Part shown: piece by piece, positions 1 through 42,346 of the stretch | How positions within the stretch are numbered: position 1 is the first letter of the stretch | Layout of the letters: every line of letters begins with the position of its first letter | NCBI GenBank assembly: GCA_017483765.1 | Contig: JAFUVE010000020.1 | Location: 1-42,346, forward strand | Direction of reading: 5' to 3' | Source: Bacteroidaceae bacterium | GTDB taxonomy: Bacteria; Bacteroidota; Bacteroidia; Bacteroidales; Bacteroidaceae | DNA: 42,346 nt | The notes under the pieces: generated by a model | Databases searched by the model: none | What the model was told of the DNA's origin: nothing | What the model saw: only the letters and a program-made list of their open reading frames with translations | Position numbers and translations under genes: made by a program

Positions 1-110
1 CAAATGGTGCGGTAGATAGCATCAGGGTTCCAGCCAGTCTTGTATTCTATGCGGTCACCTTCTACAGCTCGTCCGCTCAGAAGTTCTTCTATGTTGATTG
101 GTAGTCTCAT
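1..110 (-). CDS. AlbA/Schlafen-type ATP-binding protein, N-terminal fragment
   Basis: Only the first 36 codons lie in the window; the gene continues off the left edge. The start reads [18 protein letters not shown] followed by a DRIEYKTGW segment. I recognise this as the beginning of the AlbA_2/AAA_4 (Schlafen-like) domain found in RecG-like putative transcriptional regulators of Bacteroidetes. The ATG is at 108-110. It lies 16 bases beyond the stop of the upstream minus-strand helix-turn-helix gene, so the two are probably cotranscribed as a regulator plus AlbA-domain pair. The catalytic and C-terminal parts cannot be judged from this window. Confidence 0.7.
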
Positions 111-126
111 ATTTCCTGTTGTCTAT

Positions 127-348
127 TTATCGTTCTTTCGTTGACCAAAGCAAATCTTTCACATCCACATTAAGGCTTCTGGCGATTTCTACCAGTGTTT
201 CCAAACTGGGCTGAGATGCATTGGTACACCATTTGCTCACAGAAGCTGGGTCTTTTCCCAACTGCTCAGTCAGCCATTTATTCGTTTTCTTTTGTTCTGC
301 TAAAGCTGCTTTCAGCCGATTGATGTCTGTGTCATTATGTCTATTTAT
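127..348 (-). CDS. small Cro/XRE-type helix-turn-helix regulator, non-canonical start
   Basis: The minus strand encodes about 72 residues including NRLKAALAEQKKTNKWL, then EQLGKDPASVSKW and PSLETLVEIARSL, ending in STKER. This is a Cro/C1-type helix-turn-helix of the short kind common in Bacteroidetes (recognition helix around ASVSKWC). No in-frame ATG, GTG or TTG lies upstream of the domain: an in-frame stop lies at 355-357 and the only nearby ATG is in another frame and hits a stop after seven codons. The most plausible start is ATA at 346-348. A -7 promoter box (363-370) and a palindrome (383-411) sit just upstream, suggesting a very short leader and autoregulation. It could also be a gene whose start codon has decayed. 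Confidence 0.6.
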   Translation of the reverse strand: MNRHNDTDINRLKAALAEQKKTNKWLTEQLGKDPASVSKWCTNASQPSLETLVEIARSLNVDVKDLLWSTKER

Positions 349-362
349 AGTTGTTTATGGCA

Positions 363-370
363 CAAAAGTA
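363..370 (-). promoter_or_regulatory. Bacteroidetes -7 promoter box for the helix-turn-helix gene
   Basis: On the minus strand the bases read TACTTTTG, an exact match to TAnnTTTG. Transcription would begin only a few bases before the proposed ATA start, so the message would be nearly leaderless. No good -33 TTTG is visible at the usual distance. Confidence 0.5.
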
Positions 371-382
371 CAGCTTTTTCTT

Positions 383-411
383 GAAAACTACCACATATTT
401 TTGTAGTTTTC
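383..411. promoter_or_regulatory. inverted repeat, candidate operator of the helix-turn-helix gene
   Basis: Two perfect 9-bp arms, GAAAACTAC (383-391) and GTAGTTTTC (403-411), are separated by 11 bp. The repeat spans where the -33 region should be, upstream of the -7 box at 363-370. A dimeric Cro-type repressor binding here would block its own promoter. Function is inferred from position only. Confidence 0.5.
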
Positions 412-691
412 TATTTTTTTATTTGCTTTTTAAGTATTTTGGGGTGTTTATTATTCATTTTGCAGATAGTACTCGAACTGACACGTTGTAAGACTTTTTA
501 AATTTTCCGCCAATATTGACACTCTCTTAATGCAATTATTGCGTTTGCGTAGTAGAATACTAAACTATGGCTGATGAAATGTCATCGGAAAATGACGTTC
601 CCATTCAATGAGTCTTTTGAGGTGACTCGATGACGACGTCAGGACAAAGGCAGAATAAGCGCATGGAAAACATGAGCCCCCGGATAAATAA
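412..691. other. non-coding spacer with nested stem-loop
   Basis: I see no convincing gene between the helix-turn-helix promoter region and the dnaK terminator. The region contains a nested inverted repeat: outer arms TGACGT (593-598) and ACGTCA (636-641), inner arms GAGTC (610-614) and GACTC (624-628). A smaller GATGA/TCATC stem lies at about 572-585. The only ATG-started reading frame here, near 567, is 14 codons long. The structure could belong to a small RNA or be a remnant of a lost element; nothing decides between them. Confidence 0.35.
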
Positions 692-727
692 AAATGGTGT
701 GTAACTTGGTTGAGCTACACACCATTT
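692..727 (-). terminator. rho-independent terminator of dnaK
   Basis: Perfect 12-bp arms at 692-703 and 716-727 with a 12-base loop lie 34 bp beyond the dnaK stop codon. On the minus strand the hairpin is followed by TTTTATTTAT, a good U-rich tail. Confidence 0.85.
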
Positions 728-761
728 GATAGTGTTTTGTTATGTCTTTACTTTATGCGTC

Positions 762-2714
762 TTATTTCACCTCCTCGAAAGATACGTCTTCGATGTCGTC
801 GTCTTTCTTGTTGCTGCCGCCCTGCTGGCCTGCACCCGGCTGTGCTCCGCCTGTGAAGGGGTTGGCTCCTCCTTCGAACGGGTTGGCTCCCGGCTGACCG
901 GCACCGGCTTGTGCGCCCTGAGCTGCCTTGTACATCTGTTCGCCCACCTTGCTCATCTCAGCCATGGCTGCGTCGATGGCAGCGATGTCGCCGTGGTTCT
1001 TGGCTTCCTTCAGCTTGTCGAGAGCTGCCTGAATCTTGTTCTTCGTGTCGGCAGGCAGTTTGTCGCCGTTCTCCTTCAGCATGTTTTCGGTCTGGAAGAT
1101 CGTGGAGTCAGCCTGGTTGATTTTCTCTATGCGCTCGCGCTCCTTGTTGTCGGCGTCGGCATTGGCCTTGGCCTCTTCCTTCATGCGCTCCACCTCTTCC
1201 TTGCTCAGGTTGCTTGATGCCTCGATGCGGATGGCCTGCTCCTTGCCTGTGGCCTTGTCCTTGGCGGAAACGTTGAGGATACCGTTCTTGTCGATGTCAA
1301 ATGTCACCTCAATCTGAGGGATGCCACGCGGGGCGGGAGTGATGCCGGTGAGGTTGAACTGACCGATTGTGCGGTTCTGAGCTGCCATCGGACGCTCTCC
1401 CTGAAGCACGTGGATGGTCACTTCTGTCTGGTTGTCGGCTGCAGTCGAGAAGATCTGACTCTGCTTGGCAGGAATGGTGGTGTTGGCCTCAATCAGCTTG
1501 GTCATCACGCCTCCGAGGGTTTCGATGCCGACTGACAGCGGTGTCACGTCAAGCAGCACGATGTCGCCGAGTCCGGCATCCTCGTTTATGATGGCTCCCT
1601 GAATGGCAGCACCCACAGCCACAACCTCGTCGGGGTTCACACCCTTTGAAGGCACTTTTCCGAAATACTGCTCCACGAGCTGCTGAACGGCCGGGATACG
1701 GCTTGAACCGCCCACGAGGATTACCTCGTCAATCTCGCTGGTGCTGATGCCGGCGTCGCGGATGGCGTTCTTGCAAGGCTCCAGACAGGCCTGGATCAGA
1801 CCCTGTGCCAGCTGCTCGAACTTCGCGCGGGTCAGGCTCTTTACCAAGTGCTTTGGCACGCCGCCAGACACGGTGATATAAGGAAGGTTGATTTCGGTCG
1901 ACATGCTCGACGACAACTCAATCTTTGCCTTCTCTGCGGCCTCTTTCAGACGCTGCAGGGCCATAGGGTCGAGTTTCAGGTCGATGCCTTCCTCGCTCTT
2001 GAACTCGTCGGCCAGCCAGTCGATGATCACCTGGTCGAAGTCGTCACCGCCGAGGTGGGTGTTACCGTTGGTTGACAGCACCTCAAACACGCCGTCGCCG
2101 AATTCCAGAATACTGATATCGAAGGTACCGCCACCGAGGTCGAACACGGCAATCTTCATCTCTTTGTCGCTCTTGTTCAGACCGTATGCCAATGCGGCAG
2201 CAGTCGGCTCGTTCACGATTCGCTTCACGTCCAGTCCTGCAATCATACCGGCCTCTTTCGTGGCCTGACGCTGAGAGTCGGAGAAGTAGGCCGGTACGGT
2301 GATGACGGCTTCCGTCACTTCCTGTCCGAGATAGTCCTCTGCGGTCTTCTTCATCTTCTGGAGGATCATGGCGCTGATTTCCTGAGGTGTGTACAGACGG
2401 CCGTCGATGTCGACGCGGGCGGTGTTGTTGTCACCACGTTTCACCTCGTACGGCACGCGGGAGATCTCCTGCTGCACAGCGTCATAGCTCTCGCCCATGA
2501 AGCGCTTGATTGAAAATACGGTACGTTTCGGGTTTGTGATAGCCTGACGCTTGGCAGGGTCACCTACTTTGCGTTCTCCACCGTCCACAAAACCCACGAT
2601 AGAAGGGGTTGTACGTTTTCCCTCACTGTTTGCGATGACAACAGGTTCGTTGCCTTCGAACACGGATACGCAGCTGTTTGTCGTACCCAAGTCTATTCCA
2701 ATAATCTTTCCCAT
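762..2714 (-). CDS. dnaK: molecular chaperone DnaK (Hsp70)
   Basis: DnaK is the ATP-dependent cytoplasmic Hsp70 that binds unfolded proteins together with DnaJ and GrpE. The 650-residue product has the full family layout: GIDLGTTNS at residues 5-13, the phosphate-2 motif [25 protein letters not shown], a substrate-binding domain at about 390-505, a helical lid, and a Gly/Pro/Gln-rich disordered tail ending in an acidic [13 protein letters not shown] segment. The length is slightly above the usual 630-640 because of the tail repeats (NPFEGG/NPFTGG). It is monocistronic: its own terminator lies at 692-727, and no dnaJ or grpE lies nearby. The upstream region carries an exact sigma-54-type promoter (2831-2847) and several inverted repeats rather than an obvious heat-shock operator. 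Confidence 0.98.
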
Positions 2715-2830
2715 AATAATATTTGTTTTTTAGTTTTTACGATTTGATTAATTGTTCGCTGGTCTCATGTTTCTCCGAGGTTTCTGGCATCCGCCAGACT
2801 CGTCGTCACTTGAATTTCCACAATCAATTG

Positions 2831-2847
2831 AGCAAAAACCGTGCCAA
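2831..2847 (-). promoter_or_regulatory. sigma-54-type (-24/-12) promoter upstream of dnaK
   Basis: The minus strand reads TTGGCACGGTTTTTGCT, matching every position of the RpoN consensus YTGGCACGRNNNTTGCW with correct GG-to-GC spacing. Transcription would start near 2820, leaving a leader of roughly 105 bases before the dnaK ATG. Inverted repeats upstream (2861-2871 with 2947-2957; TTCTGCC/GGCAGAA at about 2876-2894) could be activator sites. RpoN use for dnaK is inferred from the match alone. Confidence 0.6.
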
Positions 2848-2860
2848 TCCGAAAATCAGT

Positions 2861-2957
2861 TTGGCATGACATTGAGTTCTGCCACATTGGCAGAATGTGT
2901 GGGGTGGGAAAGTGATGGAATTGTTTGTCTGTATGGGGACTGGCGGTGTCATGCCAA
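2861..2957. repeat. long-range inverted repeat TTGGCATGACA upstream of dnaK
   Basis: TTGGCATGACA at 2861-2871 is repeated as its exact reverse complement TGTCATGCCAA at 2947-2957, 75 bp apart. Between the arms is a 7-bp stem with arms TTCTGCC/GGCAGAA. The same 11-mer recurs at 38167-38177, just downstream of the DUF1573 promoter. These may be regulator-binding sites; the identity of any regulator is unknown. Confidence 0.45.
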
Positions 2958-2966
2958 TTTTTTGCT

Positions 2967-4166
2967 TCATCGGCACCACCTTTTCAGTTGTTGCTTTCTG
3001 ATGTCTATCATGAGGCTGTTGACGAAGTCAGTGTCAATCTTGTCGCGGATGGTGGAGTGCTCCATCGCGTCGTTCATCGTGGCCGTCTCTTGTTCCAACA
3101 TTGCTACAATTTCCTCGTATTCATATTTGTGGTTGCGTATGTCGAGCAGGAACTGGCGGTCCCATGTCCGTTCGAGCTGCATGCCCTGTCCTTCTGCAAT
3201 CTCACGAGCCATATGGATCATGCGGAAGCAGTGCATCATGTTTTTTGAGTCATAATTCTTCTGTAGGTTCGACTCATAGCGTTTTGGGTTGCGTTCGCGA
3301 AGCCATGTCTGGTAGTCGGCATACATACGGCAATGCAGTGAGTACCCGCTTTGGTTGTAGGATATGAAGCAGATGGGGCGTGTGTCTTTGTCGTTGATGG
3401 ACGAGAGCCGCAGTTCGTTGGCGTCGTTGTCGAGGTTGATCACACCTCGGTAACCGATAATGGGCTGCGCCTCCACCGTCTGCTTCGTCTCCTCTTCGTC
3501 GGCTGTATTGAAATAGCTCGATGCAAAGTACAGAAAGTTCTTGTCGGTCTGCCATTTTGGATGGTGGGCTGTATGTGCCCCGAAGTCGTAATATACGCCG
3601 TAGACGTCGTGCATGTTGGGTATATTCACCAGCCCGCAGAATTCTTGATGCAGACTGCGGTTAGCGAGCCAGTCACGTAGCTTCGTGCTGCCTTGTCCTT
3701 TGAATGTATAGATGAAGTCGAATGGTGAGAGGCGTTTCTCAACAGGGTTCACGATTTTTTTGTTCAGACCCCGTGCTTTCTCAATCTGTGATTTTGCATA
3801 ACCGAAGAATGGGTTGAAACACTGCTTACTGATGAACTGGTCGCGTTGGTCAAGGAGGGGCTGCATCAGCTGGTCCACCTTACCGATGATCTTGTCGGCC
3901 GGAATGAACAGGCTTTCCAGCACGGTGGGGTTTGACTTGAGCAGGAGTCTCACCAGCTCGCCAATCTCAAACCATGTGTTGTCGTGTTTGCTGTCACTTA
4001 CCTGTGCTTTGTATCCGTAGCAGCCGAAGAGTTCGTTCTCAGTGCAGGCGTACACCCCGCTTGTGTCGATGTCTGAGTATTCGTTGTTCAGTCCGTAGAG
4101 GTGGCTGCCCCGCACGTATTCATAGAGCAGCCGTCCGTCCTGTCGTATGATGTCGAATGTGGTCAT
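2967..4166 (-). CDS. RlaP-type DNA polymerase beta superfamily nucleotidyltransferase
   Basis: The 399-residue protein opens with the nucleotidyltransferase signature: GS at residues 20-21, YGLN, then SDID with the metal-binding acids D32 and D34. This is the Pol-beta superfamily fold. I place it in the COG3541/RlaP group (PF10127), whose members are predicted to act in RNA end repair or modification; the substrate is unknown. The rest of the chain contains conserved-looking aromatic and basic stretches (FFGYAKSQIEKARGLNKK, FKGQGSTKLRDWL) and no second recognised domain. It stands alone: no RNA ligase or RtcB partner is adjacent, and dnaK downstream has its own promoter. A weak -7-like box lies at 4181-4188. 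Confidence 0.75.
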   Translation of the reverse strand: MTTFDIIRQDGRLLYEYVRGSHLYGLNNEYSDIDTSGVYACTENELFGCYGYKAQVSDSKHDNTWFEIGELVRLLLKSNPTVLESLFIPADKIIGKVDQLMQPLLDQRDQFISKQCFNPFFGYAKSQIEKARGLNKKIVNPVEKRLSPFDFIYTFKGQGSTKLRDWLANRSLHQEFCGLVNIPNMHDVYGVYYDFGAHTAHHPKWQTDKNFLYFASSYFNTADEEETKQTVEAQPIIGYRGVINLDNDANELRLSSINDKDTRPICFISYNQSGYSLHCRMYADYQTWLRERNPKRYESNLQKNYDSKNMMHCFRMIHMAREIAEGQGMQLERTWDRQFLLDIRNHKYEYEEIVAMLEQETATMNDAMEHSTIRDKIDTDFVNSLMIDIRKQQLKRWCR

Positions 4167-4325
4167 AGCTTTTTTGTCTGCAAAGTAATGGGTTGTCTGT
4201 GCAACTATTTTGCGGTGGTGGAAGTATATGGAATTTAGGTGTTGATCAATTCGTTTTCGTTGCTCTCTCGTTTAATTCCCCCTCTTCATTCTTTCTATCA
4301 CTCTACACATTCATTAATCGATGAT

Positions 4326-4850
4326 TTAATCAAATCCTTCGTGAATACATTTCCTAATATATTTGCCCAGTTTCCTTGCAGCTTCTTCATATCCATCGCC
4401 AAGCAGGTTGGCGAGATCTCCCCAATGGCCGCCGTCTCCTTTTATCAAGATTCGGCCTTCTTCGTTTTTACCCTTGATGTCCGTCAGAACATACTCTGAT
4501 TTGTTATTTCCTTTTTTGTCTAGGGTTAGAGGAAAAATGGTGATGACGTAGTTTGCTCTTTCACTTTCCTTTACAACGTATACTTGCTCTTTTTTCAGCA
4601 TCTCATTGACATTATCAATGATTAAGTCCATTGCCTCTTTCTTTGCATTGGCCCATTCTTCTGTCCCCTTCAGTTCCGTCCATTCTTGTTCGTTGTATTT
4701 TTTTTCAAAGACAGTGTTGGTGAAATCCCATTTAATACACACTGCTTTTTCTGTTGACAGGCAGTCGAAACTGCCAGATATTACTGTTTGTGCGTTGATG
4801 TTTGCGGAAAAGGCAAACAGTAATAGAAATGATAATAATTGTCGTTTCAT
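4326..4850 (-). CDS. hypothetical exported protein
   Basis: I do not recognise the family. The 174-residue product begins with a clear signal peptide (MKRQLLSFLLLFAFSANINA, cleavage likely before QT), so it should be periplasmic or surface-associated. The mature part is mixed alpha/beta, with a Lys/Glu-rich helix around residues 60-95, a short stretch ANYVITIFPLTL that looks like a beta strand, and a Gly-rich GDGGHWGDLANLLGDGYEE segment near the C-terminus. The two mature Cys pairs could form disulphides. It is transcribed alone; a -7-like box TATATTTG lies at 4986-4993. Confidence 0.7.
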   Translation of the reverse strand: MKRQLLSFLLLFAFSANINAQTVISGSFDCLSTEKAVCIKWDFTNTVFEKKYNEQEWTELKGTEEWANAKKEAMDLIIDNVNEMLKKEQVYVVKESERANYVITIFPLTLDKKGNNKSEYVLTDIKGKNEEGRILIKGDGGHWGDLANLLGDGYEEAARKLGKYIRKCIHEGFD

Positions 4851-4985
4851 GATTTTTGTGATTTATTCAACTTTCGCATACTTGTGAAAGTTGAGTTATT
4901 GATATTTATTGTCCGATTTCATTCTCTGCGGCCATGCAGTTGATGTTTTGTAATTATTTTTCGTGTCTACTGAAAGCAAGCAGTA

Positions 4986-4993
4986 CAAATATA
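4986..4993 (-). promoter_or_regulatory. possible -7 box for the exported protein at 4326-4850
   Basis: The minus strand reads TATATTTG, fitting TAnnTTTG, and lies about 135 bp before the start codon. No matching -33 box is seen. The rest of 4851-5107 is A/T-rich and holds no gene I can support. Confidence 0.35.
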
Positions 4994-5107
4994 ACTAAAA
5001 TAACAAAATTTTTTCGTTTTAGCTTGTTAATTATTGTTAATTTGTGTAAAAATTAACATTTGTTGGAATGATAAAATTGATATGATGACCAGTTAGATGT
5101 TTTTTTA

Positions 5108-5140
5108 TTTGTCGGTTTCAGAATTTTTGTTTAAATTTGC
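5108..5140 (+). promoter_or_regulatory. strong promoter of the cysteine-repeat precursor gene
   Basis: TTTG (5108-5111) and TAAATTTGC (5132-5140) are separated by exactly 20 bp, a full match to the Bacteroidetes consensus TTTG-N19-21-TAnnTTTG. Transcription would start near 5146, almost on top of the first ATG (5150). This makes the second ATG at 5165 the likelier translation start. Confidence 0.75.
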
Positions 5141-5164
5141 GGTGTAATCATGATTGACAAGACT

Positions 5165-5830
5165 ATGAAAGATCAAAACGGAGAAAACAAACAGTCAAGA
5201 CGTGAGTTCTTGAAGAAAATAATCAGCAGCTCCTTTGTCATTTCGGCCGGCCTTTTTTTCGGGTCGAAAGCCTCCATCGCCAATGCCATGGGCATCGGCG
5301 GGGGCATCTGCAGCAGCTCGTATGAGTGTGCCGGCGGCGGTGGCACGTGCGGCAGCTCCTATTCCTGCGGTGGCCAGGGCAGTGGCGGTCGCGGTAAATG
5401 CGGCAGCTCGTACGAGTGTACGGGCGGCGGCGGCTCCTGCGGCAGCTCTTATTCCTGCTCGGGCCAGGGCAGCGGCGGCGACGGCAAGTGCGGCAGCTCA
5501 TATGGATGTACGGGCGGTGGCGGCAAGTGCGGCAGCTCTTATTCCTGTACGGGCCAAGGCAGCGGTGGCCGTGGCAAATGTGGCAGCTCGTACGAATGTA
5601 CGGGTGGTGGCGGTTCCTGTGGCAGCTCTTATTCTTGTGGAGGCCAGGGCAGTGGCGGCCGTGGCAAATGCGGCAGCTCGTATGAATGTGCTGGTGGCGG
5701 TGGCTCCTGTGGCAGCTCCTATTCCTGTGGCGGACAGGGCAGTGGGGGCAAGGGCAAATGCAGCAGCTCGTATGACTGTGCCGGTGGCGGCGGCAAATGC
5801 GGGTCTTCTTATAGTTGTGCAGGACAATAA
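5165..5830 (+). CDS. Tat-like leader plus CxSSYxC-repeat protein, candidate RiPP precursor
   Basis: From the ATG at 5165 the product is 221 residues; an upstream in-frame ATG at 5150 is the alternative. Residues 11-18 (SRREFLKK) form a twin-arginine motif followed by a hydrophobic stretch and an AxA-type cleavage site after residue 41. The mature part (residues 49-221) is five complete 30-residue repeats plus a 23-residue partial one. Each repeat has CGSSYEC, a short Gly run, CGSSYSC and a GQGSGGxGK linker. In all there are 12 CxSSYxC motifs and 24 cysteines, evenly spaced, with almost nothing but Gly, Ser, Tyr, Gln, Lys and Arg between. The next gene, 11 bp downstream, is a radical SAM/SPASM enzyme, so the repeats are probably modified post-translationally. 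I know no named family with this exact motif; a structural cysteine-rich surface protein is the alternative. Confidence 0.85.
   Translation: MKDQNGENKQSRREFLKKIISSSFVISAGLFFGSKASIANAMGIGGGICSSSYECAGGGGTCGSSYSCGGQGSGGRGKCGSSYECTGGGGSCGSSYSCSGQGSGGDGKCGSSYGCTGGGGKCGSSYSCTGQGSGGRGKCGSSYECTGGGGSCGSSYSCGGQGSGGRGKCGSSYECAGGGGSCGSSYSCGGQGSGGKGKCSSSYDCAGGGGKCGSSYSCAGQ
5309..5827 (+). repeat. 90-bp tandem coding repeat (5 full copies plus partial)
   Basis: The cysteine-repeat region has a 90-bp period that itself consists of two related halves (CxSSYEC-type and CGSSYSC-type). Copies differ mainly at synonymous positions (Tyr TAT/TAC, Glu GAG/GAA, Cys TGC/TGT). They also differ at two tolerated residues, the one before each Gly run and the one after GSGG. 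The region is markedly more G/C-rich than its flanks. Confidence 0.9.
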
Positions 5831-5841
5831 GCCACGCGGAC

Positions 5842-7182
5842 ATGGAAGAGAATCTACATGAGACGGACTTGGACTTGAGACAATCCCGCCTCAAATTGCC
5901 CGGCAACATCACGACCATCGAACGGGACGGGAAAATCCTTTTTTTCAATCCCGACATACCTGCATGGATGGTGACGAACGCCAACGGCGCGCTCCTTTTG
6001 TCGCTTTGCAACGGCGAGAACACCGTTGACGACATATTGGACGCCTTGTCGGACATCCAGACTGCAGAACAGCAGCAACAGACGCTGCGATTTTTCAAGG
6101 AGGCAGTCGGCAGCGGTATTTTCAGCGTCCCTTTGCGCGGGGAATGCCCGGTCGCAGAGGAGCGCCAGCCGTTGAGTTCCGTGCAGCTGAGCATCAGCAG
6201 CAGGTGTAATCTCAACTGTAAATATTGCTATGCCACCGACCGTCGTGAGAACCATCATCCTAAGATGACGTTTGACGACTACAAGCGTGTGGTGGACGAC
6301 ATCCTGGAATATGCTCCCGGAACGGAGTTCTCTATCACGGGCGGCGAACCCCTTCTGAATCCCGACGCCTGCGCCATCGCAGCCTATATCCGCTCGAAAA
6401 ATTCAGGCGTGGACCTGCTCACCAACGCCACGCTGCTCAACGAACAGAACATCAAGAGGATTGCTGAGGTGTTCGACAAGGTGACGGTCAGTCTCGATGG
6501 GAGCACCGAAGAGAAGCACGACCGCTTCCGCGGGCGCGGGGCGTATGCCAGGACCATGCATGCGCTGGAGCTGCTGGAACAGCATGGCGTCCCTTATTTC
6601 CTGTCCATGACCGTGAACCGCCTCAATATCGACGACGTGGAGGCCATGGCTGCCATCTATGGCGACAAACTTGGGTTTGCTCCCCTCTTTCCTGCTGGAA
6701 ACGCGAAGAAAGGGACGGAAGACATCTCCATCACCGGGCTCGACTATTTCAATGCCCTGAAACGGACTGCAGGCGTAAAGCCGCTCAGCTACTGCGAGTC
6801 CACGCTCGACGCGGCCGTCAGCCAGCGGCGGTGCAAGTGCGCGGTAGGCGGTGCGGAGATCAGCATCTCCGAGACGGGGGACGTCTATCCCTGTCAGCTG
6901 CTGCATTATCCGCAGTTTCTCATGGGAAACATCCATGAAGGCAAGGTGTCGGACTTCCATCGTCATTCCGCGGTGTGCCGTCAGTGTGCCAAGATGGTGG
7001 TGGACAACATCGAGGGTTGCCTCTCGTGTTTCCTCCGTTATGTCTGCGGTGGCGCTTGCCGTGCCAGGGCTTTCCATGAGTGCGGCGACATCATGACGAG
7101 CGGCCGGTTCTGCGAGTATGAGAAAGCCGCTTTCATCGACGGAATCTTCGAGATTTATTCATCCAACAGCTTGTCGGTTTGA
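5842..7182 (+). CDS. radical SAM/SPASM peptide maturase with PqqD-like domain
   Basis: Using the ATG at 5842, the protein has 446 residues; a TTG at 5815 that would overlap the precursor is the alternative start. Residues about 15-95 resemble a PqqD/RRE peptide-binding domain (WMVTNANGALLLSLCNGENT). The radical SAM cluster motif CNLNCKYC gives C122, C126 and C129 as the 4Fe-4S ligands, followed by the GGEPLL motif. The C-terminal third is a SPASM domain with many cysteines (CKCAVGG, GDVYPC, CRQC, CLSC, CGGAC and a final FCEY), expected to hold two auxiliary iron-sulphur clusters. Such enzymes install thioether, carbon-carbon or epimerised centres in ribosomal peptides. The cysteine-repeat gene immediately upstream is the obvious substrate. 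The exact chemistry cannot be read from sequence. Confidence 0.9.
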   Translation: MEENLHETDLDLRQSRLKLPGNITTIERDGKILFFNPDIPAWMVTNANGALLLSLCNGENTVDDILDALSDIQTAEQQQQTLRFFKEAVGSGIFSVPLRGECPVAEERQPLSSVQLSISSRCNLNCKYCYATDRRENHHPKMTFDDYKRVVDDILEYAPGTEFSITGGEPLLNPDACAIAAYIRSKNSGVDLLTNATLLNEQNIKRIAEVFDKVTVSLDGSTEEKHDRFRGRGAYARTMHALELLEQHGVPYFLSMTVNRLNIDDVEAMAAIYGDKLGFAPLFPAGNAKKGTEDISITGLDYFNALKRTAGVKPLSYCESTLDAAVSQRRCKCAVGGAEISISETGDVYPCQLLHYPQFLMGNIHEGKVSDFHRHSAVCRQCAKMVVDNIEGCLSCFLRYVCGGACRARAFHECGDIMTSGRFCEYEKAAFIDGIFEIYSSNSLSV

Positions 7183-7223
7183 ATCCCATTTTCCCCATTC
7201 ATCCCATTTGACCCATTCACCCC

Positions 7224-7820
7224 ATGCTAACTCCTCTCCAAATGCAAGCCAATGAGGCTGCAATCATCTCCCTGTTGAGAAAAACCGGCAGAGATGGCGT
7301 AGAAGCAGTCATCACCCATCTTCGTCAGGGCGGTTTTTTCTGTGTGCCTGCCTCCGTCCATCATCATAACAACTTCGAGGGCGGCCTCGCCAAGCATTCG
7401 CTCGAGGTCTATGCCGAAGCGATGAACGTATATAATGAATATACGGACTACTTCCCTTATCTTGAGCCCGTGCTGCCTGTCGACAGTATCACGCTCTGCG
7501 CTCTTCTTCACGATGTGTGCAAGACGGACGTGTTCTGCATGCGAGGTGGACGCCCTTGCGGCACAGGCATTCCCAACAACCCGCATGGCCGCAAGTCGGT
7601 GGCCCTTCTTCTGGAATGGGGCTTGAGTCTGACGGATGAGGAGCGTATTGCCATCGCCTGGCATATGGGCAAATGGACGAAGGACGCTGACTGTCTCCCG
7701 GAGGAAGTGGAAGTGAGATTTCAGGAGGCACAACGCAAGACACCGCTTGTCTCGGTGATTCGCAGGGCCGACAGTCTGGCATCGCGTAAGGCCATCGAAG
7801 AGCAGATGAACGACGAATAA
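7224..7820 (+). CDS. HD-domain hydrolase-like protein
   Basis: This 198-residue cytosolic protein carries HD-superfamily metal-binding motifs: KHSLEVY, followed about 50 residues later by LLHDVCK, with a further WHMGKW and a late Asp (RRADSLASR). The arrangement matches small Bacteroidetes HD proteins resembling the YhaM/OB-HD phosphodiesterase HD domain. The substrate (nucleotide, nucleic acid or phosphoester) is unknown. It lies 41 bp after the radical SAM gene on the same strand, with no promoter or terminator in between, so cotranscription is likely. Whether it takes part in peptide maturation is open. The spacer is a pyrimidine-rich series of CCCATT units. Confidence 0.75.
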   Translation: MLTPLQMQANEAAIISLLRKTGRDGVEAVITHLRQGGFFCVPASVHHHNNFEGGLAKHSLEVYAEAMNVYNEYTDYFPYLEPVLPVDSITLCALLHDVCKTDVFCMRGGRPCGTGIPNNPHGRKSVALLLEWGLSLTDEERIAIAWHMGKWTKDADCLPEEVEVRFQEAQRKTPLVSVIRRADSLASRKAIEEQMNDE

Positions 7821-7864
7821 GGCTATTCTTTTGCAGCCGTCGGCAGAATTCAAACCGATTTGTT

Positions 7865-7894
7865 GGTTATGCTGTTTTTTTTCAGTAACTTTGC
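7865..7894 (+). promoter_or_regulatory. promoter of the cytidylyltransferase-licD pair
   Basis: TAACTTTGC at 7886-7894 matches the -7 consensus, with TTG ending at 7865 and a 20-bp spacing. The start codon follows 45 bp downstream. Confidence 0.65.
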
Positions 7895-7939
7895 CCGTGG
7901 TTTTACTCACTCGTTAAATTTTACCCCAAGAAACCTCAG

Positions 7940-8344
7940 ATGAAAAAAGTATTGACTGTTGGCGTTTACGACCTCTTGCACATCGGCCATGTAGAGCTTT
8001 TCCGCAAGGCTCGTCGTCAGGGTGACTACCTTATTGTGGCAGTACAGGACTCAGACGTTGTACTGGCTTTCAAGCCCGATGCCAAGCTGGTGTATAGCAC
8101 GGAGGAGCGTTGCTATATGGTACGTGCCATACGTTATGTGGATGAGGTCGTTGTCTACCAGAATGTGAAGGATATCGTCAAGACTGTGGATTTTGATGTG
8201 TTCGTGAAAGGCCCAGACCAAGGCCATGCCGGATTCCAGGAGGCTGTCCGGTGGTGTGAGGAACATGGCAAGCAGGTGGTGACGCTCCCCAGGACAGATG
8301 GCATCTCCACTTCTGAGCTGAAGGAGCTTATCCGTAATATGTGA
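7940..8344 (+). CDS. TagD/GCT-like cytidylyltransferase family protein
   Basis: The 134-residue protein has the nucleotidyltransferase alpha/beta phosphodiesterase signature near its start, VGVYDLLHIGHVELFRKA, with the HxGH motif. It also has the closing ISTSELKELI motif (ISTT/S-type), as in glycerol-3-phosphate cytidylyltransferase (TagD) and ADP-heptose or ethanolamine-phosphate relatives. It should activate a phosphorylated small alcohol or sugar with CTP (or ATP) in the cytosol. The length is standard for the single-domain family. The next gene is a LicD-type phosphotransferase 50 bp downstream. Together they suggest synthesis and transfer of a CDP-activated group to a surface glycan or lipid. 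The substrate is not determinable here. Confidence 0.85.
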   Translation: MKKVLTVGVYDLLHIGHVELFRKARRQGDYLIVAVQDSDVVLAFKPDAKLVYSTEERCYMVRAIRYVDEVVVYQNVKDIVKTVDFDVFVKGPDQGHAGFQEAVRWCEEHGKQVVTLPRTDGISTSELKELIRNM

Positions 8345-8394
8345 TTTTGATTGTATAATTCTCAAATCAATAAAGGCTATCGTTTAAATCAATT

Positions 8395-9219
8395 ATGGAT
8401 TATGATATACGTCCTCTTCAGCTTCATCTGCAGAAGAACCTGGAAGAGGTGGACAAGGCTTTCAATGCTCACGGACTGAGATATTTCATGGTGTCGGGCA
8501 CGATGCTGGGCGCCGTGCGTCATAAGGGATTCATCCCTTGGGACGACGACGTGGACATTGCGATGCCCCGTGCTGACTATGAGCGTCTCATCAAGGAATG
8601 GCGTGAGGTCCTTCCTGAATTTCTGGAGTTCGTCAGTCCGGAGCAGGACGAGAACTATCCGCTCCCTTACGGCAAGATACAGGACAACCGCACCATCGTG
8701 GTGGAGAAAACCTACCGCAAGTATATCGGCGGTGTCTATCTCGATGTCTTTCCACTCGACGGAGTTCCCGACAGTGCGCTGGGACGTTGGTGGCACTTCA
8801 CGAAATACCTGTTTTACTATAAAATGCTCTATTACAGCTTCCGCGACCCGTTCAAGCATGGACATGGCGTGAACAGCTGGGTGCCGCGGCTCGTGCAGAA
8901 ACTGACCACGCGTCGTGGGCTCCACAAGCGTATCCGCCGGATTATGATGCGGCGCGACTACGATGCCTCACCATTGATTTCCGAACATTACAACCGGCAG
9001 CGGCGTTATTTCCCAAAGGAGGTGTTTGGCAAGCCTACGCCATTGGAATACGAAGGGGCTATGCTGATGGGTGTGGAGAAGCCACATGAGTATCTGCTCG
9101 AGGAGTATGGCGACTACATGACGCTGCCACCAGAGGACAAGCGACACCAGCATCATTTCCATTTTCTCGACCTCAACAGGTCATATAAGGATGTGGATGA
9201 GAAGGAGTTTTATAAGTGA
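8395..9219 (+). CDS. LicD family phosphotransferase
   Basis: The 274-residue protein carries the LicD signature: SGTMLGAVRHKGFIPWDDD followed by VDIAMPRADYERL, with the DDDxD metal site. Further family motifs are YGKIQDNRT and YLDVFPLDGVP. LicD proteins are Pol-beta-fold enzymes that move phosphocholine or similar phospho-alcohols from a CDP carrier onto cell-surface glycans. The adjacent cytidylyltransferase would supply the donor. No choline kinase or transporter is nearby, so the transferred group may differ. The stop codon is immediately followed by, and overlaps by one base, a long bidirectional terminator. Confidence 0.9.
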   Translation: MDYDIRPLQLHLQKNLEEVDKAFNAHGLRYFMVSGTMLGAVRHKGFIPWDDDVDIAMPRADYERLIKEWREVLPEFLEFVSPEQDENYPLPYGKIQDNRTIVVEKTYRKYIGGVYLDVFPLDGVPDSALGRWWHFTKYLFYYKMLYYSFRDPFKHGHGVNSWVPRLVQKLTTRRGLHKRIRRIMMRRDYDASPLISEHYNRQRRYFPKEVFGKPTPLEYEGAMLMGVEKPHEYLLEEYGDYMTLPPEDKRHQHHFHFLDLNRSYKDVDEKEFYK

Positions 9220-9268
9220 AAAAACACGCGGGGATGCCAAATGAGGTTGGCATCCCCGCGTGTTTTTT
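9219..9268. terminator. bidirectional terminator between licD and pectate lyase
   Basis: Two perfectly complementary 22-base arms (9219-9240 and 9247-9268) enclose a 6-base loop. The G/C-rich stem is flanked by A and T runs, so it should terminate both the plus-strand licD and the minus-strand pectate lyase transcripts. Confidence 0.92.
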
Positions 9269-9289
9269 GCTGTTTGAGAGTCCGTTGGA

Positions 9290-11608
9290 CTATTCGTTGG
9301 TCTCCACCGGCACCAGCTTGATGTAGAACAGGTTGACGACCTTGTCCTTCTTCAGCTCGTAGTCGCCGGCCTCGAGCGTCTGGGTGTAGGTGTTGCCCGA
9401 GCCATTGATCTTGTTTCCGTTGATGAGTATACTTGCCGTCTCGCTCGGACCGAAGTAGAGCGTCATCACGTAGGCTGCTGGTAAGGAGAACTTCAGGGAT
9501 GTGGAGGACTCCATCTTCAGGCAAGTGGAGTAAGCCACTCCGTCCACGGTGACCGTACCCTTGCTGTCCGAGCCTTTTCCGCTGACAGTGAAGAAACTGC
9601 TTGATGGCGTTCCGCTCTTGTTGAACGAGCAGGTGATGGTGCCTTCAGGCACCTCCGGTGTCGGATTGTCAGGGTTGTCAGGATTGTCCGGGTTTTCGGG
9701 GTTTTCCGGATTATCCGGTGTTTCGCCGGCCTCTTCTCCGAAGACACCAACGAGGGCAGACTTGTAACCGTCGATCTTGGCTTCCAGTTCTTTGTCGACC
9801 TCTGAGTCCAGTTCGTCGTTGCCTACGTTGTCGGCAAAGGTGTGCTGGATGTCTCCGTGGTTGAGTCGTCCGGCGCCGTACCATCCTTTCACAATCTCAG
9901 GCACGTCCTCAGCGGCGTCGGGAGTATAAGTGTACATACGGCTGGGGTCAGTGTCAAAGTTGTTGTAGCTGGTTCCGCCCTGCAGCGTCACTTCCTTCTC
10001 CGGCACTTTGTCCTCTCGTGTAGCGGTCTCGTAGGCGTCATAGCCAAGTGTGGGGTGGGGGTTGTTCTGTGTGTAGTAGCGGAAGTTTGTGCATTCTGAG
10101 TCGATGAAGTTTCCGAATGCCTTGATCATGCCGCCATTCTCACCGGAGAACGTACCTTCGCCCGTGGCGTCCGTGCCTTGTCGTGAGCTCAGGATGGGCT
10201 TCTTGGTCTTGAGGAAGTAGTTGTTCTCCACGAACACGCTCGAACCGCTGGTTGCTCCCACACCATATTTTGCGTTGTTGTCGAAGAAGTTGTTCCACAC
10301 GTGCACGCTCATTGTCCTTACGCGCGGATGGCGAGAGTCTGCGTGGTCGAACCAGTTGTGGTGGTAGCTGATGTAGTTGGGTCCGCTTTCGCTCTTCATG
10401 CCGAACATGTTTGACTTGCCAGTGTCCCATTCGTGGCAGTAGCTCATCGTCACGTATTTCGAGTCGCTCTTCACGTCGATGGCTCCGTCGCCTTTGACGT
10501 GGTCGCCGCTTCCTGCTTTTCCGTAGAACACGTCGATGTTATGTATCCAGATGTTGGAGTTGTCGGTGTCGAGCGAGAGTCCGTCGTCCATGCAGCGGAT
10601 GATGGCGAAATTACGGAATTCCACGCTCTTGCAGTTCCTCAGCAGGAATCCGAACCCTTTCACTGTGGCGTCGTCTCCGATTCCCTCAATGGTGATGTTC
10701 ATCTCCGTGTCAGCCTTGTTGCCCTTCACCTGTAGTCCTTCCTCCTTGCTTCCGAGTGAGTCGAGGTCGGCAAGGTTCAACATGCCGATGATTCGGATGG
10801 CGATTGGATATGTAGGCTTGCCCTTTTCGCATGCCGTCAGAATATGTTGTATTCCTTTGGCCTTTATGGTGGTGGTCTTGCTGTCCTTGACGGTCTCGAT
10901 GGTCTCTTCCATTGTCTTTGCTGTTTTGCTGGTCAGGTAGATGACCTTCGCTCCGCTCTTGAGCGTTCCGTCGTCGTTGTAGGCTCCTACGCCGCTGTAG
11001 TTGAAGTGTGCGAATCCACTGCGGTCGTAGTTCTTCACGCTCATCACTTCTGACACTCCAGCCGTGGATTCGGGCATTTCTGTCCCTTCTGAGTCCACTG
11101 CCACCACCTTGACGGTGTAGTCGTCTGCTGCTTTCAGTCCTGGTATGTCTGCCCGTCCGTACGTGCCGTAGTTGCGTACGAGCTGTCCGTCCACGCGGGT
11201 GTAGTCGCTGTACTGTCCGCCCTTGATGTAGGCGTTGTAGCTTTTTGCGCCCTCAATCAGGCTGAATTTCACATATGCATATTCCTGCCATCCCTTGGCT
11301 TCCGTGATTTCTATCTTTCCTTCCGAAGGCTGCGGGGTAGGAGTGTCAGGCCGGTTGGGCGCTCCGCTGGCAATCACGTTGATGATGGCCACGATGTCGG
11401 ATATGTCGATGTTCCCGTCATGGTTGACGTCGCCATTGGATTCCGGCTTCGAAGCGATGATATTGATGACAGCCACGATGTCGGAGATGTCCACCGTCTT
11501 GTCGCCGTTCACGTCGGCATCCTCATAATAAATGGTCTTGCTGTCTTCGGCAAAGGCACTGCCAATGGTCATCAGCATCACCATTATGGATAAAAATATT
11601 CTTTTCAT
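9290..11608 (-). CDS. secreted pectate lyase (PL1-like) with N-terminal dockerin-like module
   Basis: The start was set at 11606-11608 because the next residues form a signal peptide (MKRIFLSIMVMLMTIGSAFA); the longer frame has no leader logic. Residues 32-51 and 60-80 are two calcium-binding dockerin-type repeats (DVNGDKTVDISD and DVNHDGNIDISD). A fibronectin/linker-like segment follows at about 90-180, then a right-handed beta-helix PL1 lyase domain at about 190-560 with DDGLSLDTDNSNIWIHNI, WDTGKSN and RHPRVR motifs. The Asp pair and Arg are the expected Ca2+-dependent beta-elimination residues. An acidic Pro-Asn-Asp linker (NPENPDNPDNP) leads to a C-terminal beta-rich domain of about 120 residues that may bind glycan. 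The enzyme should cleave polygalacturonate. No SusC/SusD pair is next to it. DUF362 lies upstream on the same strand. Confidence 0.88.
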   Translation of the reverse strand: MKRIFLSIMVMLMTIGSAFAEDSKTIYYEDADVNGDKTVDISDIVAVINIIASKPESNGDVNHDGNIDISDIVAIINVIASGAPNRPDTPTPQPSEGKIEITEAKGWQEYAYVKFSLIEGAKSYNAYIKGGQYSDYTRVDGQLVRNYGTYGRADIPGLKAADDYTVKVVAVDSEGTEMPESTAGVSEVMSVKNYDRSGFAHFNYSGVGAYNDDGTLKSGAKVIYLTSKTAKTMEETIETVKDSKTTTIKAKGIQHILTACEKGKPTYPIAIRIIGMLNLADLDSLGSKEEGLQVKGNKADTEMNITIEGIGDDATVKGFGFLLRNCKSVEFRNFAIIRCMDDGLSLDTDNSNIWIHNIDVFYGKAGSGDHVKGDGAIDVKSDSKYVTMSYCHEWDTGKSNMFGMKSESGPNYISYHHNWFDHADSRHPRVRTMSVHVWNNFFDNNAKYGVGATSGSSVFVENNYFLKTKKPILSSRQGTDATGEGTFSGENGGMIKAFGNFIDSECTNFRYYTQNNPHPTLGYDAYETATREDKVPEKEVTLQGGTSYNNFDTDPSRMYTYTPDAAEDVPEIVKGWYGAGRLNHGDIQHTFADNVGNDELDSEVDKELEAKIDGYKSALVGVFGEEAGETPDNPENPENPDNPDNPDNPTPEVPEGTITCSFNKSGTPSSSFFTVSGKGSDSKGTVTVDGVAYSTCLKMESSTSLKFSLPAAYVMTLYFGPSETASILINGNKINGSGNTYTQTLEAGDYELKKDKVVNLFYIKLVPVETNE

Positions 11609-11686
11609 TGTCTTTGCTTTTATTTGTGTGGTTCTGATTTTTTTTGTTCCGTATTGAACTAATAGCTGAAAACCGAAGCTAAACAT

Positions 11687-12643
11687 TTATCGGCTTCCGT
11701 CGATGTTGACGAGCTTGTATTTCTTTGAACCCAGTCCGATTTTTTCTGCGTATTCCGTGATGTACGTTCCGTGCTGGCGGTTGATTCGCTCAATCAGCGG
11801 CTTCTCATCGTCGCCTGGGCCGGCTTTGTGGTTGAATACGAGGTCGAGACAAGCCTGGTCTACAGCCACGGGGTCGGTGGATGCCAGAATGCCCATGTCC
11901 TTGAGTTTAGGCTTTGCCGGATTTCCATCGCAGTCGCAGTCCACCGACATGTTGTTCATCACGTTGATGTAGATGACGTTCTCTCCGTTGTTGAAGTAGT
12001 CATGTACGGCCTGTGCAGCTGCCGCCATCGACTCGAGGAAAGAGTCCTGTGGCTCCGTGTAGTTCCAGGCGTCTGGCAGTTTGCTTGTCACGCCGTGGGA
12101 ATGGATATATCCCTTTCCTGCCGACGATGCCACTCCGATGCTGGCATTTTTCAGAACACCTCCGAATCCTCCCATGGCATGACCTTTGAAATGCGCAAGG
12201 TTGATCATAAAGTCGTAATTGGCGAGATGCTCTCCCACGATGTCGTATTTCAGGTGTTTTTTGTCCTTGATCGGAATCCGTATCTCTCCGTACTCGTCCA
12301 TGATGTCGACAGCGAAGATGGAGTCGAATCCATGCTCGTGGATGGTCTTCCAGTGTTCCGCCTTGTCCTGGCGTGTTCCGCCATAGGCGGTGCAGCATTC
12401 CACGATGGTGCCGTTCACTTCGTCCACGAGGTTGCGGATGAGTGTCGGTTTCAGGTAGTGGTTGTTTCCACCTTCGCCGGTGGAAATCTTCACGGCTACT
12501 CGGCCCTTGGCCTCTCGTCCGAGTGCCTTGTAGATTTTCACCAGCGACTCAGGCGAGATTTCTTTTGTGAAATATACGGTCGGCTGAGCCATAGAGGCTG
12601 CCGACACCAGCATCATACATGCGAAAATGATTGCTTTTCTCAT
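11687..12643 (-). CDS. exported DUF362 domain protein
   Basis: The 318-residue protein begins with a signal peptide (MRKAIIFACMMLVSAASMAQ) and contains the DUF362 core: VAVKISTGEGGNN, then a region with ECCTAYGGTRQ, then NLAHFKGHAMGGFGGVLKN and a C-terminal ASTDPVAVDQACLDL. DUF362 proteins are often joined to ferredoxin domains and are presumed to bind a metal or cofactor. Here no 4Fe-4S ferredoxin motif is present, only scattered cysteines (ECC, DCDCDG). The biochemical role is unknown. The pectate lyase starts 78 bp downstream on the same strand, and there is no terminator between them, so an operon is possible. Confidence 0.85.
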   Translation of the reverse strand: MRKAIIFACMMLVSAASMAQPTVYFTKEISPESLVKIYKALGREAKGRVAVKISTGEGGNNHYLKPTLIRNLVDEVNGTIVECCTAYGGTRQDKAEHWKTIHEHGFDSIFAVDIMDEYGEIRIPIKDKKHLKYDIVGEHLANYDFMINLAHFKGHAMGGFGGVLKNASIGVASSAGKGYIHSHGVTSKLPDAWNYTEPQDSFLESMAAAAQAVHDYFNNGENVIYINVMNNMSVDCDCDGNPAKPKLKDMGILASTDPVAVDQACLDLVFNHKAGPGDDEKPLIERINRQHGTYITEYAEKIGLGSKKYKLVNIDGSR

Positions 12644-12686
12644 AATTTTTTTATTTTTTTTGTTTAGTTAGTTTTCTTTCCAACTT

Positions 12687-12695
12687 GCAAAGTTA
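12687..12695 (-). promoter_or_regulatory. -7 promoter box of the DUF362 gene
   Basis: The minus strand reads TAACTTTGC, an exact TAnnTTTGC match 43 bp before the DUF362 ATG. A clear -33 partner is not seen. Confidence 0.6.
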
Positions 12696-12858
12696 CAAAT
12701 ATTTATTGACAAGTGTGTGGAATTTTGTGAAATTCTGATTTTTATGAAAGAAAATTATTCGCAAATTTTTATTAGGAAAGAAAAATGGCGGAAAATCAGC
12801 AGAAAATTATATTCAGAAAATGATTTGGAAATATTTTCTGATATTTGACACAAAAGGA

Positions 12859-12892
12859 CCACTTGGCATTTTTGTTGGAAAATGCCAAATGG
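12859..12892 (-). terminator. hairpin terminator after the hypothetical gene at 12924-13385
   Basis: Arms 12859-12872 and 12879-12892 pair over 14 bp with one G-T wobble and a 6-base loop. On the minus strand the stem is followed by TCCTTTTG, a modest U tail. It sits 32 bp past the stop codon. Confidence 0.55.
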
Positions 12893-12923
12893 AAAAAAGT
12901 GATTTCGGATGTTGCTGTATTGC

Positions 12924-13385
12924 TTACACTTTCTCTTTCTCTTGTGGATTCCAAAGAAAGAGTCCTTCCGACACGGCAAAGTCGCGCAGCATATCCCTGC
13001 TGTTGGCATTGAGGTTGTATGCTGTCATGTAGGTGTCGTCGCCGTTGAGCGTGATCATGGCGTCCCAGTTCTTCAGCAGAATGATGAGGTTGTGGTAGTT
13101 GTCGGGGCATTTCATCACATGGTCGGCCAAGGTGTCAGGCGCCGGATTGAAAAGCCATCCTTCATTCTGTGTCAGAAGGTCGACATTCTCGTAGCAGTTG
13201 AGCTTCAGAAGCACGTTGGCGAACTTCTGGAATATCTGATCCACGTTGGTGTGTTTCAGATAGTATTGCTCCACCTCGAAATATTTCCCTTTCCCGTTGT
13301 CGGGTACGCGCGTGGGGAGGATGTCGATAATCCAATAGGGGCTCTCGAGCATCTGGTCGATGATGTTGTCGTTGATTGTATGCAT
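12924..13385 (-). CDS. conserved hypothetical protein
   Basis: The 153-residue cytosolic protein is not assigned to a functional family by me. It begins MHTINDNIIDQMLESPYWIIDILP and resembles small conserved Bacteroidetes proteins of unknown role. It is rich in Asn, Leu and aromatic residues, with predicted helices around residues 45-75 and 85-110, and a short polar C-terminus. No signal peptide, membrane segment or cysteine motif is present. It is followed by a hairpin terminator and is transcribed alone. Reading frame quality and codon usage match the neighbours, so it is probably a real gene. Confidence 0.75.
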   Translation of the reverse strand: MHTINDNIIDQMLESPYWIIDILPTRVPDNGKGKYFEVEQYYLKHTNVDQIFQKFANVLLKLNCYENVDLLTQNEGWLFNPAPDTLADHVMKCPDNYHNLIILLKNWDAMITLNGDDTYMTAYNLNANSRDMLRDFAVSEGLFLWNPQEKEKV

Positions 13386-14048
13386 TGGTAAGTGTGGTTT
13401 TTAGGGGTGTAAATGTAGTTTTTGTTGCTCTCTGTGAATTCTCAAACCAATTCGTTGTTGCCAAGAACGTTTGATAATGAAGTTGTGGGTAGTTTTTTTC
13501 TTGGTGCAGATGGAATCAGCAGAAGCTGCTGGCGTCCATGCTTGAGACCTTTTCTTTGGGGGTGTTTGGTTTTTAGTCAGTTAATTACTCAGATTACATG
13601 TCGCTGGCTCATTCTTGGCGGATATGAGCATGATGATGTGTCTTTTTTTTGCATGGCATGTCGGCGATATTATATTTGGGCTGTGCGGTCCGTAAAATAC
13701 GGATTTTTTAGTCAATGTCAACAAAAAATTTTCTTTTTTTGCTCAATTCTTGTCAATAATGGTTCTTTTTGCAAATATACCACAATTTTTTGGAACAAAA
13801 AAATATTTCATGAAGTAAATTTGATTTTTTTTGAAAATAATTTTGTCTTGATTTATGTCAATTGTTTTCATCACTACATAGTACAAGGCTTCTGAAAGCA
13901 GATTCTCCCCGAATCATCAGTATATTTCATCCGAAACAATATGTCTTGACCCCTTCATTTCTTGACTTCTTATCTCCTTATATATAGATACTGGCTTTCT
14001 TTTTTGCGATTACTTATCGATTAATTTTCTGATTTCATAAAAAAATCG
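13386..14048. other. long A/T-rich intergenic region
   Basis: I see no gene that I can support in this 660-bp stretch. The plus-strand open frame from 13422 to 13895 is Cys/Phe/Trp-rich, has no start signal, and looks like chance. A minus-strand -7-like box TATATTTGC lies at 13771-13779. It could drive the hypothetical gene through a leader of about 380 bases, or drive an unannotated small RNA. Runs of T and the short motif GTCAATGTCAACA/TTGTCAATAA occur at 13713-13760. Confidence 0.4.
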
Positions 14049-14057
14049 TAACTTTGC
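14049..14057 (+). promoter_or_regulatory. -7 promoter box of glyA
   Basis: TAACTTTGC matches the Bacteroidetes -7 consensus and lies 54 bp before the glyA ATG. It is the likely start of the glyA-rlmN transcript. Confidence 0.65.
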
Positions 14058-14111
14058 ATTTTAATAGAGCGAAATAAAGTTTTTATTACTCAATAAGCCA
14101 ATTTTTTTAAA

Positions 14112-15392
14112 ATGAAAAGAGACAGCGAAATCTTTTCTCTCATAGAGAAGGAACACGAGAGACAAGTGAAGGGCATGGAGCTCATCGCGAGTGAGAATTA
14201 TGTAAGTGACCAGGTGATGGAGGCTCAGGGCTCATGCCTCACCAACAAATATGCCGAGGGCTATCCAGGCAAGCGCTATTACGGCGGATGTGAGGTGGTG
14301 GACCAGACTGAGACCCTCGCCATCGAGCGCGTGAAAAAGCTCTTCGGTGCTGAATACGCCAACGTACAGCCTCATTCGGGCGCACAGGCCAACGCAGCCG
14401 TGCTGCTTTCTGTGCTCAAGCCAGGCGACACCTTCATGGGGCTCAACCTCGACCACGGCGGCCACCTCTCTCATGGCAGCCATGTCAACACTTCTGGAAT
14501 CCTCTACAATCCTGTGGGCTACAATCTCAATAAGGAGACCTGCCGCGTGGACTATGACGAGATGGAGCGTCTCGCACTCGAAAAGAAGCCGAAGCTCATC
14601 ATCGGTGGCGGCTCTGCCTACAGCCGTGAGTGGGACTATGCCCGTATGCGCAAGATTGCCGACGAGGTGGGCGCACTCCTGATGATCGACATGGCTCACC
14701 CGGCCGGACTGATTGCCGCCGGACTGCTCGACAACCCGCTGAAATATGCTCATATCGTCACCTCCACCACGCATAAGACACTGCGTGGACCGCGAGGAGG
14801 CATCATCCTCCTCGGCAAGGACTTCGAGAATCCGTGGGGACTCACCACGCCGAAGGGACAGGTGAAGATGATGTCGCAGATACTCAACTCCGCTGTCTTC
14901 CCTGGCCAGCAGGGTGGACCACTCGAGCATGTCATCGCTGCCAAAGCCGTGGCATTTGGCGAGGCACTTCAGCCTGAGTTCAAGGAGTACCAGATGCAGG
15001 TGAAGAAAAACGCCGCAACTCTGGCACAGGCTCTTATCGACCGTGGCTTCTACATCTGCTCTGGCGGTACTGACAACCACTCCATGCTCGTGGACCTCCG
15101 TCCCAAATATCCGGAACTCACCGGTAAGGTGGCTGAGAAAGCCCTTGTCGCTGCCGACATCACGGCCAACAAGAACATGGTGCCGTTCGACACCCGCTCG
15201 GCCTTCCAGACTTCCGGCATCCGTCTCGGTACGCCGGCCATCACAACCCGTGGAGCCAAGGAGGATCTCATGCTGCAGATTGCAGAGATGATTGAGACCG
15301 TGCTCAACGCGCCGGAGGACGACCGCGTTATCGCCAGCGTGCGTGAGAAAGTGAACAGCATCATGAAAGAATATCCGATCTTCGCATGGTAA
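14112..15392 (+). CDS. glyA: serine hydroxymethyltransferase
   Basis: GlyA interconverts serine and glycine using tetrahydrofolate and pyridoxal phosphate, supplying one-carbon units. The 426-residue protein shows the family landmarks in order: [34 protein letters not shown], the region [25 protein letters not shown], and the PLP-lysine motif [15 protein letters not shown], with the Schiff-base Lys in THKT. Its length is standard. It has its own -7 promoter box. The stop overlaps the rlmN start by seven bases, indicating translational coupling. pdxA, in the same gene run, makes the PLP cofactor, which is a sensible neighbour. Confidence 0.98.
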
Positions 15393-16423
15393 ACGAGAGA
15401 AAGACATGTCTGCTGGGCATGACTAAAGAGGAATTGCAGGAGGTGGCGGTCAACCTTTCCATGCCAAAATTCACAGGCAAGCAGATGCTGGAGTGGATTT
15501 ACGGGAAAGTCGTGGACGACATCGACAGCATGACCAATCTCTCCAAAATCAACCGCGAAAAACTCAAGGCGAACTACACGCTCGGCACGGCGGCGCCACT
15601 CGAGACGCACGTCAGCAAGGACGGGACGGAGAAATATCTCTTTCTCACTGCCGACGGTAAGTTCGTGGAGACAGTATATATCCCCGACCGCGACAGAGGC
15701 ACACTGTGTGTCTCTTCGCAGGTGGGATGCAAGATGAACTGCCTCTTCTGCCAGACAGGAAAGCAGGGATTCCATGGCAACCTCACCGTGGCCGACATCC
15801 TGGCACAAATCCACTGGGCCATCCGTGAGAAGGACATCACCAACATCGTGTTCATGGGGCAGGGCGAACCGTTCGACAACCTCGACAATGTGATGAAGGC
15901 TCTCGATCGGCTTACCTCGGAAGACGGCTATGGATGGAGCCCCCGGCGAATCACCGTATCGACTGTAGGCCTGAAGAAAAACCTGCAGCGATTCCTCGAC
16001 GAGAGCCAGTGCCACCTCGCGGTCAGTCTTCATGCGCCGCTACACGAACTCAGACTCAGCCTCATGCCGGCTGAACGTCAGTTCGAAGCCAATGACATGG
16101 TGGAGCTGCTGAAAAAATATGATTTTTCCCACCAAAGAAGACTTTCGTTTGAATACATTGTCTTCAAAGGCTGCAACGACACCAAGGCCCATGCCGATGC
16201 GCTCATCCGGCTGCTCAGAGGACTGGAATGCAGGGTCAACCTCATCCGGTTCCATCAGATTCCCGACGTGCCTCTCAGCGGAGCCTCCGACCAAGACATG
16301 ACCGCCTTGCGCGACTACCTCACACGTCACGGACTCTTTACCACAATCAGGGCATCCAGGGGCGAGGACATCATGGCGGCATGCGGCTTGCTGTCCACCA
16401 AGAAGCAGACGGCTGAATCCTGA
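15386..16423 (+). CDS. rlmN: dual-specificity RNA methyltransferase RlmN
   Basis: RlmN is a radical SAM enzyme that methylates C2 of A2503 in 23S rRNA and A37 in some tRNAs. The 345-residue protein has the family features: an N-terminal helical domain, the iron-sulphur motif [26 protein letters not shown], the SAM-binding STVGL segment, and a C-terminal [11 protein letters not shown] segment. It also has the late [15 protein letters not shown] motif, which carries the resolving Cys that completes methyl transfer. The start codon overlaps the end of glyA. Confidence 0.97.
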
Positions 16424-16433
16424 GCACACTCTA

Positions 16434-16487
16434 CACTTTTCACTATTCACTTATAACAAGATTTCACTTTTCACTATTCACTTATAA
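16434..16487 (+). repeat. exact 23-bp direct repeat in the rlmN-DUF4837 spacer
   Basis: A 23-base unit beginning CACTTTTCACTATTCACTT and ending ATAA occurs at 16434-16456 and again, identical, at 16465-16487. The second copy abuts the ATG of the next gene. Closely related 19-20-base copies occur at 28391-28410 and 36018-36037. Confidence 0.85.
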
Positions 16488-16488
16488 T

Positions 16489-17526
16489 ATGAAAAGACTG
16501 ATTCTATTGGCATCTGTGATGGTGCTGCTTTCATTAATCGCGTGCAATCCCAAGCGTGACCCCAACAAGCCGCTGCTGGTGCCTTCATCTTCAGGCAACC
16601 CATATGAAGTGCTCGTCGTGGCAGACGATTCCGTATGGGGAACCGCAGGCGGAAAGGCGCTGAAGAAAGTGCTCAACACGCCCGTGCCGATGCTGCCTCA
16701 GGACGAGCCCTCCTTCCATGTCACCCGCATACAGAACGATGACTACGACCGTATCTTCAAGCTCTTCCGTAACATCATCTTCATCAAGATTGACGATGAC
16801 TACAGAGGCGGAAAAATCCTTTTCGACCGAAACGTCAACTCCTATCCACAGGTCATCATCACCATACACGCCGAAGACACCGACGAGGCGGCAGCATACA
16901 TCAACGCCAACAAGTCGTCAATCATCGGATTCCTTTACAATGAGGAAATTACAAGACAGTGCGACTACCTCAACTACAACCATAACTATGCCATATCAGA
17001 CACCGTGAGGAAGCACCTCGGATGCGACATCTTTGTCCCCTCTGACTTGCTGAAGGTGAAGACAGGCAAGGACTTCGTGTGGATATCCAACGACGGACTC
17101 TCCACCGTGCAGAACATCGTCGTCTACACCTATCCTTATGCCACGGAGAAGGTGTTCGACAAGCATGGATATGTGGCGCTGCGCGACACCTTCCTCGGAC
17201 GCAACATTCCGGGCTACAACCCTGGAAGCAAGATGCAGACCAACAAGGAATGCGTGGAAGTGAACAACTACACGAAAAACGGACAGTTCATCCAGGAAGG
17301 ACGTGGACTGTGGGAGATGAGCGGTGATGCGATGGGCGGACCGTTTGTCTCGCTTTCCAGAATTGACACGCTCAACAACCGCGTCATCGTGGCCGAAGCT
17401 TTCGTCTATGCGCCCAGCAAGATGAAGCGCAGCATCATCCGCAGGCTGGAAGCATCGCTCTACACGCTCAAGATGCCGGCCGACCTGGAAAAAGAACAGC
17501 AGGAAGAGGAAAAGGAACAAGACTGA
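16489..17526 (+). CDS. DUF4837 family lipoprotein
   Basis: The 345-residue protein starts with a lipoprotein signal peptide ending in a lipobox (MKRLILLASVMVLLSLIAC, Cys at residue 19), so it is anchored in a membrane. The remaining sequence (NPYEVLVVADDSVWGT, a TRIQNDDYDRIFKLFRNIIF segment, and RRLEASLYTLKMP near the end) matches DUF4837, a Bacteroidetes family without known function. A Lys/Glu/Gln-rich tail follows. It lies in the glyA-rlmN-pdxA run, 65 bp after rlmN, behind a 23-bp direct repeat. A housekeeping envelope role is possible but unproven. Confidence 0.85.
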   Translation: MKRLILLASVMVLLSLIACNPKRDPNKPLLVPSSSGNPYEVLVVADDSVWGTAGGKALKKVLNTPVPMLPQDEPSFHVTRIQNDDYDRIFKLFRNIIFIKIDDDYRGGKILFDRNVNSYPQVIITIHAEDTDEAAAYINANKSSIIGFLYNEEITRQCDYLNYNHNYAISDTVRKHLGCDIFVPSDLLKVKTGKDFVWISNDGLSTVQNIVVYTYPYATEKVFDKHGYVALRDTFLGRNIPGYNPGSKMQTNKECVEVNNYTKNGQFIQEGRGLWEMSGDAMGGPFVSLSRIDTLNNRVIVAEAFVYAPSKMKRSIIRRLEASLYTLKMPADLEKEQQEEEKEQD

Positions 17527-17606
17527 CACTCCGTCGTCATGTCGGAGGCCAGATGCTTTATTTATGTCGTTTCAAAAAAACTATCATTATATAATTAACA
17601 GAAGCA

Positions 17607-18704
17607 ATGCAAAAGATAAAAGTGGGAATATCCCAGGGGGATGTCAACGGCGTAGGATATGAGGTAATCCTCAAGACTTTCGCCAACGAAGACATGTTCC
17701 AACTCTGTGTGCCCGTGCTTTTTGGGTCTCCCAAGGTGATGGCTTATTATAAGAAATCCATCGAGGGTGCTCCCAATTTCAATGTCATAGACCGTCCGGA
17801 AAAGGCACGCGACAACCAGCTGAACATCGTGGACTGCCTGGGCGACAAAGAAATCAAAATCGAGCCGGGAAAAGCGTCGGAAGAGTCTGGCAGTGCGGCC
17901 TTCGCCGCATTACAGGCAGCCGTAGATGCGCTGAAAAAACAGCAGATTGACGTGCTCGTCACCGCGCCTATCAACAAAAACACCATACAGCGCGATGGCT
18001 TCCACTTTCCCGGACATACTGAATATATCGAGAAGACAGCAGGAGACGGCAACCACTCCCTCATGATTCTGATGAACGACCGCATCAGGGTGGCGCTCGT
18101 CACCACTCATGTGCCTGTGGCACAGATTGCCCAGAAAATCACCAAGCACATCATCGAGGCCAAGCTGAAGATACTCGACGAGGCGCTGAAGATGGACATG
18201 GCCATCGACAACCCCAGGATCGCCGTGCTGTCGCTCAATCCACATTGCGGAGACAACGGCCTGATCGGAACCGAGGAGCAGGACATCATCATACCCGCCA
18301 TCCAGGACTCATTTAAGAAAGGCATCAGATGTTTCGGACCTTATGCTGCCGACGGATTCTTCGGCTCGGGCAACTATGCCAAGTTCGACGCCATACTCGC
18401 CATGTACCACGACCAGGGGCTTGCACCCTTCAAGGCATTGTCGATGGACGACGGAGTGAACTACACGGCAGGACTCCCTGTCATACGGACCTCTCCGGCA
18501 CACGGGACGGCCTACGACATCGCCGGCAAGAACATAGCAGACGAAAGCTCGTTCCGCCAGGCCATCTATGCCGCCATCGACATCTACCGCAACCGCGAAC
18601 GTTATGACGAGGCATATGCCAACCCCCTTAAGAAACAATATTACGAGAAAAGAGACGACAGCGACAAACTGAAGCTCGACCAGGTCACTGAAGAAGATAT
18701 CTGA
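17607..18704 (+). CDS. pdxA: 4-hydroxythreonine-4-phosphate dehydrogenase PdxA
   Basis: PdxA oxidises 4-phosphohydroxy-L-threonine in the DXP-dependent pyridoxal phosphate pathway. The 365-residue protein has the PdxA landmarks: IGISQGDVNGVGYEV-like N-terminus, VTAPINKNTIQRDGFHFPGHTEY, TTHVPVAQI, LNPHCGDNGLIGTEE, YHDQGLAPFKAL and a terminal TSPAHGTAYDIAGK. The metal-ligand histidines (in GHTEY, YHDQ and PAHGTA) are present. Its stop codon shares a base with the start of the next gene, so pdxA is cotranscribed with the presumed lipid genes downstream. Confidence 0.97.
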   Translation: MQKIKVGISQGDVNGVGYEVILKTFANEDMFQLCVPVLFGSPKVMAYYKKSIEGAPNFNVIDRPEKARDNQLNIVDCLGDKEIKIEPGKASEESGSAAFAALQAAVDALKKQQIDVLVTAPINKNTIQRDGFHFPGHTEYIEKTAGDGNHSLMILMNDRIRVALVTTHVPVAQIAQKITKHIIEAKLKILDEALKMDMAIDNPRIAVLSLNPHCGDNGLIGTEEQDIIIPAIQDSFKKGIRCFGPYAADGFFGSGNYAKFDAILAMYHDQGLAPFKALSMDDGVNYTAGLPVIRTSPAHGTAYDIAGKNIADESSFRQAIYAAIDIYRNRERYDEAYANPLKKQYYEKRDDSDKLKLDQVTEEDI

Positions 18705-19819
18705 TGAAAAGCAGCACCCGCAACATATTCTTCTTTGTCGGACTGGTGTTCGTGATTCTCATGATCCTCACATTCAAGGTGAGCTTCAGGGAGCTCTGGA
18801 GTCAGATTTACCATGCTGGATACTGGCTTGTGGCCATCATCGGCATGTGGGTGCCGCTCTACATCATGAACACTTTCACTTGGAGAACGATTCTGCTGGG
18901 AAGCGGACCGTGCAATATTCCATTCTGGAAACTCCTCAAAGTGACCATCAGCGGGTTCGCCCTCAATTATGCCACGCCTGTGGGACTTATGGGGGGAGAA
19001 CCCTATAAAATCATGGAAATCAAGCCATATGTGGGAGTGCAGAGAGCGTCATCGTCGACATTGCTTTTCGCCATGATGCACATATTCTCCCACTTCTGGT
19101 ACTGGGTCACGGCGCTTGTGCTCTATCTTATCTTCCTGCCCGTGAATTTCCTTATGGGCATCCTCCTGTCCATCGTCGCCGTGTTCTGTCTGGCAGGTAT
19201 TTATCTCTTCGTCAGAGGGTACAGAAATGGGATGGTGGTCAAGCTGGTGAGGTTCGTGTCGAAAATTCCCGGGTGCAGAAAATGGGCAAAGAATTTCGCG
19301 GAGAAAAATGCCGACGACCTTCAGAAAATCGACTCACAGATTGCCGCACTTCACTCGCAGAATAAGAAGCATTTCTTCATCTCGTTCTTTCTTGAGTATC
19401 TTGGACGGATACTCCAGTCTTTCGAGATTTTCTTCATGCTTATGCTCTTTGCCGACAAAGACGCCAGCACCATGCTCTTTGTCCATTCGCTCATCATTCT
19501 CGCATTCACATCGCTCTTTGCCAACCTCCTCTTTTTCATCCCCCTGCAAATCGGAGGAAGAGAAGGGGGATTCATGATGGTGGTGTCGAACCTGGGAATG
19601 ACGGTGCAAGTCAGCATGTCTATATCCATCATCTGCAGGGTGAGGGAAATATTCTGGACAGCTCTCGGACTCTTTCTCATGAAATTTGGAAACAAACTAC
19701 CGGCCGGCAGTGATGCGGCCATGCGACAGCAACTGTATTCCATGGACAATACCCCGCCTGGGAATGAACCGGACGGAAACTCTGAACATGATGAAAATCA
19801 GAATGTCGTAAATCCATAA
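18704..19819 (+). CDS. flippase-like (LPG synthase TM / UPF0104) membrane protein
   Basis: The 371-residue protein is an integral membrane protein with about eight predicted helices, of the lysylphosphatidylglycerol-synthase transmembrane (UPF0104, YbhN-like) family. Visible family features are the paired N-terminal helices, the NYATPVGLMGGEPYKI segment (conserved PxGxxGGE loop) and the FIPLQIGGREGG segment. The C-terminal tail is hydrophilic and acidic. The catalytic soluble domain of LPG synthase is absent, so it is probably a lipid-handling or flippase-type protein and not an aminoacyl transferase. It overlaps pdxA by one base and precedes a nucleotidyltransferase by 13 bp. This suggests it moves or organises the lipid made by the downstream genes, which is inference. 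Confidence 0.85.
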   Translation: MKSSTRNIFFFVGLVFVILMILTFKVSFRELWSQIYHAGYWLVAIIGMWVPLYIMNTFTWRTILLGSGPCNIPFWKLLKVTISGFALNYATPVGLMGGEPYKIMEIKPYVGVQRASSSTLLFAMMHIFSHFWYWVTALVLYLIFLPVNFLMGILLSIVAVFCLAGIYLFVRGYRNGMVVKLVRFVSKIPGCRKWAKNFAEKNADDLQKIDSQIAALHSQNKKHFFISFFLEYLGRILQSFEIFFMLMLFADKDASTMLFVHSLIILAFTSLFANLLFFIPLQIGGREGGFMMVVSNLGMTVQVSMSISIICRVREIFWTALGLFLMKFGNKLPAGSDAAMRQQLYSMDNTPPGNEPDGNSEHDENQNVVNP

Positions 19820-19832
19820 ACTATAAATCATA

Positions 19833-20564
19833 ATGGTATTTGCAATCTTAGCAGCCGGAGAGGGATCCCGACTGGCCGACGAAGGCCTGGACACACCGAA
19901 ACCGCTGGTTCTGCTTCAAGGAAAACCGATGATCGACAGGCTTGTCGATATCTTTATGAAAGCGGGGGCGGAGAAAATCGTCATCATCGCCAACGACATC
20001 CACAAACGTACAAAGGAGCATATCGACATGATGAGAGAGCAGGGGCTTCCAATCCAGCTTGTCGTGAAGACCACACCCAGCTCCATGCACAGCTTTTTTG
20101 AGCTTCATCCTTATATCGGAAAAGGCAAGTTCTGCCTCACCACGGTCGACACCATTTTCAAGGAATCCGAGTTCATTGATTTCATCAGCCAGTTCAAGAC
20201 TTCAGACGACGACGGCATGATGGCTGTCACAGACTTCGTGGACGACGAGAAGCCACTCTACATCTCACACGACGACAACGGCTACATCACAGGATTCCAC
20301 GATTCTCTTCTCCAGTTCCGTCAGTCCGGAGTGGAAGAGAAATACCATGCTGTATGCGATGTCATCAGCGGTGGCATTTACTGTCTGGACGACACGGCTT
20401 TCCCTACGCTGAGGTGGTGTGTCGCCAACGGCATGTCGAGGATGCGGAATTTCCAGAGGCAGCTGATTGCCGACGGCCTCCGACTCAAAATCCATAAGTT
20501 CTCTAAAATACTTGATGTCGACCATGTGGACGACATCGCCAAAGCAGAGGAGTTTCTGGCATGA
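19833..20564 (+). CDS. sugar-type nucleotidyltransferase, candidate inositol-phosphate cytidylyltransferase
   Basis: The 243-residue protein is a GT-A-fold NTP transferase: AILAAGEGSRLADEG with PKPL (nucleotide binding), TTVDT (metal Asp), VISGGIYCL, and DVDHVDDIAKAEEFL at the end (second metal site). Such enzymes join a sugar or polyol phosphate to an NTP. It overlaps an ATP-grasp gene by four bases, and a CDP-alcohol phosphotransferase follows. A myo-inositol-phosphate synthase is nearby. I therefore propose CTP:inositol-1-phosphate cytidylyltransferase activity, as in the IPCT part of the thermophile di-myo-inositol-phosphate system. The family assignment is firm; the substrate is inferred. 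Confidence 0.8.
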   Translation: MVFAILAAGEGSRLADEGLDTPKPLVLLQGKPMIDRLVDIFMKAGAEKIVIIANDIHKRTKEHIDMMREQGLPIQLVVKTTPSSMHSFFELHPYIGKGKFCLTTVDTIFKESEFIDFISQFKTSDDDGMMAVTDFVDDEKPLYISHDDNGYITGFHDSLLQFRQSGVEEKYHAVCDVISGGIYCLDDTAFPTLRWCVANGMSRMRNFQRQLIADGLRLKIHKFSKILDVDHVDDIAKAEEFLA

Positions 20565-21436
20565 GAATATTAGGTATTTCAAGAGGAAAGCGATTCTCGC
20601 CTAATATGTCGGACAAGGACATGGCCATCATGAATGAGGTGGCGACAGAGCTGGAACAGCTAGGACATCTTACGTGCTTCGCTGATGAAGATGAGGACGA
20701 GATACGCCTCGACTCACTTTTGGACGGACATTACGACGCGGTATTTACCATGCTCAGAAGTCAGAATGGAATCAACTTGCTCAAGGCATTCGAACAGCAA
20801 GGCACGCCCACTGTCAATTCTTCTACCGGCATCACGAACGCAGGACGAACTCGAGTCAACCGAATTCTATCTGAGGCAGAAATTCCTATGCCGAAGACGC
20901 TGGTCATCGATTATCAAGAACCTGTCAATATTGATTTTCTCAAAGAAAAACTCCAGAACGGGTTCCTTCTGCCTTGCTGGATAAAAAATGGGGAGGGGTG
21001 GGCGCAATATGCTGACGATGTCACATTTGCCGAAACAATCCCTGATGTGGCTGAGAAGATTACACTCCTCCGTGGAAGATACCCCTACGGCTCTATTGTC
21101 ATCACTGAGCATCTCTGTGGGGACCTCGTGAAATTTTATGGAGTGGAGGGTACGGATTTCTTCTTCTGGAGATACCCGGACCCAAAAAACTCAAAATTCG
21201 GCCTTGAGGCAATAAACGGAACACCTGAACGTTTTAGTTTTGACGCGATGACACTTAAACGGACTTGCGACAGGGCGGCTGCTGCTACCCAGATCGTTGT
21301 CTATGGTGGGGATTGCGTCATCGATGCTGACGGATCTTTCCGTATCATCGACTTCAACGACTGGCCAAGTTTTTCAGCCTGCCGCGATGAAGCTGCTAAA
21401 GCTATCGCTCAAAGAATCATTAAAGCAGCTCGATAA
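20561..21436 (+). CDS. ATP-grasp family protein of unknown substrate
   Basis: The 291-residue protein has the layout of an ATP-grasp ligase. The N-terminal pre-ATP-grasp fold ends with a RSQNGINLLKAFEQQG segment. A central lid region with GFLLPCWIKNGEGWA holds the likely ATP-contacting Lys. The C-terminal IDADGSFRIIDFNDWPSF supplies the Mg-binding acidic/Asn residues. ATP-grasp enzymes form an acyl-phosphate and couple it to an amine, thiol or hydroxyl. It overlaps the nucleotidyltransferase gene (ATGA), so the two are tightly coupled. I do not recognise a named subfamily. In this lipid context it might attach an amino acid or other acid to the head group, which is inference. Confidence 0.75.
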   Translation: MRILGISRGKRFSPNMSDKDMAIMNEVATELEQLGHLTCFADEDEDEIRLDSLLDGHYDAVFTMLRSQNGINLLKAFEQQGTPTVNSSTGITNAGRTRVNRILSEAEIPMPKTLVIDYQEPVNIDFLKEKLQNGFLLPCWIKNGEGWAQYADDVTFAETIPDVAEKITLLRGRYPYGSIVITEHLCGDLVKFYGVEGTDFFFWRYPDPKNSKFGLEAINGTPERFSFDAMTLKRTCDRAAAATQIVVYGGDCVIDADGSFRIIDFNDWPSFSACRDEAAKAIAQRIIKAAR

Positions 21437-21502
21437 AATCAAAAAAATGAAAATTGAAAAATAAATCGTAAATCGTAAATAATTAAATCGTAAATTACTT
21501 CG

Positions 21503-22462
21503 ATGTCAAGTCAAACACATATTCAGGATACTTATAAGTCGAAAGACACAGAAGAGTGGTTCGACACCATCTTCAATCGCCCTATTGGATTCCTTTGGGC
21601 CAAGTTCTTCAATTTCTTCGGCATTCACCCCAATGTGGTCACTGTGCTGTCCATGATTCTCGGTGCGCTTTCCGGGTTTATGTTCCACTACCATGCCAAT
21701 CAGCAGCCGGCACTCTTCGGCATGACCGGCATGACCTGCAACATCATCGCTGTCGTCCTGCTCGTATGGGCCAATCATTACGACAGCGCGGACGGACAGC
21801 TGGCCAGACTGTCTGGAAAAAAGACACAGCTGGGAAGAATCCTCGACGGAGTAGCGGCCGACGTGTGGTACATCTCTATCTATTTCTGCCTGGCATACAG
21901 GCTCTACGACGACCCCGTGCCATTCACGGACGGTCACACCTTCGGGTGGTGGGGACTCGTGCTCTGCGCTCTCAGCGGAGTCCTGGGGCATATCTTCCCC
22001 TGTCGTCTTGCCGACTACTACCGCAACATCCACCTCTTTTTTATTAAAGGTGAGGAGGGCAGTGAGTTCGACCATTATCCTCAGCTGGAAGAGAAATACC
22101 AGAAGATGCCATGGAAAGGCAATGTGGTCAACAAGACGTTCCTCTGGTTCTATAAGTCCTACACCTTCAACCAGGAAAAGGAGACCCCCGATTTCCAGAA
22201 ATACTGGACAAAGCTGCGGGAAACTTATGGCAATGACATCCCGCAGGCTGTGCGCGACGACTTCAGGGCCAAGAGCCTGCCACTGATGAAATACACTAAC
22301 TTCCTGACATTCAACTCCCGCGGCATAGCACTTTATGTCACCGCACTGCTCGACATGCCATGGATTTATCTGCTGTTCGAGATCATTGTGCTGGGAGGTG
22401 TCTATAAATACATGAACTACAGGCATGAGAAAATGTGCCGGGAACTGATCCAAAAAATATAG
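21503..22462 (+). CDS. CDP-alcohol phosphatidyltransferase family, candidate inositol phospholipid synthase
   Basis: The 319-residue membrane protein has the complete CDP-alcohol phosphotransferase motif (DxxDGxxAR-x8-Gx3Dx3D): DSADGQLAR followed eight residues later by GRILDGVAAD, supplying all four Asp. The N-terminal EEWFDTIFNRPIGFLWAK and HPNVVTVLS resemble the transferase half of di-myo-inositol-phosphate synthases. Several hydrophobic helices follow, with a soluble insertion at about 175-255. It should exchange an alcohol for CMP on a CDP carrier at the inner membrane. With the neighbouring nucleotidyltransferase and inositol-phosphate synthase, the product is probably an inositol phospholipid. 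Direct use of CDP-diacylglycerol is the alternative. Confidence 0.85.
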   Translation: MSSQTHIQDTYKSKDTEEWFDTIFNRPIGFLWAKFFNFFGIHPNVVTVLSMILGALSGFMFHYHANQQPALFGMTGMTCNIIAVVLLVWANHYDSADGQLARLSGKKTQLGRILDGVAADVWYISIYFCLAYRLYDDPVPFTDGHTFGWWGLVLCALSGVLGHIFPCRLADYYRNIHLFFIKGEEGSEFDHYPQLEEKYQKMPWKGNVVNKTFLWFYKSYTFNQEKETPDFQKYWTKLRETYGNDIPQAVRDDFRAKSLPLMKYTNFLTFNSRGIALYVTALLDMPWIYLLFEIIVLGGVYKYMNYRHEKMCRELIQKI

Positions 22463-22464
22463 AC

Positions 22465-23211
22465 ATGATTAAAGGTATCATATTTGATTATGGCGGCACG
22501 ATCGACACCGATGCGCTGCATTGGGCAGAGGTCATCTGGAAAGGCTATCAGCAGGCTGGAGTCCGTATCCCCAAAGACATCTACCGGCTGGCATATGTTC
22601 ATGGAGAGCGCAGTCTGGCAAAGTTTCCTCTGATCAAGCCGGAACATAACTTTCTTGACCTGCTGAGAATCAAAATCAACATACAGACGTCGTTTCTTGT
22701 CGACGCGAAGATGTGGACAGGAATGGACAAGAACGAAAAAAGACGCCTTGAGTTGTCCGAACAAATTGCTTCTTTCTGCTACGACTACGTTCTGCAGAAC
22801 CTGAAGAAAAGCAGGGGAGTGGTGGAGAGCCTGAGCCGCGAATACCCCCTGGTGCTCGTCTCAAATTTCTATGGCAACATCCACACCATCCTCAGCGATT
22901 TCAGCCTGAATTACTTCAAGCATGTCATCGAGTCGGCGGTGGTGGGCATCAGAAAGCCCGACTCACGCATCTTCAAGCTCGGAGTCGACGCATTGCAGCT
23001 GAAGCCGGAGGAAGTGCTGGTCGTAGGAGACGCGTTCGACAAGGACATCATTCCCGCACATTCCATCGGATGCAAGACGATATGGATGAAAGGAGTGGGA
23101 TGGAACAAGGACGAGCAGTACGATGAGTCGCTTCCCGACGGAATAATCGACACGATTCTCAAACTGCCCGACGCCGTGAATTCGCTGCTGAAAGAACCGA
23201 CAATGTCATGA
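22465..23211 (+). CDS. HAD-superfamily hydrolase, candidate head-group phosphatase
   Basis: I chose the ATG at 22465, two bases after the previous stop, because the motif-I strand starts at once (IKGIIFDYGGTID); an overlapping ATG at 22435 is the alternative. The 248-residue protein has motif I DYGGT, motif II LVSNFYGN, the conserved Lys in RKPDSRIF, and motif IV VGDAFDKDI. Motif I has Gly in place of the usual second Asp acid/base residue, as in YihX-like and some other HAD proteins. It may remove the phosphate from a phosphatidylinositol-phosphate-type intermediate or act on inositol phosphate itself. The substrate is inferred from context. Confidence 0.8.
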   Translation: MIKGIIFDYGGTIDTDALHWAEVIWKGYQQAGVRIPKDIYRLAYVHGERSLAKFPLIKPEHNFLDLLRIKINIQTSFLVDAKMWTGMDKNEKRRLELSEQIASFCYDYVLQNLKKSRGVVESLSREYPLVLVSNFYGNIHTILSDFSLNYFKHVIESAVVGIRKPDSRIFKLGVDALQLKPEEVLVVGDAFDKDIIPAHSIGCKTIWMKGVGWNKDEQYDESLPDGIIDTILKLPDAVNSLLKEPTMS

Positions 23212-23323
23212 TAAGTGTAAACGGCATTATCGTTTCTATTACAATAATATGAAAAAATCATTCGTTTTTTCCTCTTATTGGCTTTTTTTGGAAAAAAACT
23301 TTTTTAATACAAAATGTTTTCCG

Positions 23324-23332
23324 TAACTTTGC
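23324..23332 (+). promoter_or_regulatory. -7 promoter box of the inositol-phosphate synthase gene
   Basis: TAACTTTGC, an exact -7 match, lies 33 bp before the start codon. The gene therefore has its own promoter in addition to any read-through from the upstream run. Confidence 0.65.
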
Positions 23333-23365
23333 AAAACCTACGACAATAAAAATTTAAATTATTAT

Positions 23366-24673
23366 ATGGAAAAACAAAATGTTAAGCCGGCCGATGGTAA
23401 ATTAGGTATCATGGTGGTCGGACTTGGCGCTGTCACATCGACTTTTTTCACCGGTGTGTTAATGGCTAGAAAAGGATTGGCGAAGCCCGTTGGTTCTATG
23501 ACTCAGTACGATAAAATCCGAGTTGGAAAAGGTGCTGATAAAAAGTATTTAAGCTATTACGACATCGTTCCTCTGGCAAAACTGCAGGATATCGAGTTCG
23601 CAGCATGGGATGTATATCCGGCTGATGCTTATCGCTCAGCAATGTATGCGGAAGTCCTGAAAGAGAAGGATATAGAACCTGTTCGTGATGAACTGGAGAA
23701 AATCGTGCCCATGAAGGCCGCTTTCGACAAGAACTTCGCAAAACGACTCGACGGAGACAACGTGAAAGACTGCAAGACCAGATGGGAAATGGTGGAACAG
23801 CTTAGAGAAGACATCCGCAATTTCAAGAAAGAACATAACTGCAGCCGAATCGTCGTGGCATGGGCAGCATCTACCGAGATCTATGTTCCTGTGAACAATG
23901 AAGTGCATGGAACTCTCGCTGCTCTCGAAAAGGCCATGAAGGACAACGACACCGTGCATGTCGCACCGTCTATGTGCTATGCTTATGCCGCTCTGGCAGA
24001 AGGTGCTCCTTTCATCATGGGCGCACCCAACACTACGGTGGACATCCCCGCAATGTGGGAACTGGCTGAGAAAATGCACCTGCCGATTGCAGGCAAGGAC
24101 TTCAAGACCGGACAGACGCTCGTAAAGTCAGGATTCGCACCGATTATCGGAACTCGTTGCCTCGGACTGAGCGGATGGTTCTCAACCAATATCCTTGGAA
24201 ACCGTGACGGACTGGTGCTCGATGAGCCGGATAACTTCAAGACAAAGGAGGTGTCAAAACTCTCAACGCTCGAGTCTATTCTCGTAGAGGACAATCAGCC
24301 TGACCTTTACAAGAACTACTTCCACAAGGTCAGAATCAACTACTATCCTCCACGCAACGACAACAAGGAAGGATGGGACAACATCGACATCTTCGGATGG
24401 ATGAACTATCCTATGCAAATCAAAATCAACTTCCTCTGCCGCGACTCTATTCTGGCAGCACCGCTGCTGCTCGACCTCTGCCTCCTTACCGACCTGGCAG
24501 CAAGGGCTGGACGATACGGCATTCAGCGATTCCTCAGCTTCTTCCTCAAGTCGCCTATGCACGACTACACGAAAGGCGAGGTTCCTGTCAACCACCTCTT
24601 CCAGCAGTACACCATGCTGAAGAACGCGCTCCGAGAGATGGGCGGATATGAGGCTGACGAGGAAATCGACTGA
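23366..24673 (+). CDS. ino1: myo-inositol-1-phosphate synthase
   Basis: The enzyme converts glucose-6-phosphate to 1L-myo-inositol-1-phosphate with NAD, the first step of inositol lipid synthesis. The 435-residue protein has the Rossmann nucleotide-binding start (IMVVGLGAVTSTFFTG), MGAPNTTVDIPAMWELAEK, and the catalytic-core segment AGKDFKTGQTLVKSGFAP with lysines of the MIPS active site. It also has LGNRDG and INYYPPRND further on. Its length fits the short bacterial form. It has its own promoter and a terminator at 24703-24754. In B. thetaiotaomicron an equivalent gene lies next to CDP-alcohol transferase genes needed for inositol lipids, supporting the pathway read here. Confidence 0.95.
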   Translation: MEKQNVKPADGKLGIMVVGLGAVTSTFFTGVLMARKGLAKPVGSMTQYDKIRVGKGADKKYLSYYDIVPLAKLQDIEFAAWDVYPADAYRSAMYAEVLKEKDIEPVRDELEKIVPMKAAFDKNFAKRLDGDNVKDCKTRWEMVEQLREDIRNFKKEHNCSRIVVAWAASTEIYVPVNNEVHGTLAALEKAMKDNDTVHVAPSMCYAYAALAEGAPFIMGAPNTTVDIPAMWELAEKMHLPIAGKDFKTGQTLVKSGFAPIIGTRCLGLSGWFSTNILGNRDGLVLDEPDNFKTKEVSKLSTLESILVEDNQPDLYKNYFHKVRINYYPPRNDNKEGWDNIDIFGWMNYPMQIKINFLCRDSILAAPLLLDLCLLTDLAARAGRYGIQRFLSFFLKSPMHDYTKGEVPVNHLFQQYTMLKNALREMGGYEADEEID

Positions 24674-24702
24674 TTTTGAAGAGTTTTAAGATTCAACATA
24701 CC

Positions 24703-24754
24703 AGCGAATTACACGGACTGAATGCTCTTTCGTGTAATTCGCTTTTTATCTTTT
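24703..24754 (+). terminator. rho-independent terminator after the inositol-phosphate synthase
   Basis: 13-bp perfect arms (24703-24715 and 24731-24743) are followed by a T-rich tail through 24754. The hairpin overlaps the extended open frame of the next gene, which argues that the next gene starts after it. Confidence 0.88.
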
Positions 24755-24763
24755 CATGACATA

Positions 24764-27427
24764 ATGAATGGTAATATGATCCATGTTTTCAGGGTATTTC
24801 TGCTTTTGCTGATGGCGTTTCAAGCGTCACTGACCAAAGCTCAGGTGTCTGGTGTCGTGATTGACTCCAGAAGCCGGAAACCGCTTGACTATGTCAACGT
24901 TTTCTATGAAGGGAAAGGCGTGGGCACGATGACGGACGAGGATGGAAAGTTCGTCATCAAGGCCAATCCACAGTGGAAGACGCTCACGATATCAACGATG
25001 GGATATATCAAGCAGACCGTCAACCTCGTACCGGGAAAAACCACCAACCTCAAAATCAAGCTCGTCCAGGAGCCGCGTGAGCTCCAGGCTGTCACCATCA
25101 CGGCAAAGAAAGGAAAATACAGCAGGAAAAACAATCCGGCGGTGGAGTTCATGAGGAAAGTCATCGCACATAAGAAAATCAACGACCTCAAGGCCAACGA
25201 CTACTACTCTTATTCCAAGTATGAGAAGATGACTTTCTCTGTCAATGAGTTCACGGAGAAAGTCTTCGACGTGGAGGAAGGAAAACGGTTTGCCTTCCTG
25301 AAGGACCACGTGGAGACATGCCCGAAAACTGGCAAACTCATACTTCCGCTCACCGTCGACGAGACGCTCTCATCCGTCTTCTATAGAAAACAGCCTGAGC
25401 TGCTCAAGGAACTTGTCAAAGCCAAGAACTCCAGGGGAATCAACGAACTTATCAACACCGGAGAAATCCTTACCACAACCCTCAAGGACTGCTTCACCGA
25501 CGTCAACATCTATGACGAGGAATGCCGTCTGCTGCAGCTCCATTTCAAAAGTCCTATCGCAAACTCAGCCATCTCTTTCTACAGATATTATCTGCAGGAC
25601 ACCATCGCCATAGAGAACGACAGCGTCATACAGCTGGGATTCCTTCCTAACAACCAGCAGGACGTCGGCTTCTCCGGCTATCTCTATGTCATGAAGGACT
25701 CCACATATCAGGTGCGCCGAGTGGAACTGAACATACCGAAGCGAAGCGACGTGAACTTCGTGAAGAACATGATTATAGAGCAGGAATTTGAGGAACTGCC
25801 CACTGGTGAGCGGGTCATGACACAGAACGACATGCTCATCGAGCTGGAGCTGATGAGCTGGCTCAGCAAACTGCAGGTGCAGCGCACAATCCGCCAGTTC
25901 GACTATGCGTTTGTACCCGTTCCCAATTCTGTCTTCAAGCATATCAAGGGAGATGTCTTCCAGGAGCCGGATGCCACCATGCACACCGACGACGCCTTCT
26001 GGAACCAGTACCGAAAAGTGGAACTGACCGACAAAGAGGGCGAGATGAAGTCCTTTATCGACAAAATCACAGATATCAAGGGATTCAAGATTTTCATCTT
26101 TGGTGCTAAAGCCCTTATCGAGAACTTTGTGGAGACTTCCGACTCCCTGCAGAACAACAAGTTCGATTTCGGACCTATCAACACCATCGTATCGTTCAAC
26201 GACTACGACAAGACACGTTTCCGTATCTCAGGACTGACCACGGCTCACCTCAATCCACACCTCTTCTGGAGTGGATATGCCGCCTACGGTACGAAGACGA
26301 AGAATTTCTACGGTAAGTCGGAATTTACCTATGCTTTCAATAAAAAAGCATATCTCACTCGTGAGTTCCCGAAGAACAACCTCCACGTCTACTATTGGAA
26401 CGACATCATATCGCCTTTCGACAAGTTCATACCTACCGACAAGGACAATATGTTCACCAGCTTCAAGACCAACAAGGTGGACCAGTACATGCACACCAAT
26501 GAGTTTAAAATCATGTACGACCGCGAATGGTATGACGGAATGAAACTGCAGGCTTACTACAAGCGAACACGCGACAAGGCTGTTGACAAGCTCTTCTTCC
26601 AGCCACTCGGCACCGACGCGGCAGTCACTGCGTCAGGTAATATGGCTGACCTAAAGTACGATCCCACGAAATACCAGCGTGAGTTCAACACGTCGGAATT
26701 TAAGGTCAGCATGTCCTTCGAGCCGGGAGCCACATATATCAACACGAAGCAACGACGTATCAAAATCAATAAAGACGCACCGATTATCTCTGTGTCACAC
26801 ACCATCGGACTCAACCACTTCCTGGGAGGTGATTACAGCTACAACGTGACGGAGGCGGGTATCTACAAACGCCTTTATGTGCCAAGCGGATGGGGATATA
26901 TCAGCACAGACATCAAGGCGGGCATACAGTGGAACAAGGTACCGTTCCCGCTCCTTATCCATCCTGCCGCCAACCAGTCATATATTGTCGAGGACTTCAC
27001 TTTCTCACTCATCAACAACCTGGAGTTCCTTAACGACCGCTATCTCTCCGGTATGATTGAGTGGGACCTCTGCGGAAAGATTCTCAATAGAATACCGCTG
27101 CTCAAAAAATTGCAGTGGCGTGAGCTGATTGGATTCAACATCCTTTGGGGAACGCTCTCCGACAAGAACAATCCAGCTAAGTCCAACTTTACCGACTCTG
27201 AGCTCTTCTATTTCCCAGGACACTTCAGAAAAGATGCCGACGGAAAGGAGTACTACGAGTGTAACACCGTCATTATGGACAGAAAACGACCTTATATGGA
27301 ATTGCGACTGGGTATTCACAACATATTCAAACTCTTCCATATCGAGTATGTGAAACGTCTGTCGTACAAGAACAACCCTGGGGTCAATAAGGACGGTATC
27401 AGATTTATGTTCCGTATGCAGTTCTGA
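24764..27427 (+). CDS. DUF5686 protein with carboxypeptidase-regulatory-like domain
   Basis: The open frame extends upstream to 24722, but that part overlaps a terminator. The ATG at 24764 or the one at 24776 (MIHVFRVFLLLLMAFQASL, a good signal peptide) is preferred. After the signal peptide, residues about 25-110 form a CarboxypepD_reg-like (CNA-B type) beta domain: VSGVVIDSRSRKPLDYVNV, then LTISTMGY. The rest (about 780 residues) is the DUF5686 region with many alternating beta-strand segments, ending in an aromatic RFMFRMQF tail as in outer-membrane beta-barrels. This architecture is common in Bacteroidetes. The function is unknown; a role in outer-membrane assembly or transport is plausible. 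It follows the inositol-phosphate synthase, but a terminator separates the two. Confidence 0.88.
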   Translation: MNGNMIHVFRVFLLLLMAFQASLTKAQVSGVVIDSRSRKPLDYVNVFYEGKGVGTMTDEDGKFVIKANPQWKTLTISTMGYIKQTVNLVPGKTTNLKIKLVQEPRELQAVTITAKKGKYSRKNNPAVEFMRKVIAHKKINDLKANDYYSYSKYEKMTFSVNEFTEKVFDVEEGKRFAFLKDHVETCPKTGKLILPLTVDETLSSVFYRKQPELLKELVKAKNSRGINELINTGEILTTTLKDCFTDVNIYDEECRLLQLHFKSPIANSAISFYRYYLQDTIAIENDSVIQLGFLPNNQQDVGFSGYLYVMKDSTYQVRRVELNIPKRSDVNFVKNMIIEQEFEELPTGERVMTQNDMLIELELMSWLSKLQVQRTIRQFDYAFVPVPNSVFKHIKGDVFQEPDATMHTDDAFWNQYRKVELTDKEGEMKSFIDKITDIKGFKIFIFGAKALIENFVETSDSLQNNKFDFGPINTIVSFNDYDKTRFRISGLTTAHLNPHLFWSGYAAYGTKTKNFYGKSEFTYAFNKKAYLTREFPKNNLHVYYWNDIISPFDKFIPTDKDNMFTSFKTNKVDQYMHTNEFKIMYDREWYDGMKLQAYYKRTRDKAVDKLFFQPLGTDAAVTASGNMADLKYDPTKYQREFNTSEFKVSMSFEPGATYINTKQRRIKINKDAPIISVSHTIGLNHFLGGDYSYNVTEAGIYKRLYVPSGWGYISTDIKAGIQWNKVPFPLLIHPAANQSYIVEDFTFSLINNLEFLNDRYLSGMIEWDLCGKILNRIPLLKKLQWRELIGFNILWGTLSDKNNPAKSNFTDSELFYFPGHFRKDADGKEYYECNTVIMDRKRPYMELRLGIHNIFKLFHIEYVKRLSYKNNPGVNKDGIRFMFRMQF

Positions 27428-27444
27428 TTCCATCCCTGCATTAT

Positions 27445-27511
27445 ACTTTAAACATTTAGTTTTTAACAGAAAAGTTATTGCTCTTTAAACTTTAAACATT
27501 CATCTTTAAAC
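27445..27511 (+). repeat. A/T-rich degenerate repeats before fabG
   Basis: The spacer before the fabG-like gene holds repeated ACTTTAAACATT-type units (27445-27458, 27483-27500, 27503-27511). Similar units occur at 38235-38270, before the DUF1573 gene. No gene or promoter match is otherwise visible here. Confidence 0.6.
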
Positions 27512-27513
27512 TA

Positions 27514-28248
27514 ATGAATAAGTTCGCATTGGTCACTGGCGGCTCCAGGGGCATCGGACGGGAAATCTGCCTGAAGCTGGCGTCCATGGGCTATCCAGTC
27601 ATCATCAACTTCGCATCCAACAAGGCTGCCGCTGAGGAGGTGGCGAAGATAATCATGGATGACGGGGGAGTGGCTGAGATGTTGCAGTTTGATGTGTCCG
27701 ACCAGAAGGCTGTTGACGAGACGCTCGACCAATGGGAGGCCGCCCATCCGGACGACTATGTGGAGGTACTGGTCAACAACGCCGGTATTCGCCGCGATAA
27801 TGTCATGTTTATGATGGCGGATGAGGAATGGCATCAGGTGCTTGACACCACGCTCAACGGATTCTTCTACCTCACACGCCGGCTCCTCAAGCATATGATG
27901 CCACGGAAACGAGGAGGACGGATCATCAATGTGGCGTCGCTATCCGGTCTCAAGGGTATGCCCGGACAGACCAACTACAGTGCGGCGAAAGCCGGACTTA
28001 TCGGCGCAACCAAGGCGTTGGCCCAGGAGGTGGCACCGCGAAATGTCACTGTCAACGCGGTGGCTCCCGGATTCATCGAGACGGACATGACCAAGGACCT
28101 GCCGCAGGACGAACTCAAGAAACTCGTGCCGATGCAGCGATTCGGAAAACCGCAAGAGGTTGCGGCGGCAGTCGCTTTCCTGGCGTCTCCCGATGCCTCA
28201 TATATCACAGGCGAGGTCATCAACATCAACGGAGGACTGTACACGTAG
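27514..28248 (+). CDS. fabG: 3-oxoacyl-ACP reductase (FabG-like short-chain dehydrogenase)
   Basis: FabG reduces 3-oxoacyl-ACP with NADPH in fatty-acid or polyketide elongation. The 244-residue protein has the short-chain dehydrogenase set: TGGSRGIGRE (cofactor loop), LVNNAGIRRD, the catalytic Ser in NVASLSGLKG, the YSAAK Tyr-Lys pair, and VAPGFIETDM. The C-terminus ends ITGEVININGGLYT as in FabG. It is followed, 181 bp away, by a ketosynthase gene on the same strand. The pair resembles the accessory reductase/ketosynthase pair of aryl-polyene or flexirubin pathways, but no other pathway genes are visible. The stop codon lies inside the first copy of a 30-bp hairpin repeat. Confidence 0.9.
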   Translation: MNKFALVTGGSRGIGREICLKLASMGYPVIINFASNKAAAEEVAKIIMDDGGVAEMLQFDVSDQKAVDETLDQWEAAHPDDYVEVLVNNAGIRRDNVMFMMADEEWHQVLDTTLNGFFYLTRRLLKHMMPRKRGGRIINVASLSGLKGMPGQTNYSAAKAGLIGATKALAQEVAPRNVTVNAVAPGFIETDMTKDLPQDELKKLVPMQRFGKPQEVAAAVAFLASPDASYITGEVININGGLYT

Positions 28249-28274
28249 AGACGCGCCGTGGTGCGTCTGTAAAC
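28245..28274. repeat. 30-bp palindromic repeat, copy 1 (contains the fabG stop)
   Basis: The unit starts GTAGAGACGC and carries a stem AGACGCGCC/GGTGCGTCT around a GT loop, with one G-T wobble pair. The TAG stop codon of the fabG-like gene is part of the repeat (28246-28248). Confidence 0.8.
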
Positions 28275-28290
28275 ATCATAGGCTGTACTA

Positions 28291-28320
28291 GTAGAGACGC
28301 GCCGTGGCGCGTCTTGTAAC
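28291..28320. repeat. 30-bp palindromic repeat, copy 2
   Basis: Same element as copy 1 with a perfect 9-bp stem AGACGCGCC/GGCGCGTCT, 46 bp further on. It is followed by a run of eight A residues in the DNA. Confidence 0.8.
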
Positions 28321-28390
28321 TAAAAAAAACTCGTAAACCGTTTTATTCAACATCAATACTTTAGTCGCTTTTACGACTATCTGCTAAATA

Positions 28391-28410
28391 CACTTTTCAC
28401 CATTCACTAT
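28391..28410 (+). repeat. CACTTTTCAC-type direct repeat copy before the ketosynthase
   Basis: This is a 20-base copy of the unit described at 16434-16456, with one mismatch (CACC for CACT). It is followed by a degenerate TTCTCTTTTCACTCTC tract up to the ATG at 28430. Confidence 0.6.
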
Positions 28411-28429
28411 TCTCTTTTCACTCTCTTCT

Positions 28430-29653
28430 ATGTCAAATCGTGTTGTCATCACAGGTATGGGCATTTGGTCCTGCCTCGGTCAAGATCTGCAAACAGTAAA
28501 AGATTCCCTTTATAACGGTAAGTCTGGCATCGGACTGCAGCCGGATCGTCTTGAGTATGGCTACCGCTCTGGACTTACAGGCATCGTTCCGGAGCCGGTC
28601 ATCACACAGCAGATGCTCGACCGCCACACCCGTGCCGGCATGTCGGAGGAGGCGAAATATGCCTATATGGCCAGTCGTCAGGCGTTCGATATGGCTCATG
28701 TTGACGACGCTTATTTGAGACAGAATGAAGTGGGGTGTATTTTTGGTAATGACTCATCGGCAAAACCGGTGATTGAGGCTTCGAAAATCATGGATGAGAA
28801 GCACGACTCAGCCATGCTCGGATATGGCATCATCTTCCAGTCCATGAATTCTACGGTGAACATGAACCTCAGCACCATCTTTCACTTGAGGGGAGTCAAT
28901 TTCACTGTCAGTGCGGCTTGTGCAAGTGGAAGCCATTCCATCGGGCTGGGCTATATGCTCATCAAGCAGGGACTGCAGGACATGGTGCTCTGTGGTGGCG
29001 CGCAGGAGACGAATTATTACTCTATGGCATCTTTCGACGCCCTTGGAGCGTTCTCTGTCCGTATGGACGAGCCGAAAAAAGCCAGCCGGCCTTTCGACCG
29101 CGACCGTGACGGACTCATTCCGAGTGGGGGAGCGGCGGCACTGGTACTGGAGAGTTATGACCATGCCGTGGCTCGTGGGGCTGATATCTTGGCGGAAGTA
29201 ATCGGATACGGATTCTCCAGCAACGGGGGTGGCATATCCGAGCCCAGCGACGAAGGCAGCGTCATTGCCATGACGAGGGCTATCAAGGATGCGGATGTCA
29301 GCCTTGATGACATTGACTATATCAACGCACACGCCACATCCACGAAACAGGGAGACATGTACGAAGCTATTGCGCTTGGCAGGATGTTCCAGGGTAAGCG
29401 GGCGCTCATCAGCTCAACCAAGTCTATGACCGGTCATGAATGTTGGATGGCCGGTGCCAGCGAGCTGGTTTATTCCATCATTATGATGCAGCACAACTTC
29501 GTGGCACCGAACATCAACCTCGAAAATCCAGACGAACACGCTGAAATGCTGAATCTTACCCCGAAAACCGTCGATACGGAAGTCAACACCGTGCTCAGCA
29601 ACTCATTCGGTTTCGGTGGCACCAACTCAGCCCTCGTCATCCGGAAATTATAG
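28430..29653 (+). CDS. beta-ketoacyl-ACP synthase (FabB/FabF-like)
   Basis: This 407-residue condensing enzyme extends an acyl chain with malonyl-ACP. The catalytic Cys lies in VSAACASGSHSIGLG, the first catalytic His in INAHATSTKQGD, the Lys-His motif in STKSMTGHECWMAGA, and the C-terminal FGFGGTNSALVI completes the thiolase fold. The full Cys-His-His triad is therefore present. In housekeeping FabF loci one expects acpP and fabF adjacent; neither acpP nor fabD is here. A secondary fatty-acid or aryl-polyene-like role with the upstream FabG is possible. A hairpin at 29691-29709 may end the transcript. Confidence 0.9.
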   Translation: MSNRVVITGMGIWSCLGQDLQTVKDSLYNGKSGIGLQPDRLEYGYRSGLTGIVPEPVITQQMLDRHTRAGMSEEAKYAYMASRQAFDMAHVDDAYLRQNEVGCIFGNDSSAKPVIEASKIMDEKHDSAMLGYGIIFQSMNSTVNMNLSTIFHLRGVNFTVSAACASGSHSIGLGYMLIKQGLQDMVLCGGAQETNYYSMASFDALGAFSVRMDEPKKASRPFDRDRDGLIPSGGAAALVLESYDHAVARGADILAEVIGYGFSSNGGGISEPSDEGSVIAMTRAIKDADVSLDDIDYINAHATSTKQGDMYEAIALGRMFQGKRALISSTKSMTGHECWMAGASELVYSIIMMQHNFVAPNINLENPDEHAEMLNLTPKTVDTEVNTVLSNSFGFGGTNSALVIRKL

Positions 29654-29690
29654 CCAATTTATTTACATCTCCCCATAATTTGTCATCTAT

Positions 29691-29720
29691 GCTGTAACAT
29701 TGTTGCAGCCCTATTTTTCA
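29691..29720 (+). terminator. possible terminator after the ketosynthase
   Basis: Arms GCTGTAACA/TGTTGCAGC (29691-29709) form a stem with one wobble pair and a tiny loop, followed by CCTATTTTTC. It overlaps the 3' end of the convergent permease gene. The U tail is short. Confidence 0.4.
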
Positions 29721-30638
29721 ATTTTTCTTTCCTCTTTTCAAATCTATGCGGCTCTTGCTTTGCGTCACCAGCCACACACCGGTGAACACCAGCACAACAG
29801 CCACAGACTGCCCGATGCCAAACACACTCAACCCCACAACCACACTCACCACACAAGCCACGATCGGCTGCACATAGTTATACATCGCCACCACGGTAGG
29901 ACGCAGGGTCTTCTGACCACGTATCATCAGAATATAAGCCAGGAACGTGCCGCAGAACACCACGAATCCAGTCTCCAGCCATACGCGTAGGCTGATCTCT
30001 GTCCATGCCAGCTCCTGCATTCTGGAAAATGACAAAGGCATGATCACGATGGCGGCATACGTGATCATCCATTTCATGCATGTGATTACGGTATATTTTT
30101 GTATCAGATGCTTGAACAACGTGAGATAGATGGCGAAACACAGCTGAGCACTCAGGCAGAGCAAGTCTCCCGTCAGATTGGAGTCGCCTGATGCGTGCTT
30201 GCCGGATGTGATCAGAATGAAAGCTCCGATGGCGCCACAAAACACTCCGCTTACCTTCTTGCTGGTGATGGGCTCACGCAGAAATACCGCTGCAAGTATC
30301 ATCGTGATGATAGGCATCATCGTCGTCATGATGCTTGCATTCACTGGAGACGTCATCGACAAGCCTATCGTATAGCAGCATTGGTTCAGAACGATGCTCA
30401 GCATGCCAGCAAAAAAGAACAGCAGCATGTCCTTTGGCTTGACTTTTTCCTGCCTTACAAAGAAGGAAGCCACCCAAAAACAAGCCGCTCCACCGATAAC
30501 GCGGAACGTTACCATCTCCAAGCCACCTACGCCATTTACCATCGCATGTTTGCCAAGCGGTGCCATCAGTCCCCAGATGGCGCACGCGGCAAACATGCAG
30601 ATATGGCCTATGATTGTTGAGTTATTCTTCACAATCAA
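29718..30638 (-). CDS. EamA/DMT family permease
   Basis: The 306-residue protein has ten hydrophobic helices in two EamA repeats. The first begins near IGHICMFAACAIWGLMAPLGK and ends with the PITSKKVSGVFCGAIGAFIL segment. The second begins around DLLCLSAQLCFAIYLTLFKH and ends with QSVAVVLVFTGVWLVTQ. It belongs to the drug/metabolite transporter superfamily, whose members export amino acids, nucleosides or related metabolites; the substrate cannot be read. It is the last gene of a minus-strand run but is separated from the POT transporter by 100 bp. Confidence 0.88.
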   Translation of the reverse strand: MIVKNNSTIIGHICMFAACAIWGLMAPLGKHAMVNGVGGLEMVTFRVIGGAACFWVASFFVRQEKVKPKDMLLFFFAGMLSIVLNQCCYTIGLSMTSPVNASIMTTMMPIITMILAAVFLREPITSKKVSGVFCGAIGAFILITSGKHASGDSNLTGDLLCLSAQLCFAIYLTLFKHLIQKYTVITCMKWMITYAAIVIMPLSFSRMQELAWTEISLRVWLETGFVVFCGTFLAYILMIRGQKTLRPTVVAMYNYVQPIVACVVSVVVGLSVFGIGQSVAVVLVFTGVWLVTQSKSRIDLKRGKKN

Positions 30639-30738
30639 GTCGTAATATCGTTTAAAACTCGGTTAGTATTTTTACGAAATATAATAAAATTTACTAATCC
30701 AAGAAATTAATTGTAAATGCTTTAATCGTAAATCCTGT

Positions 30739-32262
30739 TTACGCCACTTTGTTCAACTTCTTCAATATGCAGAAGATGAAGGCGGCGGATACGAGGCAGA
30801 TGACTGCCAGCACACCCCAGATGAGCGTCAGGCTCTGACCCCACATCAAGGCTGGGATGGCCACGAGGAAGTTACCAATGGCAGTGGCTACGAACCAGCC
30901 ACCCATCATCATGCCCTTATACTTTGGAGGTGCCACCTTAGATACGAATGAGATTCCGATCGGCGAGAGCAGCAACTCGGCAAAGGTGAGAATAAGATAG
31001 GTGATAATCAAGAGATTCGGTGTGACGTCGGCTACGTGGTTTGCAATCTCCTTACCGCCTTCCATGTGTGTCGACGGCTCGGGCAGACCTACGCAAGCCA
31101 GTGTCATGATGATATAAGCTGCGGCGGCGACAAGCATACCCAAACCAATCTTCAGAGGGGCTTTGGGTTCTTTGCCTTTCTTTGCCATCGCACCGAATAT
31201 TGCCATGCTCACGGGTGTCAGCAGAACGACGAATGCAGGGTTGAACTGCTGGAAAATCGGGGCTTCAATGTTGATGCTGGACTCTGCGCTGAAGTATTTC
31301 CATATCAGACCGCCAACTGCCAGGACGACGACAAGGGCAGAGATACCCTTGGATTTCGCACTTCCGTTCTGGAACAAGCCAAACAGACCGTACACAACAA
31401 ATATCAGCAACACAAGATTCCATACATCATAGAACATCGTCTCGATGCCGGTCACTGTGTGATTGGTATACTGCTCGGCAAAGAAGGTCAGTGTCGATCC
31501 GTTCTGATGGAAGGCCATCCAGAAGAAAATCACAACGGCAAACACAAGGCAAAGGGCTACAATACGCTCTTTCGTCTCTGACTTGGATATTTCCTCCACG
31601 GGCTGTGATGCTGTTGTTGGTTTTGCTCCGCTGTAGTCCGCATGCTTGAAGGTGTTGCGGAACGCAAAGTAGATGGCGATGGATATAATCAGGGAGATGC
31701 AGGCGATTCCGAATGCGAAGTGGTAGGAATCCTCCTTGCTGTAGCCGTATTCATTCTGCATATAGAGCATGATGCCGATGGCGGCGCTGGCTGCGAACAT
31801 CGCACCGATGTTGATGGCCATGTAGAACAGAGAGAATCCGTTGTCGCGTTGCGACGCATATTTCGGATCTTCATAAAGATTACCCACCAGCACCTGAAGG
31901 TTTCCTTTGAATAAGGCCGTACCCAGGCAAATCAGCAACAGGGCGGCGCCCATGGCCGTGATGGCTGTCGTTCCGCTTCCAAGAGGAATAGCCAGGAACA
32001 GATAGCCGAGAAACATGATGGAGATACCGACGGTCACGCACTTGCCGTAGCCAATCTTGTCGGCAAGCATTCCACCGAACAAGGGCAGAAAGTAAACCAG
32101 CATCAAAAATGAGGAGTAAATCAGTCCGGCTGTGCCTTCGTTGAATCCAAAATTGTCCTTTAGAAACAAAGCGAAGACGGCAAGCATTGTGTAGTAGCCG
32201 AAGCGCTCGCCTGTGTTGGCCAATGCCAGTGCATATAGGCCTTTAGGTTGTCCGTTAAACAT
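30739..32262 (-). CDS. peptide transporter of the POT/PTR2 family
   Basis: The 507-residue protein is a proton-coupled oligopeptide transporter with about 14 hydrophobic segments. It has the characteristic N-terminal LANTGERFGYYTML motif and a later GNLYEDPKYASQRDNGFSLF loop. It also has a FAELLLSPIGISFVSKVAP segment like the PTR2 second signature. In the canonical ExxERFxYY motif the first Glu is Asn here (NTGERFGYY), as in other Bacteroidetes members I recall, so proton coupling may differ from the standard mechanism. It probably imports di- and tripeptides, a fitting role near the S9 peptidase gene upstream. Confidence 0.9.
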   Translation of the reverse strand: MFNGQPKGLYALALANTGERFGYYTMLAVFALFLKDNFGFNEGTAGLIYSSFLMLVYFLPLFGGMLADKIGYGKCVTVGISIMFLGYLFLAIPLGSGTTAITAMGAALLLICLGTALFKGNLQVLVGNLYEDPKYASQRDNGFSLFYMAINIGAMFAASAAIGIMLYMQNEYGYSKEDSYHFAFGIACISLIISIAIYFAFRNTFKHADYSGAKPTTASQPVEEISKSETKERIVALCLVFAVVIFFWMAFHQNGSTLTFFAEQYTNHTVTGIETMFYDVWNLVLLIFVVYGLFGLFQNGSAKSKGISALVVVLAVGGLIWKYFSAESSINIEAPIFQQFNPAFVVLLTPVSMAIFGAMAKKGKEPKAPLKIGLGMLVAAAAYIIMTLACVGLPEPSTHMEGGKEIANHVADVTPNLLIITYLILTFAELLLSPIGISFVSKVAPPKYKGMMMGGWFVATAIGNFLVAIPALMWGQSLTLIWGVLAVICLVSAAFIFCILKKLNKVA

Positions 32263-32288
32263 AGTAGTAATTATTTTAGCAGTTATTA

Positions 32289-32318
32289 GTAGAGACGCCC
32301 CGTGGGGCGTCTTGTAAC
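32289..32318. repeat. 30-bp palindromic repeat, copy 3
   Basis: Third copy of the GTAGAGACGC element. The stem is AGACGCCCC/GGGGCGTCT: relative to copy 2, a G-to-C change on one arm is matched by a C-to-G change on the other, so pairing is preserved. It lies 27 bp upstream of the POT transporter start. Confidence 0.8.
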
Positions 32319-32426
32319 TATTTTCAGTTTTTTTTGTTTAGAATTTCCCTTTTTCAGCCTCCGAATCTATTTTTACCTTCCACTTTTAACTAATCTCACT
32401 CTCAACTCTAAACCCTAAACTCTCAA

Positions 32427-33788
32427 CTATTTCTGTATATTAGGTCGCTCTAGTCCATAGCCTTTCTTCCTGTCTTCCACTTTCAGCAACAACGCGATGA
32501 CGATGGCGATGACACCGCAAACTGCGAAGATGGTCATCGTGGTTGTGTAGTCTATCGTTCCGTCTGCTGCCGTGTTGGCCTGGTTCACTTTGCCTATCAG
32601 AATCGGCACGAGCGACAGGCCAATGTTCTGAATGTAGAAGATCAGGGCGTAGGCGGTACCAAGAAGTTTCATCGGGATAATCTTCGGAACGGATGGCCAC
32701 ATGGCCGACGGAACCAGTCCGAACGCGATGCCCAGCAGCACCATCATCGAGATGGCGATTGCCACCGATGTCAGTGTTGGAATGGCAAATACGGCATGGA
32801 CTACAGTGAGAAGTACCGATCCAATAATCATGAGTGTGGCACCCTTTCCGATGCGGTCGTAGATATAGCCGAACAGCGGTGTCAGCACGATGGTGCCGTA
32901 AGGCAGCATCGAAGGAATGGCACCGGCAAAGTCTGCCTCCACACCATATTTGATCATCATCAGCTTCGTTGCGAATTTCAGGAACGGGAACACGCCGGCA
33001 TAGAACATCAGGCACAGAAGGGTGATATACCAGAAACCGCGGTTTGTGAACAGCAGCTTCAAGTCGGAGAACTTGAACTGATCCTCTGGGTCGGCTTCGG
33101 CTGTTGCAGCGGCTGCCTTGTCTTCTTTCTTGTCCATCACGCAATATACAAGGAATGACACCATGGCCACGCAGAGCAAGGCGGCACCAAGGAACACGGC
33201 GGAAGGAACACCGCTGTGACTTTGGGCGAACGGAAGGGCGAAACTCAATGCGGCGGCTGTACCGAATCGGGCCAAAGCCACTTGCACACCCATTGCCAAT
33301 GCCAGCTCATGGCCGGTGAACCATTTCACAATCACTTTCGACACCGTGATACCGGCTATCTCACAGCCTACACCATAGATGGCAAATCCCACGCAGGCCC
33401 AGATCACCTGGGTGCTGTAGCCGAACAGCTGACCGTCGAACTCATTGCTTACGGCCCACCATTTGATCAGTGCACCGCCAAACATGAGGACTGTCGACAT
33501 GATGCCGGTGAAGCGGATGCCGAACTTGTCGAGGATAATGCCACCGAAGAACAGCAGCAACAGGAATACGTTGAAAAATCCGTAGGAACCGGAGAAGAAG
33601 CCGTATTCGTCGCTTGTCCAGCCCAGACCCATGCCGCCGTCTTCCTTGGCTGCCGTAAGCAGTGGTTCGAGCGGTGACATCACGTCTGTGAAGAAATAGG
33701 CCGCCATCATCGTGACGGACACGATTATCAAGGCGGTCCAGCGGGCCGCTGCTGAGTCACTCAGCTTTTTCTGTATCATCTCTTTCAT
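32427..33788 (-). CDS. major facilitator superfamily transporter
   Basis: The 453-residue protein has twelve hydrophobic helices in two halves, separated by a charged central loop (MDKKEDKAAAATAEADPED). MFS features include the GGIILDKFGIRFTG loop between helices 2 and 3 and the matching second-half loop YDRIGKGATLMII. The N-terminal cytoplasmic segment reads MKEMIQKKLSDSAAARWTAL. I do not recognise a substrate-specific subfamily; the protein most resembles the Bacteroidetes organic-anion or sugar-phosphate-like MFS group. It lies between the S9 peptidase (46 bp) and POT transporter genes on the same strand. Confidence 0.88.
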   Translation of the reverse strand: MKEMIQKKLSDSAAARWTALIIVSVTMMAAYFFTDVMSPLEPLLTAAKEDGGMGLGWTSDEYGFFSGSYGFFNVFLLLLFFGGIILDKFGIRFTGIMSTVLMFGGALIKWWAVSNEFDGQLFGYSTQVIWACVGFAIYGVGCEIAGITVSKVIVKWFTGHELALAMGVQVALARFGTAAALSFALPFAQSHSGVPSAVFLGAALLCVAMVSFLVYCVMDKKEDKAAAATAEADPEDQFKFSDLKLLFTNRGFWYITLLCLMFYAGVFPFLKFATKLMMIKYGVEADFAGAIPSMLPYGTIVLTPLFGYIYDRIGKGATLMIIGSVLLTVVHAVFAIPTLTSVAIAISMMVLLGIAFGLVPSAMWPSVPKIIPMKLLGTAYALIFYIQNIGLSLVPILIGKVNQANTAADGTIDYTTTMTIFAVCGVIAIVIALLLKVEDRKKGYGLERPNIQK

Positions 33789-33834
33789 ATCTCAATTTGT
33801 TTGTTTACATAAAGTGGATAAAATCGATTGGATA

Positions 33835-36003
33835 CTATTTCTTCAGCCACTTGTCGAGCCAGCCGAAGAAGGTACGTTGCCATAGGATGCCGTTCTGTGG
33901 CTTCAGCACCCAGTGGTTCTCGTTGGGGAACAGCAGCAACTTGGCTGGGATGCCGCGGTAGCGAGCCGCATTGAAGGCTGCGATGGCCTGTGAATAAAGG
34001 ATGCGGTAGTCAAGCTGGCCATGGATACACAGGATCGGAGTGTCCCATTTGTCGACAAACTGATGAGGTGAGTTGTCGTAGGTCCGGCGGATCACAGGGT
34101 CGTCCTTATGCCAGGGTGCTCCACCCAGGTCCCAGTTTGTGAACCAGGCTTCCTCGGTTTCAACGTACTGCTGCTCAAGGTTGTAGATACCGTCATGTGC
34201 AATAAAGCATTTGAACCGCTTGTCGTGGTTGCCGGCAAGCCAGTACACGCTGAATCCGCCAAAGCTTGCACCGATACATCCCAGTCGGTCCTTGTCCACG
34301 TAGGGAAGGTTCTGGGCAGCGTCGTCTATCGCGCTCTTGTAGTCGTCCATGCAGCGGCCTGTGTAATTCGTGCTGATTTCCTCAAGCCATGCCTTGCCGA
34401 AGCCGGGAAGGCCACGGCGGTTGGGCGCTACGACCACGTAGCCGTTGGCTGCCATAATCTGCATGTTCCAGCGGTAGCTCCAGAACTGGCTGACTGGACT
34501 CTGAGGACCGCCCTCACAGAACAGGAGGGTGGGGTATTTCTTGTTTTTATCGAAATTCGGAGGAAGGATAATCCAGGAAAGCATGTCCTTGCCGTCTACC
34601 GTCTTTGTCCAGCGTGGCTCCACGTTGCCCCAGTCGATATTGTCCACGAAATATTGGTTCTCATGGGTCACCTGGGTGGCATTGCCGCTCTTGATGTCAA
34701 CGAGATAGAGTTCTTTGGCTTCCTTCATCGACTGGCGGCCGCATAGCAGCTGCTTGCCGCACAGGGCCACTGAGGTGTAGTCGTGCTGGCTGTCGGTGAT
34801 TTTCTTCACTTCGCCTTTCAAGTTGGTGCTGTACACCATGGTCACGCCATGCCACACGCCGATGAAATAGAGCGTCTTGCTGTCGGTGTCCCAGCAGTAG
34901 TCGTCCACGCCGCTCTCGAAGCTCTGGCTCACGTAGCTTTTCTTCCCGCTCTTCACCTCGTACACGCAAAGGCGGTTGATGTCGCTCTCGTAGCCGTCAC
35001 GCTCCATGCTCAGCCAGGAGATGTATTTCCCGTCGGGCGAGAACTGGGGATTGGTGTCGTAGCCCAGGTTGTAGTCTTTGCCGTCAAGGATTGCCTGGTT
35101 GGCGGCCTGATGCTGGAGCGACTTGGTGTAGTCGTATGCAGACTGCTGATAGTCGGCGGGTTTGCATAGGTTGGTCGTCTTGCCGCTCTCGATGTCATAG
35201 AGGAAGATGTCGGAGTCGGTGCTTACCGCATACTCTCTTCCGGTCTTCTTGCGGCAGGTGTAGAGGATCTGCTTCGAGTTCGGGCTCCAGGCCAGCTGCT
35301 CTATGCCGCCGAACGGACGGAGCGGGCTTTCGAATGGTTCGTCCTGAAGCAGGTCAATCGGGTCGGTCGACAGCTCCTCACCGTTGAAGTGGTAGACGTA
35401 AGGGTGGGGGATGTTCTCTGTATATTCATCCCAGTGTTGGAACATCTGCTCGTCGATCACCAGTCCGGTGCTCTTCGGCAGGTCGGCATGGGGATGGAAG
35501 TTCTGAATGGGGTTTTTGATGGTGTGAACCACGAGAACCAGTTTTCCGTCGGGAGAGAAACTGTAATCTTCGATATCTCTGTGGCTGTGGGACAACTGCT
35601 TACGTCCTGTTCCGTCAGCATTCATCATCCATAGCTGGCTCACGCCCTCCCCGTCGGCGGCAAGGTATGTGATCTTGTCGCCCAGGAACTTGGCGGCAGA
35701 CTCGCTCCCTTTGCTTGTTGTCAGGTTGCGTTCGCCTGTGCCGTCGCTGTTGATGGTGTAGACGACTGTGTGGCTCTTGTTTTCTTCCACACTGTAGTAG
35801 CTCACATTATATAATATGGTCTTTCCGTCGGCCGATGCATCACATCCGCCGATACGCCCCATTGCCCAGAGTGCCTCCGGATTCAACCGGCGGTTTTCAA
35901 TCACGGGCTTCTGCCGTCCTATATAGTTCTGTGCTTCTACTGTCTCAGATTTTGCCATCGATAAGATTGCAATTGTTGTGAATAATAAGAGTCTTTTTTT
36001 CAT
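33835..36003 (-). CDS. exported S9 family prolyl oligopeptidase-like peptidase
   Basis: The start at 36001-36003 is preferred because it begins directly with the signal peptide MKKRLLLFTTIAILSMAKS; an in-frame ATG at 36025-36027 is the alternative. The 722-residue protein has an N-terminal seven-bladed beta-propeller (WD40-like TolB repeats such as WSPNSKQILYTCRK and FSPDGKLVLVVHT) at about 30-430. A C-terminal alpha/beta hydrolase follows at about 460-722. The catalytic triad is visible: Ser in GASFGGFSVYW, Asp in HGQLDYRILYS, His in PNENHWVLK. It probably removes dipeptides or cleaves peptides in the periplasm. The gene is adjacent to yidC, an arrangement common in Bacteroidetes. Confidence 0.93.
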   Translation of the reverse strand: MKKRLLLFTTIAILSMAKSETVEAQNYIGRQKPVIENRRLNPEALWAMGRIGGCDASADGKTILYNVSYYSVEENKSHTVVYTINSDGTGERNLTTSKGSESAAKFLGDKITYLAADGEGVSQLWMMNADGTGRKQLSHSHRDIEDYSFSPDGKLVLVVHTIKNPIQNFHPHADLPKSTGLVIDEQMFQHWDEYTENIPHPYVYHFNGEELSTDPIDLLQDEPFESPLRPFGGIEQLAWSPNSKQILYTCRKKTGREYAVSTDSDIFLYDIESGKTTNLCKPADYQQSAYDYTKSLQHQAANQAILDGKDYNLGYDTNPQFSPDGKYISWLSMERDGYESDINRLCVYEVKSGKKSYVSQSFESGVDDYCWDTDSKTLYFIGVWHGVTMVYSTNLKGEVKKITDSQHDYTSVALCGKQLLCGRQSMKEAKELYLVDIKSGNATQVTHENQYFVDNIDWGNVEPRWTKTVDGKDMLSWIILPPNFDKNKKYPTLLFCEGGPQSPVSQFWSYRWNMQIMAANGYVVVAPNRRGLPGFGKAWLEEISTNYTGRCMDDYKSAIDDAAQNLPYVDKDRLGCIGASFGGFSVYWLAGNHDKRFKCFIAHDGIYNLEQQYVETEEAWFTNWDLGGAPWHKDDPVIRRTYDNSPHQFVDKWDTPILCIHGQLDYRILYSQAIAAFNAARYRGIPAKLLLFPNENHWVLKPQNGILWQRTFFGWLDKWLKK

Positions 36004-36017
36004 AAGCTTTGTAAATA

Positions 36018-36037
36018 CACTTTTCACTATTCACTTT
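36018..36037. repeat. CACTTTTCAC-type direct repeat copy between yidC and the S9 gene
   Basis: A 20-base copy of the 16434-16456 unit (CACTTTTCACTATTCACTTT) lies between the yidC stop and the S9 start and overlaps the yidC stop codon by two bases. Confidence 0.7.
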
Positions 36038-37991
36038 ACTTCTGTTTGTTCTTCTTCTGCTGCTCCTGGAGTGCGCGTTGCTGTTCGGCCATGGCCTGCA
36101 GGCGCTCCATCATCGACATGGTCTTCTTGGGATTTGCCTTGCGTGCTTTCTTTCGCTCTTCAAGGTAGGCAAGCAGCTTGGCGTCGTCGGTTGTGGCGCG
36201 CAGATACCACATCATCAGGATGCTGATAAGTCCGGAGACGAAGTAGTAGAGGTTCAGACCGCTGGAGTAGCTGTTGAACGAGAAGAAGAAGATGAGGGGC
36301 ATCAGGTAGGAGAACCACTTCATGCAGCCCATGCTCTGCTGCTGTTCCGGCGACATGGCGGCGTTGTAGGATTGCTGGCTCATGCTGATCCATGTGTTGA
36401 TCCAGGTTGAGACGCACCACAGGATACAGAAGAGGCTGAGGTGGTTGCCGATGCCCCAGATGTTCGAGCTGAACTGGATGACGTCGTCGTAGGCGGAGAG
36501 GTCGTCTGCCCAGAGGAACGAATGGCCGCGGAGCTCGATGGCGTTAGGTATGAAGTTGAAGAGCGCAATCCAGATTGGCATCTGGATGAGCATCGGCAGA
36601 CAGCCGCCCATCGGCGACACTCCATATTCCTGGTAGATCTGCATCATCTCCTGGTTCTTCATCATCGCATCTTCCTTGTTGGGGTATTTCTTGTTCAGCT
36701 CTTCCATGCGTGGTTTCAGCACGCGCATCTTGGCTGACGAGAGATAAGACTTCTTCATCAGGGGATATACGCAGAACTTCACAATCAGGGTGATGAGAAT
36801 CAGGACGATACCCATGTTCAGACCCCACTGGGTCATAAAGTCGAAAATCGGGAGGAACACGAAGCGGTTGATCCAGCGCACGATAGGCCATCCCAGATAT
36901 ACGATGCTCTGGAGGTCGAAGTCTGTCTCTTCGCCAACCATTTCGTCAAGTATTGCCTCGTTGTCTTTCAAGGTGGAGAATTTGTTCGGACCGAGATACA
37001 TGTGCATGCGTGTCACATCCTGCCCTGAAGGGTCAAACTTGGAGTTGACCGTTGTGCGAAGCCATTTCAGGTATTTTGTGCCTTTCTGGACTTCTTCTTG
37101 CTCCATGTTGGAGTACATCAGCGAGGGACCAAAACTGCCGTCGGCCATCAGTATCTGGCTGAAGAACTGGGTCTTGAATGCCACCCACCGCATCTTGAAG
37201 TCCAGGTCCTCACCTGTCTCCTCCACATTTGATCCGGCGGACGACAACTCTTCTGTGTCGTTCTCCGTGTCGCGGTAGGAGATGGTGCTGTAGCGGTTCT
37301 CAAAAGCGAATCCTTTTTCCTGCTGGCGGATATGCTGCGACCAGTCGATGGTCATCGTCTTTGTGTCGGCATTGAAGAAGTTCGACATGTTGGTGGCCTT
37401 CACGTCCACGTTGACGATGTAGGAGTTGGGAATAAGCGAATAGGTGATGTCGAGCGAACCGTTGCTTCCGTATGGCAAGCTCATGGTCACGCCGTTTGTC
37501 TTTCCTGCGCTGTCCTGCTTCACTTCCTTGGCCTGGAGGAAGAAGTCGGAGAATCGGATGTTCTTGTTCTTTCCGTTGAACAGGAAGTCCATCTTGATGT
37601 CTTTCTCATCGAAAAGCACCACGTGCTCGTTCTCTGGGTCACGGCTCTTATAAGTCTCGTCGAGCAGTTCTGCACGGCTGATTTGGCCGCCCTTGGTTGA
37701 TATGTTCAGTTTTAGCAGGTTGTTCTCAAGTACGATTGTGCTCTCCTGGCCTTGACGGGCAGCGAAAAACTCGTTGGTTGAGTCGCTCTGCTCGGCTTGC
37801 AGTTCGGCGGCCCTGGCTGTGGAGTCGGCCACGAACTTGGCGCGGTCTTGGATTGCCTTGATGCTGTCTAACTCATGTTTCTGTCTGGCATATTCTGCCT
37901 GTTTTTCCTGATTCTTGCCTGAGTAAATCATGTAGCCGATGAAAACCAAGCCAATCAATACCCAGCCGATAATGGTGTTCTTATCTTTCAT
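36036..37991 (-). CDS. yidC: membrane protein insertase YidC
   Basis: YidC inserts proteins into the inner membrane, alone or with SecYEG. The start was placed at 37989-37991 because the first helix follows at once (MKDKNTIIGWVLIGLVFIGY); the longer frame has no justification. The 651-residue product has one N-terminal membrane helix, a coiled charged linker, a large periplasmic beta-sandwich (about 90-340), then the five-helix 60KD_IMP core with the MKKSYLSSAKMRVLKPRMEE loop and GCLPMLIQMPIWIALF. The C-terminal tail is basic and glutamine-rich (ERKKARKANPKK, then QQKKNKQK), as in ribosome-binding YidC tails. A -7 box lies at 38074-38082. The usual upstream pyrG is not present. Confidence 0.97.
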   Translation of the reverse strand: MKDKNTIIGWVLIGLVFIGYMIYSGKNQEKQAEYARQKHELDSIKAIQDRAKFVADSTARAAELQAEQSDSTNEFFAARQGQESTIVLENNLLKLNISTKGGQISRAELLDETYKSRDPENEHVVLFDEKDIKMDFLFNGKNKNIRFSDFFLQAKEVKQDSAGKTNGVTMSLPYGSNGSLDITYSLIPNSYIVNVDVKATNMSNFFNADTKTMTIDWSQHIRQQEKGFAFENRYSTISYRDTENDTEELSSAGSNVEETGEDLDFKMRWVAFKTQFFSQILMADGSFGPSLMYSNMEQEEVQKGTKYLKWLRTTVNSKFDPSGQDVTRMHMYLGPNKFSTLKDNEAILDEMVGEETDFDLQSIVYLGWPIVRWINRFVFLPIFDFMTQWGLNMGIVLILITLIVKFCVYPLMKKSYLSSAKMRVLKPRMEELNKKYPNKEDAMMKNQEMMQIYQEYGVSPMGGCLPMLIQMPIWIALFNFIPNAIELRGHSFLWADDLSAYDDVIQFSSNIWGIGNHLSLFCILWCVSTWINTWISMSQQSYNAAMSPEQQQSMGCMKWFSYLMPLIFFFSFNSYSSGLNLYYFVSGLISILMMWYLRATTDDAKLLAYLEERKKARKANPKKTMSMMERLQAMAEQQRALQEQQKKNKQK

Positions 37992-38073
37992 TTTTATTGT
38001 TAATGATGTTTTTTTTACTTGCTTGACGGCTTTGCCAAACCATACTATTCGGGTTGACAAGGCACTCAAAGTT

Positions 38074-38082
38074 GCAAAGTTA
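38074..38082 (-). promoter_or_regulatory. -7 promoter box of yidC
   Basis: The minus strand reads TAACTTTGC, 82 bp before the yidC ATG. It is divergent from the DUF1573 promoter at 38124-38155. No good -33 box is seen. Confidence 0.6.
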
Positions 38083-38123
38083 GTAAAAAAATTTTAAAAT
38101 TTACCCTTATTCTTCCTAAACTT

Positions 38124-38155
38124 ATTGTGGAATGAAAAAATTAACGTACATTTGC
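38124..38155 (+). promoter_or_regulatory. promoter of the DUF1573 gene
   Basis: ATTG (38124-38127) and TACATTTGC (38147-38155) are separated by 19 bp, close to the Bacteroidetes consensus. A copy of the TTGGCATGACA motif lies immediately downstream at 38167-38177, near the expected transcription start. Confidence 0.6.
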
Positions 38156-38234
38156 ACTAAAATCATTTGGCATGACATGTGTTTTTGCTGTGTGTACGAT
38201 AATGTCTACTCCATAGCAGAACATTCCTCATTCT

Positions 38235-38270
38235 ACTTTAAACTTTAAACATTCAACTTTAAACTTTTAA
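38235..38270 (+). repeat. A/T-rich ACTTTAAAC repeats before the DUF1573 gene
   Basis: Four ACTTTAAAC or closely similar units occur in 36 bp just before the start codon at 38281. They match the units before fabG (27445-27511). Confidence 0.6.
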
Positions 38271-38280
38271 CCATATAATT

Positions 38281-38682
38281 ATGAAGAAGACAATTTTCAT
38301 GGCTCTCTTGCTTACGCTTTTCTGCGCGAGCATGGCCCAGGCGAAGAAAAAGCCGCAAATTCAGTTTGAGCAGACCACTATCGACCTCGGCACGTTCCCT
38401 GAGAATGATGCTGTCAGGACTGTTCAGTTCAAATTCAAGAATGTGGGGAACGCAAAACTCGTGATTAACAGTGTTGCGACTTCTTGTGGATGCACTGTCG
38501 CTGACTATCCCAAGGACTTCATCGCACCGGGCGCGTCGGGTGTCATCACCGTCACCTACGACGGAAAGGGCAAATTTCCCGGACGCTTCCGCAAAGGCAT
38601 TTCTGTATTTACAAACAACGGAAAGGAAATTACACGCCTCTACATCGAAGGGGTCATGACATCACCAAAACAAACGAAATAA
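38281..38682 (+). CDS. DUF1573 family exported protein
   Basis: The 133-residue protein has a signal peptide (MKKTIFMALLLTLFCASMAQA) and one DUF1573 domain: FEQTTIDLGTFPENDAV, FKFKNVGNAKLVINSVA, the CGCTV motif and a final GRFRKGISVFTNN. DUF1573 is an immunoglobulin-like (ASH/CARDB-type) fold common in exported Bacteroidetes proteins. Its role is unknown; structural or adhesive functions are suggested for the family. It is transcribed alone from the promoter at 38124-38155 and ends at a strong hairpin terminator. Confidence 0.9.
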   Translation: MKKTIFMALLLTLFCASMAQAKKKPQIQFEQTTIDLGTFPENDAVRTVQFKFKNVGNAKLVINSVATSCGCTVADYPKDFIAPGASGVITVTYDGKGKFPGRFRKGISVFTNNGKEITRLYIEGVMTSPKQTK

Positions 38683-38704
38683 AGTTTATTTCCAATTTAT
38701 AGTA

Positions 38705-38738
38705 AAAATCCGCTGCTTAACCTAAAGCAGCGGATTTT
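38705..38738. terminator. bidirectional terminator between DUF1573 and CE2-like genes
   Basis: Perfect 14-bp arms (38705-38718 and 38725-38738) with a 6-base loop have T runs on both strands. It serves the plus-strand DUF1573 gene and the convergent minus-strand esterase gene. Confidence 0.9.
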
Positions 38739-38747
38739 GATTTAATG

Positions 38748-38786
38748 ACTATTCACATTAAACTTTCAACTTTCATCTTTCTACTG
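38748..38786. repeat. ATTCACATTAAACTTTCAAC-type repeats after the esterase
   Basis: Degenerate CATTAAACTTTCAACTTTCATC units lie between the terminator and the esterase stop codon. They belong to the same loose family as the other A/T-rich intergenic units. Confidence 0.45.
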
Positions 38787-38789
38787 TTT

Positions 38790-39890
38790 TCAGAACCAGT
38801 GCATCAACGATCTCAGGTAGGCGGTCAGCTCGCCTGCCATCTTCTGGTGTTGCCATAGGCTGGGATGCCACGACGCACCATAGCCGATGTCGCCGGTCTG
38901 GGGAGTGAAATCGAAACGGTAAACCTCTTTGTCGCGGTTCTTGTGGGATTCGTCGGCCACTTCGTTCAGTGTCTGCTTCACCAGCTCCAACTCTTTCCCG
39001 TTCAGCATCGAGCCGCAAAGTAGCACAATCTTGGCTTTTGGGTTGTGACTGCGCACCTGCTGGAGAAACCGTTTGTAGGCGACTTTCAGCAGATTTACGT
39101 CGTAGTTGTTGGTAGACATGTCGTTCGTGCCAATGTTGATGCATACCAGCTGAGGCTGAAAGCGGGAGAAGTCCCACCGTTCGCTACGGTCGTATAGGTT
39201 GGTATATTCATATTCCGTCGTCATCACGTTGTCGGGCGTGCCTTCCTTCGGCCCTCCATAGCTTCGGTATACTCCGATGCCTGACCGCGCCACCACATGG
39301 GCGTATGCGTCAAGCGAACGACAGGTCTGCTGGGCATAGGTGAGATAGTGGTTTTCTGTCTCATACTCAAATGGATCGGTCTTCTCGATGCTCTCGTTTC
39401 CATATCCGCAGGTGATGCTGTTGCCGATAAACTCAATCGTGCGTTCCGGCAAGGCGGGAGGAGCAAGCAGCCTTGCCCCTTTGTCCAGCACGTATCCGCG
39501 GAAGTCGGGCTTCAGGTCGTAGCCTTCGATAATGTACATCAGCCGAAGGGTGTGCTCTCCCTGGGGAAGTGCTGTGGCAATAGTGACCACGGAGTCACGC
39601 TCACCCATCATCGCCACTTTGAACGGCTCCGCGTCGTCCACCTGTGCCATGAAATAGCCGCTTTTCGGCTTTGCCCACAGGCGGATGGACCGTCCTGTGA
39701 ACCGGCAGTTGATCTGGGTGCCGGGGAAGGTGAACCGAGGACGTTCAGGGTTGTCAAAGCATATCCTGCCAATGTACTGAATGTTCGGGTCGGTAGGCAA
39801 TATCACTGTGCCTTGCAGAGGCAAGGTCTTGCTGGCCTGCATGCTCATCGACAGCAGAACCAACATCAAAAGTAAGGTGTAGCGCTTCAT
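38790..39890 (-). CDS. exported SGNH acetylesterase, CE2-like
   Basis: The 366-residue protein has a signal peptide (MKRYTLLLMLVLLSMSMQA). It has an N-terminal beta-sandwich domain at about 25-145 (INCRFTGRSIRLWAKPKSG) and a C-terminal SGNH hydrolase domain at about 150-366. The SGNH blocks are visible: block I FIGNSITCGYG with the nucleophile Ser, block III INIGTNDMST, and block V DIGYGASWHPSLWQH with the catalytic His. This two-domain order matches carbohydrate esterase family 2, which removes acetyl groups from xylan or mannan. It probably deacetylates plant glycan in the periplasm or at the surface. A -7 box lies at 39953-39961. Confidence 0.9.
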   Translation of the reverse strand: MKRYTLLLMLVLLSMSMQASKTLPLQGTVILPTDPNIQYIGRICFDNPERPRFTFPGTQINCRFTGRSIRLWAKPKSGYFMAQVDDAEPFKVAMMGERDSVVTIATALPQGEHTLRLMYIIEGYDLKPDFRGYVLDKGARLLAPPALPERTIEFIGNSITCGYGNESIEKTDPFEYETENHYLTYAQQTCRSLDAYAHVVARSGIGVYRSYGGPKEGTPDNVMTTEYEYTNLYDRSERWDFSRFQPQLVCINIGTNDMSTNNYDVNLLKVAYKRFLQQVRSHNPKAKIVLLCGSMLNGKELELVKQTLNEVADESHKNRDKEVYRFDFTPQTGDIGYGASWHPSLWQHQKMAGELTAYLRSLMHWF

Positions 39891-39952
39891 ATAGTTGTTT
39901 TTGATTTGTATAAACGATTTTTTACGGTTACTTATCCTTCACGACAAGTTTT

Positions 39953-39961
39953 GCAAATTTA
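39953..39961 (-). promoter_or_regulatory. -7 promoter box of the CE2-like esterase
   Basis: The minus strand reads TAAATTTGC, an exact consensus match, 62 bp before the ATG. Confidence 0.6.
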
Positions 39962-40130
39962 CAAAATTTTTGTTTTTCGTAATCGAATTTTTGAAAAAAC
40001 TGTGCGTCACCTCTCTTTTAAGGTGCGAAAAATGAAAAAATCAGCATGATTTTATCTGTTTTGATTAAAAATAACAAACCATACGCGTAATTTGGCAGAT
40101 TTTATCAACTGATGGCTGAATTTATTTTCG

Positions 40131-40139
40131 TAATTTTGC
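40131..40139 (+). promoter_or_regulatory. -7 promoter box of the lipoprotein pair
   Basis: TAATTTTGC fits TAnnTTTGC and lies 51 bp before the first lipoprotein ATG. The remaining spacer (39962-40130) is A/T-rich with no gene. Confidence 0.6.
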
Positions 40140-40190
40140 AACATCGAATTATTATTATTTTTCATTCATTAACTCAAAACATTTATTATT

Positions 40191-40748
40191 ATGAAGAAAA
40201 TTTTGTTTAGCTTCGCTATCGTGGCAGTGGTTCTGCTGATGGCATCGTGTGGTGGTAACGACAAGAAAACAGAGGAAGGACAGAAAGCCGAGAACACAGA
40301 AGTTACAACTGACGAGGCACAGCCTGCCGAAGGCGCTGAGGCTGCAGGAGCAGAGTTCGAAACCAAGTCCATGAAGATGATGATCCCTGCTGGCTTGAAA
40401 AACAATGACAACGTCAGCTCAAAGGATGACAACGTGATCCATCTCGACGCTCCCAGCTATGGTGAATTTGAAAGCATCCACATCCACTTGAACACGGAGG
40501 CAGAATCTCCAGAGGCAATGGTAGATAAGTATTACAATGGCAACGAGGCCTCTTGGAAGAAAGCCGACGACCTCAACATTGGTGCCTATACCTTTAAGAG
40601 ACTCGACGCAGTTGATAATGCAGATGTAAATTGCCAGCTGTTCGCTCAGGCTCTTGGCGGTGTGCTTGAGGTAGAGGTTTCTAAGAACGTTCCTACCGAT
40701 GCTCCAGAATTGGCTGAGGCAATCAAAAATATTGAGATTAAGGAATAA
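40191..40748 (+). CDS. hypothetical lipoprotein 1 of a tandem pair
   Basis: The 185-residue protein begins with a lipoprotein signal peptide and lipobox (LLMASCGGNDKK, Cys at residue 20). A long acidic, Ala/Glu-rich linker follows at about 23-60. The folded part starts at KSMKMMIPAGLKNNDNV and ends PELAEAIKNIEIKE. The pattern of short beta strands with a late helix recalls DcrB/LpqN-like single-domain lipoproteins, but I do not recognise a named family. The next gene, 11 bp downstream, encodes a protein of nearly the same length and layout, so the two probably arose by duplication and are cotranscribed. Confidence 0.8.
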   Translation: MKKILFSFAIVAVVLLMASCGGNDKKTEEGQKAENTEVTTDEAQPAEGAEAAGAEFETKSMKMMIPAGLKNNDNVSSKDDNVIHLDAPSYGEFESIHIHLNTEAESPEAMVDKYYNGNEASWKKADDLNIGAYTFKRLDAVDNADVNCQLFAQALGGVLEVEVSKNVPTDAPELAEAIKNIEIKE

Positions 40749-40759
40749 ATAGTTGTTCA

Positions 40760-41320
40760 ATGAGAAAACTGATTGTTTTTCACATATTGACCTTATTGGC
40801 ATTCGCCATGGTCTCTTGTGGCAACAATGGCAATGCTCAGGCAAGCACCGAAGAAACGCTGCCTGAAGGCTACAAAGCGTTTGAGTTTACTAACTTCTCC
40901 ATCAGCGTGCCTGAAGAGTTCAAGACAACGAGCGAGCCTGCCAGCGACAACGTTCGTTTTGAGTCTGAGGCCATGCTCAAATTGGATAATGGCGATGAGG
41001 TTTCAAGTTCTGCCTATATCGATGCTTCCTTCATGACGGGCGGTGCCAAGCCTGACGACATCAAGCAGACTGCTGCCATGCTCAAATCCGGCCAGGAGGC
41101 TGCAGGCGAGACTTGTGAGGAGCCTGTAATCGACGGCAACACCATCCTGATGCGCCATTTCTATACCAACGATGATGGTGAGAAGGTGATCACCTGGCGT
41201 TGGTGGATACTCAGTGAGGACGGAAAGAACGTGGCTGGTGACATCTACTTTCCTGAGTCTCAGGAGAAATTCTATGGCGACGTAGCCAAGAACATCGTGA
41301 AGTCCATCAAAATCAAGTAA
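40760..41320 (+). CDS. hypothetical lipoprotein 2 of a tandem pair
   Basis: The 186-residue protein has a lipobox (FAMVSCGNNGNAQ, Cys at residue 20). A short linker leads to a domain starting FEFTNFSISVPEEFKTTSE and ending DVAKNIVKSIKIK. The FSISVPEEFK opening is typical of DcrB/LpqN-like or PsbP-fold proteins. It shares size, the SCG lipobox, the strand-then-P pattern after the linker and the terminal A-x-x-I-x-x-I-x-I-K helix with its upstream partner, but overall identity is low. It ends at a terminator hairpin. Confidence 0.8.
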   Translation: MRKLIVFHILTLLAFAMVSCGNNGNAQASTEETLPEGYKAFEFTNFSISVPEEFKTTSEPASDNVRFESEAMLKLDNGDEVSSSAYIDASFMTGGAKPDDIKQTAAMLKSGQEAAGETCEEPVIDGNTILMRHFYTNDDGEKVITWRWWILSEDGKNVAGDIYFPESQEKFYGDVAKNIVKSIKIK

Positions 41321-41353
41321 ACCCTGACATCTTTGTCTATCAATACATTTCAG

Positions 41354-41387
41354 TGCCTGTGCGCCTCTGGCGTTCAGGCATTTTTTT
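41354..41387 (+). terminator. terminator of the lipoprotein operon
   Basis: Arms TGCCTG (41354-41359) and CAGGCA (41375-41380), with an inner CGCC/GGCG stem, are followed by seven T residues (41381-41387). Confidence 0.85.
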
Positions 41388-41427
41388 CTCCCCTTGTGGA
41401 CGATTTCTTCTTCTAACGGACTAAATA

Positions 41428-41600
41428 TGGAAAAATGTGAAAATTTGCCCTAACAATACTGGAAAAATGTGTGGCAAAGTCTAAGAAATATTGGAAAAAT
41501 GTGTGAATTTGCTCTGAAAACGCTGGAAAAATGTGAAAAACTACCCTGAAAAACACTGGAAAAATGTGTTGATTTGTGTCAAAATCATTGGAAAAATGTG
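41428..41600 (+). repeat. six iteron-like TGGAAAAATGTG boxes at 32-33 bp period
   Basis: The 12-base box TGGAAAAATGTG occurs without mismatch at 41428, 41460, 41492, 41524, 41557 and 41589. Spacing is 32, 32, 32, 33 and 32 bp, close to three helical turns, so all boxes face the same side of the DNA. The 20-21-base intervals are only partly similar to each other (for example AAATTTGCCCT and GAATTTGCTCT), indicating an older tandem repeat in which only the box is kept. The array directly precedes the ATPase remnant. Confidence 0.9.
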
Positions 41601-41623
41601 TGAAATAATAACTAAACTGTTGA

Positions 41624-42130
41624 AAGTCAATTGTTTTGAGTTATGCGGGGATTGTCATCGTCTGCTATTGTCTCGACCAGGTGGCGCTTCCGCTGAAAGG
41701 CAATTATAACCCTTCTCACTTTAAACTCTATTTCAAAGATACTGGCCTGCTAGTTGCAGCACTGGATGATGAAGCACAGGAGGACTTGCGCGTCAACCGC
41801 AATTTCAACACCTACAAGGGCGCAATCTTTGAGAACATCATTTCTGAGACTTTGGTCAAGCAGGGCTACAGCCTGTTCTTCTTCCGCAATGAGAAATCCA
41901 CCATGGAGATGGACTTCTTTGTCCGCGACAAAACGTCTTTGATCCCTGTTGAGGTCAAAGCCAATGACAGCTCAACGCCTTCACTCAACAAACTCATCTC
42001 CGACAACGATAAATACCCCGACATCCAGTACGGCATCAAGTTCTGCAACCGGAACATCGGCTTCAACGGCAAGTTCTACACCTTCCCTTATTGCCTCGCG
42101 TTTCTAATAAGACGGTTCCTGAATGTATAA
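41624..42130 (+). pseudogene. 5'-truncated DUF4143/AAA ATPase remnant
   Basis: The open frame encodes only the C-terminal DUF4143 part of a Bacteroidetes AAA-type ATPase: AGIVIVCYCLDQVALPLKG, FKLYFKDTGLLVA, and the restriction-endonuclease-like core FENIISETLVKQGYSLFFFR, then EMDFFVRDKTSLIPVEVKA, ending FYTFPYCLAFLIRRFL. Full proteins are about 400-450 residues, with an N-terminal P-loop domain; here it is missing and an in-frame stop lies at 41621-41623. No ATG precedes the conserved part. The repeat array takes the place of the missing 5' half. The domain is intact, so truncation may be recent. Confidence 0.85.
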
Positions 42131-42346
42131 GTTTAGGTGTTCTACAAGATTCTGCGTGGGTAACCACCGCATTGGTCAAAACGTTAGTCCCTTCCCTAAA
42201 CATTAAAGGGGTGTTCTATAAATTATGTCGGATTGATTTTGGAATTTATGTGAGTGTATTTTTGTTAGCATTTGAGGGCGCATAGCGAGCTATGTAACCG
42301 AGAATGATGACAAAAAGGCACCACAGAAAACCAAAAGCAACCGAAA
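42131..42346. other. right-end spacer
   Basis: I see no gene, tRNA or clear regulatory site in the last 216 bases. Only short chance open frames cross the region, including one over the remnant's 3' end. Confidence 0.5.

Follow-up and report, generated by a model that had tools for sequence, protein, structure and literature searches.

A candidate two-gene, poly-sactionine-like RiPP system combining a CX5C-repeat precursor, a twin-arginine-type leader and a radical SAM/SPASM enzyme

Background

In the spacing of its residues, the closest described parallel to the locus analysed here is streptosactin (GggA/GggB), for which the published accounts give rings between Cys25 and Ser28 and between Cys31 and Gly34 (PMC8172795), that is, two consecutive and unnested rings of four residues each (PMC8172795, PMC13361665). 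Its product is described as a 14-mer, its leader is removed by a dedicated protease, and quorum-sensing regulators accompany it. Known sactipeptide precursors are summarised as having a leader of 8-29 and a core of 26-44 residues with generally 1-4 links (PMC8326336), and a single radical SAM enzyme that serves several copies of a short repeat is described for TvgA/TvgB, a five-gene cluster with peptidase/transporters in which the repeat is TVGG and the modification cyclopropylglycine (PMC9062424). In the bufferins and other MNIO-modified RiPPs, whose precursors also carry Cys motifs, a secretion signal replaces the leader and a general export pathway is used; as PMC12452194 presents it, secretion signals are rare on bacterial RiPP precursors, and Sec is the sole pathway shown, for bufferins only. 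The problem of holding a precursor in the cytosol until its modification is complete, and of then moving a bulky chain that bears rings across the membrane, has been raised (PMC12452194, PMC5686179).

Here we describe a pair of adjacent genes in a stretch of 42,346 nucleotides (the window; contig JAFUVE010000020.1) from a Bacteroidaceae bacterium, which encode a protein with 12 CX5C motifs behind a Tat-type leader and a radical SAM/SPASM enzyme. The enzyme class and a C..S..C..G spacing, a CX5C with Ser midway, are shared with streptosactin, a likeness of spacing drawn from the published descriptions of GggA/GggB; the 12 motifs and the Tat-type leader set the pair apart from the short, protease-processed product. 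A preliminary description had called the precursor gene short, which holds in a relative sense, but at 226 aa its product is long by the standard of RiPP precursors and, with 24 Cys, far exceeds the known sactipeptide precursors in length. Bufferins are described as requiring an MNIO enzyme, a partner protein and a Sec signal, whereas here a lone radical SAM enzyme goes with a Tat-type signal; an MNIO enzyme with partner was not found among the seven window proteins scanned around the pair. Our searches of the open literature on radical SAM RiPPs, twin-arginine precursors and SPASM found, among the papers listed, no report of such a pair and no occurrence of the family motif strings, and among open papers joining twin-arginine and RiPPs no title names a natural Tat RiPP. 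The pair appears to represent a so far unreported branch among the modified peptides of bacteria.

Results

Organisation of the locus

The features of the locus, all on the forward strand, are as follows.

5108..5139, +: putative promoter, an exact match to TTTG-N20-TAAATTTG, of the Bacteroidota -33/-7 type
5150..5830, +: precursor protein, 226 aa, with homologs at six further loci; ATG 5165 is a second possible start
5150..5287, +: putative twin-arginine leader, residues 1-46, SRREFLKK ... ANA, assigned from leader anatomy and a twin Arg kept in all seven precursors
5309..5827, +: core, 12 CX5C motifs with Gly-rich linkers whose lengths alternate between 6 and 10 residues
5842..7182, +: radical SAM/SPASM maturase, 446 aa from ATG 5842 (Pfam PF04055, PF13186)
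5842..6165, +: N-terminal domain, possibly PqqD-like and leader-binding (RRE), from sub-cut-off profile matches
6205..6228, +: radical SAM cluster motif CX3CX2C (CNLNCKYC), its three Cys invariant in seven of seven maturases
6838..7113, +: SPASM region with seven invariant Cys (333, 351, 393, 396, 402, 406, 424), from Pfam SPASM and the comparison of seven maturases

The promoter pattern, which we take to be the Bacteroidota -33/-7 consensus, occurs 3 times in the window against 0.34 expected from shuffles, 1 of 100 of which reached 3. No Rfam match to a structured RNA was found within 4300-9300.

The pair is conserved as a unit

We found the precursor and the maturase together at seven loci, namely the window, four Prevotella-like relatives and, from a different class, two green sulfur bacteria; the seven represent five distinct neighbourhoods. 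Among 399 genomes of the family, searched with strict profile thresholds (1e-60 and 1e-10), only 4 pass for the maturase, and these are also the only ones to pass for the precursor. The treatment of the two genes as a unit is thus borne out by seven loci, five neighbourhoods and two classes. Repeat proteins without a radical SAM gene, which the preliminary description had named as evidence against it, were not found with a precursor profile that is not fully sensitive: at E 1e-6 it missed the precursor with CGIGAGC motifs, so lone precursors could also have escaped it. A scan of genome contigs with near-exact peptides gave 3 loci, one of which (L008) is just 21% identical.

Little else accompanies the pair. 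When six loci were compared, L006 being omitted because its flanks are those of the window, matches other than those of the two genes and their antisense frames lay only within the two green sulfur loci, apart from one gene common to L007 and L019 at about 3-4 kb from the pair. The HD-domain, cytidylyltransferase and LicD genes that lie downstream in the window and in L006 were rejected as parts of the system, being unmatched in the five other loci. Searches with the maturase gave no support for an origin on plasmids (E <= 1e-30; 2 records) or phages (E <= 1e-20; 5 records), all the records being distant. Among the best 80 of 250 relatives on viral contigs one was close (L043, 52%), and its sequence ends before its precursor; a search of these 80 and of L123 to L125 for frames with at least two CX5CxG gave one unrelated match. 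The genomes G441 and G659, with maturases at 213-215 bits, were rejected as members, since no frame in their 12-kb stretches has at least three C[GS]xxxxC motifs.

The core requirement is C-x5-C-x-G

Every one of the 24 Cys of the window precursor lies inside one of its 12 motifs (10 CGSSYxC and 2 CSSSYxC), whose spacing alternates between 13 and 17 residues, confirming the regular array first noticed here. Five 30-residue units agree at 91.7% over codon positions 1 and 2 and at just 57.7% at position 3, and the precursor differs from that of L006 by 37 codon changes that are synonymous and 4 that are not; from the third-position divergence between units and the synonymous excess we conclude that the array is coding and no chance repeat. 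A PDB search with the precursor gave 0 matches.

The relatives carry variants such as CSSSISC, CSSSFDC, CGSAFGC and CGIGAGC, and the copy number ranges from 4 to 19 per precursor. Over the 77 motifs of the seven precursors, position 4 is S in 67, A in 6 and G in 4, position 5 is Y in 45, F in 16, I in 12 and A in 4, and position 6 is acidic (D or E) in 33, with Ser in 30 and Gly in 11, while position 9 is Gly in 77 of 77; all Cys of the seven precursors sit in CX5C. The common core requirement is C-x5-C-x-G, and Ser and Tyr are dispensable. CxSSYxC is correct for the window precursor, but as a family signature it is ruled out by variants extending down to CGIGAGC, which has Gly at positions 2, 4 and 6 and is free of Ser, Asp, Glu and aromatics. 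In G567 and G611 the maturases are 87.5% identical and the leaders match at 50 of 56 residues, yet the motifs differ (CGSAFGC/CGSAFEC and CGIGAGC, respectively); to judge from these alignments, such a combination of near-identical enzyme and leader with divergent motifs is RiPP-like divergence.

These variants bear on the chemistry. The Ser and Tyr side chains had been put forward as cross-link sites, which is unlikely as a general rule because neither residue is required in the relatives, where positions 4 and 5 vary and one motif holds neither Ser nor an aromatic; nor, given the member with Gly at positions 2, 4 and 6, would any side-chain acceptor be general. Variable inner positions, Gly included, are compatible with thioethers from Cys to an alpha-carbon, and such sactionine links would fit better than links to Ser or Tyr side chains; the streptosactin-like spacing and the best curated match of the enzyme (below) point the same way. 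The exact streptosactin pattern is not kept, because position 10 is Gly in just 41 of the 77 motifs.

The maturase matches StsB best, below its cut-off

The enzyme whose ATG comes 11 bp past the precursor stop had been called a radical SAM/SPASM protein, and it passes both Pfam cut-offs (Radical_SAM 8.9e-27; SPASM 22.8 versus 21.5 bits); 10 Cys, comprising the radical SAM CX3CX2C and the SPASM set, are invariant in seven of seven maturases. The PqqD-like N-terminus proposed for it is less secure: it scores 17.1 bits against PF05402, under the cut-off of 23.4, and the remaining signal is a weak match to TIGR03859 (E 0.024) and a best PDB match to PqqD at only E 0.9, although the sub-cut-off matches fall at the same place in the window and green sulfur enzymes.

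The best NCBIfam model is that of the sactipeptide maturase StsB (NF045574) with 194.8 bits, ahead of a runner-up at 128.5, in an alignment of almost full length that includes the N-terminal region; with the N-terminus removed, StsB still leads (178.9 versus 130.2 bits), while for the green sulfur enzyme the lead is small (166.5 versus 150.7 bits for a heme enzyme family). The StsB cut-off of 625 bits is not reached by the window enzyme, which is 30% identical to a true member, and neither are those of SCIFF (89.6 versus 425 bits) and PapB (104.5 versus 340 bits); the positive controls scored 652.7 (L123, StsB) and 651.4 bits (L125, SCIFF). The nearest solved relative by sequence is 5wgg (3e-28), which we take to be the SCIFF maturase CteB. 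In a maturase tree of 25 rows, made from frames over the matches and omitting L043 as partial, the seven group together at 99/99. A true StsB falls near this clade at 88/85 on a long branch of odd composition, so that the closeness is not firm; the G441 and G659 maturases, which have a different gene setting, fall with StsB. The StsB of NCBIfam was considered as the streptosactin enzyme and rejected: the one above-cut-off StsB found is actinobacterial (Streptantibioticus), and its neighbour peptide of 36 aa, which ends CSCGCGSGGGGGAGS, is unlike. For this reason we keep streptosactin as an analogy of spacing only.

The leader is probably of twin-arginine type

The window leader has SRREFLKK, followed by a hydrophobic segment and, at residues 44-46, an ANA site. 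All seven precursors retain the twin Arg and a following [EDK]F[LF], and in the six leaders whose anatomy was compared the AxA-type site is less clear in L007 and L012. The mean KD of the h-region is 1.5-2.0 in six leaders versus 1.55 in a single comparator, an aldo-keto reductase beside tatC. As the preliminary description had proposed checking, Tat genes are at hand: tatC is present in seven of seven host genomes, and tatA adjoins it in that of the window. Profile HMMs for Tat gave no match to the window leader; TIGR01409 misses those of the window, L007 and L012 and scores L004 (11.8), L025 (15.5) and L027 (14.0 bits) under its cut-off of 16.7, which the control beside tatC passes at 20.7. 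The proposal of a twin-arginine leader therefore stands on the motif and its conservation, the leader anatomy (hydrophobic stretch, AxA-type site) and the presence of Tat genes in the hosts, and falls short at the HMM cut-off. We conclude that the precursor is probably exported through the Tat pathway. This pathway, which E. coli also has, accepts folded cargo, unmodified folded proteins included.

Discussion

We hypothesize that the pair is a two-gene system for a poly-sactionine-like RiPP with a Tat leader, and we give this reading a probability of roughly 0.58. From the comparisons above we infer modification, chemistry, leader recognition, Tat export and product role as follows. The precursor would be synthesised with its Tat-type leader and bound in the cytosol by the radical SAM/SPASM enzyme, probably via the leader and the enzyme's N-terminal domain. 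The enzyme would then proceed along the repeated CX5C-x-G core and most likely join each Cys sulfur to a small residue close by, at its alpha-carbon, perhaps from C1 to position 4 and from C7 to position 9 or 10, so that as many as 24 small rings could form. Once cross-linked, the chain would leave through the general Tat translocase of the host and be trimmed at the AxA site, and this would account for the lack of further conserved genes beside the pair. The product would be periplasmic or secreted, a chain in which Gly-rich linkers bear redox-stable rings. A stronger version, which we hold tentatively and at somewhat less than even odds, is that this is a RiPP class in which the leader itself is the Tat signal, a single enzyme makes as many as 24 alpha-thioether rings before the chain leaves the cytosol, and Tat serves as exporter, perhaps also checking that maturation is finished.

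Other chemistry is conceivable, with Cys linked, as in ranthipeptides, to the beta or gamma carbons of Ser or Asp/Glu, or with C-C links such as Tyr/Phe cyclophanes. The relationship to 5wgg, the PapB and SCIFF scores and the D or E at position 6 in 33 of 77 motifs point that way, and the chemistry could in principle differ between members; yet both models score under StsB and under their own cut-offs, position 6 is as a rule otherwise Ser or Gly, some motifs have I or A at position 5, and CGIGAGC offers no such acceptor, so we consider these links unlikely. The least probable reading is that the enzyme acts elsewhere and that Tat carries the Cys-repeat protein unmodified, for example as a disulfide-rich or structural protein: modification is so far something we infer, and Tat can carry unmodified folded proteins, but the pair persists across five neighbourhoods and two classes and the same 4 of 399 genomes hold both genes, and disulfides would form after export, with no need of a radical enzyme.

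A Sec signal or a plain RiPP leader in place of a Tat signal is improbable, too. None of the six leaders tried reached the TIGR01409 cut-off, and Sec is the case described among secreted RiPPs (PMC12452194), but RR[EDK]F[LF] is present in all seven precursors and the h-region hydrophobicity is close to that of the Tat-gene neighbour. We likewise give little weight to a metal- or redox-buffering Cys-rich periplasmic protein, functionally like bufferins, in which the enzyme makes a metal-binding group and not rings. Bufferins are described as established Cys-rich precursors that have secretion signals for leaders and chelate copper (PMC12452194), and the pair's lack of further conserved neighbours gives no hint of an antibiotic that carries immunity or export functions of its own; against this stand the different enzymes and signal of bufferins noted above, and a metal-related gene is conserved beside the pair in none of the six loci compared.

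Should the poly-sactionine-like reading be true, the Tat-type leader would answer the combined problem of cytosolic retention and export of a bulky chain, in a system as compact as two genes. A single enzyme serving 4 to 19 motif copies with five variable inner residues would be a tolerant catalyst for peptide engineering, and anaerobes in sulfidic or reducing niches would gain a disulfide-like bracing that is immune to reduction.

A repeat precursor and its proposed maturase

The two genes, with the promoter-like site that precedes them, are arranged in the window as follows.

Precursor and maturase genes and the promoter-like site
5108-5139, promoter-like site, exact match to the pattern TTTG-N20-TAAATTTG
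5150-5830, + strand, precursor gene, 226 aa
5842-7182, + strand, maturase gene (radical SAM/SPASM, 446 aa), its ATG at 5842, 11 bp past the precursor stop

The pattern at 5108-5139 is one that we take to be a promoter consensus. The preliminary description placed here a precursor with a twin-arginine-type leader and 24 motif cysteines, followed at 11 bp by its maturase, and this is the arrangement we find. Besides SRREFLKK, the leader has a hydrophobic stretch and an ANA site; the core that follows has 12 CX5C motifs with Gly-rich linkers, and 24 of the 24 cysteines of the protein lie inside these motifs. Codon agreement between five 30-residue repeat units is 91.7% at positions 1 and 2 and 57.7% at position 3, and between the window and its near-twin locus, L006, codon changes in the precursor are synonymous in 37 cases and nonsynonymous in 4, those in the maturase synonymous in 52 and nonsynonymous in 26. 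Judged from the sequences, protein-level selection evidently maintains the precursor repeats.

Conservation of the motif and possible crosslink chemistry

Our tally covers 77 motifs from seven precursors, 12 of the 77 being those of L006, which are near-identical to the window's. The twin arginine is present in all seven precursors. Numbering from the first cysteine (C1, C7), position 9 is Gly in 77 of 77 motifs and position 2 is only ever Gly or Ser; position 4 is Ser (67), Ala (6) or Gly (4), and position 5 is Tyr (45), Phe (16), Ile (12) or Ala (4). The precursor of G390, another Bacteroidota genome, has 19 motifs, CSSSISC, CSASIDC and CSSSFDC among them. The most telling of the comparisons is that of G567 with G611, two genomes that are most likely from green sulfur bacteria: their maturases are 87.5% identical and their leaders agree at 50 of 56 residues, while the core has six CGSAFxC motifs in G567 and four CGIGAGC motifs in G611. 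In RiPP precursors, the leader is typically constant and the core drifts.

Ser and Tyr side chains had been proposed as crosslink partners, but they are unlikely to be so in general, because in the CGIGAGC core positions 2, 4 and 6 are Gly and position 5 is Ala. A putative linkage from Cys sulfur to an alpha-carbon would suit all members. The available text on streptosactin gives rings Cys25-Ser28 and Cys31-Gly34 (Cys15 is printed for Cys25 in one passage), a spacing that matches the CX5C motif of the precursor core (PMC8172795). Analogous pairs in the precursor would be C1 with position 4 and C7 with position 9 or 10. We make no claim that the ring pairs are identical, because position 10 is Gly in 41 of 77 motifs, although the Gly at position 9 is invariant. 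A ring from C7 to position 9 would fit, since the sections available on the QMP subfamily, which leads to suisactin, report rings with one intervening residue (PMC13361665).

Relationships of the maturase

The three cysteines of CX3CX2C, like seven in the SPASM region, do not vary among the seven maturases. For the window maturase, the sactipeptide maturase StsB ranks first among the NCBIfam models: it scores 194.8 bits, the runner-up 128.5, and the curated cut-off for StsB is 625; all seven maturases match StsB at E ≤ 1e-10. A true StsB, from Streptantibioticus, scores 652.7 bits, above the cut-off. Without the N-terminus, StsB and the next model score 178.9 and 130.2 bits for the window maturase and 166.5 and 150.7 bits for the green sulfur maturase; the lead thus persists in the former and narrows in the latter. 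On Streptantibioticus cattleyicolor plasmid NC_016113.1, this StsB maturase is closely preceded by a 36-aa peptide (L123:3753-3863, + strand) that has no annotation, ends in CSCGCGSGGGGGAGS and is likely the precursor for StsB.

In a maturase tree of 25 rows, the seven form one group (99/99), and nearest to it are StsB and the proteins of genomes G441 and G659 at 88/85, which is below firm support in a tree with many long branches. Among solved structures, the closest in sequence is 5wgg (3e-28), presumably the SCIFF maturase CteB. In two distant members, PqqD weakly matches one and the same part of the N-terminal domain (E 0.024 and 0.041), and the domain's top PDB match is PqqD, also weak (E 0.9); a PqqD-like domain is suggested by these matches, and suggested only.

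Distribution and gene neighbourhoods

Among 399 family genomes, the maturase profile (E ≤ 1e-60) and the precursor profile (E ≤ 1e-10) recover the same four: the window's own, G012 (the L006 counterpart, with a 94% identical maturase), G007 and G390, which is of another genus. A further pair, L007, is from Prevotella sp. RGIG8056 of buffalo rumen. In a phylum sample (n=395), five genomes match the maturase profile at E ≤ 1e-45: besides the one that holds the window, G567 and G611 score about 420 bits, and G441 and G659 score 213-215 bits. Two of the 395 match the precursor profile at E ≤ 1e-6, G567 and the genome of the window; the G611 precursor, missed by the profile, was recognised by eye. 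We read G567 and G611 as most likely green sulfur bacteria because both have the chlorosome protein family PF02043, which matched none of 14 control genomes. The maturase occurs in 2 of 86 genomes of their family and in 1 of 252 of an order sample (the window's own), and the precursor in 1 of 37 genomes of the genus of G390. The two-gene system is rare and patchily spread, which suggests transfer between lineages.

The distant radical SAM/SPASM relatives of G441 and G659 (L037/L038) have no CX5C precursor within the scanned 12-kb stretches and probably belong to a different peptide system; in G441 an apparent ABC exporter, read by eye, adjoins the maturase relative. A contig filed as viral (IMG/VR 3300007909_000023, L043) has a 52% identical maturase fragment at its very end, so that any precursor would fall beyond it.

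The seven pair loci represent five distinct neighbourhoods, flanks being common to the window and L006 and likewise to the two green sulfur loci. With L006 left out, six loci were compared for frames of at least 80 residues; apart from the flanks common to the two green sulfur loci, the only frames shared between any of them are the pair, antisense frames within it and one gene that L007 and L019 have about 3-4 kb away from the pair. A Sel1-repeat gene lies directly upstream of both green sulfur precursors (L035, L036), unmatched in the other loci compared. Three further features of the window are as follows.

2967-4166, - strand, RlaP-family nucleotidyltransferase (RNA repair pathway polymerase beta family)
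7940-9219, + strand, cytidylyltransferase-like gene, then a LicD-family gene
9290-11686, - strand, pectate lyase with CBM77 and two dockerin type I stretches

The pairing at 7940-9219 suggests phosphocholine-type decoration of surface glycans, and dockerin is noteworthy in a Prevotella-like genome.

Proposed export and novelty

Tat export had been proposed for the precursor, and Tat genes are there: tatC in all seven host genomes and, in the window's genome, tatA beside tatC, with an adjoining gene that encodes a protein bearing a recognised Tat signal. The Tat model TIGR01409 gives no score on the window leader and 15.5 and 14.0 bits on the green sulfur leaders, just under the cut-off of 16.7, which a control protein passes at 20.7 bits. 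Because the model is silent or falls short, the grounds for the putative Tat export of the precursor are the motif, the conservation of that motif and the fact that no other gene is kept beside the pair.

Searches of the open PMC literature (motif strings; Tat with RiPP or radical SAM) returned no account of the system, and the novelty claim is limited to those open papers. The available main text of a Bacteroidales RiPP-cluster survey contains neither 'Tat' nor 'signal peptide' (PMC10352776). We regard the system as a radical SAM RiPP-like pair, a known kind, set apart by its Tat-type leader, long repeat core and clade. According to the accessible part of a survey of MNIO systems, signal peptides are rare among bacterial RiPPs and Sec use has been shown experimentally for bufferins only (PMC12452194). 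A phage-display study, in the sections available, argues that ring-bearing lanthipeptides cross Sec poorly and considers Tat, with unsuccessful preliminary attempts; a Tat route occurring in nature would be a new element in that debate on the export of ring-bearing peptides (PMC5686179).
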